DNA from: Fischerella sp. JS2 | GTDB lineage: Bacteria > Cyanobacteriota > Cyanobacteriia > Cyanobacteriales > Nostocaceae | NCBI RefSeq assembly: GCF_032393985.1 | Contig: NZ_CP135918.1 | Location: forward strand, 124,001 to 188,000 | DNA: 64,000 bases | Direction: 5' to 3' | Shown: in pieces, positions 1-64,000 of the stretch | Numbering within the stretch: position 1 is the stretch's first letter | Layout: each line of letters starts with the position of its first letter | The notes under the pieces: generated by a model | The model's input: the letters and a program-made list of their open reading frames with translations, nothing else | Database searches by the model: none | What the model was told of the DNA's origin: nothing | Position numbers and translations under genes: made by a program

Positions 1-1309
1 TGATCCCTTGCCAAAGGCGCTGTACCATTTTGTTAACATTGTCTCTGCGCCAATCAGCAAGACTGAGTGTACCACCAACTGCTTTATATGCAGCGTAGGT
101 TTTGTCATCGGGAAAAGATTGACCCTCTACGGGATAGGGATAGAAATAGTCGTCTAAGTGAATGCCGTCAACATCGTAGCGTTTCACCACATCCATGATC
201 ACGTTGTAAGCCCGATCCTGGACTATTTTCACTCCTGGGTCCATCCAGCGTTGAGTTTTCCACAGGTAGACGCATTCTGGATTGGTAACTGCGAGGTGGG
301 GGCGAACATTTTTAGCTGGATTAGTGGAAGTACTAGCCCGGTAAGGGTTAAACCAAGCATGAAGTTCAATATTGCGCTTGTGACATTCAGCGATCGCAAA
401 CTCCAAAGGGTCATAAAATGGATCTGGCGCTTTCCCCTGAGTTCCTGTTAACCAAGCACTCCAGGGTTCTAGTTGGGAAGCATACACTGCATCTCCCTCG
501 GGTCGTACCTGAAGTATTAAGGCGTTGAAATTGAGAGCATCTAATTTTTCAATAATCTTGATTAACTCAGATTTTTGCTGGGCAACACTCAGTCCTGGTT
601 TAGAAGGCCAGTCACTATTCCACACACAAGCTACCCAAGCCCCCCGGAACTCTCGTTTGTGGCTGACAATTGCAGCAGGGGTCGGTATATTTCCTGGTTC
701 TGGGGCAACAACAATATAGCTGGAGGCTATTTTTTCAGCGTTACCCTGATATACTAGGGCTTGATATACAATCGCTGCCACATCACCTCGGGTTGCTGCT
801 ACATTCGGGTTAAGTATTTTTACGTTAGGAAAATTAGCGACTATACCAGCACGAGTGGCTATTGCTACTGCATTTTTGGCGTATTCAGGAATACTAGCTG
901 CATCGTTATAGATAAAGGGAAGTGTGGGTAACAAGTCAGGTTTAATACTGGTAGCTAGACCTAAACCACTGACTAAAGATACCAAAACATCGCCTCTAGC
1001 AATTCTATTATTAGGACGAAAGCTGCGATCAGGATAGCCAGATAGAAATCCTATTTCGTAAGCTTTTTTAATAGCATTTGCTGCCCAGTGGTTAGCAGGA
1101 ACATCAGTAAACGGCACATACTCCCGCTTGGCAGGTTGGTTAAAAACTGTGGCAATTATCGCAGCAAACTCCGCACGAGTTACTGAGTTATCGGGACGAA
1201 ACGTGCCATTTGGATACCCATTTAAAATTTTACGTTGGGCTAAAGCTTCAATAAAAGCGCGGGCCCAGTGATTTTGAATATCCGAAAAGCGAGTAGAAGT
1301 AGATACCAT
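1..1309 (-). CDS. SLH-domain protein with glycosylhydrolase-like (GHL10/DUF187) domain, 3' end outside window
   Basis: I read this frame directly; it runs off the window edge, so about 436 N-terminal residues are visible. It starts at ATG 1309, with an in-frame TAG five codons upstream. Three S-layer homology repeats fill roughly residues 1-185 (for example NHWARAFIEAL, GYPNGTFRPDNSVTRAEF, GYPDRSFRPNN). The family 10 glycosylhydrolase-like region follows, with REFRGAWVACVWNSDWPS, LILQVRPEGDAVY, ELHAWFNPYRA and DGIHLDDYFYPYP, the usual conserved blocks of these cyanobacterial proteins. SLH repeats are known to anchor proteins to the cell wall or outer layer. The domain is thought to act on polysaccharide or peptidoglycan, but the substrate is unknown. 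No hydrophobic signal peptide is visible before the SLH repeats. The SLH triplet ends in SYIVVA, very like SPYIVVA at the end of the SLH protein at 30428-32032. Confidence 0.85.
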   Translation of the reverse strand, partial: MVSTSTRFSDIQNHWARAFIEALAQRKILNGYPNGTFRPDNSVTRAEFAAIIATVFNQPAKREYVPFTDVPANHWAANAIKKAYEIGFLSGYPDRSFRPNNRIARGDVLVSLVSGLGLATSIKPDLLPTLPFIYNDAASIPEYAKNAVAIATRAGIVANFPNVKILNPNVAATRGDVAAIVYQALVYQGNAEKIASSYIVVAPEPGNIPTPAAIVSHKREFRGAWVACVWNSDWPSKPGLSVAQQKSELIKIIEKLDALNFNALILQVRPEGDAVYASQLEPWSAWLTGTQGKAPDPFYDPLEFAIAECHKRNIELHAWFNPYRASTSTNPAKNVRPHLAVTNPECVYLWKTQRWMDPGVKIVQDRAYNVIMDVVKRYDVDGIHLDDYFYPYPVEGQSFPDDKTYAAYKAVGGTLSLADWRRDNVNKMVQRLWQGI

Positions 1310-1523
1310 ATCCAACCCCAGCTAACTAGATTGATTTTAGTCAGCTTTGTAATTTTTAGGACGGTTTTTCCATTACTCTTTAGGTTTATCTCAATTGCTG
1401 CGATCGCAACCGTAAGGTTCCCATTCGCTCTATTCAAAGGCGCAATTATATGGTAGTGCCTATTCTTTCGAGCAAACAGCGTGACTATAAGCGCCACCAT
1501 CGTTAATTTTTTGAGTTTGATTA

Positions 1524-1646
1524 CTCTTTGATCGCCATAACATCAACACACCAATGACAAAACTTTGTGATGCTGTACTGTTACAAATTGTGTAAGACAT
1601 CGTGCTATTTTCTGAGTCCACCTGCACATGCGGGTGGTTTTTGTTG
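1524..1646 (+). ncRNA. Tandem unit 1 ending in an intrinsic terminator; candidate small RNA
   Basis: This ~123-bp unit repeats with a 150-bp offset as the next entry. It begins CTCTTTGATCGCC and ends in the hairpin 1618-1637 (CCACCTGCA / TGCGGGTGG arms, one G-T pair) followed by TTTTTGTT. It lies between two divergent genes, so the + strand terminator does not end any visible upstream gene. The simplest reading is a short independent transcript. I did not identify a known RNA family, and the promoter is not certain. Confidence 0.4.
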
Positions 1647-1673
1647 GCGATCTAGCCTTAGATGAGTCTATCG

Positions 1674-1797
1674 CTCTTTGATCGCCACAACATCAACACA
1701 CCAACGACAAATCTTTGTTACGTCATACTGCTAGAAATTTTGTAGGACATTATGCTCTTTTCCTGCGCCCACCTGCATATGCGGGTGGTTTTTGTTT
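1674..1797 (+). ncRNA. Tandem unit 2 ending in an intrinsic terminator; candidate small RNA
   Basis: This is the second copy of the unit at 1524-1646. The first ~37 bases are nearly identical, the middle differs more, and the end is again a hairpin (1769-1788) with a T-rich tail (TTTTTGTTT). The hairpin loop centre differs (CAT versus TAT) while the stem is kept, as expected for a structure under selection. It lies about 110 bp upstream of the nuclease-ParA gene, so it could alternatively be a leader or centromere-like repeat for that locus. Confidence 0.4.
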
Positions 1798-1831
1798 GCA
1801 ATGAGCGATCGCCCAGGAGACATGGCAAATC

Positions 1832-1901
1832 TTAAGTTACTTAATATACTAAGTATCAAGCTACTCTTGAGAGTAGCTCTGTGTTTGCCAAGGTAACTTA
1901 A
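1832..1901 (+). promoter_or_regulatory. Nested inverted repeats directly upstream of the nuclease-ParA start
   Basis: An outer 9-bp inverted repeat (TTAAGTTAC 1832-1840 / GTAACTTAA 1893-1901) encloses an inner 9-bp hairpin (AGCTACTCT 1859-1867 / AGAGTAGCT 1870-1878, 2-nt loop). The outer right arm reaches to within 5 bases of ATG 1907 and overlaps the likely ribosome binding site (AAGG near 1890). It could be an operator or a translational control hairpin; the sequence alone does not decide. Confidence 0.45.
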
Positions 1902-1906
1902 TTTTT

Positions 1907-3214
1907 ATGGATTATTCCCCAATAAAACAAGCACTAATAAACGTTCCAGAGAATGCACAAGAATCAACAGTCTGTAGCATATTTATCTCAGAGCTACTAA
2001 AAACTTTGGGTTTTGATGTAATGGAAACTGTTTGGCAGTTTAATACTGGGAACGGTGGAAATACTGTTGATTACGCTGTTCGCAAGAACTCAGATGGCGA
2101 TAGCTTCATCATAACCCAATCCAACCCCTACCTATTGTTGGAAGCAAAAGGCAGGAATATAAACCTTAGCTCAAATTCGGCACATTACAAGTCAGCTGTT
2201 TTCCAGATAAAACGTTATCTACTTGCCCCTAACTGCAAATCAGCTCAATGGGGAATTATTACCAACGCCAACCATATTCAGTTGTTTAGAAAACATGGCA
2301 AGGTTGTCCACCCTGCGCTTCCTTGTTTGGAAGTTACTCCAGACAACCTAGATAAAGTTGTCTCAACAATCAAGCACAAGATTGATTGTCCACAAAAAGC
2401 GTTAACTGTGGCAATCTATAATAACAAAGGCGGAGTAGGAAAAACTATTACTACAGTCAACTTAGCAGCAATTTTGGCAATGTTAGGAAAGCGATCGCTC
2501 ATTGTTGACTTTGATCCTAATCAGCAAGACCTAACTAACTCACTTGGTTTGAAATCAAAAGAAGATAGCTTATTTGCTTGGTTGATAAATAAAAGTAGTC
2601 CCGCACCTGATGGATTAGTAAATCCATGTAAAGTTTCTCCAAAAACAGGTACAGTATGGCAGTTTGACATTATTGCTAGTGATGAAAAACTTCAAAATTT
2701 GCCAGAAGACAAGCTGCTTCAACATATAAATCATGGCAGACTACGACAAGCCTTAGAACCATTCAAATTTGAATACGACTATATTTTGATTGACTCTCCG
2801 CCCAATTGGAGATTTTTTAGTAAAAGTGCGGTTTATGCAGCAGATGTAGTTTTGATTCCCACAAAACATAACAACATCTTTTCTTTGGAAAATGCTGCGA
2901 CTGCCATTAGACGTTTTGTCCCCCAAATTCAAAACGAGAGGAAAGACGGAGGGCCGATTGCTCTACCCATCTTTTACAATGGTAAGTCTATTACAGAAGC
3001 AGCAAGACTCAACGCAGAACAGGCAATAGACAAAATCATTGGAACAGCCAAAAAAGATAAAGTTCATCCTTTTGATCTCACACCATACTTTTATCCCAGA
3101 TCCACTCCAGCAAACATAGACCGCCACATTTTTTCCATACCAAGTTACGCACACATTGCAGGTGCTGCCTTTGATCGTATACCTGCTGCTTATAAAAAAA
3201 AGGGCGTTGCATAA
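1907..3214 (+). CDS. PD-(D/E)XK nuclease-like / ParA ATPase fusion, C-terminus replaced by IS insertion
   Basis: 435 residues. Residues ~1-160 resemble the N-terminal nuclease-like domain of type I restriction HsdR subunits: E19 in an early helix, VDYAV with D55, LLLEAKG with E79 and K81, then FQIKRYL. Residues ~166-420 are a ParA/MinD-type ATPase with deviant Walker A KGGVGKT (174-180), DFDPNQQ (~201-207) and Walker B YILIDSPPN (~292-300). ParA ATPases position DNA or protein cargo, usually with a ParB-like partner; here the partner is probably the gene at 4031. The last codons (Gly-Val-Ala-stop) come from the left end of the IS at 3203. With the IS removed, the frame would run 16 more codons to TAA at 4015-4017, giving ~448 residues ending 13 bp before the next gene. 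Whether the truncated protein works is unknown. The fusion with a nuclease-like domain is unusual for a plain partition ATPase. Confidence 0.8.
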   Translation: MDYSPIKQALINVPENAQESTVCSIFISELLKTLGFDVMETVWQFNTGNGGNTVDYAVRKNSDGDSFIITQSNPYLLLEAKGRNINLSSNSAHYKSAVFQIKRYLLAPNCKSAQWGIITNANHIQLFRKHGKVVHPALPCLEVTPDNLDKVVSTIKHKIDCPQKALTVAIYNNKGGVGKTITTVNLAAILAMLGKRSLIVDFDPNQQDLTNSLGLKSKEDSLFAWLINKSSPAPDGLVNPCKVSPKTGTVWQFDIIASDEKLQNLPEDKLLQHINHGRLRQALEPFKFEYDYILIDSPPNWRFFSKSAVYAADVVLIPTKHNNIFSLENAATAIRRFVPQIQNERKDGGPIALPIFYNGKSITEAARLNAEQAIDKIIGTAKKDKVHPFDLTPYFYPRSTPANIDRHIFSIPSYAHIAGAAFDRIPAAYKKKGVA

Positions 3215-3958
3215 TAGCGGTATGAATTGAGGTCAATTAATCATGGAATGTCCACGCTGTGGATCTTGTCATAACCGTAAGAATGGAAAGAAAAGAGGTA
3301 AACAGAATCACATTTGCTGTGATTGTGGTCGTCAATTCATTGATGTCTATAAACCACCCAGGGGCTACTCGGATGAAATCAAACAAGAATGCCTAAAAAT
3401 GTACGTCAATGGTATGGGATTTCGTGGAATTGAAAGGGTGAAAAACGTTCATCATACTACCATTATTCATTGGGTTAAACGAGTGGGTACACAATTGGCG
3501 GATACACCAAATTCAAAGGAAATTCCGCAGGTGGGAGAACTAGATGAATTAGAAACATTTATTGGTTCAAAAAAAATAAAATCTGGTTGTGGACGGCGGT
3601 AAATCACTTTACTCAAGGTATTCTTGCTTGGGTTTTAGGTGATCGTAGTTCGACTACTTTCCAACAGTTATGGAACATTGTCCAGTGTTGGCAGAGTTAT
3701 TTTTACGTCACAGATGGATACCCTGTTTACCCTTGTTTTGTTCCTGATGGTGACCAAATTGTGAGTAAGACCTACATGACACGAGTCGAAAATGAAAACA
3801 CAAGGCTTAGACATTATTTGGCTCGTCTTCATCGTAAAACTTTATGTTATTCCAAAACCGAGGAAATGCTGAGATACTCTGTTCGATTGTTATTGCACTA
3901 CCTCAAATATCGTTCTGTTCCCTTACCTGCCTAAAACATACCTTTATTCAGCAACGCC
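3203..3958 (+). mobile_element. IS1-family insertion sequence, complete, ~756 bp
   Basis: The ends are 22-bp imperfect inverted repeats, 3203-3224 and 3937-3958, matching at most positions (both read GGCGTTGC inward and end in GGTATG). The flanks AAAAAAAG (3195-3202) and AAAATAAG (3959-3966) match at 7 of 8 bases, fitting the 8-9 bp target duplications of IS1 with one later mutation. The size is close to the usual ~770 bp. The element carries two overlapping frames joined by a -1 shift. It sits at the 3' end of the nuclease-ParA gene, between it and its likely partner. Confidence 0.9.
3243..3934 (+). CDS. IS1-family transposase made by -1 frameshift (InsA/InsB-like frames)
   Basis: Frame 1 (3243-3602) encodes a zinc-finger/helix-turn-helix InsA-like part: MECPRCGSCHNRKNGKK with paired CxxC motifs, then RGYSDEIKQECLKMYVNGMG. 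Frame 2 (to 3934) encodes the catalytic InsB-like part, with VTDGYPVY and the VENENTRLRHYLARLHRKT block. The frames differ by -1. A run of eight A (3569-3576) lies where a -1 slip gives the expected junction GSKKNKIWLWTAVNHF. IS1 elements are known to make their transposase by such programmed slippage, so this is probably an intact gene and not a broken one. The catalytic acidic residues expected (D in ELDELETF, D in VTDGY, E in RVENENT) are present. The C-terminal part would not be made without the shift. Confidence 0.85.
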
Positions 3959-4030
3959 AAAATAAGACAGCTTATGAATATTATTTGGCACTAACGAAGG
4001 AATACTTTTTGCAATAAGAGGTTTAAAAAT

Positions 4031-4726
4031 ATGGGTGTAAGCAACGTTGGGAACTTAATGTGTCTTTACAGGCATGAAATTAATCCAGGTATAGGCACGG
4101 ATGCATCAGAGTTTCTGATCAAAGCAGCTGCGAGAGTGCTAGTTGAGTCGGGGGGTCGCAACTGGGTTCCAGTGATTGTTAAAGAAACAGGTGAAGACCA
4201 GTATGAAGTCATTGGTAATTCATTTGTTTATGCCATCGCTGAGGAAGCTAGTTTAGAAAAGGTATGGTGCGTTGTCACAGATTCCAGTGAGAAAACAATT
4301 GAGTTAACTAGGATTCTAACTGGTGATTTAATACCTAAAGTTAACTTGTCAACTGCAAGCAGGGACGAAATCCACGCGGCTTTGCAATACCTTATTGAAA
4401 AACCCAATAGTGAATTAGCAGGGGTAAAATTGGCGATCACGACCAATCGCCTTGAGGAAGCTCAACGCCAAGATTGGAAAAACTTTGAGCCGATCACAAA
4501 ATTAAAATGCGGCATAACTAAAGGAAAGAAACTGGATGCGCTTAAAGAAGTCTTTTATCTCACTCCTCAATCGACACCAGAAGTTGTAACACCAAAAGCA
4601 GCTAGTGAGGTCAATTTAAATACTTTGACACTTACCCAACTTAAGGATATGGCAAAAAAGCAAGGAATTCCTGGATTTGCTAGGAAGAAAAAACAAGAGT
4701 TAGTTGCTTTGCTATCGACAAGTTAA
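4031..4726 (+). CDS. ParB-like protein with C-terminal Rho-N/SAP-like motif
   Basis: 231 residues. The N-terminal half (about 25-110) resembles the ParB/Srx-type fold used in partition proteins: FLIKAAARVLVESGGRNWVPVIVKE, then YEVIGNSFVYAIAEEA. The last ~35 residues (LNTLTLTQLKDMAKKQGIPG then RKKKQELVALL) form a Rho termination factor N-terminal/SAP-like helix-extended-helix, often nucleic-acid binding. The start at ATG 4031 has AAGAGG about 9 bases upstream. Before the IS insertion it lay 13 bp after the nuclease-ParA stop, so the two were probably one operon; now the IS1 element separates them and may impose polarity. I infer a DNA-binding partner of the ParA fusion. The ParB-like assignment rests on motif resemblance only. 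Confidence 0.65.
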   Translation: MGVSNVGNLMCLYRHEINPGIGTDASEFLIKAAARVLVESGGRNWVPVIVKETGEDQYEVIGNSFVYAIAEEASLEKVWCVVTDSSEKTIELTRILTGDLIPKVNLSTASRDEIHAALQYLIEKPNSELAGVKLAITTNRLEEAQRQDWKNFEPITKLKCGITKGKKLDALKEVFYLTPQSTPEVVTPKAASEVNLNTLTLTQLKDMAKKQGIPGFARKKKQELVALLSTS

Positions 4727-4903
4727 TTTGATAAATATTTTATACGTAGGTGACGTTAATTTCAGTAAAAGCGATCGCTTTCCTACAATTCAATTATTAA
4801 ATCAAAATATTTTTTTAATTATAATTTTGTAGTCAGCTTAGCTTTTACTTCTATGACCCTTTGTTAGCCTATCGGATGTAAATCAGATAGAGGAAAATCG
4901 ATA

Positions 4904-5365
4904 TTGCCAGTGCAAAAACGTAATCTAATCTATCTATTATTGATGTTGGTCTTATTGGGTATTCTTGGGTTTTCTTATGTTTCACAGCGATCGCCTCTCA
5001 TTAGTTGTCAGCAATCTGAATTTCTTTCCAGATCAACAAGTAATAAATTTTACATCCATCCAGACAAAATCGTAGTTGAGCCTTGGCGTGGTCGGCATCA
5101 TGTGTATGCTATCTTCATGCTTCCGAGTGGATACATCAACGACCATTTTTTAAAAGTGACAATAGAAGGAATGGATAGTATCTGCGGAGTTGTGACCTAT
5201 CTAGGTCAAAATTCCGCTGAGGGTATTAATGCCAAGCCAGGGTATTATCTAAGCAAAGGATGGTTGCAAACTCGTATGGCTTTATGGTTAATGATTCAAG
5301 GCAAGTACAAACAATTAAAGCAGTCACACAATTGGATATTAGGATATACAAAGAAGCAATATTAG
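4904..5365 (+). CDS. Hypothetical small membrane-anchored protein
   Basis: 153 residues, not recognised. The start is probably TTG 4904, because TAGAGGA sits 9 bases before it; GTG 4910 is the alternative. Residues ~7-25 (NLIYLLLMLVLLGILGFSYV) form one membrane segment or uncleaved signal anchor, so most of the protein would face the periplasm. The rest is a compact region with two cysteines (C35, C94), the motif EPWRGRHHVYAIFMLPSGY and a basic, tyrosine-containing end. It is on the same strand as the ParB-like gene, 177 bp downstream across an AT-rich gap, so co-transcription is possible but not shown. Confidence 0.55.
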   Translation: MPVQKRNLIYLLLMLVLLGILGFSYVSQRSPLISCQQSEFLSRSTSNKFYIHPDKIVVEPWRGRHHVYAIFMLPSGYINDHFLKVTIEGMDSICGVVTYLGQNSAEGINAKPGYYLSKGWLQTRMALWLMIQGKYKQLKQSHNWILGYTKKQY

Positions 5366-5432
5366 GGTAATGGGTAATTGGTAATGGATAATTGTGCGAT
5401 CGCTTAAGCCTATATCTGCATTCATATAGATA

Positions 5433-6641
5433 TCAAATTAACATTCCAGCTATACAAGCAGTAATAAAACCAGCAAGTAATCCGCCAATCATTGACCTGA
5501 CACCCATACGAGCTAAATCATGTTGTCGCTGGGGTGCAATACCAGTAATGCCGCCAATAGTAATACCAATTGAACCGATATTAGCAAAATTACATAATGC
5601 ATAGGTAGCAATAATTATAGAGCGTTGAGATATTTCTTGCTTCTCAATAAGTGTTTTCAAATCCAAGTAAGCAATAAACTCATTTAAGATTGTCTTTTTA
5701 CCTAACAAAGCTCCGATTTTACCGCAATCGCTCCAAGGTACGCCCATCAACCAGGCTACAGGAGCCATAACCAAAGACAAGATCCACTCTAATGAGAGTT
5801 GGCGTAAACCTATTAATCCCCCAATCCATCCCAGCAGGGCATTTACCACTGCTAACAAACCCAAAAAGGCAATAATCATTACTCCTACATTTACAGCTAA
5901 CTTTACACCATCCAGGGCTCCGGTGGTCGCAGCATCAATAGCATTGACATAATTAGTCTTGACATTCATCTGAACTTTACCCACTGTGTCAGGTACTTCT
6001 GTTTCTGGATAAAGTAATTTTGCTACCACTAACGCCGTAGGAGCAGTCATGAAAAAAGCAGCAATTAGATGTTCTGCTGGTATACCAAATGACAGGTATG
6101 CTCCCAGCACTCCACCTGCTACTGTAGCAAAACCTCCTGTCATTACCGCAAATAGTTCTGATTGCGTCATTGTCTCTACATAAGGCTTCACCATCAATGG
6201 TGATTCAGTCGGACCCAGAAAAATATTACCAGCAGTTGATAAGGACTCAGCCCCTGAAGTTTTCATCGTCTTCATCATTACCCACGCCAAAGCGTTCACT
6301 ACCCACTGTAAAATGCCGTAGTGATACAACACACTGATAAATGCAGAGAAAAAGATAATGGTGGGTAAAACTTGGAAAGCAAACAAATGCTCTTTGTAAT
6401 TGTCTCCAAAAACAAATTTAGCACCCACGTCAGAAAAGGCTAAAAAATTACTAACGACATCACCTAAAGACTTAAAAACTGTTAACCCGCTAGGAGTTTT
6501 GAGAATCAGCAGCGCCACAATAAATTCTAAACCTAATCCCCACGCCACCGTTCGCCAACGTACTGCACGACTTTGCACAGATAAAGCGTAGGAAATGCCA
6601 AGGAAAACTATTAACCCCAGGGCTGAAATAACACGCTCCAT
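5433..6641 (-). CDS. CNT-family concentrative nucleoside transporter (NupC-like)
   Basis: 402 residues, the usual size of bacterial CNT proteins. About ten hydrophobic segments are visible. The family signature is clear: GAESLSTAGNIFLGPTESPL in the middle and CNFANIGSIGITIGG near the C-terminus, the two halves that form the nucleoside and cation binding sites. CNT proteins import nucleosides into the cytoplasm with Na+ or H+; the exact substrate cannot be told from sequence. It starts at ATG 6641 with AGAGAAGC-like purines upstream. It is a single gene, facing away from the hopanoid genes across an 801-bp spacer, with no obvious operon partner. Confidence 0.9.
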   Translation of the reverse strand: MERVISALGLIVFLGISYALSVQSRAVRWRTVAWGLGLEFIVALLILKTPSGLTVFKSLGDVVSNFLAFSDVGAKFVFGDNYKEHLFAFQVLPTIIFFSAFISVLYHYGILQWVVNALAWVMMKTMKTSGAESLSTAGNIFLGPTESPLMVKPYVETMTQSELFAVMTGGFATVAGGVLGAYLSFGIPAEHLIAAFFMTAPTALVVAKLLYPETEVPDTVGKVQMNVKTNYVNAIDAATTGALDGVKLAVNVGVMIIAFLGLLAVVNALLGWIGGLIGLRQLSLEWILSLVMAPVAWLMGVPWSDCGKIGALLGKKTILNEFIAYLDLKTLIEKQEISQRSIIIATYALCNFANIGSIGITIGGITGIAPQRQHDLARMGVRSMIGGLLAGFITACIAGMLI

Positions 6642-7399
6642 GATAGCTTCTCTTGTAGAAGATTAAGGCAGAGATTATACATTAAATTTAGTAATAATTA
6701 ATAGTTTTCAACAGGCGGTCGCATCTGAATAAAATTGCTTACTGTTAAGTTTTTATAGATATCGAATACAGATAAACACCGATGACCTATTTGTGTGCAT
6801 CGGTATCCATCGCTGGTTGATTATTCCCCAGAGTCTCCTAGATATTTAACGAGGAAAGATACAAAAATAATTTGTGAGCATAAAAAAACTGTCTCCGGAT
6901 AGATTTTTAAAAATGTGTATCACTAAGTCTCAAAAGTAAGAAGATTCTGTAAGCATTGCTACTTTCATAGAAACTTACTACACGCCTACGTGCGTATATC
7001 CAGGCTTAAAAATCTACCACAATTTCATGAGTAAATTCATGATTAGACCTGTCATGCTTCATTTAATCTTGGAATGAGTAGAGAATGATTTACAAATAAG
7101 CTATAAAACCGTAATATGTTTATGGAAATTTTTAATTATACATTTTTACTTTTAAATTTAGTATTTGAAAATGACAATTATGCAAAGATAAAATTGGTAA
7201 TTTATATAACATAAACTTACGGAGTTGAGGATAATTCGACTAGAAAATCTGAGTAAAAATCAAGAATTTGTGGATTTTGGTAGATATTAATTAAAAATCA
7301 AACAATTTTCAGTATATATTCAAGCACAGTTAGTACATAGACAAAAATCTTTTACTTAGCAAGAATTATTACTATAAATTCAGTAAAGCTCGAAACATT
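6642..7399. other. Long AT-rich spacer between nucleoside transporter and shc
   Basis: No ORF with coding character is seen. Bases ~6770-6830 contain a copy of the dispersed ACCGATG...GTGTGCATCGGT sequence that also occurs near 34330-34540 and 53060-53100. The rest is AT-rich, divergent promoter-type DNA. No recognised riboswitch or RNA gene. Confidence 0.5.
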
Positions 7400-7432
7400 T
7401 TTAGTGTAGTGTGAATCTTTAGTGTAGTGTGA
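7400..7432 (+). promoter_or_regulatory. Direct repeat TTTAGTGTAGTGTGA x2 just before shc start
   Basis: The 15-bp sequence TTTAGTGTAGTGTGA occurs at 7400-7414 and again at 7418-7432 (18-bp period). The second copy ends 10 bases before ATG 7443. It may be a regulator site or a simple duplication; the ribosome binding site would have to lie within or beside it (GAGAAGTG at 7431-7438). Confidence 0.35.
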
Positions 7433-7442
7433 GAAGTGTTTC

Positions 7443-9353
7443 ATGCAAACTCAAGACAGAGTGACCGCATCAAAACTCCCAGATGCGATCGCTGCTAGCC
7501 AGAACTACTTGCTTTCAATTCAAAATCCCCAAGGTTATTGGTGGGCTGAGTTAGAATCCAACGTCACTATCACTGCTGAGGTTGTCCTACTGCATAAAAT
7601 TTGGGGAACGGATAAATCTAGACCCCTACAGAAAGTAGAGGCATATCTGCGTTCTCGACAAAGAGAACATGGAGGTTGGGAGCTTTTTTATGGTGATGGT
7701 GGAGAACTTAGTACTTCCGTGGAAGCGTACATGGCGTTGAGGCTTTTGGGTGTACTCCCAACTGACCCCGCCATGCTCAAAGCAAGAAGATTTATTTTAG
7801 AGCGAGGCGGTATCAGTCGGACTCGCATTTTTACAAAATTACACCTAGCACTCATCGGTTGCTATAGCTGGCAGGGTATTCCTTCGCTACCACCCTGGGT
7901 AATGTTGCTGCCGGAGAACTTTTTCTTTAACATCTACGAAATGTCCAGCTGGGCTAGGTCAAGTACCGTGCCATTGTTGATAGTATGCGATCGCAAACCA
8001 GTTTTTGCCATCGATCCAGCCATCAACTTGAACGAACTGTATGCAGAAGGCATAGAACAAGTCAAGTATGAATTACCCCGTAGCGGTAACTGGACAGATA
8101 TATTTCTTACCCTCGACTCTAGTTTCAAATTGGCTGAAAACCTGAATTTAGTCCCTTTTCGTACAGAAGGTATCAAAGCCGCCGAGAAATGGATATTAGA
8201 ACGGCAAGAAGCAACAGGAGACTGGGGCGGTATTATTCCTGCTATGCTCAATTCGCTACTGGCTTTACGCTGTTTGGATTACGACGCCGCCGATCCAATT
8301 GTCGAACGAGGACTGCAAGCCGTCGATAACTTTGCCATTGAAACAGCAGATACCTACCGAGTTCAACCCTGTGTTTCCCCAGTTTGGGATACAGCTTGGG
8401 CAATTAGAGCGCTTATTGATTCTGGTTTAACATCCGACCATCCTGCTGTAGTACAGGCAGCCGAATGGTTGTTAAATAAGCAAATTCTCCATTACGGCGA
8501 TTGGGCAGTCAAAAATCGGCAAGGTAAACCGGGTGCATGGGCATTTGAATTTGACAATCGTTTTTATCCTGATGTAGATGATACTGCTGTTGTAGTGATG
8601 GCACTAGATCAAGTCCAGCTTCCCAATGAAAAGTTGAAACATCAAGCTATGCGCCGTGCTGTTGACTGGATTGCTTCTATGCAGTGTAAAGCAGGTGGTT
8701 GGGCTGCTTTTGATTTAGACAATGATCACGATTGGCTGAATCTCATCCCCTATGGTGATCTCAAAGCTATGATTGACCCTAACACAGCTGATGTTACTGC
8801 CAGAGTGCTAGAAATGTTAGGTAGTTGCCATCTATCAATTGATAGGTATAACCAACAGCGAGCGATTCAATATCTATTAAATGAGCAAGAACCTGAAGGT
8901 TGTTGGTTTGGTCGTTGGGGAGTCAATTACATCTACGGGACAAGTGGTGTATTGGCTGCTTTATCTCTAGTTGCTCCTCAAACTCATCGCTACAACATAG
9001 AACAGGGTGCTGCTTGGTTAATGAACTGTCAAAACTCAGATGGCGGTTGGGGTGAGACCTGTCGTAGTTATGATGATCCCAGCCTGAAAGGGAAAGGACG
9101 TAGTACTGCGTCTCAGACAGCTTGGGCTTTAATCGGACTAATGGCAGCAGGTAGAGCAAGTGGCAACTTTGCCAAACCAGCAATTGAGCGGGGAATTGAT
9201 TACTTACTAGTAACTCAACTGCCAAATGGTACTTGGAATGAAGCTGATTTTACAGGTACTGGCTTTCCTAGCCATTTTTATCTGAAGTATCACCTCTATC
9301 AACAATACTTTCCTTTAATCGCTCTGAGTCAATATCAAAAATTGTTTGCTTGA
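7443..9353 (+). CDS. shc: Squalene-hopene cyclase
   Basis: 636 residues, the normal length. It cyclises squalene to hopene/hopanol at the cytoplasmic membrane, the committed step of hopanoid synthesis. The catalytic motif DVDDTA is at about 377-382 (general acid aspartates), and several QW-type repeats are visible (GWAAFD, GCWFGRWGVNYIYGT, GGWGETCRSYDD, GTWNE). The start ATG 7443 gives the typical N-terminus ending in IAASQNYLLSIQNPQGYWW. A squalene/phytoene synthase family gene lies 284 bp downstream on the same strand, as expected for a hopanoid locus. Nothing odd in the reading frame. Confidence 0.95.
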   Translation: MQTQDRVTASKLPDAIAASQNYLLSIQNPQGYWWAELESNVTITAEVVLLHKIWGTDKSRPLQKVEAYLRSRQREHGGWELFYGDGGELSTSVEAYMALRLLGVLPTDPAMLKARRFILERGGISRTRIFTKLHLALIGCYSWQGIPSLPPWVMLLPENFFFNIYEMSSWARSSTVPLLIVCDRKPVFAIDPAINLNELYAEGIEQVKYELPRSGNWTDIFLTLDSSFKLAENLNLVPFRTEGIKAAEKWILERQEATGDWGGIIPAMLNSLLALRCLDYDAADPIVERGLQAVDNFAIETADTYRVQPCVSPVWDTAWAIRALIDSGLTSDHPAVVQAAEWLLNKQILHYGDWAVKNRQGKPGAWAFEFDNRFYPDVDDTAVVVMALDQVQLPNEKLKHQAMRRAVDWIASMQCKAGGWAAFDLDNDHDWLNLIPYGDLKAMIDPNTADVTARVLEMLGSCHLSIDRYNQQRAIQYLLNEQEPEGCWFGRWGVNYIYGTSGVLAALSLVAPQTHRYNIEQGAAWLMNCQNSDGGWGETCRSYDDPSLKGKGRSTASQTAWALIGLMAAGRASGNFAKPAIERGIDYLLVTQLPNGTWNEADFTGTGFPSHFYLKYHLYQQYFPLIALSQYQKLFA

Positions 9354-9418
9354 TTCTGTTAGAGATCAAGAATTTGGGTGACAATTATTCGATTTAATGA
9401 AAAAATTGTTTTCCAAAT

Positions 9419-9447
9419 GCTACGCTACGGGAACTCCTGTAGCGTAC
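9419..9447. repeat. Small hairpin in the shc-squalene synthase spacer
   Basis: The arms CTACGCTAC and GTAGCGTAC (8 of 9 pair) flank GGGAACTCCT. It resembles short dispersed cyanobacterial repeats; there is no T-run, so a terminator is unlikely. Confidence 0.4.
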
Positions 9448-9637
9448 GTGCCTACTATAAAATCCGAGACACACTTATTTGTGAGCAAATGATGAACAAT
9501 AAATTACACAAATCTAACCAATTTTTTAAAACAAACAATTGCAAATAAAAATATTAAGTTTTAGTGAAAACCATCAGTCAAATCATCAAAGATTTACAAA
9601 CTTCGGTATGGTAAAACACGAACATAGGTATGTAGAA

Positions 9638-10453
9638 ATGGATTTAATGACAGATGCTTTAGACATTTTAAAAGAAACTAGTCGGACTTTTTATATTCCA
9701 ATTAGTCGTTTACCGCGAGGCTTACAAGAAGCGGTAGCATCAGCATATCTATGTATGCGAGCCATCGATGAAATTGAAGATCATCCCACACTGGATAACC
9801 AGACCAAAGCCAATATTTTGCGATCAATTAGCTTAACATTACAGGCAGCAGTTGATGGTTTTACTATCGATGCTTTCTCTCGGGAACTTAGTTCTCACGA
9901 AAAGTTATTAGCAGAGGTAACTATTAGAATCAGGGAATGGGCGCTACTAGCACCTGAAACTATCGCTCCTCGAATTTGGGATGCAACTGGGGCAATGGCA
10001 GACAGGATGGCATACTGGGCAGAAAGAAATTGGACAATTCATACAGAGTCTGATTTAGATCGCTATACTTTTGGGGTTGCGGGTGCGGTTGGTCTGTTAC
10101 TCTCTGATTTGTGGACTTGGTACGATGGAACGCAGACTAACCGTACTTATGCAGTTGGATTTGGTAGAGGTTTACAGGCAGTTAACATTCTCCGTAATCA
10201 TAAAGAAGATTTAACCCGTGACGTTAATTTTTTTCCAGATGGTTGGAGTGCAGAAAATATGCAAGTGTATGCTCGTCGTAATCTAGTATTAGCAGAAGCT
10301 TATACCAAAGCCCTAAGTGCTGGTCCGACTTTAGATTTTTGTCAAATTCCCCTTAGTTTGGCTTATGGTACTCTCAATGCCCTTGCTGATGGTAGAGAGA
10401 AACTTAGTCGTAGTGATGTATTGGCACTGATTGAGCAGGTGACAAAATTATGA
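9638..10453 (+). CDS. Squalene/phytoene synthase family protein, probable squalene synthase
   Basis: About 271 residues from ATG 9638, which has AGG 9 bases upstream and gives the start MDLMTDALDILKETSRTFY; the frame is open back to 9539 (TTG) and includes ATG 9608. The first aspartate-rich motif is RAIDEIEDHP (~42-51) and the second is NILRNHKEDLTRDV, where the usual D of DxxxD is N (NHKED). Other prenyl-condensing features are present (SRTFYIPISRLP, YTFGVAGAVG, GFGRGLQAVNILRN). Such enzymes join two farnesyl or geranylgeranyl diphosphates head to head. Its place after shc suggests squalene supply for hopanoids. A phytoene synthase role is less likely but not excluded. It converges with the next gene and overlaps it by 6 bp. 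Confidence 0.8.
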   Translation: MDLMTDALDILKETSRTFYIPISRLPRGLQEAVASAYLCMRAIDEIEDHPTLDNQTKANILRSISLTLQAAVDGFTIDAFSRELSSHEKLLAEVTIRIREWALLAPETIAPRIWDATGAMADRMAYWAERNWTIHTESDLDRYTFGVAGAVGLLLSDLWTWYDGTQTNRTYAVGFGRGLQAVNILRNHKEDLTRDVNFFPDGWSAENMQVYARRNLVLAEAYTKALSAGPTLDFCQIPLSLAYGTLNALADGREKLSRSDVLALIEQVTKL

Positions 10454-12244
10454 ATTATGAATTATGAGATTTTCAATATTCATATTCATAGTTTGTGAAG
10501 AATTTTTCTTCAGCATTTGGGCGATCGCATCACCAGGAACAGGACGACTGAAGTAGAACCCCTGACCTTCATGACACCCACGCTGTTGTAGGTATTCAAG
10601 TTGTTCTTGAGTTTCTACACCTTCAGCTGTGATGTTCAACCGTAGGCTTTTGGCCAGGGCAATAATCGCATCAGTTACGGCTGCACTATCAGGATTTGAG
10701 GTCACATCCTGCACAAATGACTGATCAATCTTGAGCATGTTCACAGGAAAACGCTTCAAGTAGTTGAGGGAGGAATAGCCAGTCCCAAAGTCATCCAATG
10801 CCAAAGATATGCCCAGTTCTCTTAGCTGCTTGAGCGTATGAACAGAACGTTCGATGTCAGCCATGAGGAAGCTTTCAGTTACTTCTAATTCTAAATAGGT
10901 TGCTTCTAGCCCTGTTTGTTTTAAGATTTGGTTAATGACTTCTACCAGATTAGGTAGCTCAAACTGCCGTACTGACAGGTTTACCGACATGCGAACCGGG
11001 GGAAGTCCAGCAATTTGCCAGGCTTGGTTTTGAGCGCAGGCAGTTTGTAAAACCCATTCACCAATTGGCACAATCAAACCGTTGGCTTCAGCAAGAGGAA
11101 TAAATTTGGCAGGAGAAACCGAACCTAAAATTGGGTGATACCAGCGAATTAGTGCTTCTGTGGCCATGATTTGTTGGCTGTGCAAATCAATTATGGGTTG
11201 GTAATAAACCTGCATTTCGCCACGCTTGATCGCTCCATACAATTCGTTTTCGATTGTCAGTCGTTCTTGCAACTGAGAATTAATCTCTGATGAATAGAAC
11301 TTGTATTGGCTCCGTCCCTGCTGCTTTGCTTGATACAAGGCTATATGAGCCTGTTGTAATAGTTGATCTACACCATTGCGATCGCTCAAATCATTAATTG
11401 TGATACCGATGCTGGCTGTAATCCGAATTGTGTTACCTCCAATTAGAAAGGGTTTTGCCAAGGTACTTTGTAGTAACTGAGATAGCTTAATTACACTCTC
11501 AAAAGAAGGAATTTCAGTTCGAGCGATCGCAAACTCATCTCCATTTAAATGAGCCAGAATATCTGTTTGAGCGACACAATTTGATAAACGCTGGGCAACT
11601 GCTCTCAATAGTAAACTTGATTTTTGATGCTCTAAAGCATGACTTGTGGCACTAAAATCATCAAGACTTACTAAGAAAATAGCTACTAGACGCTGACTAT
11701 TCTGAGAGAAAGCCTGATAGATACGATGGCGAAATAAATCTCGGTTGGGTAATCCAGTTAGGTCGTCGTAGTTGCGAATATAATCAATTAACTCATCTAA
11801 TTTGTGAAGAGTTTGTGAAGTATCTGCCATCAGTGTTCCTACTTCATCAGCAAATTGTGTTGGTAATTGGGGTAATTTTTTAGTTTTCAGATAGTTTTGT
11901 AATGCAGCAGATGTCAAAATTACCGGAGCAAGCAGGTGATGTAATGCATAGAGTGTAGCTGCTGTACCCGCTAAGGTAGCTATCAGAGCAATAACCATAA
12001 CTCGCACTGTCATCTCCCAAGAATAGGAGTTGGAAGTGATGAAACTGAAGAGTAAGGTCAAAAGTGGTACATGAGTACCTAAAAATGCCACCAACATAAT
12101 TTTGGTGGTGTAGCTCTTTTTGAGCAATTTGAACTGAGCCAGGAATGAATACAGATACAGCTGGCGATGAATCTGCATAGATTCTGGGCAAGGATTGGTC
12201 AATTGGCGAGCAGATATCCTGGTAGTAATGTGTTTTTGATTCAC
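10448..12244 (-). CDS. GGDEF-EAL protein, probable c-di-GMP phosphodiesterase
   Basis: 598 residues if started at GTG 12244; a later Met (residue 22) is possible. Two membrane segments lie at about 47-70 and 80-105, followed by a HAMP-like linker, a GGDEF domain (YDDLTGLPNRDLF onward) and an EAL domain. The GGDEF signature reads LNGDEF and the upstream RxxD inhibitory site is missing (AQTD), so cyclase activity is doubtful. The EAL domain keeps its catalytic residues: EALIRWYHP, SVNLSVRQF, ELEVTES, LDDFGTGYSSL, LKIDQSFV and AEGVETQEQ. I infer a membrane-bound phosphodiesterase that lowers c-di-GMP, with the degenerate GGDEF perhaps regulatory. It has no sensory PAS/GAF domain. Confidence 0.88.
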   Translation of the reverse strand: MNQKHITTRISARQLTNPCPESMQIHRQLYLYSFLAQFKLLKKSYTTKIMLVAFLGTHVPLLTLLFSFITSNSYSWEMTVRVMVIALIATLAGTAATLYALHHLLAPVILTSAALQNYLKTKKLPQLPTQFADEVGTLMADTSQTLHKLDELIDYIRNYDDLTGLPNRDLFRHRIYQAFSQNSQRLVAIFLVSLDDFSATSHALEHQKSSLLLRAVAQRLSNCVAQTDILAHLNGDEFAIARTEIPSFESVIKLSQLLQSTLAKPFLIGGNTIRITASIGITINDLSDRNGVDQLLQQAHIALYQAKQQGRSQYKFYSSEINSQLQERLTIENELYGAIKRGEMQVYYQPIIDLHSQQIMATEALIRWYHPILGSVSPAKFIPLAEANGLIVPIGEWVLQTACAQNQAWQIAGLPPVRMSVNLSVRQFELPNLVEVINQILKQTGLEATYLELEVTESFLMADIERSVHTLKQLRELGISLALDDFGTGYSSLNYLKRFPVNMLKIDQSFVQDVTSNPDSAAVTDAIIALAKSLRLNITAEGVETQEQLEYLQQRGCHEGQGFYFSRPVPGDAIAQMLKKNSSQTMNMNIENLIIHNS

Positions 12245-12503
12245 AACTAGTTAAAAATAATTTCAGTGAAAATAAATATTTTTAAGTTATATAGCATACT
12301 TATATTTATTTTTTCTTCAGAAAATATATTTAATGTATATTTATTAAAATAGGCTTTATGGGCAATTTAAGCATTAAAATAATATATGTAAAAATACTGG
12401 CATAAATGTAATAATTATTAAGTTTTTATATTTTGATGTATCTCAGAAGGAAGCTTGAGATTCCATTACTAGCAACACTAACTTTGATAATGCGATCGCA
12501 TTT
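12245..12503. other. AT-rich spacer upstream of the GGDEF-EAL gene
   Basis: Very AT-rich and presumably holding the promoter of the GGDEF-EAL gene on the minus strand. No ORF or recognised RNA. It continues to 12817, with two hairpins listed separately. Confidence 0.4.
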
Positions 12504-12537
12504 AAACAAAAATCACCCCAAATTCTTAGTTGGGGTG
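12504..12537 (-). terminator. Intrinsic terminator, minus strand
   Basis: The stem is CACCCCAA 12514-12521 / TTGGGGTG 12530-12537, 8-nt loop. On the minus strand it is followed by ATTTTTGTTT. It lies ~280 bp after the stop of the secreted protein gene at 12818, so that transcript would have a long 3' tail. Confidence 0.65.
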
Positions 12538-12563
12538 GCGAATAACTCATAAAATTAATTAAA

Positions 12564-12590
12564 TTTTTCTCACTTATAGTGTGAGAAAAA
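12564..12590. terminator. Bidirectional terminator-like hairpin
   Basis: A perfect 10-bp stem, TTTTTCTCAC 12564-12573 / GTGAGAAAAA 12581-12590, with a 7-nt loop. The A/T ends give a T-run on both strands. Confidence 0.5.
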
Positions 12591-12817
12591 GTATCATTAC
12601 TCAAATATCCTAATTTTAATGATAAGGATTTTCTGGTTACCGTTAAGAGTTTCCTATCAATAAATGATTAATTCTTCTGGTTAATATCTATAATAAATAC
12701 ACTGATAACAGGGGTATTGCACAATCATCATGGAATAACAGAAATCGCACGTTTCAAAAACAAATTTTAACTTTAAATATTTATCAAACATTTGACAAAT
12801 ATGCAACATCCATAGCT

Positions 12818-13618
12818 TTATTGATTAGTTTTACACATCTTTAAAATTTGGCGATCGCTACTACTGATAGACTGTAGTTGATAGTAATCTTGTAATTCTA
12901 CCGAATGACCATAAACATCAGGTTCGTCGTCACTGGTTCTAGGTAAACCATTAATTGTAGCTATTTCTGATGGACTAATTTCACCAGCATAACCCCTAAC
13001 AGTCATTGCCAATTCCCCTGAGGAATTGAGTGTACCATTGAAACAACTATATTCAGAACTTGGCATATACAAAGCACCAATGATTTGATTTTGGCGCTTC
13101 TCAAATATGATATAACCTTGTCCTAACTGTCCTGGTTGAGGTGACTGTCCGTAAAGGTAAATACCATTTTGTTGAGGAAATTTCGATTTTGATGCCACTT
13201 CTGTTGTTTTTAAGGATGCTTTAGGTGCGCTTTCCTGTAAGGATGCTGATGGTTCTGAGCTAAGATGATTATTTCCCTGTAACCAAGTATAAGTTTGTGC
13301 TTGATTCTGTAGTAATTGTGTAGATGCTGTTTTATCTAAACTAGATTTTTTGGTTGTAGAGCTTGATGTTGTGAGCGCTCTGCGTAGACGTATTTCTTTA
13401 TTGGCAACAGTTAATTTAGGAGAAGAAGCACCCTGTAACCAAGTATGAGTGGTTATTTGAGTACCAAATTCCTGGCTTGTAGGCGCATGTAGTCTAGCGA
13501 GTTGGTTACTTAACACAGGTTTAGCCCTCTCGCCAACAACACCAACAATAAGTAATAATCCAAGTAAAGGAAGTCTATACTGACGGGGCGGAAGGAATTT
13601 ATTTATGTGGTTAAGCAC
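12818..13618 (-). CDS. Hypothetical secreted/anchored cyanobacterial protein
   Basis: 266 residues, function not recognised. A hydrophobic stretch at ~17-29 (LPLLGLLLIVGVVG) after basic residues looks like a signal peptide or anchor. The middle (~35-140) is Ser/Thr/Gln-rich and contains two near-identical short motifs, THTWLQG and TYTWLQG, suggesting an internal duplication. The C-terminal ~110 residues (from NGIYLYGQSPQPGQLGQGY through FEKRQNQIIGALYMPSSEYSCF) look like a compact beta-rich domain with two cysteines. The start ATG 13618 has AGGAGAAATAAGG-type purines just upstream. A single gene, followed by the terminator at 12504-12537. Confidence 0.7.
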   Translation of the reverse strand: MLNHINKFLPPRQYRLPLLGLLLIVGVVGERAKPVLSNQLARLHAPTSQEFGTQITTHTWLQGASSPKLTVANKEIRLRRALTTSSSTTKKSSLDKTASTQLLQNQAQTYTWLQGNNHLSSEPSASLQESAPKASLKTTEVASKSKFPQQNGIYLYGQSPQPGQLGQGYIIFEKRQNQIIGALYMPSSEYSCFNGTLNSSGELAMTVRGYAGEISPSEIATINGLPRTSDDEPDVYGHSVELQDYYQLQSISSSDRQILKMCKTNQ

Positions 13619-14041
13619 CTTATTTCTCCTGTAACAAAAAATACTTTTTTTAACTTTTGCCTAATATTTAACTAAACATTAAAGGAGCGAGACTCCATCA
13701 AAAGGTCGATTTATATTGTCGGATAAAAAACTCTGGAAACAAAGAAATTTTTTATTTAATTTTGAACGTAATCCTAGAGTACCATTGGTGGAGCTATTAC
13801 AGTTTCGCCGAATTGAATAATTCAATAGCAAGAATGTCAGGAAAAATTTAAATTATGCAGGAGCTTTGTAACTTCTAAAATAATTGACGCTTTTCTTGGG
13901 ACAGTACCTCGCTTTTGTACATCTATCTGCAACTACAAAAGATAATCTCTCGATTCCGGACGATGACAGTGAACAGTTATCAGTTACCAGTTGTTAGTTT
14001 TAAAATTTCTATGTCTACTGATCACTGATTACTAAATCACT
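13619..14041. other. Spacer downstream of sigma factor gene
   Basis: No gene seen. Bases ~13965-14040 contain low-complexity CAGTTATCAGTTACCAG / ACTGATCACTG repeats of the kind scattered in Nostocales spacers. The sigma factor terminator follows at 14042. Confidence 0.4.
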
Positions 14042-14072
14042 GAAAAAAATCGCCCCCTGAGTTCAGGAGGCG
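14042..14072 (-). terminator. Intrinsic terminator of the sigma factor gene
   Basis: The arms CGCCCCCTGA 14051-14060 and TCAGGAGGCG 14063-14072 pair with one mismatch. On the minus strand they are followed by ATTTTTTTC. It lies 29 bp after the sigma factor stop. Confidence 0.8.
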
Positions 14073-14100
14073 CGTCGCCCTTGATCGCTAAGCTAACCAT

Positions 14101-15111
14101 TTAGCTAGCTATGTACTCTTTCACATTGGCGCGGCGACGACGCAAATGCGCCAGAGCTTGATGCTCCAATTGGCGGACGCGCTCACGGCTAAGATTCAAG
14201 CGTTCACCTACTTTAGCCAAGGACATTTCATTACCATCTTCCAAACCAAAGCGTAAAGCTAGTACTTCTCGCTGTTGGGGGGTGAGTTCTGAAAGTAGGT
14301 TATTCAAGTCTTGGCGCAAGAATTCTTGAGTCATGTAATACTCTGGTGACTGGCCTTCATCTTCCAGCATTTCTTGCAGTTCTGTATCTTGGTTATCGCC
14401 TACTTTCACATCCAAAGAAACTGGTTGGCGTGCCATATTGAGATACTCGCGAATTTGGGCGGGTTCTAATTCCAATTCCTGAGCAATTTCCGTAGGAGAT
14501 GGCGATCGCCCTAATTTTTGAGCGAGTTCTCGCTGCACTTTTTTGATTTTGTTCAGCTTTTCGGTGATATGGATGGGTAAGCGAATTGTACGACCTTGTT
14601 GAGCGATCGCACGGGTGATTGCTTGACGAATCCACCAGTAGGCATAGGTTGAGAACTTATAACCTCGTGTTGGGTCAAATTTCTCTACACCACGTTCTAA
14701 TCCGAGTGTTCCTTCTTGAATCAAATCCAGAAACTCCATGTTGCGTTTCTGGTACTTTTTGGCAATAGCAACAACCAAGCGTAAGTTCGCTTCTATCATT
14801 TTCTGCTTTGCCCGCTTACCTTGCTGCACAGTCTGCTTCACTTCTGACTCAGATTTTTTCACATGAGCAGCCCATTCTTCTAGGCTAGGTTCGCGGCGCA
14901 GTTTTTTCACCAAAGCTTCCTTAGCATCCAGCAGTGTCATCATCTGCTGTACCTGTTTCCCATAAACAATTTCTTGCTCACGGGTTAGCAGTGGGACACG
15001 ACCAATTTCGCGCAAATAGGTTCGCACCATATCAGCCGTGAATTTGGCATTGGTGTTTTCTAGTTCAGTGTTAACGGTGGGCATTGGTGCGTTTTCCTCT
15101 ACTCCAAACAC
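14101..15111 (-). CDS. Group 2 RpoD-type sigma-70 factor
   Basis: 336 residues, shorter than a primary sigma because region 1.1 is lacking. Region 1.2 is [22 protein letters not shown]. Region 2 has [24 protein letters not shown] followed by [14 protein letters not shown] (core binding and -10 recognition), region 3 is around [16 protein letters not shown], and region 4 is [18 protein letters not shown] with the helix-turn-helix [20 protein letters not shown]. Cyanobacterial group 2 factors (SigB-SigE) adjust transcription to nitrogen, carbon or light stress; the exact type cannot be named safely from sequence. ATG 15111 and the later ATG (residue 10, [11 protein letters not shown]) are both possible starts. 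One gene with its own terminator and a long untranslated upstream region. Confidence 0.9.
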
Positions 15112-16153
15112 AAAAGAATACTTAATAGTTATGGCTAATTAGAAAAGATTGTGCATATATCAGCAGACGTTAGCAGGACTTGGGAAACTACTACAAAAGG
15201 TTGAGTTTTTTTAGGCTTTTAGAACCTGTCAAGACGGTTAGCCTCTTAAATGAGTTCCCCTACTATCCCTAAATTTTCAGACCCCTACAAACACACTTTC
15301 GCTATCTTCAACAATTCTTCTTTTCCTTAAGTCGTTGGCGACGACACTTTCAATACGAAGTCAGTATGAGTTCTATTTATTCAATATTACAATAAATTTA
15401 CTCGAGAGTAAATAGGTTTAGACAAATCTTTCCATTATAGTCTAATATTGTGTTTTTGCCAAAAAAATAGCTGAAATTCCTTTGCAATAGTTACTACATA
15501 TATAGTGACGCTAAAAAGCCTTGTTGGTGTTGCCGTTAGTAGCCGGATAACCGAACTAAGTTGGGTGTAATATTGGGGGATGTTACGAAACTTATATTTT
15601 TGGCTGTATTCAGACTCTACATCCAAAAATTTTCTCTCTTCTCATAAGCATTTATACTTGCCTGGCTTGAGATTTATCTTCAATATCTTTCTCAGTAGCG
15701 CGTTTATCTTTCATTAAGAACTCAACCTAAATTTTTATTCAGGTAGGAATAGCACCATTAGGTTAAAAGCTATTGAAAAGCCTATGATTTTTGAAGCAGT
15801 CAGTCTTTTACCCAAATCTTCCCGCTCTCATAACAGAAACCTCTATATCCTATTATGACGAGGAGGCTTCAACACTAATATTATTATTATAAGTCATTAT
15901 TGAGTTCCAGGAAAAAGTATTTGAAATGTGTTTTTATTTACGCAATTGATTCTAGTTACTGAATTTCATTAATAATTATCTTAATTAGTTTTTGAAAGCC
16001 TATGTTTCAGGATTAATTGGCACAACAGCCCCTGTATTAAATAAGAGAATTATTCAGTTTTTAAAATTAATATTTATAGCCTAAGGATGTAAGAGTGTAA
16101 AGAAAAAATCTGAAACTACACCCCTACATCCCTAACATCTATATACGCCTATC
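15112..16153. other. 1-kb spacer upstream of sigma factor and downstream of speE
   Basis: No supported gene. An AT-rich 63-codon minus-strand frame at 15435-15626 has no homology I recognise and no good ribosome site. Two short AAAGCCTATG-type repeats (near 15778 and 15995) are the only structure noticed. Both flanking genes are on the minus strand, so the sigma promoter and 5' leader lie here. Confidence 0.45.
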
Positions 16154-17101
16154 TCATACTCCCTGTAACTGACCCTGACCAAAAAATTTGGGAGGTTCAG
16201 CCAGAGTATAGACTTGAGTTTCTGTGGCGATCGCTTTTCTCAGATGCAGTGGCAAATGCAGCATACCCAAAAGCGCGATCCCATCAAACATTCGGAACCC
16301 ACCACTAGTTTTTGTCTGCAACAGCAAATCTACCTTTTCTGGGTCAGGTCGGGTGTTGATCTCTAGCTGAGAAGCTAAGATAAAACCCCAGGGTCTACCA
16401 TAGGTACAAGTATGGCTACTGTAGGACTGCACGTTAGGAAAAACCGCATTCAAGGTTTTTGCCAATCTCGCATGGAGATTTAATTCTCCTGGTGATACCG
16501 GGCCTGCTTGGACTACAAAAAACCCGTTTGATGATAATACGCGACTAGCTTTTTCAAAGTATTCTTTCGTGAACAGTTGAAATGATGGTCCTGACTCAAT
16601 CGGATCACTAAGGTCAGAGATGATTACATCCCATTTCTCATCAGTAGTATCCAAAAAGTCAAGTGCATCCGCAATTATCACATGTAAACGTGGATCATCA
16701 AAGGCGTTTTGATGCATTTCGCTTAGGTGTTGCTTGCAAGCTTCCACCACTTCGCCATCAATGTCAATCATCACGACTTTGTCTACAGTTTGCCATCGCA
16801 GAACTTCTCTAGCTGTAGCTCCTTCGCCGCCTCCAAGAATTAGTACCTTACGTGGTGCGCCATGAAAAATCATCGCAGGGTGAACCAAGGGCTCATGGTA
16901 TAAAAACTCATCCCCAGTACAAGATTGCCACTTGCCGTCTAGGACTAGGGCTTTGCCGTAGGTTCCTGTTTCCACAATGTACATCTGTTGATATTCAGTT
17001 TTCTGGTAAGCAAGTACCGCAGTCACTCCATGAGCATAGATATCCCAAGGAGTTATGTACTCGTTTACCCAAAAATCTGCACCTACTTCGCTACCTGGCA
17101 T
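16154..17101 (-). CDS. speE: Spermidine/thermospermine synthase-like aminopropyltransferase
   Basis: 315 residues. It transfers an aminopropyl group from decarboxylated SAM to a polyamine in the cytoplasm. Family motifs: YGKALVLDGKWQSCTGDEF, YHEPLVHPAM, the nucleotide-binding LILGGGEGATAREVL, VVMIDIDGEVVEACK, and the gate region ISDLSDPIESGPSFQLFTKE. DPIE.GP and VVQAGPVSPGEL resemble plant ACL5 thermospermine synthases more than E. coli SpeE, so the product may be thermospermine; this is inference. The start ATG 17101 lies 18 bp after the speD stop, so the two form a speD-speE operon. Length is close to family norm, with a ~45-residue C-terminal extension rich in hydrophobic residues. Confidence 0.9.
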   Translation of the reverse strand: MPGSEVGADFWVNEYITPWDIYAHGVTAVLAYQKTEYQQMYIVETGTYGKALVLDGKWQSCTGDEFLYHEPLVHPAMIFHGAPRKVLILGGGEGATAREVLRWQTVDKVVMIDIDGEVVEACKQHLSEMHQNAFDDPRLHVIIADALDFLDTTDEKWDVIISDLSDPIESGPSFQLFTKEYFEKASRVLSSNGFFVVQAGPVSPGELNLHARLAKTLNAVFPNVQSYSSHTCTYGRPWGFILASQLEINTRPDPEKVDLLLQTKTSGGFRMFDGIALLGMLHLPLHLRKAIATETQVYTLAEPPKFFGQGQLQGV

Positions 17102-17119
17102 AAGACTATACTTCCAATA

Positions 17120-17560
17120 TCATGTATTCACTAGTAGGGTCTGTTCCAACTCTTTAATTGTTGGTTGAATAGTCGGTGAAAACCTACCACGAGGAAGTGT
17201 CATAAGTACATGCTTAGTGGCTTGAAAAGCCTCTATCAGGTATTCGCAAGCCTTCTCCGGTTTTGTATGTTGACCACAGGTAAACACATCTACTGCTATG
17301 TAACCGTTTTCTGGCCAAGTATGAATCGATATGTGAGATTCGGCTAAAAGTGCCAATGCGGTTACTCCGTAGGGTTCAAACTGATATGATATCTCTTTGA
17401 GCAGAGTAGACTTTGCTGTCTTAGCAGCTGCTTGCAAAGCCTCTCTAATGAACCCGATGTCATTAAGTAAACTGATTGGACAGCCATAAAGTTCCAGAAT
17501 ACAGTGTCTGCCAACAGGAACCGAAGATAATTCCTCGGGGAGGTAAGATTGCTTTTCCAA
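17120..17560 (-). CDS. speD: S-adenosylmethionine decarboxylase proenzyme (prokaryotic type)
   Basis: 146 residues, typical of the small class 1B enzyme. It makes decarboxylated SAM for aminopropyl transfer. The self-cleavage site is visible in LLAESHISIHTWPE: cleavage at E74-S75 turns S75 into the pyruvoyl cofactor. The downstream histidine motif IHTWPE and the CGQ of VFTCGQHTKP supply the other catalytic residues. ATG 17560 begins MEKQSYLPEE, with GGTGGAAAGAA upstream as ribosome site. Co-transcribed with speE; metK, which makes the SAM substrate, lies far away at 59750. Confidence 0.95.
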   Translation of the reverse strand: MEKQSYLPEELSSVPVGRHCILELYGCPISLLNDIGFIREALQAAAKTAKSTLLKEISYQFEPYGVTALALLAESHISIHTWPENGYIAVDVFTCGQHTKPEKACEYLIEAFQATKHVLMTLPRGRFSPTIQPTIKELEQTLLVNT

Positions 17561-17929
17561 TTCTTTCCACCTTATACAACAACTAACGAGAAATTAACCT
17601 CCAAGATTGGTTTTGCTACTTCTTGGAATTTAAATTTGCTGCAAGACTAGAGATTCTTATGCTTTTATGCACAGACCTACAATTATTACATAAACACAGA
17701 AATAAATGCAGAAAATTTTAAGATTGCCACAGGATAAGGGTTTGGGCTGTAAGAAGAGTACGCGGGAGACACTGGGAGACAAGGAAAAGGGGACTAGAGG
17801 GAGAATAAATAATGATTATTGACCTTTGACTATTTATCATTGATCAAAAAATCAACAAGTAAAGAGCATAAACTACAATTTAGATATACATGAAATGTAG
17901 TAGTAGAGATATATGCTCTCTAAAACTCT
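17561..17929. other. Spacer between speD and Uma2 gene (divergent promoters)
   Basis: AT-rich with a purine-rich GGGAGACAAGG-type patch at ~17765-17805, a low-complexity sequence common between cyanobacterial genes. No ORF or RNA recognised. Confidence 0.4.
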
Positions 17930-18568
17930 ATGCTTTTAGAACTACAACAAGTTATTGTCAAACCAGGTCAACAAATGTTGCTCAAAGATATTAGTTGGCA
18001 GCAGTTAGAAAATATCTTAGAAGAATTAGGAGAAAAACGTACAGCACGAATTTCTTATAGCAACGGTTGGTTAGAAATTATGGTTCCTTTGCCTGAACAT
18101 GAGAAAGATAAAGAAATTATAGGAGATTTAGTAAAGATTCTTTTGGAAGAATTAGAAATTAATTTTGAGCCTTTAGGTGCAACGACTCTCAAGAATGAAA
18201 TCATGAAGCAAGCTGTGGAACCAGATGCTTGTTTTTATATTAAAAATTATGCTGCTGTGATTGGTAAAAAGCGCATAGATTTAAATATAATTCCCCCACC
18301 AGATTTGGCAATAGAAATTGATATTACTTCCCGCACTCACTTTGATAACTATGAAATTTTAGGAGTTCCTGAACTTTGGCGATATACACAGAATGGATTA
18401 CAAATTAATCTACTGCAACAAGGAAAATATATAGAAGTTAATTTCAGTCCTAATTTTCCTAATGTTCCTATTATTGAATTAGTTAATGAGTATGTCCAGC
18501 AAACTCTCAATGTTGGTAGAAGTCAAGCAATTAGAGCTTTTAAGAGTTGGATGAAAAATAATTTATAA
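17930..18568 (+). CDS. Uma2-family (DUF820) putative endonuclease
   Basis: 212 residues. Uma2 proteins have a PD-(D/E)XK nuclease fold and are greatly expanded in cyanobacteria; their biological role is not settled. The usual order is present: SWQQLENILEELGEKRTARISY, PLPEHEKDKEIIGDLV, EPDACFYI (catalytic D), PPDLAIEIDITSRT (catalytic E, here ExD instead of ExK, as is common in this family), then GVPELWRY. The start ATG 17930 lacks a strong ribosome site. Single gene between speD and the kinase pair; no partner. Confidence 0.88.
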   Translation: MLLELQQVIVKPGQQMLLKDISWQQLENILEELGEKRTARISYSNGWLEIMVPLPEHEKDKEIIGDLVKILLEELEINFEPLGATTLKNEIMKQAVEPDACFYIKNYAAVIGKKRIDLNIIPPPDLAIEIDITSRTHFDNYEILGVPELWRYTQNGLQINLLQQGKYIEVNFSPNFPNVPIIELVNEYVQQTLNVGRSQAIRAFKSWMKNNL

Positions 18569-18649
18569 GTCGAGGAAATAAAAACCTCTTCCTTAATCTC
18601 CAATCTTCGTTACCCCTTATCCCCAGAGTATCCCCACCTTCCCCATTTC

Positions 18650-20785
18650 CTACGGTGTAGGTGTGGCTGTATCGATAGATGTAGGTGTCGGTGTAGGTTC
18701 AGATGTGGGAGTATCGGTTGGTGTCGGAGATGGGGTGGGAGTAGGATTTTCTACATTTAAAGTCAGTTGATATGAAAGGGGCTGCGAACTGCGTGACACA
18801 ACTACAAACTCGTAAAATCCGCTTTCCGGCAGTTCCCCAGACCACGATCGCTTTTGAGAATCTTCCAAAAACAGATACTTCCCGGTAGGCGAATAAATAG
18901 ACCACAAAACTTGAGGATTTGCAGCTAACTTCACTTCCATTAACTGATTCTGGCGCAAGTCGGCGATGAAAACTTTGCCTGCTGAACTTTTGAGATTACC
19001 GCTAACGGTTTTGGTAGTGGTATTAGGAGCAAAATTAATCTTCCCGAAAGCACTTCTAGCAAGAATGGCGTTGAGTTTATCAGCAACAAAAGCGTGCCAC
19101 ACTTGTCCAATGGGCTGATCAATAAAATTTTTGCTTTCCTGTTCTGGAAATTGCTGGAAGAATGCTGCATCTCCTAAATCATATAAAGCACGGCTAGATA
19201 CATTCAGTTTGTTAACTTCGACTTTCCAACGATCGCGATCGCCTCCTCCGTAAGTACCCAATTTTTGTCTGCTTTGTGAACTCAACAGTGTCAGTTTTTG
19301 CAATAATTGTTCAGCAGTTTTGTCCCACTGCGCCCGTAATTGTGTATCCTCTGGTTCATCTGTGAGACTGCGTCGTTGCAAACTAGGATTATTCTCCCAA
19401 AATATTTGATTTACCAAATTCAAATAAAAGTTTTCATCAATACCTAAACGCTGACGGCGATCGCGTAATCTTTCCTTGCGCGCCCGTTCTGCTGGTGAAT
19501 ATTTGGCGAGGGGATCAAGGGGTTGCTGGGTGGGGCTAAATGTTGGTGTTGACTGTGATGTAGAACTGTTTGAATCATCATCAAAACGCGATGAAAGCAA
19601 AGTGTTTGCTCCCCACACAGCGATAACAGCAGATGTTGTTAGTAACAAAAATACCAAGATGATTTTCTCCGGTGTCCACCAGGTAGGGGAGGAGGTGGAG
19701 GAAGTGGGGAAGTGTGAGGAGTGGGGGAGGGGGCGACGGCGAGGGTTGCAATGGTGGGTGAATTGGGGACGGGGGCAGGGAGTTGAGTAGGAGGATAAGT
19801 TGCTGGTGACGGATTGAGGGCTTGTAGGACTTGGCGGGCGCTTTGATAGCGTTGTTGTGGAACTGGCGAGAGCATTTTATCTAACACTGTCCCAAAGTGG
19901 GACTGAGGCTAATTTCTCGTCGCCATTGCCAAGCCAGGGTGTAGTCATCAATTAGTTCTGACGGTTGCTTGCCTGTTAACAAAACCAATGCTGTTGCTGC
20001 TAAAGCATAGAGATCGCTGTGAGGTTCTACCAATCCCGTTTGCATCTGTTCTGGGGGAGCATATCCAAATTTCCCCAGTAAGGTAGCTGGTGGTGTCACA
20101 GCACCTGTATCTGGTTGGTAATATTGGGAGACGACAACTGCTGCTACTTGTTTGACACCGCCAAAATCGATCAAGACTGGTAATCCCTCCTCTGTTCGCC
20201 CTTGGTAAGGGGAAGTGTGGGGGGTTTTACGAAGCATCAAGTTATCTGGAGAAATATCACGGTGAATGACTCCTAGCGAATGGATATACTCTAATACTGG
20301 TAAAATTTGTAGCAATAGCTGAATGACTTCTGATTCTGTAAAGCGTAAACCTTTTTGGAGGCGTTCATCTAGTAGCGAACTATAGGTTTGTCCTTCTACA
20401 TAGTCCTGCACTAAAAATAAGTACTCTTTGCCGTCAAAATTACTGCGAAACAGTTCGCGGAAACGGGGAATTTGGGGATGTTGCAGCTTATAGAGAACGG
20501 TAGCTTCTCTTTGAAACAGTTCTTCTGCTTTTTTTAAAACGTAGGCAGTTTGGACTTGGGGAGAAAATTCTTTTAAAACACAAAGTTCTCGGAAGCGGTT
20601 GATATCTTCAGCTAAATAAGTACGTCCAAACCCCCTTGACCAAGTTGACGCACAACTAAATAGCGATCGCCCAAAGTTTGTCCCGGTTGAATACCCTGAT
20701 TTGCAGCATCCAGCTTTTCGCCGCAATGTAGACAAAAGCGACAACCAGGCGGATTTTCATGTCCTTTGGAGCAATAAACGTTCAT
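18650..20785 (-). pseudogene. Serine/threonine protein kinase A, broken by three single-base shifts
   Basis: The pieces, read together, give one cyanobacterial Ser/Thr kinase: an N-terminal zinc ribbon (MNVYCSKGHENPPGCRFCLHC, from 20785), ATP loop, catalytic VIHRDISPDN, LIDFGGVKQVA, proline-rich linker, a membrane segment (ILVFLLLTTSAVIAVWG) and a periplasmic-type domain ending in a Thr/Pro-rich tail. Shifts: (1) near 20628, GGGGGTTTGG where the paralogue has GGGGGTTTTGG; (2) near 19888-19892, GGGACAG, before VLDKMLSPVPQQRY; (3) in the proline-rich region ~19660-19735. Each moves the frame as if one base were missing. The longest unbroken pieces are 20744-19881 and 19657-18650. It could be real decay or sequence error (see ispH). 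Such kinases are known stress and cell-wall signalling proteins; the target is unknown. Confidence 0.75.
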
Positions 20786-20791
20786 AGTCAT

Positions 20792-20855
20792 TTGTTAGTA
20801 GTTAGTAGTTCATAGTTAGTAGTTGTTTTTTACCACTAACTACTAACCACTAACC
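20792..20855. repeat. TTAGTAG/CTAACTA short tandem repeats between the two kinase genes
   Basis: Repeats of TTAGTAG on one side and ACTAACTACTAACC on the other can fold on each other around TTTTTTACC. This resembles the heptamer-type short tandem repeats (STRR) of heterocystous cyanobacteria; related tracts occur at ~24220-24262, 29226-29310 and 44630-44715. Confidence 0.5.
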
Positions 20856-20860
20856 ATTAC

Positions 20861-22569
20861 CTAATTAGCAGATTCTAGTTTACTTACTTGATCGGCTGCG
20901 ATCGCGTACCATATCTGACCAAATGTATTCTCATCCAGTTTCGCATTTCTACGTCGTTGTCCCGGAAATAATCGGTCAAATTTTCGATTTGTTTCTGTCT
21001 GGAGTTGTTCGATTGTATAATTACCGAACTCTCCGTCTTGGGCTTGCTGCTGCCAAGTTCGTAAATTTCGTCGGCTATAAGTTCCTAATTGACGACGGGC
21101 ATCGGTACTAAGTTTAGCTTGTTCTATTTTTTTTAAGAGATTTTCTGCTGTAGAGTACCACTGTTGACGCAAAGCTTCATCTTTAGAGTTAGAGGTGAGG
21201 GAACGTCCTACAAGCTCTGGATTATTAGTATAAAAAATTTGATCGACTGTTTGAATAAAAAATCCTTCTGGTATTTGTAGTCGGGTGCGGCGATCTAAAA
21301 TTTGGCTAATGCGGGTTCCTTCTTTGTTACTAGAGTCCCCACTGGTTTAGTAGGAGAATCGGAACCATCAGGTAATTTGGGGAGAGTGATCGTAGGAATA
21401 GTAATTGATGATACGCCTTGAATTACGGCACTGACTAGCGCCCAAGAACCGACAAAAGTCAAAGCAACTACAGTTGTGCCGATCATACTCATAGCGAAAG
21501 GACGCAACCAAATGGGCATAGGTAAGGTTTGGGCGATTGCTTGAGTTTTGTTGTGGAATCTCGTAGCTAGCGCTTTGACACCTTTTCGCCCTGGTGCAAC
21601 CACCATTGTTTTGAGTTTGGTGATGTAAGGATTGACAGATGGGATAGGAACGGGGGATTGTAAATCTTTCAGGGCTTGATTGGCGTTTTGATAGCGATCG
21701 CTTGGTTTATAAGCCAGCATTTTTTTTAACACAGCTTCTAGCTTGGGGCTGACTTTGATTTCCTTTCCCCAGTACCAATTACCCTGATAGCTGTCATAAA
21801 GTTTTTGTGGTTCTTTTCCCGTCAATAATACCAGTGCCGTCACTGCTAATGAGTACAAATCGCTGCTAGGAAAAGCTTTTCCTTGCCGTAGCTGTTCTTC
21901 TGGTGCATATCCTTTTTTACCTAATATTGTGCGGATACCACCCATTTGGGTAAACCAAAAACCTTGAGAAGCTGGTAATTGTTTGACACCACCAAAATCA
22001 ATTAAAACTGGCAGTTGATCAGAACGTCGGCAAATTAAGTTATCAGGAGAAATATCACGATGAACTACATTTTGAGAGTGAATGTAGGACAGCACAGGTA
22101 AAATTTGTTGTAGGAGTGTGATTACTTCCTCTTCGTTAAAACTTTGTCCTTTAGCAAGACGTTCTTCCAGCAAGTCTAAGTAATTTTCACCCTCCACATA
22201 GTCTTGCACTAAAAAGAAAAAATCATGATTGCCTATTTTGGCTTGTAATGAAGCGTGAAAACGGGGAATTTGCGAATGCTGGAGTTTTTTTAATACACTA
22301 GCTTCGCGCTCGAATAATTCTTTAGCTTTTTTTAAATTTTGCTCTTCTTCTACTTGGGGAGCAAATTCTTTCAGCACACACGTTTTAGCAGATTGTTTTC
22401 TATCCTCCGCCAAATAAGTGCGTCCAAAACCCCCTTGTCCAAGTAACTTGATAATTTTATAACGATTAGCAATAATCTCTCCCTGATGAATAGGCAAAGG
22501 TTCACCACACTGAGTACAAAAACGGTTACTCCTATTATTGGCGTGTTGTTTACTGCAATAGACTTGCAT
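20861..22569 (-). pseudogene. Serine/threonine protein kinase B, one single-base shift
   Basis: A paralogue of kinase A directly upstream on the same strand. The N-terminal frame (22569-21295) holds a four-cysteine zinc ribbon (YCSKQHANNRSNRFCTQCG, ~3-21), the kinase domain (LGQGGFGRTYLAED; VVHRDISPDN; LIDFGGVKQLP) and a membrane segment near residue 370. It then ends early. The next frame continues without a proper start (GDSSNKEGTRISQILDRRTR) through the frame 21172-20861 and ends after FGQIWYAIAADQ, matching the domain in kinase A (IGQVWHAFVADK). The shift lies between 21295 and ~21350, most likely at the GGGG run 21337-21340. The kinase domain itself is intact, so a truncated active kinase is possible. 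An error in the sequence is equally possible. Confidence 0.75.
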
Positions 22570-22715
22570 GGTGCTGAAGAATTGGTAAAGGGTTTTATTA
22601 TTAGCTACAACAAGGATAGCCGTGATTACGGAGGAGACAAAACAATTAAAAATTAAAAATTAAAAATTGGGAAGAGAGATTAGGAAAGCGAAAAATCAAT
22701 CATCAACAAAATATT

Positions 22716-24224
22716 ATGAATACTGAATCACAACGGCAACGAGCAGTTAAGGTATATGCAGATTTTTTACATACTCCTTTAGATACACTTATACAACAGC
22801 ATCTCAACACTGAAGGCGAATCTAGTGTTTTGTCATTATTTCATGATGTAGCTACTAGTGTACCTGCATATAAAAACTTCTTAGCAGAACAAGCAATAAA
22901 TCCTGATTCCATCCAAAGTTTTACAGATTTCCAAACCCTGCCGTTAATTACTAAAGAAAATTATCTACTGCGTTATCCATTAGCTAACTTATGCCGTTAC
23001 GGACAGCTTTCTAGCTGTGACATGATTGCAGTTTCTTCTGGTTCAACGGGAAAACCAACTTTTTGGCCCCGTTTTTTCACAGATGAATTGCAAATTGCCA
23101 TACGCTTTGAACAGATATTTCACGATAGTTTTGCTGCTGACACTAGACGCACCTTAGCTGTGATTTGTTTCACTTTGGGAACTTGGGTAGGTGGAATGTA
23201 TACTACCAATTGCTGTCGCTATCTTGCTAGCAAAGGTTATCCAATTACGGTAATTACCCCAGGTAATAATAAAGAAGAAATTCTTCGCGTAGTACAGGCA
23301 CTTGGTAATGCTTTTGATCAGGTTGTGCTATTGGGATACCCACCTTTTCTCAAAGATGTAATTGATACTGGTATTGCTCGTGGGATCGAATGGCAGCAGT
23401 ATCAAATTAAATTGGTAATGGCAGGAGAAGTATTTAGTGAGGAATGGCGCAGTTTGGTAGGGGAAAGGGTTGGTTGTCAACATCTTTGCTATGACTGTGC
23501 ATCACTCTACGGCACAGCAGATGCAGGTGTATTAGGCAACGAAACACCCTTAAGTGTCTGTATTCGTCGTTTTTTAGCAGCAAATCCAGAAGCAGCGCGG
23601 ACTTTATTTGGGGAATCTCGTTTACCCACCCTCGTACAGTATGACCCAATCACCCGCTTTTTTGAAGTCAAAGAAGGAGCATTAGTGTTTTCTGGAGATA
23701 ACGGTATTCCCTTAGTGCGTTACAACATCTTGGATACTGGTGGCATAATTACTTACGATGCCATGCTCAAGTTTTTGGCACAGTATAATTGTCACCCAGT
23801 AACTGAATTGCAAGCTCATGGTAGTAGAGGTGTGCGTCCTTTGCCTTTTGTTTACGTTTTCGGACGCTCTAACTTTACAGTTTCCTATTTTGGTGCAAAT
23901 ATTTACCCAGAAAATGTAACTGTGGGATTAGAACAGGCAGAAATTAAAGATTGGGTAACAGGTAAATTTGTTATGCAGGTAAAAGAGGATACAGACAAGA
24001 ACCGATATTTGTCTGTGGTGGTAGAATTAGCACCGGGAGAAGAAGCTAGTGTTGCAAGAACGCAAACCGTAGCAGGTTCGATTCTCACCCAACTTTTGCG
24101 CCTCAACACTGAATTTGCTAACTACGTTCCCCCAGAGTATCAAACACCACAAATTACACTAATACCAACAGGCGATCCAGAGTATTTCCCAGTAGGAGTG
24201 AAGCATCGGTATACACGTAAGTAG
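22716..24224 (+). CDS. Phenylacetate-CoA ligase-like (PaaK family) adenylate-forming enzyme
   Basis: 502 residues. The adenylation motif is VSSGSTGKPTFWPR (~107-120, P-loop-like), followed by a substrate region with DCASLYGTADAGVLGNE and a late motif VRYNILDTGGIITYD, which position AMP in this family. Enzymes of this type activate a carboxylate with ATP and often pass it to CoA. The substrate here is not known: cyanobacteria rarely degrade phenylacetate and no paa genes lie nearby. The C-terminal lid (SNFTVSYFGANIYPENV) is present, so the protein looks complete. The start ATG 22716 is divergent from the kinase pair. Confidence 0.8.
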   Translation: MNTESQRQRAVKVYADFLHTPLDTLIQQHLNTEGESSVLSLFHDVATSVPAYKNFLAEQAINPDSIQSFTDFQTLPLITKENYLLRYPLANLCRYGQLSSCDMIAVSSGSTGKPTFWPRFFTDELQIAIRFEQIFHDSFAADTRRTLAVICFTLGTWVGGMYTTNCCRYLASKGYPITVITPGNNKEEILRVVQALGNAFDQVVLLGYPPFLKDVIDTGIARGIEWQQYQIKLVMAGEVFSEEWRSLVGERVGCQHLCYDCASLYGTADAGVLGNETPLSVCIRRFLAANPEAARTLFGESRLPTLVQYDPITRFFEVKEGALVFSGDNGIPLVRYNILDTGGIITYDAMLKFLAQYNCHPVTELQAHGSRGVRPLPFVYVFGRSNFTVSYFGANIYPENVTVGLEQAEIKDWVTGKFVMQVKEDTDKNRYLSVVVELAPGEEASVARTQTVAGSILTQLLRLNTEFANYVPPEYQTPQITLIPTGDPEYFPVGVKHRYTRK

Positions 24225-24358
24225 TTAGTTGTTGGTTGTTAGTTGTTTGTGGTTAGTGGTTGTTTCACACTTACTCCACCCTTACCTTAAGCCGCGCAGT
24301 GCGCGTCTACACATCCCTCACACTCCCCATCACCCCATCACCCCATCTCCCTACTTCA
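24225..24358. repeat. Low-complexity spacer with TTAGTTG heptamers and CATCACCCC tract
   Basis: Just after the ligase gene are TTAGTTGTTGGTTG-type repeats, then CCGCGCAGTGCGCG (self-complementary) and a CCCCATCACCCCATC tract. These short families recur between genes in this window and appear mobile or slippage-derived. The spacer is convergent. Confidence 0.45.
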
Positions 24359-24808
24359 CTACTGAGGAGCTTGTAATATTTGTACATGATTTTTATAAAC
24401 AAACCAGGGACCAGTACTTGCGTTTTCCTGATTTCGGCAACCATTGGGATTCTGTAAAGTTACTTCCCAGTAATCTTGAGGATACTCAATGTTACCGAAA
24501 TAAATAGAGTTGGTATTACGCTCTCGAATCGGTTGCAGACCTACTGGATTTCGGTATGATGAGATCGTAATTTCATCATTAAGTTCAACTCGACACCTCT
24601 GTAGGTTTGATGTAATTTGTGGTGATTGCCTAAACCAGTTAACCCGTCTTTTGAAATAAGTACCTGCGGCTTCTGTCACTCGTATAAAAGTTCTAGAATT
24701 AGTTTGGGAATATACGGTGTCAGAGTTTATTACACCCAATATTCCACACCCTATGCCAACATATAAAAGAAATCTTTGGAGATATAACCTAGTACTACGA
24801 ATATTCAT
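24359..24808 (-). CDS. Hypothetical secreted protein
   Basis: 149 residues, not recognised. It starts ATG 24808; residues ~12-34 (FLLYVGIGCGILGVINSDTVYSQ) look like a signal peptide with cleavage after YSQ. The mature part has two cysteines (C87-type in LQRCRVEL and C123-type in NPNGCRNQ) that could form a disulphide, many Asn/Arg/Thr, and an aromatic end (GPWFVYKNHVQILQ). It converges with the PaaK-like gene; no operon. Confidence 0.6.
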   Translation of the reverse strand: MNIRSTRLYLQRFLLYVGIGCGILGVINSDTVYSQTNSRTFIRVTEAAGTYFKRRVNWFRQSPQITSNLQRCRVELNDEITISSYRNPVGLQPIRERNTNSIYFGNIEYPQDYWEVTLQNPNGCRNQENASTGPWFVYKNHVQILQAPQ

Positions 24809-25435
24809 GATTTTACGTGATAGATTTACTGAGGCTAAATAAGTTACTTAGTAGATATTTTATACTGTTAATCTCACTTACCAATAATTTTGAACTACTT
24901 AACTGCCTAGCAGCAAAACTCAAGATTCAGGAGTCATAAGCAGCACAGTAGCTCTGAAAAATTTTCCATTGTCATCCTTAATGAAACTAAGTATTGTATT
25001 AAAAATTTAGCGATCGCTTCTTTATCGTTCTACTATCTGATGATATAAAGTTTATTTTTTGCCAATGCTTACTTAAGTAGTATGGGAATAACCTCAGAGG
25101 CTGCATGAGTATTGGGTTTGCAACCAAGTCACAACACTCCGGACTTGCAGGTTATCTGTCACAAACATTTTCTGAATAGGTATTAAGTGCTAAGTGCATT
25201 TCACATGGCATAGGGATAATCGTTACTGCTTTTTATATACTTCATACAAATACCAGTAATTTTACTGTGTTATTTGTATATTTATGCGTATACAAAAGAA
25301 GAGAGATATACAGTAAGAGCGTTAGCCTGAAAACTAAGGTGAGTAGATATAACTAAGGTTTTACACTTAGTTTATCTCCTCTCCTTATTTCTATTTTTAT
25401 GTAAAAAATAATTAGATACAAATGTATTGATTGCT
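24809..25435. other. Non-coding spacer
   Basis: No ORF with coding character. A mixture of AT-rich DNA and ordinary spacer. No recognised RNA family. Confidence 0.4.
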
Positions 25436-25467
25436 AGATTCCCGACTTTTTTAAAAGTCGGGAATCT
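25436..25467. repeat. 15-bp palindromic repeat (CCCGACTT...AAGTCGGG)
   Basis: AGATTCCCGACTTTT (25436-25450) is exactly repeated in reverse as AAAAGTCGGGAATCT (25453-25467). A diverged relative is at 43588-43617. It resembles dispersed palindromes seen in Nostocales. It is not near a gene end that would explain it as a terminator. Confidence 0.6.
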
Positions 25468-25673
25468 GACCCCTCGCCACCCCTCAAAACTTATGTGGTT
25501 GACTAGAGGAAAAAGTAAAGTTTAGTTTCATACCTGATTCACCTATCATCAGGAATGATAGATTAATAATTGAAGCTGTAAAGCTTCCCTGGCAGACCAC
25601 AACAGCCTTGAGTTCAAAAGTTCAACTTAGTTAAGAGGTAAATAACGCTGTTTAAACATCTGTCTCGTCAAGT

Positions 25674-25843
25674 AACAACAACACCCAAAGCGAACACTAA
25701 CATTTCCTCAAAGTAGTAGTGTCGAGGGTAATGTAACTGGTTTGAATTGCATGGCGCGTGTGTAATTATTCTCGGTTCAACCCTAATTAGTATCACCAAA
25801 GGGAGGAAATAACTTAGCTAGTAGAATTTTGGGTGTTGTTGTT
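25674..25843 (+). ncRNA. Candidate structured RNA or small element bounded by 16-bp inverted repeat
   Basis: AACAACAACACCCAAA (25674-25689) pairs perfectly with TTTGGGTGTTGTTGTT (25828-25843), and pairing continues outward with a 2-nt bulge (TCAAGT / TTGA). About 138 bases lie between, including GGTTCAACCC and a purine-rich GGGAGGAAAT. A closed stem of this length suggests a folded RNA, or the ends of a small MITE-like element. I do not recognise tmRNA, SRP RNA, 6S RNA or RNase P motifs. It lies 75 bp before the small ORF at 25918. Confidence 0.4.
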
Positions 25844-25917
25844 TTGAGAAGATAAGCGATCGCATCCGCATTAAGATGTAGGTAATCTAACAATTGTGAC
25901 TATTACTCTTCATAAAT

Positions 25918-26025
25918 ATGAATCACGACTTTGTGCTTTTCCTACTTGGCGTGGGTGTACTCGTTGCCTATCTTATCTTCTCAGCCATGACTGAAATGGG
26001 AACTAAGCTTCCTTGGAAGAAGTAA
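25918..26025 (+). CDS. Possible 35-residue single-membrane-segment protein
   Basis: The reading frame ATG 25918 to TAA 26023-26025 encodes 35 residues: an N-terminal MNHDFV, a clear membrane segment (LFLLGVGVLVAYLIFSAM) and the charged end TEMGTKLPWKK. This shape is typical of small cyanobacterial photosystem, cytochrome or NDH subunits, but I cannot match it to one. The ribosome site is weak. The 16-bp inverted repeat element lies just upstream and could be its leader. Confidence 0.45.
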   Translation: MNHDFVLFLLGVGVLVAYLIFSAMTEMGTKLPWKK

Positions 26026-26037
26026 ATCGCATCAACT

Positions 26038-27228
26038 CTAGTTCGCGGGCGATCGCCCCACTAGCCAACGGTGCAAAATCACCATGATCACCACCAGAGG
26101 AATCATCAAAACTGGAATAATTCCTAAACCGGCACGCGCTGCAACAGCGCCAACACCCGCCGGAATTCCCGCAGCCCCCAAACTAGCAACGCTTGTCATA
26201 AAACCAATTCCTGCTGGCACAATTGCAGCAGGTATTCGTTGCGGCATTAACCAAATTGTCATGGGGAAAATGGGAGCCAAAGCAAACCCAATCATCGGTA
26301 AACTAAGTAATTGTTTCGGTAGCAACCACCAAGCAGTTAAACTTACTCCTAGCAACATCAAAGCACTATCCAAAGTACGGGCAGCACCCAAATACCTCAC
26401 GACACGCCCTGTAGCTAAACGTCCTAAAGTTAGCCCCAGCCAATAGGCACTGACACTGTAGCCTGCAAGTATTTCCGGCGTACCTCGGCTGACTGTCTGA
26501 ACGCTGTAAGCCCAGTTACCAACTGAGGCCTCCGTACCTACATAGACTAGCAATAACAACCCTGCCAATAATACTGTAGGTGTTCTCAAAGCAAGACTTA
26601 AATTAGCTGTTGCACTCGTGTCTGTAATACTAGTCCGTTGATTAAGTGGTCTATAGTTAGACACAACAGCCCATAGCATACTCAACACTGTCAAACCAAC
26701 AATAATAGCAATTACCAAATAAACACCCCGCCAATTTACATTCATTGCTAGCAGGGTTGTCGCTACAGCAGGGCCTAGCAACGCCCCAATGCCATAAAAA
26801 GCGTGCAGTAAACCCATTAAATCAGCATTACCTTGGTGGTTAGCAATGTACGTATTAATACCTGCATCAATCAAGCCAATTCCTAAACCCAGGAATGTGC
26901 CTGCTGCAACCATTAATAACCAGTACGGAGAAACAGCATAGGTAATAAGGGCGCAGGTGAGGCAAAAAGATGCCAGCAACAGCAATCGTGCTAAGCCGAT
27001 GCGACTGCTAAGCAAACTGCTAGTTAATGCCGCAAATACGTAACCAGAAACTTGGCTGAGAAAAATTAAGGTGATGGTTGCAGAAGTAAGATTGAATGTT
27101 GCTTGGATAGAGGGGATGAGAACACCCAACCCTCCCTCAGCAATGCCAATTGCAATAAAAGCGTAGAAAGATAAAGCGATACCAATCGAAGCTGGATTTT
27201 TGAAAAGCGATCGCAATTTAGACGACAT
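26038..27228 (-). CDS. Major facilitator superfamily transporter
   Basis: 396 residues with about twelve membrane segments. The N-terminal half shows SFYAFIAIGIAEGGLGVLIPSIQ, typical of FucP/YfkF-like MFS proteins, followed by GLGIGLIDAGINTYIANH and HAFYGIGALLGPAVATTLL. The C-terminal half keeps SAYWLGLTLGRLATGRVVRY. The substrate (sugar, drug or other) cannot be told. It starts ATG 27228. The lipB gene lies upstream in the same direction; the 90-bp gap allows co-transcription. Confidence 0.85.
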   Translation of the reverse strand: MSSKLRSLFKNPASIGIALSFYAFIAIGIAEGGLGVLIPSIQATFNLTSATITLIFLSQVSGYVFAALTSSLLSSRIGLARLLLLASFCLTCALITYAVSPYWLLMVAAGTFLGLGIGLIDAGINTYIANHQGNADLMGLLHAFYGIGALLGPAVATTLLAMNVNWRGVYLVIAIIVGLTVLSMLWAVVSNYRPLNQRTSITDTSATANLSLALRTPTVLLAGLLLLVYVGTEASVGNWAYSVQTVSRGTPEILAGYSVSAYWLGLTLGRLATGRVVRYLGAARTLDSALMLLGVSLTAWWLLPKQLLSLPMIGFALAPIFPMTIWLMPQRIPAAIVPAGIGFMTSVASLGAAGIPAGVGAVAARAGLGIIPVLMIPLVVIMVILHRWLVGRSPAN

Positions 27229-27318
27229 AAATCTTGATGTTGCTAGCCTGAGGAGCAGGAATTAACACAAGCCAGTCACTGTTTCTCAATATCGTACAAC
27301 GTACCGTCATTATCCACA

Positions 27319-28005
27319 CTAACCCGGAATTTGGCGAACTGGCGCTCTAATTATCTCGACATCAAATACTTGTGCAAAAGACTGTGCTACAGTGTGGCGT
27401 AATTGATCACAAGTTATACTCGGTATCCAATTGGCTAAAGAAGCCACAGGTTTATCAGCAATGCCACAGGGTACAATTCGCTCAAAGCCTGTCATGTCAG
27501 GACAAACATTTAATGCAAAGCCATGCATAGTAATCCAACGGCTGACTTTAATACCGATCGCAGCTACTTTGCGTCCTTCCACCCAAACGCCAGTAAAACC
27601 AGAAATCCGTTCTCCTACTAAACCATATACCGCCAACGCGCGAATTAACACTTCTTCTAACTGTCGCAAGTACCAATGCAAGTCTTTTTGATAACTATGC
27701 AAGTTTAAAATTGGATACCCTACCAGTTGACCTGGACAATGGTAAGTAACCTCTCCGCCTCGTTCAACTCGATACACATCATACGTATTATTGTTAAGGT
27801 CAAATTTGAGAAATTCCGGGGTAGCTCCTTGCCCCAAAGTGTATACAGGTGGATGTTCTAGCAAGATTAACACATCGTCTAGACTGGGATCTTTGATCCG
27901 CTCTTGAAGTAGCGATCGCTGCCATTCTAATACATCCAAGTATGGTAATAGCCCTTGGTCATATAGTAGACATCGGCGGTTGTGTGAAGGAATACTACGG
28001 CTCAT
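27319..28005 (-). CDS. lipB: Octanoyl-[acyl-carrier-protein]-protein N-octanoyltransferase
   Basis: 228 residues. It moves octanoyl from ACP to the lipoyl domains of 2-oxoacid dehydrogenases and the glycine cleavage H protein. Signature: [43 protein letters not shown] with the catalytic lysine (K153), and [12 protein letters not shown] with the catalytic cysteine (C180). These correspond to the Lys/Cys dyad known in the family. ATG 28005. Cytoplasmic. The C-terminal 30 residues are ordinary for cyanobacterial LipB. Confidence 0.95.
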
Positions 28006-28560
28006 ACCAAAAAATCACTAAGTTACTGATTAAAATGTATATAAAATGACAACTTTGCCTCCTAAATCTCAAGCTATGCAAAGGATCATAAAGGAAAGTA
28101 AAGGGAATCGGTTTTGTAAAATACAAGATGCTAGTTTGAATATATAACCTCAAATGGTGTTGGGAGGAATTCTCTACAATCACCATCATGCCAAGAAAAA
28201 GAAGAATAAATGCAGTGGCTGATGGATTCTAACTCGATTGTTTTCTGTTGAAAAAAGGGATAAAACTAACAATAAGACGCTTATTGTCTATGAAAAGCGA
28301 ATGCAGCCTGTGTTGGAAAAGCAAAGCTAACGATATCTGCGTGAATATCCATGAGCCTTTTTTGCAGTTGGAGCTATTGCAGAGATTCCTAAATTGATGA
28401 CACTAGACATGAGCAAGTACTCAGCTAGATTTGGCTTAGGGTAGTCGCATCAGCAGTGCGTTAGGAATTTCCCAATTTCAGCGGCAGTGATAGATCTTAA
28501 CCGCAATATCTTATTCTCCAAACCAAATACACATCAAAAGCTTTGAGCGGGAGAGTTTAC
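28006..28560. other. Divergent spacer between lipB and hpf
   Basis: 555 bp with no supported gene; a 64-codon minus frame at 27995-28189 is not convincing. It probably carries the lipB promoter and the long leader of hpf/lrtA; lrtA-type transcripts in cyanobacteria are known to have long leaders, but I see no defined motif. Confidence 0.4.
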
Positions 28561-29220
28561 ATGAAGCTTGTCATCCACGGCAAAAATATTGAAATCACCG
28601 ATGCGATTAGAGAATATGTACATCAAAAAATTGAAAAGGCGGTGAGTCATTTTCAAAACATCACAAATGAAGTGGATGTACACTTGAGCGTAGCTCGCAA
28701 TCCCCGAATTAATCCCAAGCAGGCGGCAGAAGTTACAATTTATGCCAACGGAAACGTCATCCGTGCCGAGGAGAGTAGCGAGAACTTGTACGCCAGTATA
28801 GATTTGGTAGCAGACAAAATTGCCCGTCAATTGCGTAAATATAAAGAACGGCGTCATGAGAAGAAAACTCATGCCCAAACTAACATTGAAGGAGTAGTAC
28901 AACAGACAGTAGTTACAGATTTAATTGGTAATCGCGCCCCTGAATTACCAGAAGAAGTGGTTCGGACAAAATATTTTGCCATGCCACCCATGACTGTTAC
29001 AGAAGCTTTAGAACAACTGCAACTGGTGGGACACGATTTTTACATGTTCCGCAACAGCGAAACAGGCGAAATTAACGTGATTTATGAACGCAACCACGGT
29101 GGCTACGGTGTAATTCAACCTCGTAACAGTAATGGTCATATAAATCATACCAATGGTAAAAACGGCAAAACTGCTCATACCAACACTGGCATTACGGAGG
29201 CATCGCACGTAAATAAATAA
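28561..29220 (+). CDS. hpf: Long-form ribosome hibernation promoting factor (LrtA type)
   Basis: 219 residues from ATG 28561, preferred over TTG 28543 because GGGAGAG lies 6 bases upstream and the protein then begins [13 protein letters not shown]. The N-terminal domain (~1-100) is the ribosome-binding YfiA-like fold ([35 protein letters not shown]). The C-terminal ~55-residue domain ([20 protein letters not shown] through [19 protein letters not shown]) drives dimerisation of 70S ribosomes into 100S particles. In cyanobacteria this gene is the light-repressed transcript lrtA. An Asn/His/Gly/Thr-rich tail follows the domain. Confidence 0.93.
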
Positions 29221-29225
29221 AGCTA

Positions 29226-29310
29226 TTGGTTAGTTGTTGATTGTTGATTGTTGTAGAGACGCGATTAATCGCGTCTGTAAATTAGTGGTTGGTTGTTGTT
29301 TGTTGGTGGT
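29226..29310. repeat. Spacer repeats: GTTGATT/GGTTGTT heptamers around GACGCGATTAATCGCGTC palindrome
   Basis: The perfect palindrome GACGCGATTAATCGCGTC (29258-29275), preceded by GTAGA and followed by TGTA, is a known style of dispersed cyanobacterial repeat. A relative with a different centre is at 44661-44680. TTGTTGATTGTTG-type repeats flank it. It may double as a terminator for hpf, but lacks a T-run. Confidence 0.55.
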
Positions 29311-29443
29311 TGTCCAACCAACCGCGAATAATTATATTGAATTTTGGGGTAGGCGTTTCGTCTGCCCTATTCTATTAATGGAAGGGATGAAACACAAGTA
29401 ATTGCTAGAGTAGAAAAATGAAATAAAAATTGAGGGGGAAGCT

Positions 29444-29737
29444 ATGCAAGAAATTACTAGTTACAATCAAGAGCTTATTAACCGCATCTCACCAATAGTA
29501 GAAAAGCTATTTCAAAGTAATAGTCTATACTTAGTAAAATTAAATAAACAGGAAATGATAGACATGTTAGTAGACTTGTTTAGTCAGTTTTCTCCGGATG
29601 AATTTATGGCAATTCCAGACAATCAGTTAACAGACAGGATAGATAGTATTCTAGTATTAGAAGCTGTGTCAGGTACTTTAAATGATTTAACACCCGAACA
29701 AATCAAGATATTTGATGAAGCAGTAGAAGACAGATAG
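29444..29737 (+). CDS. Small acidic protein, probable antitoxin partner of a decayed PIN toxin
   Basis: 97 residues from ATG 29444 with GAGGGGGAAGC upstream. It is strongly acidic and helical (ELINRISPIVEKLFQSNS, NKQEMIDMLVDLFSQFSPDEF). I do not recognise a DNA-binding motif. The next frame starts 6 bp after its stop and is a broken PIN-domain toxin, the usual arrangement of antitoxin then toxin. Antitoxin function is inferred from context only. Confidence 0.55.
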   Translation: MQEITSYNQELINRISPIVEKLFQSNSLYLVKLNKQEMIDMLVDLFSQFSPDEFMAIPDNQLTDRIDSILVLEAVSGTLNDLTPEQIKIFDEAVEDR

Positions 29738-29742
29738 AAAAA

Positions 29743-29951
29743 GTGACTTATTTACTAGATACCAAAAAGTTTTATTGTTAGATGAAATAGAAATTCTCGA
29801 GAAGGCATGTGAAATTCATGCAAATTTAAAAATGAAGGGTACTCCTATACAATAAGCAGATATATTGATAGCAGCGACGAGAATTACACGCGGTTTAATT
29901 CTTGTTTATAATGATTCCGATCTGCTGAGAGTGCCAGAAATTTATTTATAA
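29743..29951 (+). pseudogene. Remnant of a PIN-domain (VapC-type) toxin
   Basis: GTG 29743 begins VTYLLDTK, the normal PIN start with its first aspartate. The reading frame then breaks, and another frame from ~29781 resumes the C-terminal half: EILEKACEIHANLKMKGTPI, then an in-frame TAA, then ADILIAATRITRGLILVYND and SDLLRVPEIYL, ending at TAA 29949-29951. About 40 residues of the middle are missing. PIN toxins are RNases; this one cannot be functional. Confidence 0.7.
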
Positions 29952-30011
29952 AACTGGCTGTAGACATATTTATTATGTTAAAGACATAGTATTTAACGTA
30001 AAAAAATCTGT

Positions 30012-30287
30012 TGATGATCATCAAAACTTAGTCGACAAGTATCTAAACTTCATTGATTAGTATGAAATTCTCATTATTGAGTATTAGATGCTCATTAACG
30101 AGTATGAGAACTTTATTTACGAGTATTGGAACCTCGTAGTTGAGTCTCACAGTCTCATTAATGAGTATCAGAACTTAGTCGTCCAGTCTTAAAACTCCAT
30201 TAACGAGTATTGGAACCTCGTAATCGAGTTGCAAAACTTCATTGATGAGTATCAAAATCTTGTAGTTGAGTCTCAAATCCTCAAAGC
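30012..30287. repeat. 21-bp tandem repeat, about 12-13 degenerate copies
   Basis: The unit resembles GAACTTCATTAACGAGTATCA with a strict 21-bp period; for example GAGTATTGGAACCTCGTA at 30121 recurs exactly at 30205, 84 bp (4 units) later. On the + strand it translates as a heptad-like repeat (NLVVESHSLINEYQNLVV), but stop codons interrupt it in at least three places. It may be a decayed coiled-coil coding repeat or a non-coding tandem array. Confidence 0.8.
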
Positions 30288-30427
30288 GATCGCAATCGTT
30301 CAAATATATAGAGTTCCCGTTTAAATACAACACACAGTAGGTTAGCGCAATCGTGCTAACCTACGAAAGAGCCGTATTTTCCGCAATAGAAAACCGCTAT
30401 AATTGCCCTCAGATTGGAAGTCTAAGG

Positions 30428-32032
30428 CTAAGCAACCACAATATAAGGCGAGTCGATCTCTGCTACACGATCAGCATCAACTAACGCTTGATACACCATT
30501 GCCACCACCTCTGCGCGTGTAGCTTCGCGAGTGGGATTGAGTTGCTTAACTTTGGGATAGTTAACAATAATTTGTTTTTCGCTGGCGACAATTACCTCAT
30601 CTTTGGCATATTCAGGAATTTTTGTTTGATCATCGTAGGGTTTGAGAGTTTTATTACCACTAGCGGTTAAACCTAGTCCATTCACCAGCGAAACGATAAC
30701 TTGTACACGCTGGATATTATCATTAGGACGGAAAGTATTATCGGGATAACCGGAGAGAAATTGTCCTTGATAAGCTTGTTGAATGACTTTATTTGCCCAA
30801 AAGTCCTGCGCTACATCCTTAAATTTGATTGCTTGGCGTTTGGCACTAGGGTTAAAAGCTTTGACTATTAACGCGGCATACTGCGCTCTTGTCATTGTCG
30901 CATCTGGTCTAAATGTGCGGTCAGGAAAACCCTTGATGATTTCCAACTTCACTAATTCCCGGATAAAGGCAACTGCCCAATGATTGTTAATATCAGTTAA
31001 GTCGTTGGGAGTAGGTGTTGGAGTTGGATTTGGAGTTGGAGTTGGTAGTGGAGTCGGTGTCGGATCAGGAAATGGTTCAGGTTCAGGTTGCGGCGTAGGT
31101 GTTGGATTGGGAGTTGGATTTGGGGTTGGATTGGGGGTTGGATTTGGGATTGGCGTAGGAACTTGATTATCAAGAAACTCAATTAAACCCTTGGTTTTTG
31201 ATGGATCTATTTGATTTCCAGCAGAAGTGAGTTTGTTGGAACTGGCATTTTGGAGATCAAATTGTCCGTTACTGCGAAAAATATTACCCCCTGGGTTATT
31301 GATACTGCCAATATCTGGTAAAGCATTGGCAATTACCGTCAAGCCATCTTGAGTGTTTCTTTCGCAGATATTATTACGTAGTATCGGACGGGCGCTACCA
31401 GAGATGACGATACCAGAACGATTTTCGGAAATTTTATTATCTACTAGTTTGGGAGAAGCCGTATCACTAATGGCAATGCCAAAACCTGTATTGATGCATG
31501 TATTACCTTGAATCTCACCTTTGGCATTCTTGGCGATCGCAATCCCATTAGCAGCGTTTTCTATAAATTGATTGTTGCGGATTACTGGGTTCCCGTCGCC
31601 AGTTACAAACACTCCTTCTCGCTTACATTTTGTAAAAGTGCAGTTGGCAACAGTAGGACTGGTAGATTCTACCCAGACGCCACTACCACGGGTAGCGGAA
31701 TTAGTTACAGTTACACCCTTGAGTTCAGCACTATTGTCTAGTACAAATGTGACATTCTGAGCAGCAAAGGTACGACTGAGGTACTGTCCACTGCCTTCAA
31801 TTAAAATACTACTGCCTTTGTTAGCTTCATTACCTACTATTGAGACTCCACCCGGAACCGACAAGGGAAAGACTTCCCCCCCAGCAGCGTTATAACTACC
31901 ATCTGCTAGTTGAATCTGTGTACCGGAGGTAGCTTTTTTGAGGGCTTGTGTAATAGTTTTTAAAGGTGCTTGTGGTAAACCACTAGCGCTATCATTGCCA
32001 ACAAGAGAATTTACGTAAAGAACTTGAGACAT
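30428..32032 (-). CDS. Parallel beta-helix (DUF1565) protein with C-terminal SLH domains
   Basis: 534 residues. Residues ~1-290 form a right-handed beta-helix: [20 protein letters not shown] is the DUF1565 start, then ~22-residue rungs such as [19 protein letters not shown] and [19 protein letters not shown] Pro/Thr-rich linker (~290-345, [11 protein letters not shown]) follows, then three SLH repeats ([37 protein letters not shown], ending SPYIVVA). Beta-helix proteins often bind or cleave polysaccharides; SLH repeats attach to the cell wall. There is no signal peptide at the N-terminus, as is common in cyanobacterial relatives. The start ATG 32032. The antisense frame over the linker is an artefact of its repeats. 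Confidence 0.88.
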
Positions 32033-32145
32033 ATTTATACTGTCAAATAAGCCATTGACATCCTACCGCTTACACTTCAACTTTGTAGCAGTGAATTCCT
32101 TAAAGGAAGTCAAAGTATTTCTTGTTAATAGATAATGATCGCTTT

Positions 32146-32799
32146 TTAGACGTGATCTGCCTTTTTCTGGATGACAATTTCAATGCGGCGGTTGTTTCGT
32201 CGTCCCACTGGGTTATCAGAACCATCAGAATTGTTATTGGGTGCGATCGGTTGAGTTTCACCGTAGCCTTGTTTGGTGATCAAAGAAATATCAATACCAC
32301 CTTTTTGACTTAACCAACTTTGTACTGCTAATGCTTGTTGTTCCGATAATTTGAGATTATCACCTTCACTACCTACAGAATCAGTATGTCCTAAGACTTG
32401 CAACCAAGTATGAGGATAGTGATTGGTAATAAACTGACTAACTTGAGTGAGTACTTTATCTGCCTTTGGACGAACTTGATCTTTCCCAGAGACGAATAAA
32501 ATATCAACTGGCAAAGTAATTATCGTTAAGTCTTTATTTTCCTGAACGCGGATTTTTGAACATGTAATTTCTGAAAATTTAACCTCTGGAAATATCTCTT
32601 CCGGAAAATTGACATAAGGCGTTGGAATTTCAGAAAATACTATTCTTTCTAAGCCTTGCATTTTCCGATACTGCTTAGCCAATACCTGATTACTTGAGAA
32701 ATTAACTTGAAAGTTAGCAGGAAAACTGAGTACAAAATTGCCAGCAGCACCAAAAATCAAAACATTGATTAAATAAGTGGTAAGGCGGAGTAGATGCAT
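32146..32799 (-). CDS. OmpA-domain outer-membrane/peptidoglycan-linked protein
   Basis: 217 residues. The first ~25 residues (YLINVLIFGAAGNFVLSFP) form an N-terminal signal or membrane segment. The C-terminal ~110 residues are an OmpA domain that binds peptidoglycan: ILFVSGKDQVRPKADKVL, LQVLGHTDSVGSEGDNLKLS, then VGRRNNRRIEIVI (the arginine-rich end is characteristic). The middle (~45-95) is a short linker. The start ATG 32799. It likely tethers to the cell wall in the periplasm; no operon partner. Confidence 0.85.
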   Translation of the reverse strand: MHLLRLTTYLINVLIFGAAGNFVLSFPANFQVNFSSNQVLAKQYRKMQGLERIVFSEIPTPYVNFPEEIFPEVKFSEITCSKIRVQENKDLTIITLPVDILFVSGKDQVRPKADKVLTQVSQFITNHYPHTWLQVLGHTDSVGSEGDNLKLSEQQALAVQSWLSQKGGIDISLITKQGYGETQPIAPNNNSDGSDNPVGRRNNRRIEIVIQKKADHV

Positions 32800-32901
32800 T
32801 TTTTGAATTCTGTATTCACTGACAAATTCGGTTGTTTCTTAATTAGGCTAAGCTAAATCAACTCAGAATACTTCTTTCTCGGGTTATAAAGAAATATTTT
32901 T

Positions 32902-33699
32902 TCATTTCATTTGAGATTGTGAATTTTTATACAATTTTGTGCCGCAACTTTTACAAAATACCGCATCAGCATCATGAAAAGCTAAACCGCATCCAGGACA
33001 AACAGTTTCTACTTGATTAGCAGTTTTTACTAAGCGTTTAATTAAATCACCCACTTGCCAAGGAATGAGCGCAATACCTGTTAAAATCATTAAAACTGTC
33101 AGCAAACGGCCTAACTCTGAAGTGGGAGTAACATCGCCAAAACCTACAGTCGTCATCGTCACAACTGAAAAATAAAAAGCATCTAAAAAAGTAGTAAAAA
33201 CTTTTGAGTTGACAGGATGCTCAACTTGATAAATTAAGCCAGAATATACAAAGATAATTGCAAACAGAGTAAACAAAATTCTCGCAAAAATCACACCATC
33301 TTCATTGCTGACACCAAATAAATATTTTTTGTCGATAAACCTAATTAGCCTTAGTATTCTGAACCAACGTAATAAACGCAGAAAACTAATATCAATCGCG
33401 CCTAAAAAAGAGGGTAAAATTGCGATTAAATCAATGATTGAATAAAAACTCAAAACATACTTAACTTTATCTTCAGCACTCCACAAACGCAGAAAATATT
33501 CCAAAGCAAAAATAACTAAAATAATATTATCTAATATGTTTAAGTTAAACCTAAAAATATCAGGTATATTATAAGTTTCTGCTACAAAAATTCCTGAAGA
33601 TAATAAAACCAATCCAGCAATAGTTAAATTAATTACTTTACCTACAGGTGTTTCCAAATCTGCAAGATAAAAAGCAGTTTTCTCTTTCGTCAACAACAT
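32902..33699 (-). CDS. Voltage-gated (Kv-type) potassium channel with C-terminal zinc ribbon
   Basis: 265 residues from ATG 33699, with AGAAGAG just upstream. The frame is open to 33768, but those 23 codons come from a dispersed repeat (CACAAAGGACACAAAGGACA) and are unlikely to be coding. Six membrane segments are visible. S4 carries arginines every third residue (FLRLLRWFRILRLIRF). The selectivity filter is TMTTVGFGD before the last segment. The C-terminal ~35 residues hold a four-cysteine zinc ribbon (CPGCG...CKSCG), unusual for a Kv channel and perhaps regulatory. It probably conducts K+ in the plasma membrane. Confidence 0.85.
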   Translation of the reverse strand: MLLTKEKTAFYLADLETPVGKVINLTIAGLVLLSSGIFVAETYNIPDIFRFNLNILDNIILVIFALEYFLRLWSAEDKVKYVLSFYSIIDLIAILPSFLGAIDISFLRLLRWFRILRLIRFIDKKYLFGVSNEDGVIFARILFTLFAIIFVYSGLIYQVEHPVNSKVFTTFLDAFYFSVVTMTTVGFGDVTPTSELGRLLTVLMILTGIALIPWQVGDLIKRLVKTANQVETVCPGCGLAFHDADAVFCKSCGTKLYKNSQSQMK

Positions 33700-33841
33700 A
33701 AAAACTCTTCTTTTTGCCCTAAATTCTTCGTGTCCTTTGTGTCCTTTGTGGTTCGTATAAAAAGTCATATTAACAACTACAATCAGATTGATATATACTG
33801 ATTAAATACCCTTTCAAACCCATAAATTATATCTCAATTAT

Positions 33842-34267
33842 ATGACTCCAGAAGATTTGATGCGTTTAGCCATAACAGAAGCAAAGAAAGGAGATGCACC
33901 TTATGGGGCTGTAATTGTTAAAGATAAAGAAGTGGTTGCTGTTGCTCATAACACCGTGAAGCGAGATAATGATCCATCCGCTCATGCAGAAATTAATGTT
34001 ATTCGCAGTTTAACTGCAAAACTTCAGAATTATTCTTTGAAAGGCTATAGTATATATACAACTGGTGAACCTTGTCCAATGTGTGCAACCGCTTGTGTTT
34101 GGACTGGTATATCAGAAATTATTTATGGTGCTTCGATTCAAGATTTAATATCGGTAAATCAATCACAAATTGAAATATCTTGCGAAGAGATTATTGCTAA
34201 AAGTTTTAGAAAAATTCAAGTTAAAAAAGGACTTTTGAGAGAAGAATGTCTAGAGTTGTTTAAATAG
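33842..34267 (+). CDS. Cytidine/deoxycytidylate-type nucleoside deaminase (guanine deaminase-like)
   Basis: 141 residues. Zinc-site motifs are HAEINVIRSL (H ligand and catalytic E) and EPCPMCATACVWTGI (two Cys ligands). The PCPMCATAC form and the tail (GLLREECLELF) fit guanine deaminase/GuaD-like enzymes better than TadA, but the substrate is not certain. The start ATG 33842 is preceded by TCTCAATTAT, a weak ribosome site. Single cytoplasmic gene, divergent from the channel. Confidence 0.8.
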   Translation: MTPEDLMRLAITEAKKGDAPYGAVIVKDKEVVAVAHNTVKRDNDPSAHAEINVIRSLTAKLQNYSLKGYSIYTTGEPCPMCATACVWTGISEIIYGASIQDLISVNQSQIEISCEEIIAKSFRKIQVKKGLLREECLELFK

Positions 34268-34661
34268 TAGTATATATTGATGACAATGAGTAATGAAGAA
34301 AAAACCAGCAATCACCAAAATCTATCTGCATCGGTGTGCATCTGTGGTCGAGTTTTTTGAGATTGTGGCGAAGTGGCAGAGGTAAGAATTATCGTAGACG
34401 CGCTCATAGGCTTCAAGGTAGAGTACCCGAAGGGCTTAAGGCAGGGTACACCGATGAACACGGATGCATACGGATCGTTTTTGCGTTGGCTGTCTTTTTT
34501 TCATCGGTGTGTATCGGTGTCCATCTGTGTTCGATTTTAAAACATGATTTTTGTTCTCTACTCAATTCACATCAGGCGTACACTATACTTTCTGCTTTGA
34601 AGGTGGAACCAATTTTTTCAGGGCTTTGTCTGTTTCATCTGAGAATTAAATTGCCAAAATC
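34268..34661. repeat. Spacer made of dispersed repeats (CATCGGTGTGCATCTGTGG family)
   Basis: At ~34330-34350 and ~34440-34540 the sequence repeats CATCGGTGTGCATCTGTGG / ACCGATGAACACGG with ATCTGTGTTCGATTTTAAAACAT. The same family recurs at ~6770-6830 and ~53060-53110. An inner part (~34380-34440) has TAGACGCGCT...AAGGTAGAGTACCC, another dispersed type. The frame across it is not considered a gene. Confidence 0.6.
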
Positions 34662-35534
34662 ATGCTTGTGACTAGATTTACTCACAAACTGCGCTTAAAA
34701 GTCATAGCTTCCCAAATCGCGATCGCTTTCATCTGTATTTCATCACCTTTACTAATTATCAACACAACTTCAGCACAGTCACAAAGCCAGACGCAAATCA
34801 ACTCCTATATCCAACGCTTAAAGAACCCCCAACAGCGTACTGCTGTCATAGATTATTTAGCAAGAGTGGGTAAGCCTGCTGTTCCCGCTTTAATTACAGC
34901 TTTACAAGATAGTGATCCGCAAGTACGTACCAGTGCTTTAGTAATTATCGCTAAAATTGGCCCTAATGCAGCCCAAGCCATACCTGCCTTGATGCGGGCA
35001 ATTGATGATAAAGATGCGACTGTTCGTTCCCATGCAGTCCGAGCGATCGCTAAAATGGGTAGACAAGCCTATGTGCCTTACATAGTAGTTGGTTTAGATA
35101 GCAAGAATCAACAAGAACGTTACGGTGCAGCTCATATTTTACGCGCTATGGGAAAAGATGCAGCATCTGCTGTACCTGCCCTGATGAAAAAGTTAGAGGA
35201 TAAAGATGCTTGGATGCGAGTAAATGTTATCTCTGCTTTAGGTAGTATCGGTAAAGCAGCAACACCAGCTGTACCTGCTTTAGTTACTCGTTTACAAGAC
35301 ACCGATCAAACTGTTCGTCACAGTGCAGCTTATGCTTTGGGTGATATTAGTTCGAGTTGGCAAGAAAATCTTAGTCAATTATCTATAAAAGAAATAAATA
35401 CAACTATCTCTTATTTGGAAAAAGCGCTAAAAATTTTGCAAAATCCCTCATTACAATTCCGCCCAGAAGCAATTACTGCTGTCAAAGATCCTCTTGTGAT
35501 TTTAAAGCAAGAGAAAATGAGGCGGGTAAAATGA
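34662..35534 (+). CDS. HEAT-repeat exported protein
   Basis: 290 residues. Residues ~13-40 (KVIASQIAIAFICISSPLLI to TTSAQ) look like a signal peptide with cleavage near SAQ. The mature part is built of ~35-residue HEAT/PBS-lyase repeats: VGKPAVPALITALQDSDPQV, PNAAQAIPALMRAIDDKDAT, KDAASAVPALMKKLEDKDAW, KAATPAVPALVTRLQDTDQT. These give a helical solenoid for protein binding, probably in the periplasm. It is not a phycobilin lyase in the usual cytoplasmic sense. Followed closely (14 bp) by the convergent response regulator gene. Confidence 0.8.
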   Translation: MLVTRFTHKLRLKVIASQIAIAFICISSPLLIINTTSAQSQSQTQINSYIQRLKNPQQRTAVIDYLARVGKPAVPALITALQDSDPQVRTSALVIIAKIGPNAAQAIPALMRAIDDKDATVRSHAVRAIAKMGRQAYVPYIVVGLDSKNQQERYGAAHILRAMGKDAASAVPALMKKLEDKDAWMRVNVISALGSIGKAATPAVPALVTRLQDTDQTVRHSAAYALGDISSSWQENLSQLSIKEINTTISYLEKALKILQNPSLQFRPEAITAVKDPLVILKQEKMRRVK

Positions 35535-35547
35535 TCATAAATTTACC

Positions 35548-36201
35548 CTAGTTTAAATAAGATAAAAATGAGTTGGCAAAGATTGCTGCTTGGGTGCGAT
35601 CGCGTAAATTTAAGCGATTTAAAATATTAGTGACATGATTTTTGACTGTGCCTTCGGAAATATAGAGTTGTTGGGCAATTTCTTTATTAGTAGCACCAGT
35701 AGCGATTAGCCGCAAAACCTCTTTTTCTCTGGGAGTCAGATCAGCTAAACTTGGTGGCGGAGATGGGGAGTTATTGGGTACAACTGGTGGAAATTGAGTT
35801 AAAAGTTTTTTAACGATGCCTGGGCCTAATTGAGTATATCCTTTATGCACAGCACGGATAGCAACAGCTAATTCTTCGGAAGGAGTGTCTTTGAGTAAAT
35901 AGCCCATTGCACCATTTTGTAATGCTGCTGTTACATATTCATCATTATCAAAAGTTGTTAATACTAAAGTCTGTATGTTAGGGAAACGCTTGTGAATTTC
36001 TCGTGTGGCTGCAACTCCATCCATAATTGGCATTCTAATATCCATTAACACCACATCTGGATGTAAATTTTCAATCAAATTAATAGCAGCCTCTCCGTTT
36101 TCTGCTTCTCCAACAATTTCTAAATCTGGTTCTAGTTCTAATAATGCTTTTAATCCTTGACGAATTAAATTTTGATCATCTACCAGCAAGACTGTAATCA
36201 T
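35548..36201 (-). CDS. NarL/FixJ-family response regulator
   Basis: 217 residues. The receiver domain (1-~120) has [20 protein letters not shown] with acidic pocket D7/D8, the phosphorylation aspartate in [14 protein letters not shown], and K in [10 protein letters not shown]. The C-terminal LuxR-type helix-turn-helix is [20 protein letters not shown] to [13 protein letters not shown]. It would bind DNA when phosphorylated by the kinase encoded just upstream, with which it overlaps by 4 bp (ATGA), a clear operon. The paired palindromes at 37572-37614 are the best candidate target. Confidence 0.95.
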
Positions 36202-37418
36202 TGCCTATACCTCAGTAACGGGATCTCAACTTGAATTTGACAACCAGAACCAGGAGTACTGTGAATATTAAATTTTCCACCTAATGCTAAAGTGCGATCG
36301 CGCATACTTTGCTGTCCAAAACCTGTTGTATTTTGACCTAAATCAAAACCTTTACCATTATCCTCAATTAGTAAATATAAAGTTGTATCTGTCGTCATCA
36401 ATTCCAGTTTAACTTTTGTCGCTTGAGCGTATTTACAAATATTTGTAAATGATTCTTGAATAATTCGATAAATAGGTGTGCTAATCTCAGCAGAAATAGG
36501 ATAAGGTAAATCAATTTTGAGAATTGGTAAGATTCCAGTTGTACGCTGCATATTTTCTGCCAGATTAGCGATCGCCTGTTCTAAAGATTGTTCTTGTAAT
36601 GGATGAGAACGCATAGTAGAAACTGATTGTCGGACATCTTGTAGTGCTTTTGAACCTAATTCTTTTGCTCTTGCTAAAAATGTTTTCGCTTTTTCCGGAT
36701 TAGATTGCCATAATTTCTGAGCGGTTTCTAATTGTAAATTTAAAGCAGTCAAAGAATGTCCTAAAGAATCATGAATTTCTCGGGCAATACGATTACGTTC
36801 TTCCAAAGTTGCTTGATTTTCTATTTTTAAAGCATATTGACGTAATTTTTCATTAGCAATAGCTAGTTCCTCCCGACTTTTTCTTTCAGATAAAATTGTA
36901 TTCATTAACATTAATACAAACACCAATGCTAATCCAAATAATAAAGCAACAACGAAGTTATAAAATAAAAATCTCTCTTGGATAAATGGTGCTATTTGTA
37001 CTGGTGAACGAGGAGGTTTCCTTTGTGATAAAGAAATCATAAATAATACAAAAGATAAAGCCGTAACAATTAAACGACCTTGGATTTGAAAAATAAAACA
37101 GCTACGAGTTACTAAAACTAAGTATAGAAACGGGAAAAATCTTCCCGATGGTTTAGTGTTGTAAAAGGAAATAAATATAATTAAAATTACTTCTAGAATC
37201 GTGTAAAATACCTTAATTTTTTTATTATTGGTAGGTAAACTCAAGCCCATTAAACCAAAAATAAGCAAACTAAGAATTGTTAACTCTATAGACTGATTGT
37301 TAAAACGTTGAAAATGAGAAGGTATTAAAACAGCAAATGCAGAAATAATTAGTAATATCCACTCCAAATAAAGTAAAAACCGAAAAGGATGATTGCTAAC
37401 ATTAATTGGTCTACTCAC
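36198..37418 (-). CDS. NarL-partner sensor histidine kinase (HisKA_3)
   Basis: 406 residues from GTG 37418, chosen because AGGAGG lies 9 bases upstream (37428-37433); the frame is open to 37475 but that adds an untypical stretch. About six membrane segments fill residues ~1-180. The kinase core has the HisKA_3 motif [21 protein letters not shown] (phosphorylated His) and an ATP-binding domain with [11 protein letters not shown] and [16 protein letters not shown]. The membrane sensor part is not a known domain. It probably senses a membrane or envelope signal and phosphorylates the regulator in the same operon. The divergent Spy-like gene suggests envelope stress. Confidence 0.92.
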
Positions 37419-37571
37419 AAAAATATACCTCCTATAAAAATGAGTGTAGGGGTGGGGGTATAGGGGAAAAGACAAGAGATCTTTTTATATGTTATTAGTT
37501 TGGACTTCAACTAGAACTAATTGTAAATAGATTTATGTGAGTTCACATTATATTAATTGTCACGTAATAAA

Positions 37572-37614
37572 CATGACTTAAGTCATGGGTTACACATGAC
37601 TTTCTCCTCATGTG
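37572..37614. promoter_or_regulatory. Two palindromes sharing a CATGACTT half-site; candidate operator
   Basis: A perfect palindrome CATGACTTAAGTCATG (37572-37587) is followed by CACATGA (37593-37599) facing TCATGTG (37608-37614). The half-site CATGACTT occurs in both. They lie between the divergent histidine kinase and Spy-like genes, and NarL-type regulators bind such inverted repeats as dimers. Inference only. Confidence 0.5.
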
Positions 37615-37678
37615 ACTGTTAAATATCACTTCGTAATATGGAGATCAAGAAACACAACAAAAAGCTAGAGACCCACAA

Positions 37679-38134
37679 ATGACACTCAAAAAATTATCAC
37701 TGCTTGCTGGTGCTGTTGCCCTCAGTTTAACTGCTCTTCCCTTTGCAGTTCAAGCACAAACAACCTCATCTCCTTTTCTAGTAGCGCAAGTTCCTCAAGG
37801 TAAAGGCCCACTCCAAAATTTAGGGCTAACAGAAGCACAAAAAGCCCAAATTGCAGAAATTCGCCGCAATACAAAGGCTAAAATGGATGCAGTTCTCACC
37901 CCACAGCAACGGGAACAACTTGCAAATGCAAGACAAAACCGTCAAGCAAACCGTCAAGATAGACGCAACATAAAAGCCTCCCTCAATCTTACTGAAGACC
38001 AGAAAGCCCAAATGCGGCAAATTATGAAATCTCAAAAATCCCAAATAGATGCTGTTTTGACTCCTGAACAAAGGCAGCAACTACAACAAATGCGTGAAAG
38101 TAAACGCTCACGTCGTCAACAATTTAATCGCTGA
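37679..38134 (+). CDS. Spy/CpxP-like periplasmic LTXXQ-motif protein
   Basis: 151 residues. A signal peptide (LSLLAGAVALSLTALPFAVQAQ) precedes a helical, Gln/Arg-rich mature part. Two LTxxQ motifs (LTPQQREQL, LTPEQRQQL) and LTEAQKAQIAEI / LTEDQKAQMRQI repeats match the Spy/CpxP family, which protects against envelope protein damage and can restrain a sensor kinase. It is divergent from the kinase-regulator pair at 35548-37418, so I infer that it is a target or feedback partner of that system. It starts ATG 37679. Confidence 0.85.
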   Translation: MTLKKLSLLAGAVALSLTALPFAVQAQTTSSPFLVAQVPQGKGPLQNLGLTEAQKAQIAEIRRNTKAKMDAVLTPQQREQLANARQNRQANRQDRRNIKASLNLTEDQKAQMRQIMKSQKSQIDAVLTPEQRQQLQQMRESKRSRRQQFNR

Positions 38135-38172
38135 GCGAATATTAAGTATACTGAGTAAATAGTATATTCTAG

Positions 38173-38210
38173 TAGGTAGTATTGAATTACTAATTACTAA
38201 ATACTACCTA
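38173..38210. terminator. Hairpin after the Spy-like gene
   Basis: A perfect 11-bp stem TAGGTAGTATT (38173-38183) / AATACTACCTA (38200-38210) with a 16-nt loop. No T-run follows on the + strand, so it may be a processing or stability hairpin and not a strong terminator. Confidence 0.4.
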
Positions 38211-38285
38211 TGATCATGGCAAAGTAGGTTTATTTAGGCTGCTCTACTTAATCAAAATGTTCACTGATCAATGAGGAGTGATACT

Positions 38286-38711
38286 ATGTTGAATTTAAAA
38301 CGCTCATATCTAATTTTTGCTTCTGCCCTTGCCCTTGGCGTAACCGCTATTCCTACTATGGTTCATGCAGAACCGACAGTTTATCAGAGCCCCAATGGTG
38401 CTGTCTATGTCAACGGCCAAAGACGTGATTTCTACCAAGGCCCAAATGGTGGTGTCATCTATGACGGTGTAAATCGTAACGTAGTAAAAGGCCCCAATGG
38501 TCGTGTTGTTGTTGACGGTGTCAACCGCAATGTATATAAGGGATCAAATGGCACTGTTATTTACAATGGTGTAAATCGTAACGTAGTAAAGGGTCCCAAT
38601 GGTCGCACTCTCTATAACGGTGTTCGTTATGATGTTTACAAAGGACCTAACGGTACTGTCCTGCGAACACCTAATCGTACGTACATAAATCCTGGTTCTT
38701 ATCGCAGATAA
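38286..38711 (+). CDS. Secreted GPNG-repeat protein
   Basis: 141 residues from ATG 38286, with TGAGGAGTGATACT placing the ribosome site correctly; ATG 38271 would overlap that site. A signal peptide (LIFASALALGVTAIPTMVHA) precedes seven ~16-residue repeats built on KGPNGRVVVDGVNRNVY / KGPNGTVIYNGVNRNVV. Nearly all residues are in the repeat, so it is probably a beta-structured surface or periplasmic protein. Function not known. It lies on the same strand as the Spy-like gene, 150 bp downstream. Confidence 0.7.
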   Translation: MLNLKRSYLIFASALALGVTAIPTMVHAEPTVYQSPNGAVYVNGQRRDFYQGPNGGVIYDGVNRNVVKGPNGRVVVDGVNRNVYKGSNGTVIYNGVNRNVVKGPNGRTLYNGVRYDVYKGPNGTVLRTPNRTYINPGSYRR

Positions 38712-39021
38712 ATAGGTTAAACCTCTTGCATAAATCCTAAAAACCCCCCTTATTCCCAACATTTACTCTAGGAAGAGTTAATTCTCTTCCCGTTTATGGG
38801 GCTAGCGTGTACATAGAAGTTGGATTTACCTCCTTTAAGAGGCTGATAGCGATCGCGCAAATGCTACCTTAAATTAGCTACACTAGCGCACTCTCTCTTT
38901 TTTGCTGCTGGCAAAAGTCAGGGGCGATCGCACTCTAGATGAGTAATTTCATTTTGAACTGCGATCGCTTGTCCAATATACAATAAATTATTCCTTCAGA
39001 AGTTTTAGTTAAAAGAAACAG
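38712..39021. other. Spacer with dispersed repeat and HIP1 sites
   Basis: Bases ~38722-38755 contain CTTGCATAAATCCTAAAAACCCC, which recurs at ~47558-47585. Two GCGATCGC sites lie downstream. No gene seen. Confidence 0.45.
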
Positions 39022-39049
39022 ACCTGTCAAGCTGATGAACTTGACAGGT
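39022..39049 (-). terminator. Intrinsic terminator of egtB
   Basis: A 10-bp perfect stem ACCTGTCAAG / CTTGACAGGT, 8-nt loop. On the minus strand it is followed by CTGTTTCTTTT. It lies 49 bp after the egtB stop. Confidence 0.75.
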
Positions 39050-39097
39050 TATTGACTCCTCCTACACCCCTACACCCCTATACCCGTATACCCATTT

Positions 39098-40582
39098 TCA
39101 AGCTAGGATATTGTCACTTTTAGCACAGCGAAATCCTGCCAAAACTTGCTGTACGCCAGGATGATACCAATTGCGAAAACTAGAACGTAGTGCCCAAGGA
39201 CGAGTTGCCCAACTACCGCCTTTTAAAACGCGATGTTGACGGTCAAAATAAACTTGGGAGTACCCAATATAAGGGTAATACTGGAAGCCTTTATAGCCAT
39301 CAAACCAGGTAGCTGTCCATTCCCAGACATTGCCTAAAGTATCATACAAACCATAAAGGCTTTGTCCAGCAGGATAGGCATTTACTGGTGTTGTTTTGCC
39401 CATTTTCTGATTGTGATTGCAATGTTCTGGTGTTGGTTGTGCGTCTCCCCAAGCATAAGTGCGACGCTGATTAGTTCTCGCATCCCAGCTAGCTGCTTTT
39501 TCCCATTCGGCTTCTGTAGGTAAGCGCTTACCGACAAACTGGGCGTAGGCTTCTGCTTCGTACCAACTAACACCACAAACTGGGTGATTTTCCCAGGTTA
39601 AATCTTCATACCAGTACAGAGGTCGTGTTACTTTTGCCGCTTGCAACCATTCCCAGCCAGCCTTTGACCACCAACGCAGATTTTCATAACCTCCTGCTGC
39701 CATAAATGCCCGATATTGTCCACAGGTGACAGGGAAACGGTCAATATAGTATGTGTCTAGATATACCATGTGAGCAGGACGTTCGTTATCCAAGGCATCT
39801 GGTGAATCGTTACCCATCTCAAATTCGCCAGCTGGGATTTGGATCATCTCTTCGAGGGGATGGGGGGATGGAGTGATGGGGAAATGAGGAGGTGGGGAAC
39901 TCGGGGCCCCCACTCCTCCCTTGGAGGAGCCAGTGCGGTGGTGAGGCAACGACGGGAACGCAGGGGGTTTCCCCCATGAGCGATTGCCGTAGACGCGCTT
40001 TACTCGGCTTCTGTAAAGTAAGGGTTTCCCGGCATAAAGAAAGAGGCGTTGGGGATTGGAGGCAATGGGGAGGGGGGGAGGTGGGGAGGACTTATAATTA
40101 TATTCTCCACAATTTCCCATTTTCCTATCTTCCAGCTTGCACATTTCCAATATGAAACAAATAATTTCGCTGTGTTGGCTTTCGTGCTGAAGTAAAAAGC
40201 GCCACAAAGGTGCTTCTGTTTCTAAATCCGCTACTTCTAAGTAATCGAAGACTCTTTCTCTGACTATGTCTAGGTAGTAACGGATTTCCTCTAAATTGGG
40301 TAATTTGACGCGATCGCATTTAGGCAAGCCATCAGCAGCAAACAGCTTGCGATATTGGGGAAACATACAGGGTAAACCTGCACTTCGTTCTAGTAACCAC
40401 AAAGATTCTGTGTAAGCAATATGTCCCAAATGCCAACCCACAGGACTAAAATCAGGATGAGCCTGATGGCAAAAGGTAACTTCGTCTATATTCTCAAACA
40501 AAGTTAGAGTTTTGGTACGACACTGAGTAAAAGCCTGAAAAATTGTCTGTTTGAAACTAGATTTGCTCAATTCTGAGATCAC
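39098..40582 (-). CDS. egtB: EgtB-like iron-dependent sulfoxide synthase with repeat-derived linker insertion
   Basis: About 494 residues from GTG 40582 (GGGAG upstream; the frame is open to 40639). The N-terminal DinB-like domain holds the iron triad HESQHSE (HX3HXE), the C-terminal formylglycine-generating-enzyme-like domain holds MIQIPAGEFEMGND, GVSWYEAEAYAQFVGKRLPTE, DTLGNVWEWTATW and RVLKGGSWA. EgtB joins hercynine to cysteine or glutamylcysteine in ergothioneine synthesis. Between the domains (nucleotides ~39854-40126) are about 90 extra residues rich in Pro/Ser/Gly (SSPPPHFPITPSPHP, KRVYGNRSWGKPPAFPSLPH) coming from the CCCATCACCCC and GTAGACGCGCT dispersed repeats, kept in frame. The start overlaps the egtC end by 26 bp. 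No egtD lies in the window. Confidence 0.88.
   Translation of the reverse strand: MISELSKSSFKQTIFQAFTQCRTKTLTLFENIDEVTFCHQAHPDFSPVGWHLGHIAYTESLWLLERSAGLPCMFPQYRKLFAADGLPKCDRVKLPNLEEIRYYLDIVRERVFDYLEVADLETEAPLWRFLLQHESQHSEIICFILEMCKLEDRKMGNCGEYNYKSSPPPPLPIASNPQRLFLYAGKPLLYRSRVKRVYGNRSWGKPPAFPSLPHHRTGSSKGGVGAPSSPPPHFPITPSPHPLEEMIQIPAGEFEMGNDSPDALDNERPAHMVYLDTYYIDRFPVTCGQYRAFMAAGGYENLRWWSKAGWEWLQAAKVTRPLYWYEDLTWENHPVCGVSWYEAEAYAQFVGKRLPTEAEWEKAASWDARTNQRRTYAWGDAQPTPEHCNHNQKMGKTTPVNAYPAGQSLYGLYDTLGNVWEWTATWFDGYKGFQYYPYIGYSQVYFDRQHRVLKGGSWATRPWALRSSFRNWYHPGVQQVLAGFRCAKSDNILA
39854..40126. repeat. Dispersed-repeat sequence inserted in frame inside egtB
   Basis: This stretch has TGGGGGGATGG...GGGGAAATGAGGAGG low-complexity purine tracts, the GTAGACGCGC repeat, and GGAGGAG tracts, like those in spacers at 24225-24358 and 34268-34661. 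It encodes the Pro/Ser/Gly linker of EgtB. A gain of ~270 bp that is a multiple of three keeps the gene open. Confidence 0.55.
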
Positions 40583-41345
40583 AGTCTTCTCCCACACTGA
40601 TAATGCTATTTTCTGGACAAGGAGTCCAATTACCTGCAAATAATGGTTCTGAAGCTAAGATGACGGCATCGGGGAAAGTTGGATCGTCAGCTGTCCAGTA
40701 AAGCGAGGGAGCAGGTGATTTTGTGCTAAAGCGAGAAGCAACAAGACGATTTCCATTACTGATAATTACGTTGGCTGAGGCGTGGGTTTGATGAGTGAGC
40801 GCCATCTCTGCAAGTTTTAGCAGAGTTGTGTGTAGAGCCTGTTCCAGAGTTTTACCTGAGTTTTCCTGCCATAGAGACAGCAGCAAAGCAAAGATATGCT
40901 CGGAATCAGTAGTTCCACTCACCCATTGAGAAATTTCATCATTTAGCTGCTTGCGAATCGGTACATATAGTGTCTGCCGAAAATTTTCAATGTAACCGTT
41001 GTGAATGTATAACAAACGCTGATACTGACATGGCTGACAATTACTCAAATCAAGTGCTTGACCTAGAGTAGCGCTGCGAACATAGGAAAGAATACACCCT
41101 GACTCCACATAACGGCTGAGATTGGGTAGATTAATATCATTCCAAATCGGTAGCGTATTTTTATATACAAAAGGTTTAGTATCTTTTTGCACATGATACC
41201 AACCTATACCGAAGCCATCGGCGTTAACCACTCCAGACAGCATTTCGCGGGGTTGATAGCTCTGGACTATGAGCGAGTGTTCTGGTTCATACAACAGAGG
41301 TTCTAGAGAAACTGGTGAACCAAGGTAGGCTAATAAACGACACAT
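40557..41345 (-). CDS. egtC: EgtC-like class II glutamine amidotransferase
   Basis: 262 residues. It starts MCRLLAYLG, so Cys2 becomes the N-terminal nucleophile. NADGFGIGWY, SYVRSATLG and IHNGYIENF are the family blocks, and TTDSEHIFALLLS follows. In ergothioneine synthesis EgtC removes the glutamyl group from the EgtB product. Its 3' end overlaps egtB by 26 bp, so the two are one operon. An EgtD methyltransferase is expected elsewhere in the genome. Alternatively this could be another gamma-glutamyl hydrolase, but the egtB neighbour makes EgtC the best call. Confidence 0.88.
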   Translation of the reverse strand: MCRLLAYLGSPVSLEPLLYEPEHSLIVQSYQPREMLSGVVNADGFGIGWYHVQKDTKPFVYKNTLPIWNDINLPNLSRYVESGCILSYVRSATLGQALDLSNCQPCQYQRLLYIHNGYIENFRQTLYVPIRKQLNDEISQWVSGTTDSEHIFALLLSLWQENSGKTLEQALHTTLLKLAEMALTHQTHASANVIISNGNRLVASRFSTKSPAPSLYWTADDPTFPDAVILASEPLFAGNWTPCPENSIISVGEDCDLRIEQI

Positions 41346-41631
41346 TGTTTAGGAATGGACTCCCGATAACTTTAGAAATTAAGCTATTGAGGTGAGAATT
41401 ACCTGAAAATTATATAAATTTCTCCTGCTGTAGCGATCGCCCCTTTTGCCTATATCATTAGAAATTTTCTCTTTTTCTCAGTAAAAATTCGTTAAAGAAA
41501 GTGACTGTAATCATTTTTGCAATCTGAAAAACTGTATAAAATAACCAAATTTCCATTAATTTTAGCAATCGAAAAAATATCTCACGTCTCAAAGAAAACT
41601 TTTAGGCTTTGAGTACAACAGAAGCCGACTA

Positions 41632-42898
41632 TTGAGGTTTTTCTACTTCAACTTACCTTTAGCAACCATCATCTTGCTAGTTTGGATGAAAGCTGCAATG
41701 GCACAAATTCCCAGCATCAAACAAGAATTAAGTTCGCTATGGCTATTGATCGCAGGTGCTTTAGTCTTTTTTATGAATGCTGGCTTTGCTTTGTTAGAAA
41801 CTGGCTTCTGTAGACACAACAACGCCACTAATGTCTTAGCAAAAAACCTCGTTGTTTTTTGTGCAGCAACATTAGCTTATTGGCTGTTTGGTTTTGGATT
41901 TATGTATGGAGACGGGTACTATGAGTGTCTTGGAGCAGAAAATACAAACTTGTTTAGTTTTTTTGGTAGCATAGGTCTTCCCCTTGAATTAAAATTTCCT
42001 CAAACTTCTAATGATTTGGCTTTTCCAGATGGATTTACCTGTTTACAAACTGATTGGCCAAATCACTCTTTCGCATCTGTGTTTTTCTTTCAGTTAGTTT
42101 TTGCTGGAACTGCTGCAACAATTGTCTCAGGAGCAGTCGCTGAACGTGTCAAATTTTGGGCATTTTTTCTGTTTAGCTTTTTCTTGGTAGGACTTTTGTA
42201 TCCTTTAACCGATCACTGGATTTGGGGACACTATGGCTGGCTGAAAGAAGTTCTCAAATTTAGAGATTTTGCTGGTTCAACAGTTGTTCACAGTGTGGGT
42301 GGGACAGCTGCTTTGGTGGGAGCTTGGTTACTTAAACCACGCTGGGGTCGTTTCAACTACGACCCTTGTCAGGATATCGAACTCAATCAAATTTCTCCAG
42401 AGCAGGCTTCAGCAAATATATCCCAAGAAGCTTTTACTCGTCCTAGTAACCTTGGTTATGCAACCCTGACTTGTCTTATTTTGTGGATGGGGTGGCTAGG
42501 TTTTAACGTCGGCTCAACAACTAATTTAGAATATGTTCCTTACATTGTCGCTACAACCACAATTGCAGGCGCAACAGGTGGAACGATAGCTATTATCTGT
42601 AGTCCAGCTATTGTTGGTAAACCGAGTTTGTCTTCAATCATCAATGGTATTTTAGGAGGTTTGGTAGGAGTTACAGCTTCTTCTGCTTATGTAGATATGA
42701 CAAGAGGAGCTTTCATCGGTTTTATTAGTGGGTTTGTTGTCGTTATGGGAGGAAAAATTTTAGAAAGGCTAAAAATTGACGATCCAGCTAGGTGCAATTC
42801 CTGTCCATCTTTTCTGTGGTGCGTGGGGAACTATTGCTGTTGGTCTTTTTAGTCAAAAGGTGAGCATTGTTGCTGTTTCCACCAAATATCACTATTAA
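41632..42898 (+). pseudogene. amt: Ammonium transporter gene, C-terminus lost by frameshift and deletion
   Basis: TTG 41632 opens an Amt protein with a signal-like start and the conserved blocks [59 protein letters not shown] and LILWMGWLGFNVGS. At 42790 an extra A (GCT-A-GGT; or a 2-base loss) moves the frame. After restoration the protein reads GAIPVHLFCGAWGTIAVGLF, then sequence foreign to Amt begins near 42850 and the frame ends at TAA 42896-42898. The last membrane segments and cytoplasmic tail are missing. It faces the intact amt at 50696 in family type (the [13 protein letters not shown] block is the match). It cannot be a normal channel even if the base at 42790 is a sequencing error, because the deletion remains. 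Confidence 0.85.
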
Positions 42899-43211
42899 TT
42901 TTTTTAGACATTTTAAGCTTTATTACTAAATATTCAAATAATTCTTGATACCAATCATCAGGATTAGCATGGTTATGATTCAAATTTTTTAAACTAAAAG
43001 TAGCGCACACAAATCCTGCTTTTTCTAGCTTTTGTTGTGTCCGAACCATTAAGCTAGATTTACCCATTTGGCTAGCATTTAATACATAACAATACTCTCC
43101 TTTTTTCAATCTCTCCAAGAGTTCTTGATCTGCGGTTCGCTCAACATAGCTAGGTGCATCAACTCTTAGACAACCTCCCTATTGATAATAATTGTTTAGC
43201 TCTATATTCAT
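42849..43211 (-). pseudogene. Fragment of an AAA-like (AAA_35-type) ATPase
   Basis: ATG 43211 begins MNIELNNYYQ, then an in-frame TAG (43181-43179), then GGCLRVDAPSYVERTADQEL and YCYVLNASQMGKSSLMVRTQ, the start of the AAA-like domain common in cyanobacterial WD40/CHAT-type regulators (Walker A QMGKSS). It stops at WWKQQQCSPFD, about a fifth of a usual protein. Its 3' end runs into the truncated amt tail, so a deletion joined the two genes. Two defects (TAG and truncation) mark it as non-functional. Confidence 0.75.
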
Positions 43212-43742
43212 TTTGTTACCTACAGGCTGTTTATACCTTTCATACGTATGCAGAGTATCGATTGCATCAGGCATAACTATATTATCAGTATTAATTATTG
43301 CTGCAAATTTAATTAATTTTAAGTTTGAATAAAAAAGAATATTATAATGACAAATCAGCATCAAGCTAATACTTGTCTTGCACCAAGCGACGGTCAGTCG
43401 CAACTTCACACTCAAAACCACCTGGGTTTAAAAAACTGCACAGACACAGAGAACACAGAGGAAGAGAGGAAACCTACATGTCAGGAAAGTCTTATATTGT
43501 GTTGAAGCGATCGCATTTTTGAAGATTTAGTATATACAAATATGTAAATTTTCATATAGTATTCCTAAATTATTTGTGAAAAGCAATATCCCCGACAACT
43601 CTTAAGAAGTCGAGGATCTGGGCTTTGCGATTCTCACTTTTGCAGATAGGATTGCTATATCTTATTTCAAGACTTCTCTATTTTTGCGTTATGAATAATG
43701 TACTATAAACAATAATTTTTATCCTTTATAATTCATCATTTT
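43212..43742. other. Spacer with GAGAACACAGAGG-type repeat and palindrome
   Basis: Bases ~43440-43465 hold CACAGACACAGAGAACACAG, common in Nostocales spacers. The palindrome at 43588-43617 is listed separately. No gene seen; the AT-rich remainder could hold the 5' region of the decayed ATPase gene. Confidence 0.4.
43588..43617. repeat. Diverged copy of the CCCGACTT palindrome
   Basis: ATCCCCGAC (43588-43596) pairs with GTCGAGGAT (43609-43617), one mismatch, around CTTAAG. It is a relative of the 15-bp palindrome at 25436-25467. Confidence 0.55.
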
Positions 43743-44135
43743 CTAGTACTTCAAATTCCAGGCTGCAAAAGCTAAAGCACCCCAACCAGCTATAAAAGCT
43801 GCTCCTCCTATCGGTGTAATTGCTCCTAAATATTTAACATTAGTTAAACTCAGAGCATACAAGCTACCGGAGAAAATTGCAATCCCAATAATAAACAACC
43901 ACCCACTAGCTACTAAACTAGGTGGGGGAGATTTGATGTGAAGTAATAATATTGCTACAGCCAACAATGCCAAAGCATGATACATTTGGTAACGGGCGCC
44001 TGTCTCAAAAATTAAGAGCGATCGCTCACTAAGTCTTTCTCTAAGAGCATGAGAAGCAAAAGCCCCCGCAGCAACAGATAAACCACCTAAAATTGCTGCT
44101 AAGCTCAAAAATATTTGCGTCATAGAGTTTCCCAA
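43743..44135 (-). CDS. DUF423 membrane protein
   Basis: 130 residues with four hydrophobic segments. Family motifs: LAAILGGLSVAAGAFASHAL, YQMYHALALLAVAIL, FSGSLYALSL and ITPIGGAAFIAGW. DUF423 proteins (E. coli YgdD type) are small membrane proteins of unknown function. ATG 44135 or ATG 44123 (MTQIF) could start it. It follows the 161-residue gene by 8 bp, so the two are probably co-transcribed. Confidence 0.85.
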   Translation of the reverse strand: MGNSMTQIFLSLAAILGGLSVAAGAFASHALRERLSERSLLIFETGARYQMYHALALLAVAILLLHIKSPPPSLVASGWLFIIGIAIFSGSLYALSLTNVKYLGAITPIGGAAFIAGWGALAFAAWNLKY

Positions 44136-44143
44136 TCAATTCT

Positions 44144-44629
44144 CTAAAGGTCAAAATGATAGGAAATTCCCCCCTCTTCACTTATCTTATAATTAGCATT
44201 AAATACTTTAGCTTGTTCATCAAGATATTGCCTAGCGGCTGGTGCTGGTATATGAGATTGCATCGCAAAACCTAAAAGAGTTATGCGTCCGTTATTTTCT
44301 TGAATCATCCGGTAAAAAGTAGATTGCAGATGTTCGCTAATCTGCTGTTCAAGTGCCTTTCTATCTTGTCGGCTTTGACGATATAAGCCTATTGCTAACC
44401 ATCCTCCTAAAGCAAGCGTTGGAATGCCAAATATCAGACCTTGCTTGGTGGTAATATCAAGGGCGTTATATGCTTCTGTTGAACGAAAATCTGGCGCTTC
44501 TGCGTCTATTCCTGGAGAAATATATTGAACCATCTTATGTTTTTCGATTGCTGCTGAGACTGATAAAGTCAAAAACATAAATCCCAGAGTTAGCAGCCAA
44601 CCCGCAGCCAATTTTTCACCAGTCTTCAT
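44144..44629 (-). CDS. Membrane protein of unknown function, paralogue 1
   Basis: 161 residues. Two membrane segments (~8-26, LAAGWLLTLGFMFLTLSVS, and ~67-83, GIPTLALGGWLAIGLY) are followed by a charged cytoplasmic helix and a compact C-terminal part (LQSTFYRMIQENNGRITLLG to ISYHFDL). That part closely resembles the one in the 139-residue gene at 44859, so the two arose by tandem duplication. No known family name. Confidence 0.7.
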   Translation of the reverse strand: MKTGEKLAAGWLLTLGFMFLTLSVSAAIEKHKMVQYISPGIDAEAPDFRSTEAYNALDITTKQGLIFGIPTLALGGWLAIGLYRQSRQDRKALEQQISEHLQSTFYRMIQENNGRITLLGFAMQSHIPAPAARQYLDEQAKVFNANYKISEEGGISYHFDL

Positions 44630-44858
44630 AGTTGTTAGTGGTTAGTGGTTAGTGGGTAGAGACGCGATGTTCCTCGCGTCTGTACATTAGTGGTTAGTGG
44701 TTAGTGGTTAGTGGTTATACCGTTTCACTATAAGTTTGATACATTTGGCAGTTAGGGAGACAAGGAGGACAAGGGGGAGTATTTGTATCAATAATTCTGT
44801 GAAATGGTGTTAGTGGTTGATATTTAAAAAGAACAACCAACAAACAACAACCAACCCA
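44630..44858. repeat. TTAGTGG heptamer repeats with GACGCGA hairpin
   Basis: Runs of TTAGTGGTTAGTGG surround the hairpin GACGCGA (44661-44667) / TCGCGTC (44674-44680) and continue to ~44715. This is a short tandem repeat of the heptamer (STRR) type. It separates the two paralogous membrane genes and may have helped their duplication. Confidence 0.6.
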
Positions 44859-45278
44859 TTAAACATGAAAGTGATAATAAACGCCTCCTTGGGGATTAAT
44901 ATCAAATGTGGCATTAAATTCTTTTGCCTTCGCATCTAGATACTGTCTTGCTTCCTCGCCACTGATTTCTGCTTGCTTGGCAAAAGACAATACGGAAATT
45001 GTACCGCTATTTTCTTCTACCAGACGATAAAAGGTAGATTGCAAGCGATCGCTTAATAGCTTTTGGTGTTGTTGACGCATACCCCACACCAGCCATCCTC
45101 CATATGCTATGGCTGGTAAGCCGAAAGCTAAACCGCCAATAATACCATCTACCGATTCTTGCTGTTCCTGCGGAGTTTGCTTTTGTTCATACGTCAGTAT
45201 CTCTACAGCCGCAGCAAATACAAACATAAATCCAAATGACAACAGTACGCCAGCAGATATTTTTTTAATAAATTTCAT
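44859..45278 (-). CDS. Membrane protein of unknown function, paralogue 2
   Basis: 139 residues. Two membrane segments (VLLSFGFMFVFAAAVEI and GLPAIAYGGWLVWGM) and the C-terminal block RLQSTFYRLVEENSGTISVL then ISGEEARQYLDAKAKEFNATFD to YYHFHV. It is aligned with the gene at 44144 over most of its length (LQSTFYR, ARQYLD, FNA, YHF). The C-terminal part may be a small helix-turn-helix-like domain, but this is a guess. It starts ATG 45278 and follows chlM after a 9-bp-stem hairpin (45283-45305). Confidence 0.7.
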   Translation of the reverse strand: MKFIKKISAGVLLSFGFMFVFAAAVEILTYEQKQTPQEQQESVDGIIGGLAFGLPAIAYGGWLVWGMRQQHQKLLSDRLQSTFYRLVEENSGTISVLSFAKQAEISGEEARQYLDAKAKEFNATFDINPQGGVYYHFHV

Positions 45279-45282
45279 AACA

Positions 45283-45305
45283 CGACAAGATGTAATATCT
45301 TGTCG
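45283..45305. terminator. Hairpin between chlM and the 139-residue gene
   Basis: A perfect 9-bp stem CGACAAGAT (45283-45291) / ATCTTGTCG (45297-45305) with a 5-nt loop. There is no T-run, so it may be a processing or attenuating hairpin. Confidence 0.4.
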
Positions 45306-45316
45306 CGATCTTAGCC

Positions 45317-46012
45317 TTACTTACGGTTAGCTTCCAGTAAGCGGGAGAAATAAAAACGAGTACGTGTCATTGATTGGCGTTGCACCACAAAACCATTTTT
45401 CTCTAAAATCTTGACTACATCAGCCTCCCGGTGTAAATAAGCACGAGTCGCTTTACTTGGCCCTGGAAAGAAACTCCCAATTTTCTTGAGAATTGTCAAA
45501 GCACAGGTTTTAGGAGCAAAACTGAGAATTATTCGCGACTGTGCTAAAGAACAAAGGTGAGAAATCATTGTATCTGCTTTTTCTTGGGGATAGTGGATGA
45601 GAACATCCAAACAAATCACCGTATGGTAGTTACCACTGAGAGTTTCCAAATCTTGAATTGCAAAAGTCAGATTTTCTGGATTTTTCAGGGTTAGAGAAGC
45701 TCTTTGTTTCCCTTCTTCTACCATTTTTTCAGAAATGTCGCTGGCATAGACTTTTGCCCCTGCTTCTGCTAATGGGATGCTGAGACTACCCACACCACAC
45801 CCAGCATCGCAGATAGACAGCCCTGCTAGATTGTCATCTGCTTTTAGCCAGCCGAGTACTTTATCTACAGTTTGCTGATGCCCATTGCGGATATCTAGCT
45901 GGACTTTATTGACTTCGCCATTGCCATATATACGTCTCCAACGGTCAAAACCAGTGGAATTGAAATATTCTTTAACAATTGTTTTATCGTCGGCTGCGTT
46001 CATGAAATTCAA
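45317..46012 (-). CDS. chlM: Magnesium-protoporphyrin IX methyltransferase
   Basis: 231 residues. It methylates the C13 propionate of Mg-protoporphyrin IX using SAM, the step before ring E formation in chlorophyll synthesis. The SAM-binding motif is LSICDAGCGVGSLSIPLAEA; ChlM-type signatures are EYFNSTGFDRWRRIYG at the N-terminus and PGPSKATRAYLHREADV near the end. It starts ATG 46012. It acts on the membrane surface with Mg-chelatase. The two hypothetical membrane genes downstream are not known chlorophyll genes. Confidence 0.93.
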   Translation of the reverse strand: MNFMNAADDKTIVKEYFNSTGFDRWRRIYGNGEVNKVQLDIRNGHQQTVDKVLGWLKADDNLAGLSICDAGCGVGSLSIPLAEAGAKVYASDISEKMVEEGKQRASLTLKNPENLTFAIQDLETLSGNYHTVICLDVLIHYPQEKADTMISHLCSLAQSRIILSFAPKTCALTILKKIGSFFPGPSKATRAYLHREADVVKILEKNGFVVQRQSMTRTRFYFSRLLEANRK

Positions 46013-46422
46013 TTATCGAAGAGTATCCAATGCTTAAAAGTATCATGTCTGTCCACTTGGAGGAGAGTGTGGGATTTTTTTGTACTTCACTATCTCAAGA
46101 ATGAATCTGCACTTATTAACTCCTAAGAAACACTTTGCATCAAAATACTGGGTACTGCTGTACTGCCTTTAGGTTGAGTAACTGTATTTTTAATCTAAAC
46201 CTGATAAAAATTATTGGTTTTTACAAGAAAATTGATTCTTTTCTAGCGTTTATACTTAAAGTAAAAGTGATTTTTTATACTAATTTTATAAAAATAATAG
46301 TTATTTTAATGCTCCGGAATAAATTACTTTAAGAGTTAGTAAATATTTTTTTAGTTCATTGATTAAGTTTTTTGTTGAGGTTATTTGTAGATGAGCAAAT
46401 GTTTTATCAATAGATTTGATTT
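46013..46422. other. Very AT-rich divergent spacer
   Basis: No supported gene; a 65-codon frame at 46135-46332 is AT-rich and unlike coding sequence. It probably holds promoters for chlM and the PEP-CTERM gene. Confidence 0.4.
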
Positions 46423-47547
46423 ATGGCAAGAATAAATTTTTTTATACATTTTATTGCGGCATCTAGTCTCGTTTCTACCTTCTTATCTATGATATCGGTA
46501 GCTCATGCGTCTAGCTTAATTCCTAAAGAAGAAGGAGAAATTCAGTTAACAAACTTAGCGTGTTTAAGCAATCAAAATCCTAAATGTATATATACAGCTT
46601 TAGGTTCAAACAGCTACAAAGTTACTAGTTTAGAATTTGACAAACAATTTTCTGTGAGTCGTTTATTTGTAGATCAAAGAAACACTACCAACGATTACTC
46701 AAAGTTTGGTATTCAGTTTTTGGCAGAAGATGAAGGCACTAATCCATCTATGGGAGAGTATTGGTTACGTCCCGTAGCATATACTGCACCTGTAGTTAAG
46801 AAAGACACCAAAACCTCTACTTCCACACAAAAAAATCTGAATGCGCCAGAGGATTCTACTGTAGGAACCAGGACTAATACAACAGCACCAAAAGAAATTA
46901 CTACAACGCGATCTGACGGCACACAAGTAATTACCGAAGAAATCATTGAAACAACCATAACTACTAGGCAAATTATGGTTGATCAAAAAACAACTCAAAC
47001 TGTTTATAACGAAAAAACAAAAAAATATGAGACAAAAACAGTGACTGTAAAAGTTCCTAAGTTAGTACAAGATGTTACTACTAAAACGACTACTCAAACA
47101 ACCACAATTACACCAGGAAAGCCTGTTGAAAATGGAAGATTAGAAGTCGGTAGATTCAAATTTGAATTCAATAATCCTTTGGCTGGTATAAAACTCAATT
47201 TTTTTGATGTTGAAGATTTTAATTATACTGGCATATTGAGCTATACCAATTCTCAAGGTAAAAATATTTCTGTTCCACAAATGTTGTCTGGACTCCTTGA
47301 TAGCAAAGGAAAGATTATAGATGGAACTATCCAATCTTTAACATTAAAGGATGTAAAATCTTTTGTAGTGCAACTAGGTAATCCTGGTACAAAATATGGC
47401 TATAAAAGTATTTTCAGTTCAACTGGCGATGGAGTGGGCTTTCAGCTAGAAACTGTGCCAGAACCCAGTAATCTAGCTGGTTTGGGAACTTTAGCTATTC
47501 TGGGAATTTTAGGTAGTAGCCAATTGAAGCGAAAAACTAGCTGTTGA
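46423..47547 (+). CDS. PEP-CTERM sorting-signal surface protein
   Basis: 374 residues. Signal peptide (FIAASSLVSTFLSMISVAHA), then a beta-rich domain (~30-110), a Thr/Lys-rich insertion (~125-235, repeated TTRQ, TKTTT and TQTTT strings), then a second beta-rich part. It ends in the PEP-CTERM anchor: VPEPSNLAGLGTLAILGI, a membrane segment, then basic residues. Such proteins are processed by an exosortase, not seen in this window, and are tied to extracellular polysaccharide. Its own function is not known. ATG 46423; the ribosome site is weak. Confidence 0.82.
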   Translation: MARINFFIHFIAASSLVSTFLSMISVAHASSLIPKEEGEIQLTNLACLSNQNPKCIYTALGSNSYKVTSLEFDKQFSVSRLFVDQRNTTNDYSKFGIQFLAEDEGTNPSMGEYWLRPVAYTAPVVKKDTKTSTSTQKNLNAPEDSTVGTRTNTTAPKEITTTRSDGTQVITEEIIETTITTRQIMVDQKTTQTVYNEKTKKYETKTVTVKVPKLVQDVTTKTTTQTTTITPGKPVENGRLEVGRFKFEFNNPLAGIKLNFFDVEDFNYTGILSYTNSQGKNISVPQMLSGLLDSKGKIIDGTIQSLTLKDVKSFVVQLGNPGTKYGYKSIFSSTGDGVGFQLETVPEPSNLAGLGTLAILGILGSSQLKRKTSC

Positions 47548-47557
47548 TATAGATATC

Positions 47558-47611
47558 TTGCATGAATCCTAAAAACTCCCTTAATCTCCTTGTAATTGGG
47601 GAGATTGAGGG
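47558..47611. repeat. Dispersed repeat with terminator-like hairpin
   Basis: CTTGCATGAATCCTAAAAACTCCC repeats a sequence seen at 38722. It ends in the hairpin CCCTTAATCTCC (47578-47589) / GGAGATTGAGGG (47600-47611, one G-T pair). There is no clear T-run. It may still act as a terminator of the PEP-CTERM gene. Confidence 0.45.
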
Positions 47612-47679
47612 GGTTGAGTGGGGTAAAAATATTTGTGCAAGAGATCTAATATTAAGAAAAATCATTAGTACTCCAACTA

Positions 47680-48888
47680 TCAATTACCCGTTATTAACCT
47701 CTGCCAAGTTAATTGTCTACTAGATTCATCAAAGTGCCAGCGTAATAATTGGGTAATAGAAGCACCAACTATAGTTCCTGACAAACCGATCGCTTTTCTA
47801 GGTGCATCTGTAGCAAGTGCGATCGCTACTTCTACATCACATATTCCCCACTTTACTAAGTTTTGCACTCCTACCAGTAAAGGTAAAGTCGTCCCTGATA
47901 AGGTACCATCCGCTAATCGTGCAGTACCACCTTTAACTTCTATTTGTCGATTATCCCAAGGATAGATACCATCGGGTAGCCCCAAAGGTGACAAAGCATC
48001 GCTAACTAGAAAAAGTCCTTTCTGATAATGACTAGCACGCAGCAATATATCTAGCATTATTGGTGAGACATGTTGCCCATCAGCAATAAAACCACACATT
48101 ACCTCCGGATGAGTAATTGCTACCCCTAATAATCCTGGTTCACGATGGTGTAGTGGTGGCATTGCATTAAAAGCATGAGTTACCATCGTTGCACCTACCT
48201 CAAAAGCTTGTTGTGCTTGTGCTGCTGTCGCTTGCGAATGTCCTAAACTGACAGTGACCCCTAAAGAACACAAGTAAGAAATTACTTCACCTGTTGCATC
48301 TAACTCTGGGGCAAGGGTTACAACTTTGACAATATCAGCATCATCCCCTAACACCCGCTTGACTTCATCTATTGTTAAGGGCAATAAGTACTCAGCTGGG
48401 TGGGCGCCGCGTTTGTGAAAATTTAAAAATGGCCCCTCAAGATGAACTCCCAGAATTTGTGATCGCCACAGATGTAAATTCTCGCCATTTGCCATAAACT
48501 TGGCAATCACAGCCAGCGATCGCTGAATGTTTTCTACCTTAGTTGTTACTAAAGTTGGTAAAAAAGCGTCTACTCCCGCATTCCACAAAAATCCACAGAT
48601 TTCTGGCAACATATGAGCATTTTCAGCTTGCAAGTCTGGGAATGCTAACCCCAATGCACCGTTAATCTGCAAATCAACACCACCCAGCGAAATCCAATCA
48701 CCTTTGACATCTAACACTTGTAAATCTGGTGGTGGAACTCTTTTAAAGACTGTATAAATCGGCAAGATTTGTTCAATCATACCTTGGCGATTCACAAGCA
48801 GCATTTGCAAATCTTTATAACCCGGTACTCGTGCATTAATAATGTCTATGGGATAAGAGATAGTACTTTGTGTGGCTTGAGTCATCAC
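47680..48888 (-). CDS. nagA: N-acetylglucosamine-6-phosphate deacetylase
   Basis: 402 residues. It removes acetate from GlcNAc-6-phosphate in amino-sugar recycling in the cytoplasm. Metal and substrate motifs: GGVDLQINGALG, GVHLEGPFLNFHKRGAH, VSLGHSQATAAQAQQAFEVG, MVTHAFNAMPPLHHREPGLL and the catalytic D in LVSDALSPLGLPDG. ATG 48888 (or 48885). Unlike E. coli there is no nagB or nagE next to it. Divergent from purE. Confidence 0.93.
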   Translation of the reverse strand: MMTQATQSTISYPIDIINARVPGYKDLQMLLVNRQGMIEQILPIYTVFKRVPPPDLQVLDVKGDWISLGGVDLQINGALGLAFPDLQAENAHMLPEICGFLWNAGVDAFLPTLVTTKVENIQRSLAVIAKFMANGENLHLWRSQILGVHLEGPFLNFHKRGAHPAEYLLPLTIDEVKRVLGDDADIVKVVTLAPELDATGEVISYLCSLGVTVSLGHSQATAAQAQQAFEVGATMVTHAFNAMPPLHHREPGLLGVAITHPEVMCGFIADGQHVSPIMLDILLRASHYQKGLFLVSDALSPLGLPDGIYPWDNRQIEVKGGTARLADGTLSGTTLPLLVGVQNLVKWGICDVEVAIALATDAPRKAIGLSGTIVGASITQLLRWHFDESSRQLTWQRLITGN

Positions 48889-49121
48889 ACTGAAAATAGG
48901 GAAAAGGCTAAAGGTTAAGGGCTAGAGGAAAAAGCAAATTTCAGATGTACACTTGAGTTGATTTTAAATGTAAGAAGCAGTAGTGAATCAAGAATAATAA
49001 AGCTGATCAATGAGATGATTATCTCTGATAGAAAGCTTGTCTTTTTCCTCTTCTATCCCTTCGCCTTTACCCTTTCCCCTTTCCCCCTTCCCAGGGGACC
49101 CCACCTTCCCCATTACTATCT

Positions 49122-49640
49122 ATGACTCAACCTCTTGTTGGTATTATTATGGGCAGCGATTCCGATTTACCTACCATGCAAGGTGCGATCGCTGTTTGTG
49201 AAGATTTTGGTGTTGCTGTTGAAGTTGCGATCATCAGCGCTCATCGTACCCCAGAACGAATGGTGGAATATGCCAAGTCTGCCCACGAACGGGGTATTAA
49301 GGTAATTATTGCTGGTGCGGGTGGTGCTGCCCATCTCCCTGGTATGGTTGCATCTCTAACTCCGCTACCTGTGATTGGTGTTCCTGTGCCTAGCCGTCAT
49401 TTGCAAGGTATTGATTCTTTGTATTCTATTATACAAATGCCTGCGGGGATTCCAGTTGCTACAGTAGCGATTGGTAATGCGACAAATGCTGGACTATTAG
49501 CTGTACAAATTATTGCTACACAACAGATAGAATTACTGAAAAAAATCCAAAATTACCGTCAAAACTTATGTGAATCAGTAATGTTAAAACAAGCTAAATT
49601 AGACCAAATAGGCTATGAACAGTATTTGAAACAAATGTAG
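49122..49640 (+). CDS. purE: N5-carboxyaminoimidazole ribonucleotide mutase
   Basis: 172 residues. It converts N5-CAIR to CAIR in purine synthesis. Motifs: [13 protein letters not shown] (nucleotide-binding), [10 protein letters not shown] (catalytic His region), [14 protein letters not shown] and [19 protein letters not shown]. Cytoplasmic, usually an octamer. ATG 49122 after a pyrimidine-rich spacer (CCTTTCCCC tracts). purK is not adjacent. Length matches the class I PurE family. Confidence 0.95.
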
Positions 49641-50695
49641 GAACTTGTAATATTTTGGTTTTAATTTATACGTTACTACACTAAAATTAAAGTTTTTTTG
49701 ATACAAATTCATGTATTAAATAACACTATATATGTAAGAAATATCAATATTGGAAGTATTGAAAGTAACATAAACCTACCCAAAAATAGTATCAAATGTA
49801 ATCAAAGCTTTAAATATTTTTAATATTTATTCAATTTTCTTACCTAGCTTTAGATAAAGATTGATACAGCTAAAAAATCCTAGCTTGCGGCTGAAATTAA
49901 GATATGTATTGATAGAAAAATAAAGAAAAACTGTATTTAAAGTTACAGAAATCCAGAAGTATAAGTTCAAAAATATACAAGCTAATCAAATAAATCTTTC
50001 GTAGATTTACAAAAACACTTCGTGACCTCGGTATTATGAAGCCTGTGAATATATTTATCTGTGGTGTCTGTTAATTGCAAAAACAACACACTAGATTGGC
50101 AATACCAAATTTTTCTTCGATTAAAGGGTCAATTATAAACGTAGATAAGGTTCATAGTGCGTATTCCTAGAAAGTATGTGTAATCGTTGATAGAACTTTG
50201 ACAAAGTTAATAATTGCCACTATTGCTATTTTGTTCAATTTACATTATGGGTAAGACAAAAATTTAAAAAAGTTTAAATTCGGGTTAGCTATTTTTTATG
50301 GTAGTTTGAGTGAATCCCAAAAAACTTTTTTACTTGCTACCCTACCTTATTTTTCTTATAATTGTTTGCCAAAATTATGCTTACATAGACAAAATTTATT
50401 TTCTTTGAAAGTAAAAAATTAAAGAGTCAGTGAAGGGTACTTGACTGTTGATGAAACTACATAATAATAATTTCTTAAGAATGTATGTAGTATCACCAAA
50501 GTTAATGCTTACTTCTTGAATGCAAATTGGGTTATTGGATTCTCAAATTTACAAATAACACCTTGCTAAAAATTGAGAATCAGCGAGTTTTAATAACAAA
50601 CTTGTGTAATAAATAATATCAATAACCACTTGCTTAGCTTTGGGAGAGCGCTCTTTCTACTTAACGTATTTTCTCTGTTAAGGACGTTTTAGAGC
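49641..50695. other. Long leader/promoter region of the amt at 50696
   Basis: 1,055 bp, AT-rich, without a supported gene. An NtcA-like site (GTA-N8-TAG instead of GTA-N8-TAC) at 50180-50193 is the closest match to a nitrogen-control box I found, but it is imperfect and far from the start. Amt genes in cyanobacteria are known NtcA targets. Confidence 0.4.
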
Positions 50696-52303
50696 ATGAT
50701 GTTAAAGAACAAAAAAAAATCGAAAGCAAAACATAGGCGACAGTCTACAAACTGGAATGTCTACAAATCACAATCCAACTCAATTGTCAATCAAATTTTT
50801 TGGGTAATTCAACGCTTGTCTCCCAGCTGGCAAGCTTGTATTCCCATAGCTTGTCTAATTGTGCTGAGTTGGGGTTATGTAGCTGTTGCTCAAACTCCTG
50901 CTCCTGCTGGCCCAACCACAGCCGACTTAAAGGTTGCACTTGACACTTTGTGGGTAGCGATCGCTGCTTTTTTAGTGTTTTTCATGAATGCTGGTTTCTG
51001 TATGTTGGAAACCGGCTTGTGTCGTCAGAAAAACGCTGTGAATGTTCTTGCCAAAAATCTCATTGTATTTGCTTTGGCTACCGTTGCTTTTTGGGCGATC
51101 GGTTTTGGCTTGATGTTTGGCAATGGCAATGACTTTATTGGCTTAAGTGGATTTTTCTTGCAAGGGGCTGATAACAGTCCCGCAACTGGAGATGCTTATA
51201 AAGGAGTTTTTAGCGCTCTCAACTGGACTGGCGTTCCCCTAGCTGCCAAATTTTTATTCCAGCTAGTATTTGCCGGAACAGCAGCAACGATCGTATCCGG
51301 TGCTGTTGCTGAACGTATTAAATTCGTTGACTTCCTCATTTTCAGCCTCTTACTTGTGGGTATTTCCTACGCCATAACCGGACACTGGATTTGGGGCGGT
51401 GGCTGGCTTTACAAAGCTGGTTTCTTTGATTTTGCTGGTTCTACGGTAGTTCACTCCGTAGGTGGTTGGGCAGCTTTGATGGGAGCTGCATTACTTGGAC
51501 CTCGCCTTGGTAAATATCAGGATGGACAGACAGTTGCCATTCCCGGTCACAATATGAGCATAGCCACCTTAGGCTGTTTAATTTTGTGGTTGGGTTGGTT
51601 TGGATTTAACCCTGGTTCCGTAATGGCTGCTGACCCCAACGCCATTACCCACATTGCTCTGACTACTAACATGGCAGGTGCTGTTGGTGGTATCGCTGCC
51701 ACAATTACAGCTTGGCTATATTTGGGTAAGCCAGACCTATCAATGGTTATTAATGGTATTTTGGCTGGCTTGGTAGCAATCACTGCGCCTTGTGCTTATG
51801 TCACTATTGGCAGTTCTTTCATTATTGGTTTAATTGCCGGAGTCATAGTTGTTTTCGCAGTTACCTTCTTTGACAAAATCAAAATTGATGACCCCGTGGG
51901 AGCGGTCTCAGTACACCTAGTCTGCGGTATTTGGGGAACTTTAGCAGTTGGTCTGTTTGCTGTCGGTCCTGGTGTAGCAGACTTTTCTTGGTACACAGAA
52001 GGTCTTGGCCCAGCCAGGGGTTTATTTACAGGTGGTGGCTTAGGGCAGTTCTTCACTCAGTTAATTGGTGTTCTGTCTGTAGGTGGTATGACTGTTCTTC
52101 TCAGCACCATCTTCTTCTTAGTACTCAAGGCTACTTTGGGTATCAGAGTATCTCGCGAAGAAGAAATAGAAGGTCTGGATATCGGCGAACACGGCATGGA
52201 AGCCTACAGTGGGTTCCTGAAAGAGGCAGATGCTGGTAGATTCACTGAGTCTACCAGCCCCAGAGGAATATCACAATCTGGAGATTTACCTACAAGCCTG
52301 TAA
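50696..52303 (+). CDS. amt: Ammonium transporter (Amt family), extended N-terminus
   Basis: 535 residues. Signal peptide near 45-65 ([22 protein letters not shown]) after a basic ~40-residue extension. Eleven membrane segments, with [79 protein letters not shown] and the cytoplasmic end [11 protein letters not shown]-like ([20 protein letters not shown]). The pore histidines lie in TVVHSVGG and SVHLVCG. It moves NH3/NH4+ across the plasma membrane and would be regulated by PII (GlnB). It is followed by a terminator. Two other amt genes lie at 41632 (broken) and 55696. Confidence 0.93.
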
Positions 52304-52335
52304 TTGTCGATTTATTTAGTTTTTGCTAATTCATG

Positions 52336-52379
52336 CCAACCCCTAGTAGCTTTGCTTTTGAGAAGGGGGTTGGTTTTTT
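52336..52379 (+). terminator. Intrinsic terminator of amt
   Basis: An 8-bp stem CCAACCCC (52336-52343) / GGGGTTGG (52366-52373) with a long loop, followed by TTTTTT. It lies 33 bp after the stop. Confidence 0.85.
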
Positions 52380-52519
52380 ATTAACGAACCGCCAAGAGTG
52401 CTAAGACGCCAAGGAATACAAAGTTATGAATTAAGTACAAGTTTTGTATTGTGTCGATAGGATGATGTTTGGAATTACAGGTTATTGACAAAATATGCAG
52501 AAAAATAATTTGTTTTTCT

Positions 52520-53056
52520 ATGACTGATTTAATTTTGCCAAAAGCTATAAAAAGCGTTCTAGACAGACATAGCGATCCAGATTATGTCTTTGCTACCTTA
52601 CTTCCGGTACTAGGGGAAGTTTTGCAATGCGATCGCTGTTTTCTTTATCTGAGAAATCCTCAAACTAAGTTAGGTAAAATAGCCCATTGGTGGCGGCGTA
52701 ATCAACAGATACCAGAGATAACAGACACCAACTGGAGATCAGAACCAGAGTCGTTATCAAAAGAAGACCCCTTATTCGCAGCCGCTTTACGAACCGATCC
52801 TTCTATTTATGTCGAAGATGTGGAAACCGCCAGCCCAGAGGTTGTTAATAAAGAATTTGAGCATAAAAATTTTGGACATCGAGCGTTAATTCATGCTCAC
52901 TTATGTCAAGAGGGTCAACTGTGGGGTATTTTACAACCAGAAATTTTTGGTCAAAAGCGAGTTTGGTCAGCATTTGACCGCGCCATTATCACTCAACTGG
53001 AAACTAAACTGCCACCCTTGGCAGTTGCCTATATTCAATTTGATGTAAACGAGTAA
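52520..53056 (+). CDS. GAF-domain protein
   Basis: 178 residues from ATG 52520; the frame is open back to TTG 52469, but that adds 17 unlikely residues. A single GAF domain fills most of it: VFATLLPVLGEVLQCDRCFLYL, RSEPESLSKEDPLFAAALRT, ALIHAHLCQEGQLWGILQPE and RVWSAFDRAIITQLETK. A conserved Cys is in LQCDRCF, but the bilin-attachment context of CBCRs (CxH) is not seen, so it is probably not a photoreceptor. A signal-binding or redox role near amt is possible. It lies 216 bp after the amt stop. Confidence 0.75.
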   Translation: MTDLILPKAIKSVLDRHSDPDYVFATLLPVLGEVLQCDRCFLYLRNPQTKLGKIAHWWRRNQQIPEITDTNWRSEPESLSKEDPLFAAALRTDPSIYVEDVETASPEVVNKEFEHKNFGHRALIHAHLCQEGQLWGILQPEIFGQKRVWSAFDRAIITQLETKLPPLAVAYIQFDVNE

Positions 53057-53250
53057 TCTATCTATGTCTATCTGTGTACATCTGTGTGCATCTGTGGTCG
53101 ATTTTTAAAACATAATTTTTTAGTACCATTAGTTATTTCCTATGAACTATAGGCTATTTTCGCTTACCTTTCCCCCTGGCATTACATAGCATTCCGATCA
53201 GATTTGTGAAAAAGCAGAGTTTCACAAATTAAATTACTAAATTAAGAGCT

Positions 53251-53294
53251 AAAAAACAAGAACTGCGACTTTTTAGGATTTAGCCGCAGTTCTT
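53251..53294 (-). terminator. Intrinsic terminator of ispH
   Basis: A perfect 10-bp stem AAGAACTGCG (53258-53267) / CGCAGTTCTT (53285-53294) followed on the minus strand by GTTTTTTAG. It lies 16 bp after the ispH stop. Confidence 0.8.
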
Positions 53295-53310
53295 TATCTC
53301 AAAAATCAAT

Positions 53311-54518
53311 TCAGGCAATAGCCACTATTGATTTTAATTCAAATATCTTTTCAATTACATCTTCTACTACCTTATCAGGTGTAGAAGCACCAGAAGTCAC
53401 ACCGATAAAAATTTTTCCATCAGGCAACCAGTTGTTTGTAATTTCCAAATTGCCATTTAATAATCGATGTTCGATGCGATTTTCAGATATAATTCTATCA
53501 ACACTATCAATATGGTAAGAAGCAATTCCACGCTCAAAAGCTATTTGTTGTAATTGGGTAGTGTTTGATGAATTAAACCCACCAATGACAATCATTAAAT
53601 CTAGCTTTTGTTCTACCAATTCCAACATAGCATCTTGCCGTTCTTGAGTAGCATCACAGATAGTATTAAAGCTTTGGAAATGGTCATTTAAGTTAGCTGG
53701 CCCATACTTTTGCATCATAGTATGTTCAAACAGCTTGCCAATTTGCTCAGTTTCACTTTTGAGCATTGTAGTTTGGTTGGCAATGCCAATCATTTCTAAA
53801 TCTTTGTCGGGGTCAAATCCTGGTGAGTAAGCTTTACTGAATTTAGCAAGAAATTCTTCTCGATTTCCGCCATGCAAAATGTAGTTAGCTACGTATTCTG
53901 CCTCTTTTAAATTCAAAATAATGAGATATTTTCCTGCAAAAGAACTAGTAGCGATTGTTTCTTCATGCTTATATTTACCATGAATAATTGAGGTATATTC
54001 ACGCTTTTTATGCTTCTCAACTGTATTCCAAACTTTTGATACCCAAGGACAAGTGGTATCAACTATTTTGCAGCCTTTATCGTTAAGTATCTGCATTTCT
54101 TGAACGCTAGCACCAAAAGCGGGCAATATCACAACGTCACCAGTTTCCACAATCGAAAAGTCTTTTTTTCCTACTGTAACCGGAATGAATTCTACATTCA
54201 TTTCTCGCATCCGTTGGTTAACAGAAGGATTGTGAATAATTTCATTAGTAATCCAAATGCGTTCTGTGGGGAAGTGCTTACGAGTTTCATAGGCCATGGC
54301 TACAGCACGTTCTACACCCCAACAAAAGCCAAAAGCTTCGGCGAGTCGAATTGTATGTCACCTCGCGTGAGGGTGTAATTATTATTCCGTATTTGCTGAA
54401 TTAGCTGACTTTGATATTCTGACTGCAATTGGGTGGCAACTTCTTCTTGATGACCAAACCCTTTACGATGATAATTTTCAGAATGTTGAAGTGAACGTTT
54501 AAAAGCTTTAGTATCCAT
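53311..54518 (-). CDS. ispH: 4-hydroxy-3-methylbut-2-enyl diphosphate reductase, apparent single-base frameshift
   Basis: It makes IPP and DMAPP in the MEP pathway, using a 4Fe-4S cluster. The frame from ATG 54518 ([19 protein letters not shown]) ends early at 54312. The second frame continues from ~54348, including the first cluster cysteine in [20 protein letters not shown], and ends at 53311 with [11 protein letters not shown] and [12 protein letters not shown] (second and third Cys). One base is missing between CGAGGTGAC and ATACAATTCGACTC (~54349-54360), where TTACAATTCG would restore it. The repaired protein has ~402 residues, normal for cyanobacteria. The gene should be essential, so a sequence error is likelier than loss. 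The 53311-54297 part alone would lack one cluster cysteine. Confidence 0.9.
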
Positions 54519-54659
54519 GTTTTTTCAACAAAAATCACTCTTTCATATTTTCTCGCGCCGAGGCACTGTTGTGGTGGGGAGATAGGGAGATTGGGAGGTG
54601 GGGAGAATATAGAATTAAGTTCTCCCCATCACCCCATCCCCCTATCACCCCATCTTCTT

Positions 54660-55487
54660 CTAGCGCCCATCTTCTAGTTCCATCTGGCTATATAATTGCA
54701 AAGCAGAACTCCAAACTAAATAACCCTGAGAATTAAGATGCAAGCCGTCGGTGCTTAATTCGGGACGGAGATTACCCTGGTTGTTGACAAATAGGGGATG
54801 TAAGTTTAAATATTTGACGCCTTCTGTTCTAGCTATGGTTTGCAGTTGCTGATTCAACTGACGAATGCGACTATTAGAAATAGCTAGTAATTTTTCTCGC
54901 CCTTCCCAATTTGCTTCTTCTCCTCCGTGTGGCAAAATTGACTGAATAACTATTTGTGTCTGGGGATGCACCTGACGCAGGTAACGCATGATTCGCCGAT
55001 GGTTTTCTAAAATTATCTCATCGTCCTTGCCCTGAATTAGGTCATTAATACCAATCATCACAAAAATTGTTTCTGGTTGGGTGCGGTCAAATAGTTTTAA
55101 TCTTTTTAATAACCCAGTGCTATTTTCTCCGGATATACCTTGGTTTAACCAGTTCCTCCTTAGAGGTAATAGTTCAGGAGGAAACCATAAACTTAAAGAA
55201 TCTCCTGCAATTACAGTGAGATGATCTGGATATTTTTCAGCAGCGACTTTCGCTTCTTGTTTGAGAATATCTACCCACTGTTGATAATTAAGTTTATGAC
55301 GATTACCCAACTCTGGTGTGGGTTGTGATGAAGCATTCGCATTAGCGTGATTTGGCAATATATCCGCGAAAAAAGCAGTCACCCTCTGCTGTCGCCAGAT
55401 TAGCAGGATGACCGCTAGCAAGAGTATGCCGTTGGTAATCAGCGATAGAATTGCCCAAGTAGGAGAAGTTTTTGCAGAAGTGGACAC
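54660..55487 (-). CDS. SGNH/GDSL-type hydrolase, membrane-anchored
   Basis: 275 residues. A membrane anchor at ~13-33 (ILSLITNGILLLAVILLIW) is followed by an SGNH hydrolase domain: block I IAGDSLSLWF (nucleophile Ser), block II GISGENSTG, block III VMIGINDLIQ (Asn) and block V LSTDGLHLNSQG (Asp/His). These act on esters of lipids, sugars or acyl groups, often in the cell envelope. The start ATG 55487 is preceded by GTCCACTTC. Single gene; substrate unknown. Confidence 0.85.
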   Translation of the reverse strand: MSTSAKTSPTWAILSLITNGILLLAVILLIWRQQRVTAFFADILPNHANANASSQPTPELGNRHKLNYQQWVDILKQEAKVAAEKYPDHLTVIAGDSLSLWFPPELLPLRRNWLNQGISGENSTGLLKRLKLFDRTQPETIFVMIGINDLIQGKDDEIILENHRRIMRYLRQVHPQTQIVIQSILPHGGEEANWEGREKLLAISNSRIRQLNQQLQTIARTEGVKYLNLHPLFVNNQGNLRPELSTDGLHLNSQGYLVWSSALQLYSQMELEDGR

Positions 55488-55695
55488 GATTGTGGGGAGT
55501 ATACCAAATCTTTAGTACCAGATTTTATAATGCTGGTGTCCACAAAATGTCACTATTTTGAAAATAGGGAACTTTTAACAGGGAATGGGGAACACGAATC
55601 GGGAAGAGGTTTTCATGTTACTTAGAGAGATATTTTCGTGATTGCTGTCTTGAAAATCTAGCTTAAGTGTTGTTGGTGTACCCGCCCCATAATGA

Positions 55696-57153
55696 CTACT
55701 TGTTACTAACGGAAATGCGATCGCCAAATTCTTCGTTATAACCTTCTTCTCCGTGTTCGCTGATATCCATTCCTTGCATTTCTGCTACTTCTTTCACACG
55801 TAGACCAACTGTAGCATCAATCAGCTTGAGAATAACGAAGGTTCCCACACCAGCAACAACATAAGCAATAGCAATTGCTGCTAGTTCAACTAGTAATTCC
55901 CTGGGATTACCATACAGTAAGCCATTTTTCCCGGCGGAGTTCACTGCGGTAGTAGCAAAAACTGCTGTTAAAATTGCACCTACCGTTCCACCCACGCCAT
56001 GTACAGGATAAGTATCTAGGGCGTCATCAATTTGTATTTTGTGCTTAAAGCTAACAGCATAAAAGCAAACAAAAGTCGTGATACTACCAATTAAAATTGC
56101 TGCTAGTGGTGTGACAAAGCCTGCGGCTGGAGTAATACCTACTAAACCAGCAACTGCTCCTGTAGCTGCACCAACTGCGGTTGGTTTACCACGTAGAACT
56201 TTTTCTAAAATCAACCAAGTTAATGCTGCTGCTGCTGCTGCTGTATTTGTGTTAACAAAGGCTATTGTTGCTAAGCTACCTGAAGCAAGAGCGCTACCAG
56301 CATTAAAGCCAAACCAGCCAAACCATAACAGCCCAGCACCTAACAAAATGAAGGGAACGCTGTGAGGAGGACTAAGACGATCAGGAAAGGTTTTGCGAGG
56401 CCCAAGAACGATCGCTGCTACTAGGGCAGAAACCCCAGAACTAATATGAACGACTGTACCACCTGCAAAGTCGAGAGCGCCCAAGCCGCCTGCTAAGCCA
56501 ATAAATCCACCTTTTCCCCACACCATATGGGCCAGAGGAGAGTAAACAAAAGTAGACCATAGCAGTACAAATAAACTATAAGCAGTGAAGCTCATTCGTT
56601 CAGCGATCGCCCCAGAGATTAACGCTGGGGTGATGATGGCAAACATGGCTTGGTAAATCATGAATGCCAGGTGTGGAATTGTTGGTGCATAAGAAACGAA
56701 ATCAGCGGGATTCGACCCTTTGAGATAATCTGTGAGTTCTGTGCCAACACCATTCAAACCCAGCCACTGTAAACCACCAATAAAGGGATTTCCAGGCGCA
56801 AAGGCAAGGCTATAGCCCCACAAAATCCAAGTTACTCCCACAATTCCCATAAGTACGAAGCTCATCATCAACGTGTTGAGAACGTTGCGAGAACGTACAA
56901 ATCCACCATAAAAAAAGGCAAGTCCAGGAGTCATCAGCAATACTAAAGCTGCGGATATCAGCATAAATGCTGTATCCGCAGCAGTTTGAGCATTAGAAAT
57001 TGCTGCATTAACATCAACGGGTGCAGCCAAAGCATTGCCTATGAGAGGTCCTGCTAGAAGCACTAGGGCGATCGCCCCAATCATCACAACTTTCTTCAAC
57101 ACTTGTTTTTTGTCCCTTTTCGCCAACATTTCAAGACTATTACGTACATTCAT
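55696..57153 (-). CDS. amt: Ammonium transporter (AmtB type)
   Basis: 485 residues from ATG 57153; the frame is open to 57225. A signal peptide (VVMIGAIALVLLAGPLIGNALA) precedes eleven membrane segments. Conserved blocks are MLISAALVLLMTPGLAFFYGGFVRSRN, QAMFAIITPALISGAIAERM, DFAGGTVVHISSGVSALV and DDALDTYPVHGVGGTVGAIL, with both pore histidines (VVHIS and PVHGV). The C-terminus EVAEMQGMDISEHGEEGYNE is the PII-interacting tail. This is the classic AmtB type, distinct from the other two amt genes here. It lies opposite to the histidine kinase at 57665. Confidence 0.93.
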   Translation of the reverse strand: MNVRNSLEMLAKRDKKQVLKKVVMIGAIALVLLAGPLIGNALAAPVDVNAAISNAQTAADTAFMLISAALVLLMTPGLAFFYGGFVRSRNVLNTLMMSFVLMGIVGVTWILWGYSLAFAPGNPFIGGLQWLGLNGVGTELTDYLKGSNPADFVSYAPTIPHLAFMIYQAMFAIITPALISGAIAERMSFTAYSLFVLLWSTFVYSPLAHMVWGKGGFIGLAGGLGALDFAGGTVVHISSGVSALVAAIVLGPRKTFPDRLSPPHSVPFILLGAGLLWFGWFGFNAGSALASGSLATIAFVNTNTAAAAAALTWLILEKVLRGKPTAVGAATGAVAGLVGITPAAGFVTPLAAILIGSITTFVCFYAVSFKHKIQIDDALDTYPVHGVGGTVGAILTAVFATTAVNSAGKNGLLYGNPRELLVELAAIAIAYVVAGVGTFVILKLIDATVGLRVKEVAEMQGMDISEHGEEGYNEEFGDRISVSNK

Positions 57154-57225
57154 TTGAGTAACTTTTAATACGATTTTCTGTATTAAAATTGACCCAAATT
57201 TAGTAAGTTTTGAGACATTCCTCAA

Positions 57226-57664
57226 AATATACTTCTTTTAGTAGTTGGCAGAAATTAAAGTTTTATGCATTTATGCATTTTTTGCATAGTTTTTTATAGA
57301 TAAAGAAAGTGATAAATAAAGAGAATAGAGGAGTAATTGAGTATTTTTATCTCAATTCATAATATGTCGATTTTACATAAAATAGTTTTATAAAATCTAA
57401 CCAGTAAGTAAGACTAGAAGATTAAGAGTAAATTTTTTAAATAAACTTTAAGTAGGTTTGACTAGTTACAAAGAAAGGCAGAGGGCAAAAGGCAGAAGGG
57501 ATTTTACTTCCTGCTCTGTGAAAAAACTTTAGTTTTGGGTAGGTTGCCCAGTTTGAAAGTTGGGAATAGGGAATAGGGAACTCTTAAAAAAATTCCACTT
57601 TCATGCTTGACGCTGAGACTTGTTTGATTGGGACTGCCTTCTGCCTTCTGAACAATTACCCTAG
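57226..57664. other. AT-rich spacer upstream of the AmtB-type gene
   Basis: No gene. Holds the ATGCATTTATGCATTTTTTGCAT repeat near 57265-57290 and GGGAATAGGGAATAGGGAA near 57560. No clear NtcA box. Confidence 0.4.
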
Positions 57665-59389
57665 TTATCCTTGAGCAACAAGTGGTAAACGTACAGTGAA
57701 AACAGACCCTATTCCCTGCTCGCTCTTAACAAAAATTTCACCACCCATCATTAAACAAAAGTGACGGCTAATTGCCAACCCAAGTCCAGTACCGCCATAC
57801 TTTTTCGTTGTTGAGGCGTCCCCTTGTGTAAAGGGTTGGAATAACTGCTGTTGTTGCTGTAAAGACATGCCAATACCTGTATCTGTCACAGTGAAAATGA
57901 TGATTTCACTGCGTTCTTCGTCTGATGAGTAAACTTTTTCTCTTTTGACATTTAATGTCACTTTACCATTAGTAGTAAACTTAGCTGCATTACTCAGCAA
58001 GTTGTAAAGCACCTGCCTAAGCTTAGTCTGATCGGTGTGCATGATGCCCAATTCTTGCTCATAATCCACTTCTAAAACATTGCCATTTTTTTCTACTAGC
58101 GGCTTTACCGTTAGCACAACACTATTAATTAATGTCATCAGGTCAAATGTCTCTGGATAAAAAGTCATTTTCCCTGCTTCAATTTTTGATAAGTCGAGGA
58201 TGTCGTTGATTAGTAACAAAAGATGCCTACCAGCAGAATTAATTGATTCCAAATCACTGATGAACTCTCCTCCTAAGCTGGTATCAGCAGCATCATCTTG
58301 GAGCAGCTGACTCAAACCAATAATGGCGTTCAATGGTGTACGTAATTCGTGACTAATATTCGCCAAAAATTGACTTTTGGCTTTGTTGGCTCCTTCTGCC
58401 AATTCTTTGGCATGTTCTAGTTCCTTAGTATGTTTTGATACTTGTTCTATAAGACGATTCAGAGATTTTGCTAATAAACCTATTTCATCTTCAGTAGTGA
58501 CAGGTGCGCGCAAGTCAAAATTTGATTTCCGTGCTACTTGTTCGGCAACTTGAGTGACGGTGATAACTGGTTCAGCGATCGCTCGAGAAGTACGCCAAGC
58601 CACAACAGCAGCAACTCCCACCGACAAGAGCATACTAGCCATGACTATTAATCTTTCAATTCCTTTAGACTGGCTAACATCATTTTTCATCCTCTCCTCT
58701 ACTTGCTCGGCGCTTTGCAGGAGATCATTCAAATATTTATATAGTTGGTCTAGGCGTGAGGCTGTATCACTACGCAAAACAGCTAGTAACTGTTTTTGGA
58801 CTATAGATGCTTGCTGTGGTGATATTTGCTGGTTACTAATTGGTTCTAAGATAGACTCAATGTCCTGAACATAGGAGTCTAAATTAGTCGCGTAATTTTG
58901 TAATAAAGTCTGTAGAGAAGCTTCACTGGTTGCTAAGTTCTTGGGCTTGCTTTCCAGAAAAGCCATGATTTGATTTTCTATTTTTTTAGTTTTTTCGATA
59001 TTTTCCAGAAATTTATCTCTTCTGTAGGTTAGCTTTTCTGGATCTTCGACGACAGCAGGCAAATTTGTACTTTGGATTTGTGCATCTGCGATCGCATCTT
59101 TATAATTAACCAGCATTTGTGTCTGGTAATGGGCGTGATCTAATTCCCTGATTTGTTGTCCTCGATAAAAGTTGGCGACAAACAATCCAGCAAGTGAACC
59201 AAAAAACCCAATCCCAATTGCCAGAAAGTAACCATAACCTATTTTTTGATGGATGCGCCACGAACTAGCCTTAAGTTTCCCTCGCGAGGGAAATTCGATA
59301 GTTGGCAGTTCGTCGGTTGAGGGGTCGTTGGCTGGCACTTTTGTTGTTTCTGAACTGTTGTCAAAAGCGGTTGGTTTGTGAGTTTGCAT
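57665..59389 (-). CDS. Sensor histidine kinase with periplasmic sensor, HAMP, HisKA, HATPase
   Basis: 574 residues. Membrane segments at ~50-75 and ~245-265 bound a ~165-residue helical extracytoplasmic sensor domain ([22 protein letters not shown]). HAMP follows ([20 protein letters not shown]). The phosphorylation motif is [23 protein letters not shown]-binding motifs: [20 protein letters not shown] and [12 protein letters not shown]. There is no receiver domain, so it must pass phosphate to a separate regulator, not found nearby. Signal unknown. ATG 59389. Confidence 0.9.
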
Positions 59390-59697
59390 CCCTCAAATCT
59401 TCTTATCCTCCCGCCAAAGTTATTACATCAATCATAGGCATAAAATCACTGACACCAGTGACTCTCACCTAATCTTATCTTCCTTTATAACAAGAACAAA
59501 TATTCGCTCACTATTATAGTTAGCATCACTCTCATGGTATTTAAGCAGTTTTTATATTTGTGAATTTTGTACAAATATAAGGATCAAGGATAAGGAATAG
59601 GGAAAATGCAAGCGAGAAATTCTTCCTTGTCTCCCTTGTCCTCTGTGTCCCTCTTGTCCCCCATCCCCGATCCCTTTTTGATTGACAGACAATTAAG
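59390..59697. other. Spacer with pyrimidine-rich low-complexity tract
   Basis: ~59600-59680 holds CCTTGTCTCCCTTGTCCTC-type repeats common between cyanobacterial genes. No gene or RNA recognised. Confidence 0.4.
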
Positions 59698-59735
59698 AGT
59701 TAGGAGCTAAAGTTTATACTTTTGACTCCTAATTC
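59698..59735 (-). terminator. Weak terminator-like hairpin after metK
   Basis: AGTTAGGAG faces CTCCTAATT with an internal AGT/ACT pairing, 15 bp after the metK stop. There is no T-run on the minus strand, so confidence is limited. Confidence 0.35.
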
Positions 59736-59749
59736 GGGGCTGAAATGAA

Positions 59750-61012
59750 TTAAGCGATCGCAGCAGTTGAAGCTTGTTTATTGAGTGCTTGTTTTAACAA
59801 CTCTGCCTTATCAGTACGTTCCCAAGGCAGGTCTAAATCTGTCCGACCGAAGTGACCGTAAGCCGCGACGTCCTGATAAAAACGTCCGCCTCGTTCGCTT
59901 GGCAGATTGCGTAAGTTAAAGCTATGGATAATTCCAGCTGGGCGCAGTTCAAAATGATCTGTAATTAATTGGAGTAAGGTTTGATCATCAACTTTGCCCG
60001 TACCAAAGGTATCCACCATAATGCTCACTGGTCGCGCTACACCGATAGCATAGCTAAGCTGGACTTCACATTTTTCTGCCAAACCTGCGGCAACAATATT
60101 TTTTGCAGCATAGCGACAAGCATAGGCGGCACTGCGATCTACCTTAGTGGGGTCTTTACCAGAAAAAGCGCCACCACCATGTCGGGAGTAGCCACCGTAG
60201 GTATCGACAATAATTTTACGTCCAGTTAGACCGGAGTCTCCTTGCGGTCCGCCGATCACAAATTTACCAGTGGGGTTGACTAAAAAGCGAGTATTTCCAT
60301 CAGGCTTAATTTCCAAGTCGCCAAATACAGGTTCAACCACTGCTGACCACAGGTCTTTTTTGATTTTGGCTTGCACTTCTGCCTCATCAGTAATATCACC
60401 AATGGTAGGTGTATGCTGTGTGGAAATTAGGATGGTATCAATGCCAACAGGGCGTCCATCTTCGTAAGCAACAGTGACTTGAGTTTTGCCATCAGGGCGC
60501 AGGTAGGCTAATTGACCTGTCTTGCGGACTGCTGCTAGCCGACGGGCTATACGGTGAGCAAGGCTGATAGGTAAAGGCATCAGTTCCGGTGTTTCGTTAC
60601 AAGCGAAACCGAACATAATACCTTGGTCGCCAGCACCAACTTTATCGAATTGTTCCTCACTATCCTGACGTGCTTCATGGGCTGTATTTACACCCTGGGC
60701 GATGTCGGGTGATTGCTCATCTAAAGCTACTAGCACAGAACAACTGTTTGAGCAGAAGCCATTGACTGCATCGGTATAGCCAATTTCCGCTATTTTTTTG
60801 CGGGCGATATTAACATAATTGACACTGGCTTTACTTGTGATTTCACCAGTAATTAATACCAAGCCAGTATTAACAACAACTTCAGCAGCAACACGACTAG
60901 TTGGGTCTTGTGTAAGCAATGTATCTAGAATTGCATCCGAAATTTGATCGCAGATTTTATCTGGATGACCTTCGGTTACTGACTCGGAGGTAAATAGATA
61001 GCGTTTAGACAA
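59750..61012 (-). CDS. metK: S-adenosylmethionine synthetase
   Basis: 420 residues. It makes SAM from methionine and ATP, supplying ChlM, SpeD and other enzymes. Signatures: [16 protein letters not shown] (nucleotide site), [12 protein letters not shown] and [20 protein letters not shown]. The start ATG 61012 has TTTAGGAGGAATT upstream as ribosome site. Cytoplasmic tetramer. No SAM riboswitch motif was recognised in the 296-bp region before it. Normal length. Confidence 0.97.
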
Positions 61013-61253
61013 ATTAAATTCCTCCTAAACAATGGGAATTAACTGACTAAATGTTGCCATTTAATCTAGCTACTTTAATCTGCAATCATAACAATATTTT
61101 TACATTCAGCAGATAAAGCAGTTGGTAATTTCATAAAATCCACCCTTTACTGTTGTATTCTTGAAAATTGAAGAAGGCAGCTATGCTGGAAGTAAAAGGC
61201 AAAAGGCAATAAGAGGGTAATTGGGGTTCTGTGTTATTCAAGACTATTATTCA

Positions 61254-61282
61254 TAAAAAAAGGGACACGAAGAGTATCCCTT
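61254..61282 (-). terminator. Intrinsic terminator of prk
   Basis: AAGGGA / TCCCTT stem with an 11-nt middle; on the minus strand it is followed by TTTTTTT. It lies 27 bp after the prk stop. Confidence 0.8.
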
Positions 61283-61308
61283 AGATATTAGACACAAACA
61301 CTGTTGCC

Positions 61309-62313
61309 TTAAACTTGAATCGCCATTTTGGCTTCCTTTGCTGTCAAACGCTCGTAAGTAGCGCGCATTTTTAATCCTGTTAGCACTTGGAATAAACCTG
61401 TACCATTGTTGGAACCTGGATACTCTCTGTGCTGGAGTAATAGATGAGTCATCTCGCCTTGATACTTGGTGGATGTGTTGCTGAGATGAGTTTCGATGTA
61501 GATAACTTCTTCGAGGTTATCAAATTGACCATCTACCTCTAGAACAGAGACGTAGCGACCATAGTATACATCTGAACCATAGTACAGTTGCATACCAGGA
61601 TAGGAACAAGTCAGCTTGCGTCCACAAGGAGTCCAGTGGATTGTAGAACCTTCATCGAACAGATAAACTGGTTCAAAGCCTTCTTTGCCCTCGCGTTGCA
61701 ACATCCGTACCCGCAGAACTTTACGCTCTTTGTCCTCTTTGATGAGATTGGTAGGTAAGACCTGAAGAACTACATCAGCAAATTCTCTTTGTGGTTCAAT
61801 GTACTTCTGAAAATCAGGTTTACGAGAATTGATTTGAGCCAAAACATCTTCGTAGCGGTGACCGCGTTCAGCCATATCTCGCTGAATCTTCCAAGCAATT
61901 TTGACTTCATCACTAATATCAAAATAGACGCTGAAGTCAATTAGCGATCGCACACGTTCATCATATAAAGGATGTAGCCCCTCAATCACTAAAATATGAT
62001 TTGGTTCTACCAGTTCGGGTGGATCGATAGTGCCAGTTTCGTGGTTATAAATTGGCTTCATGATTGATTGACCTTCTTTGAGCGCTTTGATTTGCTCATA
62101 CATCAGGTCAAAATTGTTGGCTCTAGGGTCAAGTGCAGTTATCCCTGTTTCTTTACGTTGCTTACGATCGAGAGAATGATAGTCATCCAAACAGATAACT
62201 GTCATCAACTCCTCACCGAATAAATCCGTCAGACGACGCAAAAACGTAGATTTACCACACCCAGAGTCTCCGGCTACCCCGATTAGTACCACACGTTCTG
62301 GTTTACTACTCAT
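61309..62313 (-). CDS. prk: Phosphoribulokinase
   Basis: 334 residues. It makes ribulose-1,5-bisphosphate for RuBisCO in the Calvin cycle. P-loop GVAGDSGCGKSTFL with redox Cys19; second regulatory Cys41 in VICLDDYHS; a C-terminal pair Cys230/Cys236 in TPCGRKLTC. These are the thiol pairs through which thioredoxin and CP12 control the enzyme in light and dark. Substrate region: DPRANNFDLMYEQ and VIEGLHPLYDERVR. ATG 62313 with AGGAGAT upstream. The petH gene lies divergently across a 1.5-kb spacer, an arrangement known in Nostoc/Anabaena. Confidence 0.97.
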   Translation of the reverse strand: MSSKPERVVLIGVAGDSGCGKSTFLRRLTDLFGEELMTVICLDDYHSLDRKQRKETGITALDPRANNFDLMYEQIKALKEGQSIMKPIYNHETGTIDPPELVEPNHILVIEGLHPLYDERVRSLIDFSVYFDISDEVKIAWKIQRDMAERGHRYEDVLAQINSRKPDFQKYIEPQREFADVVLQVLPTNLIKEDKERKVLRVRMLQREGKEGFEPVYLFDEGSTIHWTPCGRKLTCSYPGMQLYYGSDVYYGRYVSVLEVDGQFDNLEEVIYIETHLSNTSTKYQGEMTHLLLQHREYPGSNNGTGLFQVLTGLKMRATYERLTAKEAKMAIQV

Positions 62314-63858
62314 AAATCTCCTCTAAATGCTAAAGATGAGTTAATCAATAATTTTTCACACCTACAGACATGAAGCCAGGAGCTTACCCCTTTGGTTTAT
62401 CCTGCGTTCTTGCTACTCAGCAGCACCAATAGACATATTACGGGTAAGCTAAAGAGTCATAATTGTTACCCGTTTTTGTTGCCTAAGTTGTTGCTGGTAA
62501 GTATTTAATCCTAGTGATATATTGGATTCTAACAGAAGGGGTTATTCTATACAAGGCTTGCTATCAGCAAGAAAATGCGTTTTTGGAATCATAGTTGTGA
62601 ATGTTTAGCAATCACAAAAATTCCCTCAAAACCTGCGGTGCAGCTACTTAAGTTGAGTCGCAAACCCAAAAATCTAGGTTTTGGATATTTTTTCCCATAG
62701 CAGCAAAGCAGTTAACCTTAAGATTAGTGCTACTTGTAGTGTGTCACACTAACTTTGAATAGTTTGTAGCAGCACTTTAGTGCTGATTTGAACGCTGTAG
62801 TAGCTACCGTTAGGGCAGCACCCACTACAAACATTACAAAACTAATGCGACAAACTAGTAGATTGTTAGTCTTGAATTATTAGGTGTTTGAGATCACAAA
62901 CACCCAATCACCAAAAACTGTTAACAATCATTCAGTTCAAGTCTCACAACTCTTTCAGGAGTATTATGGTAATTGAGGGTAGCAGCTTATGACTCTATAT
63001 AATTCAAGTCTATAAGGTATAATTTAATTTTTAAAGTACTTTTTTACCTTTTCTAAATTTTTATTCAGCAAAAAGCAAAAATTGATAAGATTGAAAATTA
63101 TCTTTTGTGACCTATCCTCAGAAAGAAGTAACAAAATAGATACTAAGGCAATTAACTCTACATTGATCAGATAAGTACAAAAGAGCGCTCAAGCAGCTTG
63201 GTTATGTATTTGTAGAGGTTGACAGATGTTTCACATCAAGTAAAACTTAATTTATAATCTGTATCGGAATACTTTCATATTCTATGATTATGCTTGTTGT
63301 GTTATTAAGCATAACAAAGTCGTTTTTGTGGCAATGAAATGTTCCAAAACCTCTAAGCGATGAAGCTTTGCAGTCTGGCAACAATAAAATATGCAGAACC
63401 ATTAAGTTGAAAAGCCTACGACATAGGTCTGACAGCTTTCTGCGAAGCCACTAACTGCATAGCTGCCTTCATTATGATTAGAGGCTTCACATACAAGTGA
63501 AACAAACTGGAAGCATATCTTCCTGAAACTGGCATTTTGAAGTCAAACACCTAAAGCAGGGTGTACTTTGGGTTACAGAGAGCTATCTATGTTGTAGCGA
63601 TGCTATATCACGAAAAAAAAATTAAATTGACTCATTATTAACATTCTCCAAAGAACTTATCCTTTACCTTAGAAGGTGAACAGGTGTGACTTTTGCCATG
63701 CTTTAGTGTCTTTGGTGAGTGTACGTAAAAAGGCATTGGCTAATGCCGCTTTTCCAAGTATCAGTTTTTTGTCACCAAAAATTTGGTATGAAGAGCTGAA
63801 TATGTGGTGAAAGGGTTTTTTGAGAAAAGGTTAAGTAAATATCGGAGTGGTAGAACGA
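62314..63858. other. 1.5-kb divergent spacer between prk and petH
   Basis: No protein gene supported. It holds a 70-bp hairpin element (GTTTGTAG 62762-62769 / CTACAAAC 62825-62832, enclosing CAGCACTTTAGTGCTG), the palindrome TAGTGTGTCACACTA at 62737-62751, and a GGCATT/AATGCC hairpin at 63733-63748. It must carry the prk promoter and the petH promoter(s); petH in Anabaena is known to have a long 5' region with nitrogen-responsive control, but no perfect NtcA box was found. Confidence 0.5.
62737..62751. promoter_or_regulatory. Perfect 15-bp palindrome upstream of prk
   Basis: TAGTGTGTCACACTA reads the same on both strands about its central base. It lies ~424 bp before prk and ~1.1 kb before petH. 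It is a candidate binding site, unassigned. Confidence 0.35.
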
Positions 63859-64000
63859 ATGTACTATAGAGGTGCTGTTGAAGGAGCTGCCAACACAGAA
63901 TCAGGTAGCCGTGTTTTTGTTTACGAGGTGGTTGGTCTGCGTCAGAGTGAAGAAACTGATCAGACGAACTATCAAATTCGTAACAGTGGCAGTGTGTTCA
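63859..64000 (+). CDS. petH: Ferredoxin-NADP+ reductase with CpcD-like linker, 3' end outside window
   Basis: Only the first 47 codons are visible: MYYRGAVEGAANTESG, then SRVFVYEVVGLRQSEETDQT and NYQIRNSGSVF. This matches the start of the cyanobacterial three-domain FNR, whose N-terminal CpcD-type domain docks it on phycobilisomes; the FAD and NADP domains lie beyond the window. It transfers electrons from ferredoxin to NADP+ at the thylakoid. ATG 63859 has CGGAGTGG upstream as ribosome site. Divergent from prk. Confidence 0.9.
   Translation, partial: MYYRGAVEGAANTESGSRVFVYEVVGLRQSEETDQTNYQIRNSGSVF

Follow-up and report, generated by a model that had tools for sequence, protein, structure and literature searches.

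What does a nuclease-type domain do at the head of a ParA ATPase, in a gene followed by one for a ParB-like protein? The locus that raises this question lies in a 64,000-nucleotide stretch of the Fischerella sp. JS2 genome, referred to here as the window; its features are collected in Table 1, and both open reading frames lie exactly where the initial annotation had placed them. Sequence profiles identify the product of the first gene as a type I restriction-like (HsdR_N) PD-(D/E)XK domain joined to a ParA ATPase. This architecture is found again in many cyanobacteria; the window's pair is not exceptional. Two forms are distinguished, namely class I, which includes the pair in the window, and class II, which was absent from the initial annotation. 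The undescribed module postulated there is in line with a literature search that returned no published description of the fusion, an earlier mention in further relevant papers being possible.

Table 1. Positions in the window of the fusion gene, its partner and the adjoining elements.
Feature	Position	Strand	Details
Two ~150-bp tandem units	1524..1802	.	83-86% alike, terminator-like hairpin in each
Candidate operator, palindrome TACTTA-N6-TAAGTA	1838..1855	+	-69 of fusion gene
Nuclease-ParA fusion gene	1907..3214	+	435-aa ORF, 3' end clipped by IS
HsdR_N-type PD-(D/E)XK domain	1907..2395	+	residues 1-163; E19, D55, E79, K81, Q100
ParA/Soj-type ATPase half	2402..3211	+	KGGVGKT, D201, D296
IS1-type insertion	3203..3958	+	two transposase frames, 22-nt terminal inverted repeats (82% complementary)
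Partner gene, 231 aa	4031..4726	+	ParB_N-like domain, middle domain, Rho_N/SAP-like tail
ParB_N-like stretch of partner	4169..4303	+	residues 47-91, without GERR motif
Rho_N/SAP-like tail of partner	4616..4708	+	residues 196-226

The nuclease identity of the N-terminal domain was assessed by profile searches. HSDR_N was the sole match to the N-terminal half when the whole fusion protein was scanned (E 0.043), and the isolated domain of the window protein matched HSDR_N_2 (E 9.4e-5, 22.9 bits, under the cut-off of 25). Among the N-terminal domains of 25 class I relatives, with matches up to E 1 considered, HSDR_N_2 was found in 22 (best 1e-7), HSDR_N in 13, MmeI_N in 6, PDDEXK_9 in 2, and NucS_C in 1, all of which we take to be nuclease families, while 11 more families matched one or two members each, apparently by chance. 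HSDR_N_2 was likewise found in 15/15 class II domains (best 9.6e-7, E up to 1). Catalytic E19, D55, E79, and K81 are all present in 55 of the 56 fusions that passed a filter for P-loop, length and nuclease-profile match (38 class I and 18 class II); the exception is a copy in genome G157 (L232) which has lost D55 and K81 and retained its partner. The loci L239, L252, L257, L258, and L288 failed the P-loop/length filter and so fall outside this count, and 20 of the regions came from second-tier matches, comprising the 18 class II fusions, L275 (a divergent class I form), and the filtered-out L288. Q100 is present in 36 of 38 class I domains versus 2 of 18 in class II. The PD-(D/E)XK-like domain that the initial annotation had read from D55, E79, and K81 is thus upheld, with E19 added, and the possibility that residues 1-165 lack this fold is countered by the sequence profiles; the AlphaFold models are poor (pLDDT 41 and 42, from two-sequence alignments), the order of predicted elements in the low-confidence model with pLDDT 41 being compatible with an alpha-beta-beta-beta-alpha-beta fold. 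Plasmid records matched by the window domain numbered five (two Nostoc plasmids, two HsdR N-terminal-domain proteins, and an N-6 methylase), and those matched by a class II domain 15, of which 13 were annotated as HsdR_N, type I restriction or N-6 methylase. The nuclease half showed dN/dS values of 0.10-0.17 in five more distant pairs and of 0.35-0.51 in three near-copy pairs within one genus.

The second half of the fusion protein matches AAA_31 at residues 167-343 (E=4.7e-31) as well as PDB chains of ParA/Soj proteins (down to 2e-17) and, as judged from its sequence, has a deviant Walker A motif with the signature lysine together with A' and B motifs. K174, K179, D201, D203, and D296 are invariant in a 25-row class I fusion alignment, which omits L014-L016 and L018-L020 (near-copies of L013) as well as L022 (the G157 copy without the catalytic D and K, listed as L232 among the 56 fusions); K179 and D296 occur in 56/56 fusions and D201 in 54/56. 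The assignment of a complete ParA ATPase with KGGVGKT therefore holds for the ATPase and not quite for its completeness, since the IS element has removed about the last 18 ParA residues present in relatives (judged by eye).

The partner protein is ParB-like in a looser sense. Rho_N was detected in its tail at 1.3e-7 and in 16 of 17 relatives scanned, and ParB_N at E 0.0067 in the window's own protein, in 17/17 class I relatives scanned (best 7.8e-5, E up to 1), and in 15/15 class II partners scanned (best 6.4e-10). The GERR (P-motif) and ENxQR boxes are the ParB motifs for CTP. Both are absent by eye from the alignments of class I partners (17 of 31 aligned, near-copies plus long or short ones being excluded) and class II partners (15 of 16); the alignment of class II nuclease domains comprises 15 of the 18. 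Where GERR is expected, class I partners have x-N-x-F, with N63 and F65 invariant in the 17 rows, and most class II partners have G-x-F/L-E-Y-Y (both by eye). No convincing helix-turn-helix (HTH) family was found in the 17 class I partners, with just HTH_CHD6-9 at 0.19 in one of them, nor in class II partners among the best 25 of 72 families listed. The class I similarity to ParB is weak, and the tail appears to be of a general nucleic-acid-binding type; the partner of the initial annotation, ParB-like with a Rho-N/SAP-type tail, is upheld with this qualification of its ParB likeness.

A homologous partner gene immediately follows the fusion in 32 of the 38 class I members and 16 of 18 in class II, and the class I genes overlap in 24 of these 32 pairs, by exactly 4 bp in 14. 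Distances between fusions and between partners correlate (r=0.76, 28 core pairs), with 0/1000 permutations as high. An adjacent partner is missing in five class I fusions (L224, L240, L246-L248). Together, the two-gene pair proposed from the window is supported as a true module.

Class I is found at full length in 37 of 129 sampled genomes (the window's own genome and those of the same family, order and taxonomic class by kinship codes, excluding family f25 with its 57 small genomes); one of the 37 (G357) has one internal stop, and fragments in G078, G133, G145, and G385 and divergent forms, G165 and G310 among them, are not counted. The class II nuclease domain occurs in 62 of the 129 and, where examined, is fused to ParA, usually with a ParB_N partner next to it downstream; direct reading of the fusion covered 18 genomes. 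An open class II frame of at least 449 aa is present in 57 of 63 genomes (the 62 and G013). Five of the 6 short frames were fetched (G300, G286, G060, G121, and G013), with ParA continuing in another frame in four and the remaining ParA not seen in G060, and none of the five is a separate nuclease gene. The two classes are homologous in their nuclease domains (9e-15) and their partners (hhalign, 4.6e-8), and a single origin of the fusion is not rejected (AU p 0.617). They occur together in 25 genomes (Fisher p 0.006, phylogeny ignored), with no sign of mutual exclusion. The distribution of class I is patchy and its spread partly horizontal, which bears out some of the horizontal origin suggested from its accessory setting, although the family changes on the tree exceed the least possible number only modestly (18, where 16 families require at least 15). 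In a contig profile search with the full-length fusion alignment, generic ParA P-loops dominated and no cyanobacterium was named among the 80 records listed; of 159 loci taken from this and one other search, L141 apart, a ParA-type P-loop frame was present in 155, and not one had a frame matching the nuclease profiles (E 0.01), in a sample that is not exhaustive for DNA outside cyanobacteria. A Shewanella plasmid match beginning at residue 75 led to a 777-base gene annotated as ParA and lacking the fusion.

In the window, the IS element identified earlier is corroborated by its terminal repeats and by a DDE_Tnp_IS1 transposase domain (1.1e-18). Near-identical copies (query 3215-3945) occur at 40 places in the genome among the matches listed, 32 of them at full score including the window copy. 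The insertion clips the 3' end of the fusion gene and parts it from the partner gene, and the module in the window is probably impaired by it. The upstream tandem units, also noted earlier, are indeed two copies, which were not listed by TRF and had no match in Rfam. With 0-1 mismatch, the palindrome between these units and the fusion gene is shared by the window with three relatives close to it (L222, L241, and L243), but not with L221, the closest; it is not enriched across the window's genome (37 forward matches versus 53 for a reversed control).

Several functions can be envisaged for such a pair. A module for chromosome maintenance or segregation would have the pair organise DNA copies in polyploid cyanobacteria without classical ParABS, the nuclease resolving or trimming dimers, broken ends or surplus copies. 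Class II fits this best, with its presence in 62 of 129 genomes; of 28 genomes tested, 11 had a canonical ParB above cut-off, but just 3 (G000, G014, and G306) had it on their largest contig, and the class II partner is itself a sub-threshold ParB match in 4 of the 28 (G095, G312, G251, and G306). However, about half of the 129 genomes, the window's among them, gave no class II match, and class II shows no linkage to dnaN (21 genomes; median distance, as a fraction of the chromosome, 0.27; KS p 0.92), dnaN being assumed to mark the origin and positions having been entered by hand, with two chromosome lengths rounded. Class I gave a weak excess close to dnaN (one-sided p 0.10, n=16; 0.05, n=13 with G095, G247, and G089 dropped as same-genus repeats), on which no conclusion was based. 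Origin-linked chromosome partition was rejected on these distances, which show no skew for class II and no significant one for class I (16 genomes). Nor were parS-like repeats found for either class, upstream shared k-mers lying barely above shuffles and the genome-wide site-pattern test covering the window's genome. A maintenance role appears less likely than not. A partition system of plasmids or other elements, in which the PD-(D/E)XK fold would serve just as a DNA-binding or autoregulatory domain, the part played by the HTH of type Ia ParA proteins, appears improbable. The class I pair does occur on two mobilizable Nostoc plasmids and, in divergent form, on a third; a distant version is the only annotated ParA-like gene on a 12.6-kb Pseudanabaena plasmid, whose gene table may be incomplete. 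The upstream palindrome that the window shares with three close relatives, and the loss of catalytic residues in the one copy that kept its partner, point the same way. Against this, the catalytic E, D, E, and K are kept in 55 of 56 fusions, and plasmid partition was rejected as the sole role because all three Nostoc copies adjoin canonical ParA/ParB (two of these plasmids also having ParM) and the pair is on the main chromosome in at least 16 of 37 class I genomes; the pair is accordingly not confined to ordinary plasmid partition genes with known parS sites.

The close packing of the two genes, which overlap in 24 of the 32 adjacent class I pairs, a mobile-like spread and neighbouring small genes in G072 would also suit a toxin-antitoxin-like addiction module with a toxic nuclease fusion restrained by the partner. 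This is very unlikely given the five fusions without an adjacent partner, the nuclease frame still open in the window where the IS parts it from its partner, and the DNA-binding type of the partner tails. As to its accessory setting, class I also occurs on one virus-like contig, and msrA and a methyltransferase gene lie ~200 bp apart in G155 around a site that in G127 and G072 is taken up by the pair and further small genes; a methyltransferase orthologue is present in 6 of 7 genomes of the genus tested, msrA adjoining it in one (G155) and having no match within the ~1.5 kb fetched around it in the other five. Class II was chromosomal where seen. The neighbourhood gives no clear sign of a defence island, a defence system being one possibility raised by the initial annotation: with PADLOC, 109 proteins near the pair (within 2.7 kb, 23 loci) and 120 far from it (beyond 5 kb, same loci) look alike in family lists without protein counts that hold the best 25 of 129 families near and of 113 far. 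Among the matches listed, a type II restriction enzyme accompanied by a methylase (probably L223) and a type IV match stand in the near set, and methylases but no restriction enzyme in the far set. Since the lists show families without the matched protein and restriction enzymes appear near the pair, a weak enrichment may exist. The neighbour test omits L229, L247-L248, L255-L256, L259, and plasmid and short-contig loci.

The explanation we tentatively put first, at somewhat less than an even chance, is that of a ParA-positioned nuclease under the control of a ParB-like adaptor, with class I policing foreign or rival DNA. The fusion, in ATP-bound dimers, would load onto DNA; the adaptor, held on DNA via its tail, would touch the ParA half and trigger or release it, which would set the place and time of cutting by the attached nuclease. 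Class I would most likely be an accessory system acting on plasmids and phage DNA, and class II may be a domesticated DNA-maintenance form. Counted in favour of a ParA-positioned nuclease were the nuclease identity, the kept catalytic residues, class homology, pairing, the accessory nature of class I, and the nuclease-half dN/dS of 0.10-0.17. Counted against it were the lack of clear defence enrichment, the five partnerless fusions, the residue loss in L232, and the scarcity of Q100 in class II, as well as the dN/dS of 0.35-0.51 in near-copies, the modest tree excess, the co-occurrence of the classes, and the Pseudanabaena plasmid, which fits partition. Neither an ordinary partition role nor a defence role is established.

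Four known systems come closest to the pair. As in ParABS (Soj/Spo0J, SopAB), a ParA with a deviant Walker A motif has a ParB_N-like partner adjacent downstream; unlike in ParABS, ParA bears a nuclease-type domain at its N-terminus, the partner is without GERR or a visible HTH, and for the pair no parS was found and no dnaN linkage shown. The N-terminal domain resembles that of HsdR (HSDR_N, HSDR_N_2) in its PD-(D/E)XK type with E, D, and ExK, and with the Q in 36/38 class I members, but is joined to a ParA ATPase rather than a helicase motor, and no HsdM/HsdS was seen beside the pair in the window. The plasmid defence systems Wadjet/MksBEFG also combine a nuclease with a DNA-organising ATPase and may work alike; their ATPase is of the SMC type, their nuclease differs from the one here, and we know of no genes in common with the pair. 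McdAB carboxysome positioning shares a cyanobacterial ParA-type ATPase with its own adaptor, whereas McdA is not known to have a nuclease domain, nor McdB to be ParB_N-like.

Cyanobacteria could, with a chance somewhat below even, possess a nuclease-armed ParA/ParB-like machine specific to their lineage, chromosomal in class II and mobile in class I, which patrols or sorts DNA in polyploid cells without classical ParABS and cuts molecules failing a ParB-like licence, a form of DNA policing so far undescribed. The pair may represent a mode of cellular DNA handling that has yet to be described, and, as a widespread ParA fused to a nuclease of restriction type and accompanied by a ParB-like protein, it offers a concrete candidate for deletion. 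Should class I act against plasmids or phages as a restriction system, this would be relevant to cyanobacterial genetics and to strain engineering, which is limited by uptake barriers.

The window spans positions 124001-188000 of a single-contig genome of 7.02 Mb, which by gene content and the nearest named plasmid matches appears to be that of a Nostocaceae-like cyanobacterium. In it, a PD-(D/E)XK-type domain resembling HsdR_N is fused to ParA and followed downstream by a ParB_N-like/Rho_N partner gene, an arrangement termed class I here. Residues 167-343 of the fusion correspond to a ParA-type ATPase (AAA_31, 4.7e-31) whose nearest PDB chains are ParA and Soj, and the ParB_N similarity of the partner is weak (0.0067). 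The inner part of the intervening IS1-type element has, among the matches listed, 40 near-identical places in the genome, window copy included, 32 of them with full score; this makes the arrival of the element look recent and points to a recent burst. Since the fusion frame of relatives, judged by eye, extends past the element position, the window fusion is short of about 18 C-terminal residues. The tandem units in the table may represent terminators or repeated genes for small RNAs; an Rfam search of them gave no match.

Features of the nuclease-ParA locus in window coordinates
Feature	Position	Length	Remarks
Two tandem units	1524-1802	~150 bp each	each with CCACCTGC/GCGGGTGG hairpin, then T run
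Nuclease-ParA fusion ORF	1907-3214	435 residues	
IS1-type element	3203-3958		between fusion and partner; 22-nt terminal repeats
Partner ORF	4031-4726	231 residues	Rho_N tail 1.3e-7

Of 38 class I fusions, 32 are immediately followed by the partner gene, with 24 of these pairs overlapping (14 by exactly 4 bp) and a gap of 12-18 bp in the closest relatives of the window; the six exceptions are the window itself, with its IS element, and loci L224, L240 and L246-L248, which have no neighbouring partner. Fusion and partner distances correlate (r=0.93 for 32 pairs; r=0.76 for 28 core pairs, a value reached in 0/1000 permutations of the latter), a correlation to which shared ancestry contributes. 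As judged from these sequences, fusion and partner are a genuine two-gene unit. At L238/L057, L228, L231 and L234, the middle domain of the partner is repeated and the protein reaches 264-306 aa.

The N-terminal domain of the window alone matched HSDR_N_2 at 9.4e-5, slightly below the curated cut-off, and a profile scan of 25 class I relatives (E <=1) returned HSDR_N_2 in 22 (best 1e-7), HSDR_N in 13 and MmeI_N in 6. Of the five plasmid records that this domain retrieved, two are Nostoc plasmids, two are HsdR N-terminal-domain proteins and one is an N-6 DNA methylase. E19, D55, E79, K81 and Q100 are invariant in all 25 rows of the class I alignment, which excludes one aberrant copy (G157); when that copy is counted as well, all 56 fusions have E19 and E79 and 55 have D55 and K81, with Q100 in 36/38 of class I and only 2/18 of class II, described below. 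The predicted structure of the domain is a low-confidence model (pLDDT 41). For the nuclease half, dN/dS was 0.10-0.17 in five more distant pairs; three near-copy pairs, all from a single genus, gave 0.35-0.51.

The distribution search covered 386 genomes of the phylum, 129 of which represent the taxonomic class of the window minus a family of 57 small genomes. Full-length class I was found in 37 of the 129, and 18 of 20 fetched weaker-match places proved to be a second class of identical architecture, class II (HsdR_N-type domain, ParA, then a downstream ParB_N partner), in which a frame of 225-309 aa follows the fusion in 16/18. All 15 class II members scanned matched HSDR_N_2 and all 15 partners ParB_N (best 6.4e-10), HhH-like tails being present in part of the latter (HHH_6 in 7/15); 13 of the 15 plasmid records retrieved with the class II domain are annotated as HsdR N-terminal-domain protein, type I restriction endonuclease or N-6 methylase. 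At E <=1e-14, 63/386 genomes contain the nuclease domain of class II, 62 of them within the 129; in 57/63 the frame has sufficient length for the fusion. At this threshold the domain was not found in the window's own genome. Profile comparison showed the two classes to be homologous in both nuclease domain (9e-15) and partner (4.6e-8), the tree separates them (support 99), and the hypothesis that the fusion arose just once among ParA proteins was not rejected (AU p 0.617). Beside seven class II fusions (L269, L270, L271, L273, L276, L286 and L332) lies a separate 294-314-aa ParA-type gene, opposite in strand in six. In L332-L336 (G300, G286, G060, G121 and G013), the class II frame is interrupted where the ParA half starts or within it, through decay or sequencing errors. 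In G099 the class II pair is closely followed by a further ParB_N-like protein of ~370 aa (G099:C1:813373-813735), with similar 369-379-aa frames in G039, G195, G203, G336 and G354.

With regard to partition, 28 genomes were tested for canonical ParB: 11 had one above the curated cut-off, but only three (G000, G014 and G306) had it on the largest contig, and in four of the 28 the class II partner is itself a sub-threshold ParB match. Class II showed no linkage to dnaN (21 genomes; median distance 0.27 of the chromosome; KS p 0.92), and that of class I was not significant (16 genomes; KS p 0.20). No multi-copy parS-like site was found in the upstream regions compared or in a genome-wide pattern test of the window's own genome. 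Because the partners lack GERR and the families listed for them include no convincing HTH, they are named ParB_N-like proteins, not ParB CTPases. The class I pair is on the main chromosome in at least 16/37 genomes, mostly among ordinary genes that vary by lineage in the loci read; PADLOC families of proteins <2.7 kb (109) and >5 kb (120) from the pair look alike (best 25 of 129 versus 25 of 113 families). In one genus, two genomes (G127 and G072) hold the pair between a methyltransferase gene and msrA, which in G155 are ~200 bp apart with the pair absent; this pair-free site was seen in G155 alone, five further relatives being uninformative. Mapping family labels onto the class I tree takes 18 changes, the minimum for 16 families being 15, a modest sign of horizontal spread. 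Nostoc sp. UHCC 0870 carries class I on two plasmids and a divergent form on a third, all three also encoding canonical ParA/ParB and two ParM/StbA. The pair also occurs on one 58-kb virus-like contig. A protein encoded at 9593-10663 of L267, from a virus-like contig, apparently has two copies of a ParB_N-like domain resembling the partner (by eye) amid what appear to be phage structural genes.

The nuclease-ParA/ParB_N-like architecture is real and widespread, and apparently undescribed so far; the pair is a variant of ParA/ParB-type modules, and there is a fair chance that it lies further from known kinds. Its function we infer from sequence: the ParA half would deliver the nuclease to DNA; release or cutting would be governed by the partner, itself DNA-bound via its Rho_N/SAP or HhH tail. 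The catalytic residues are conserved, the nuclease half is under purifying selection, and class I behaves as an accessory system found in part on plasmids; on these grounds the likeliest role of class I would be the policing of foreign or rival DNA. Class II may serve in chromosome maintenance.
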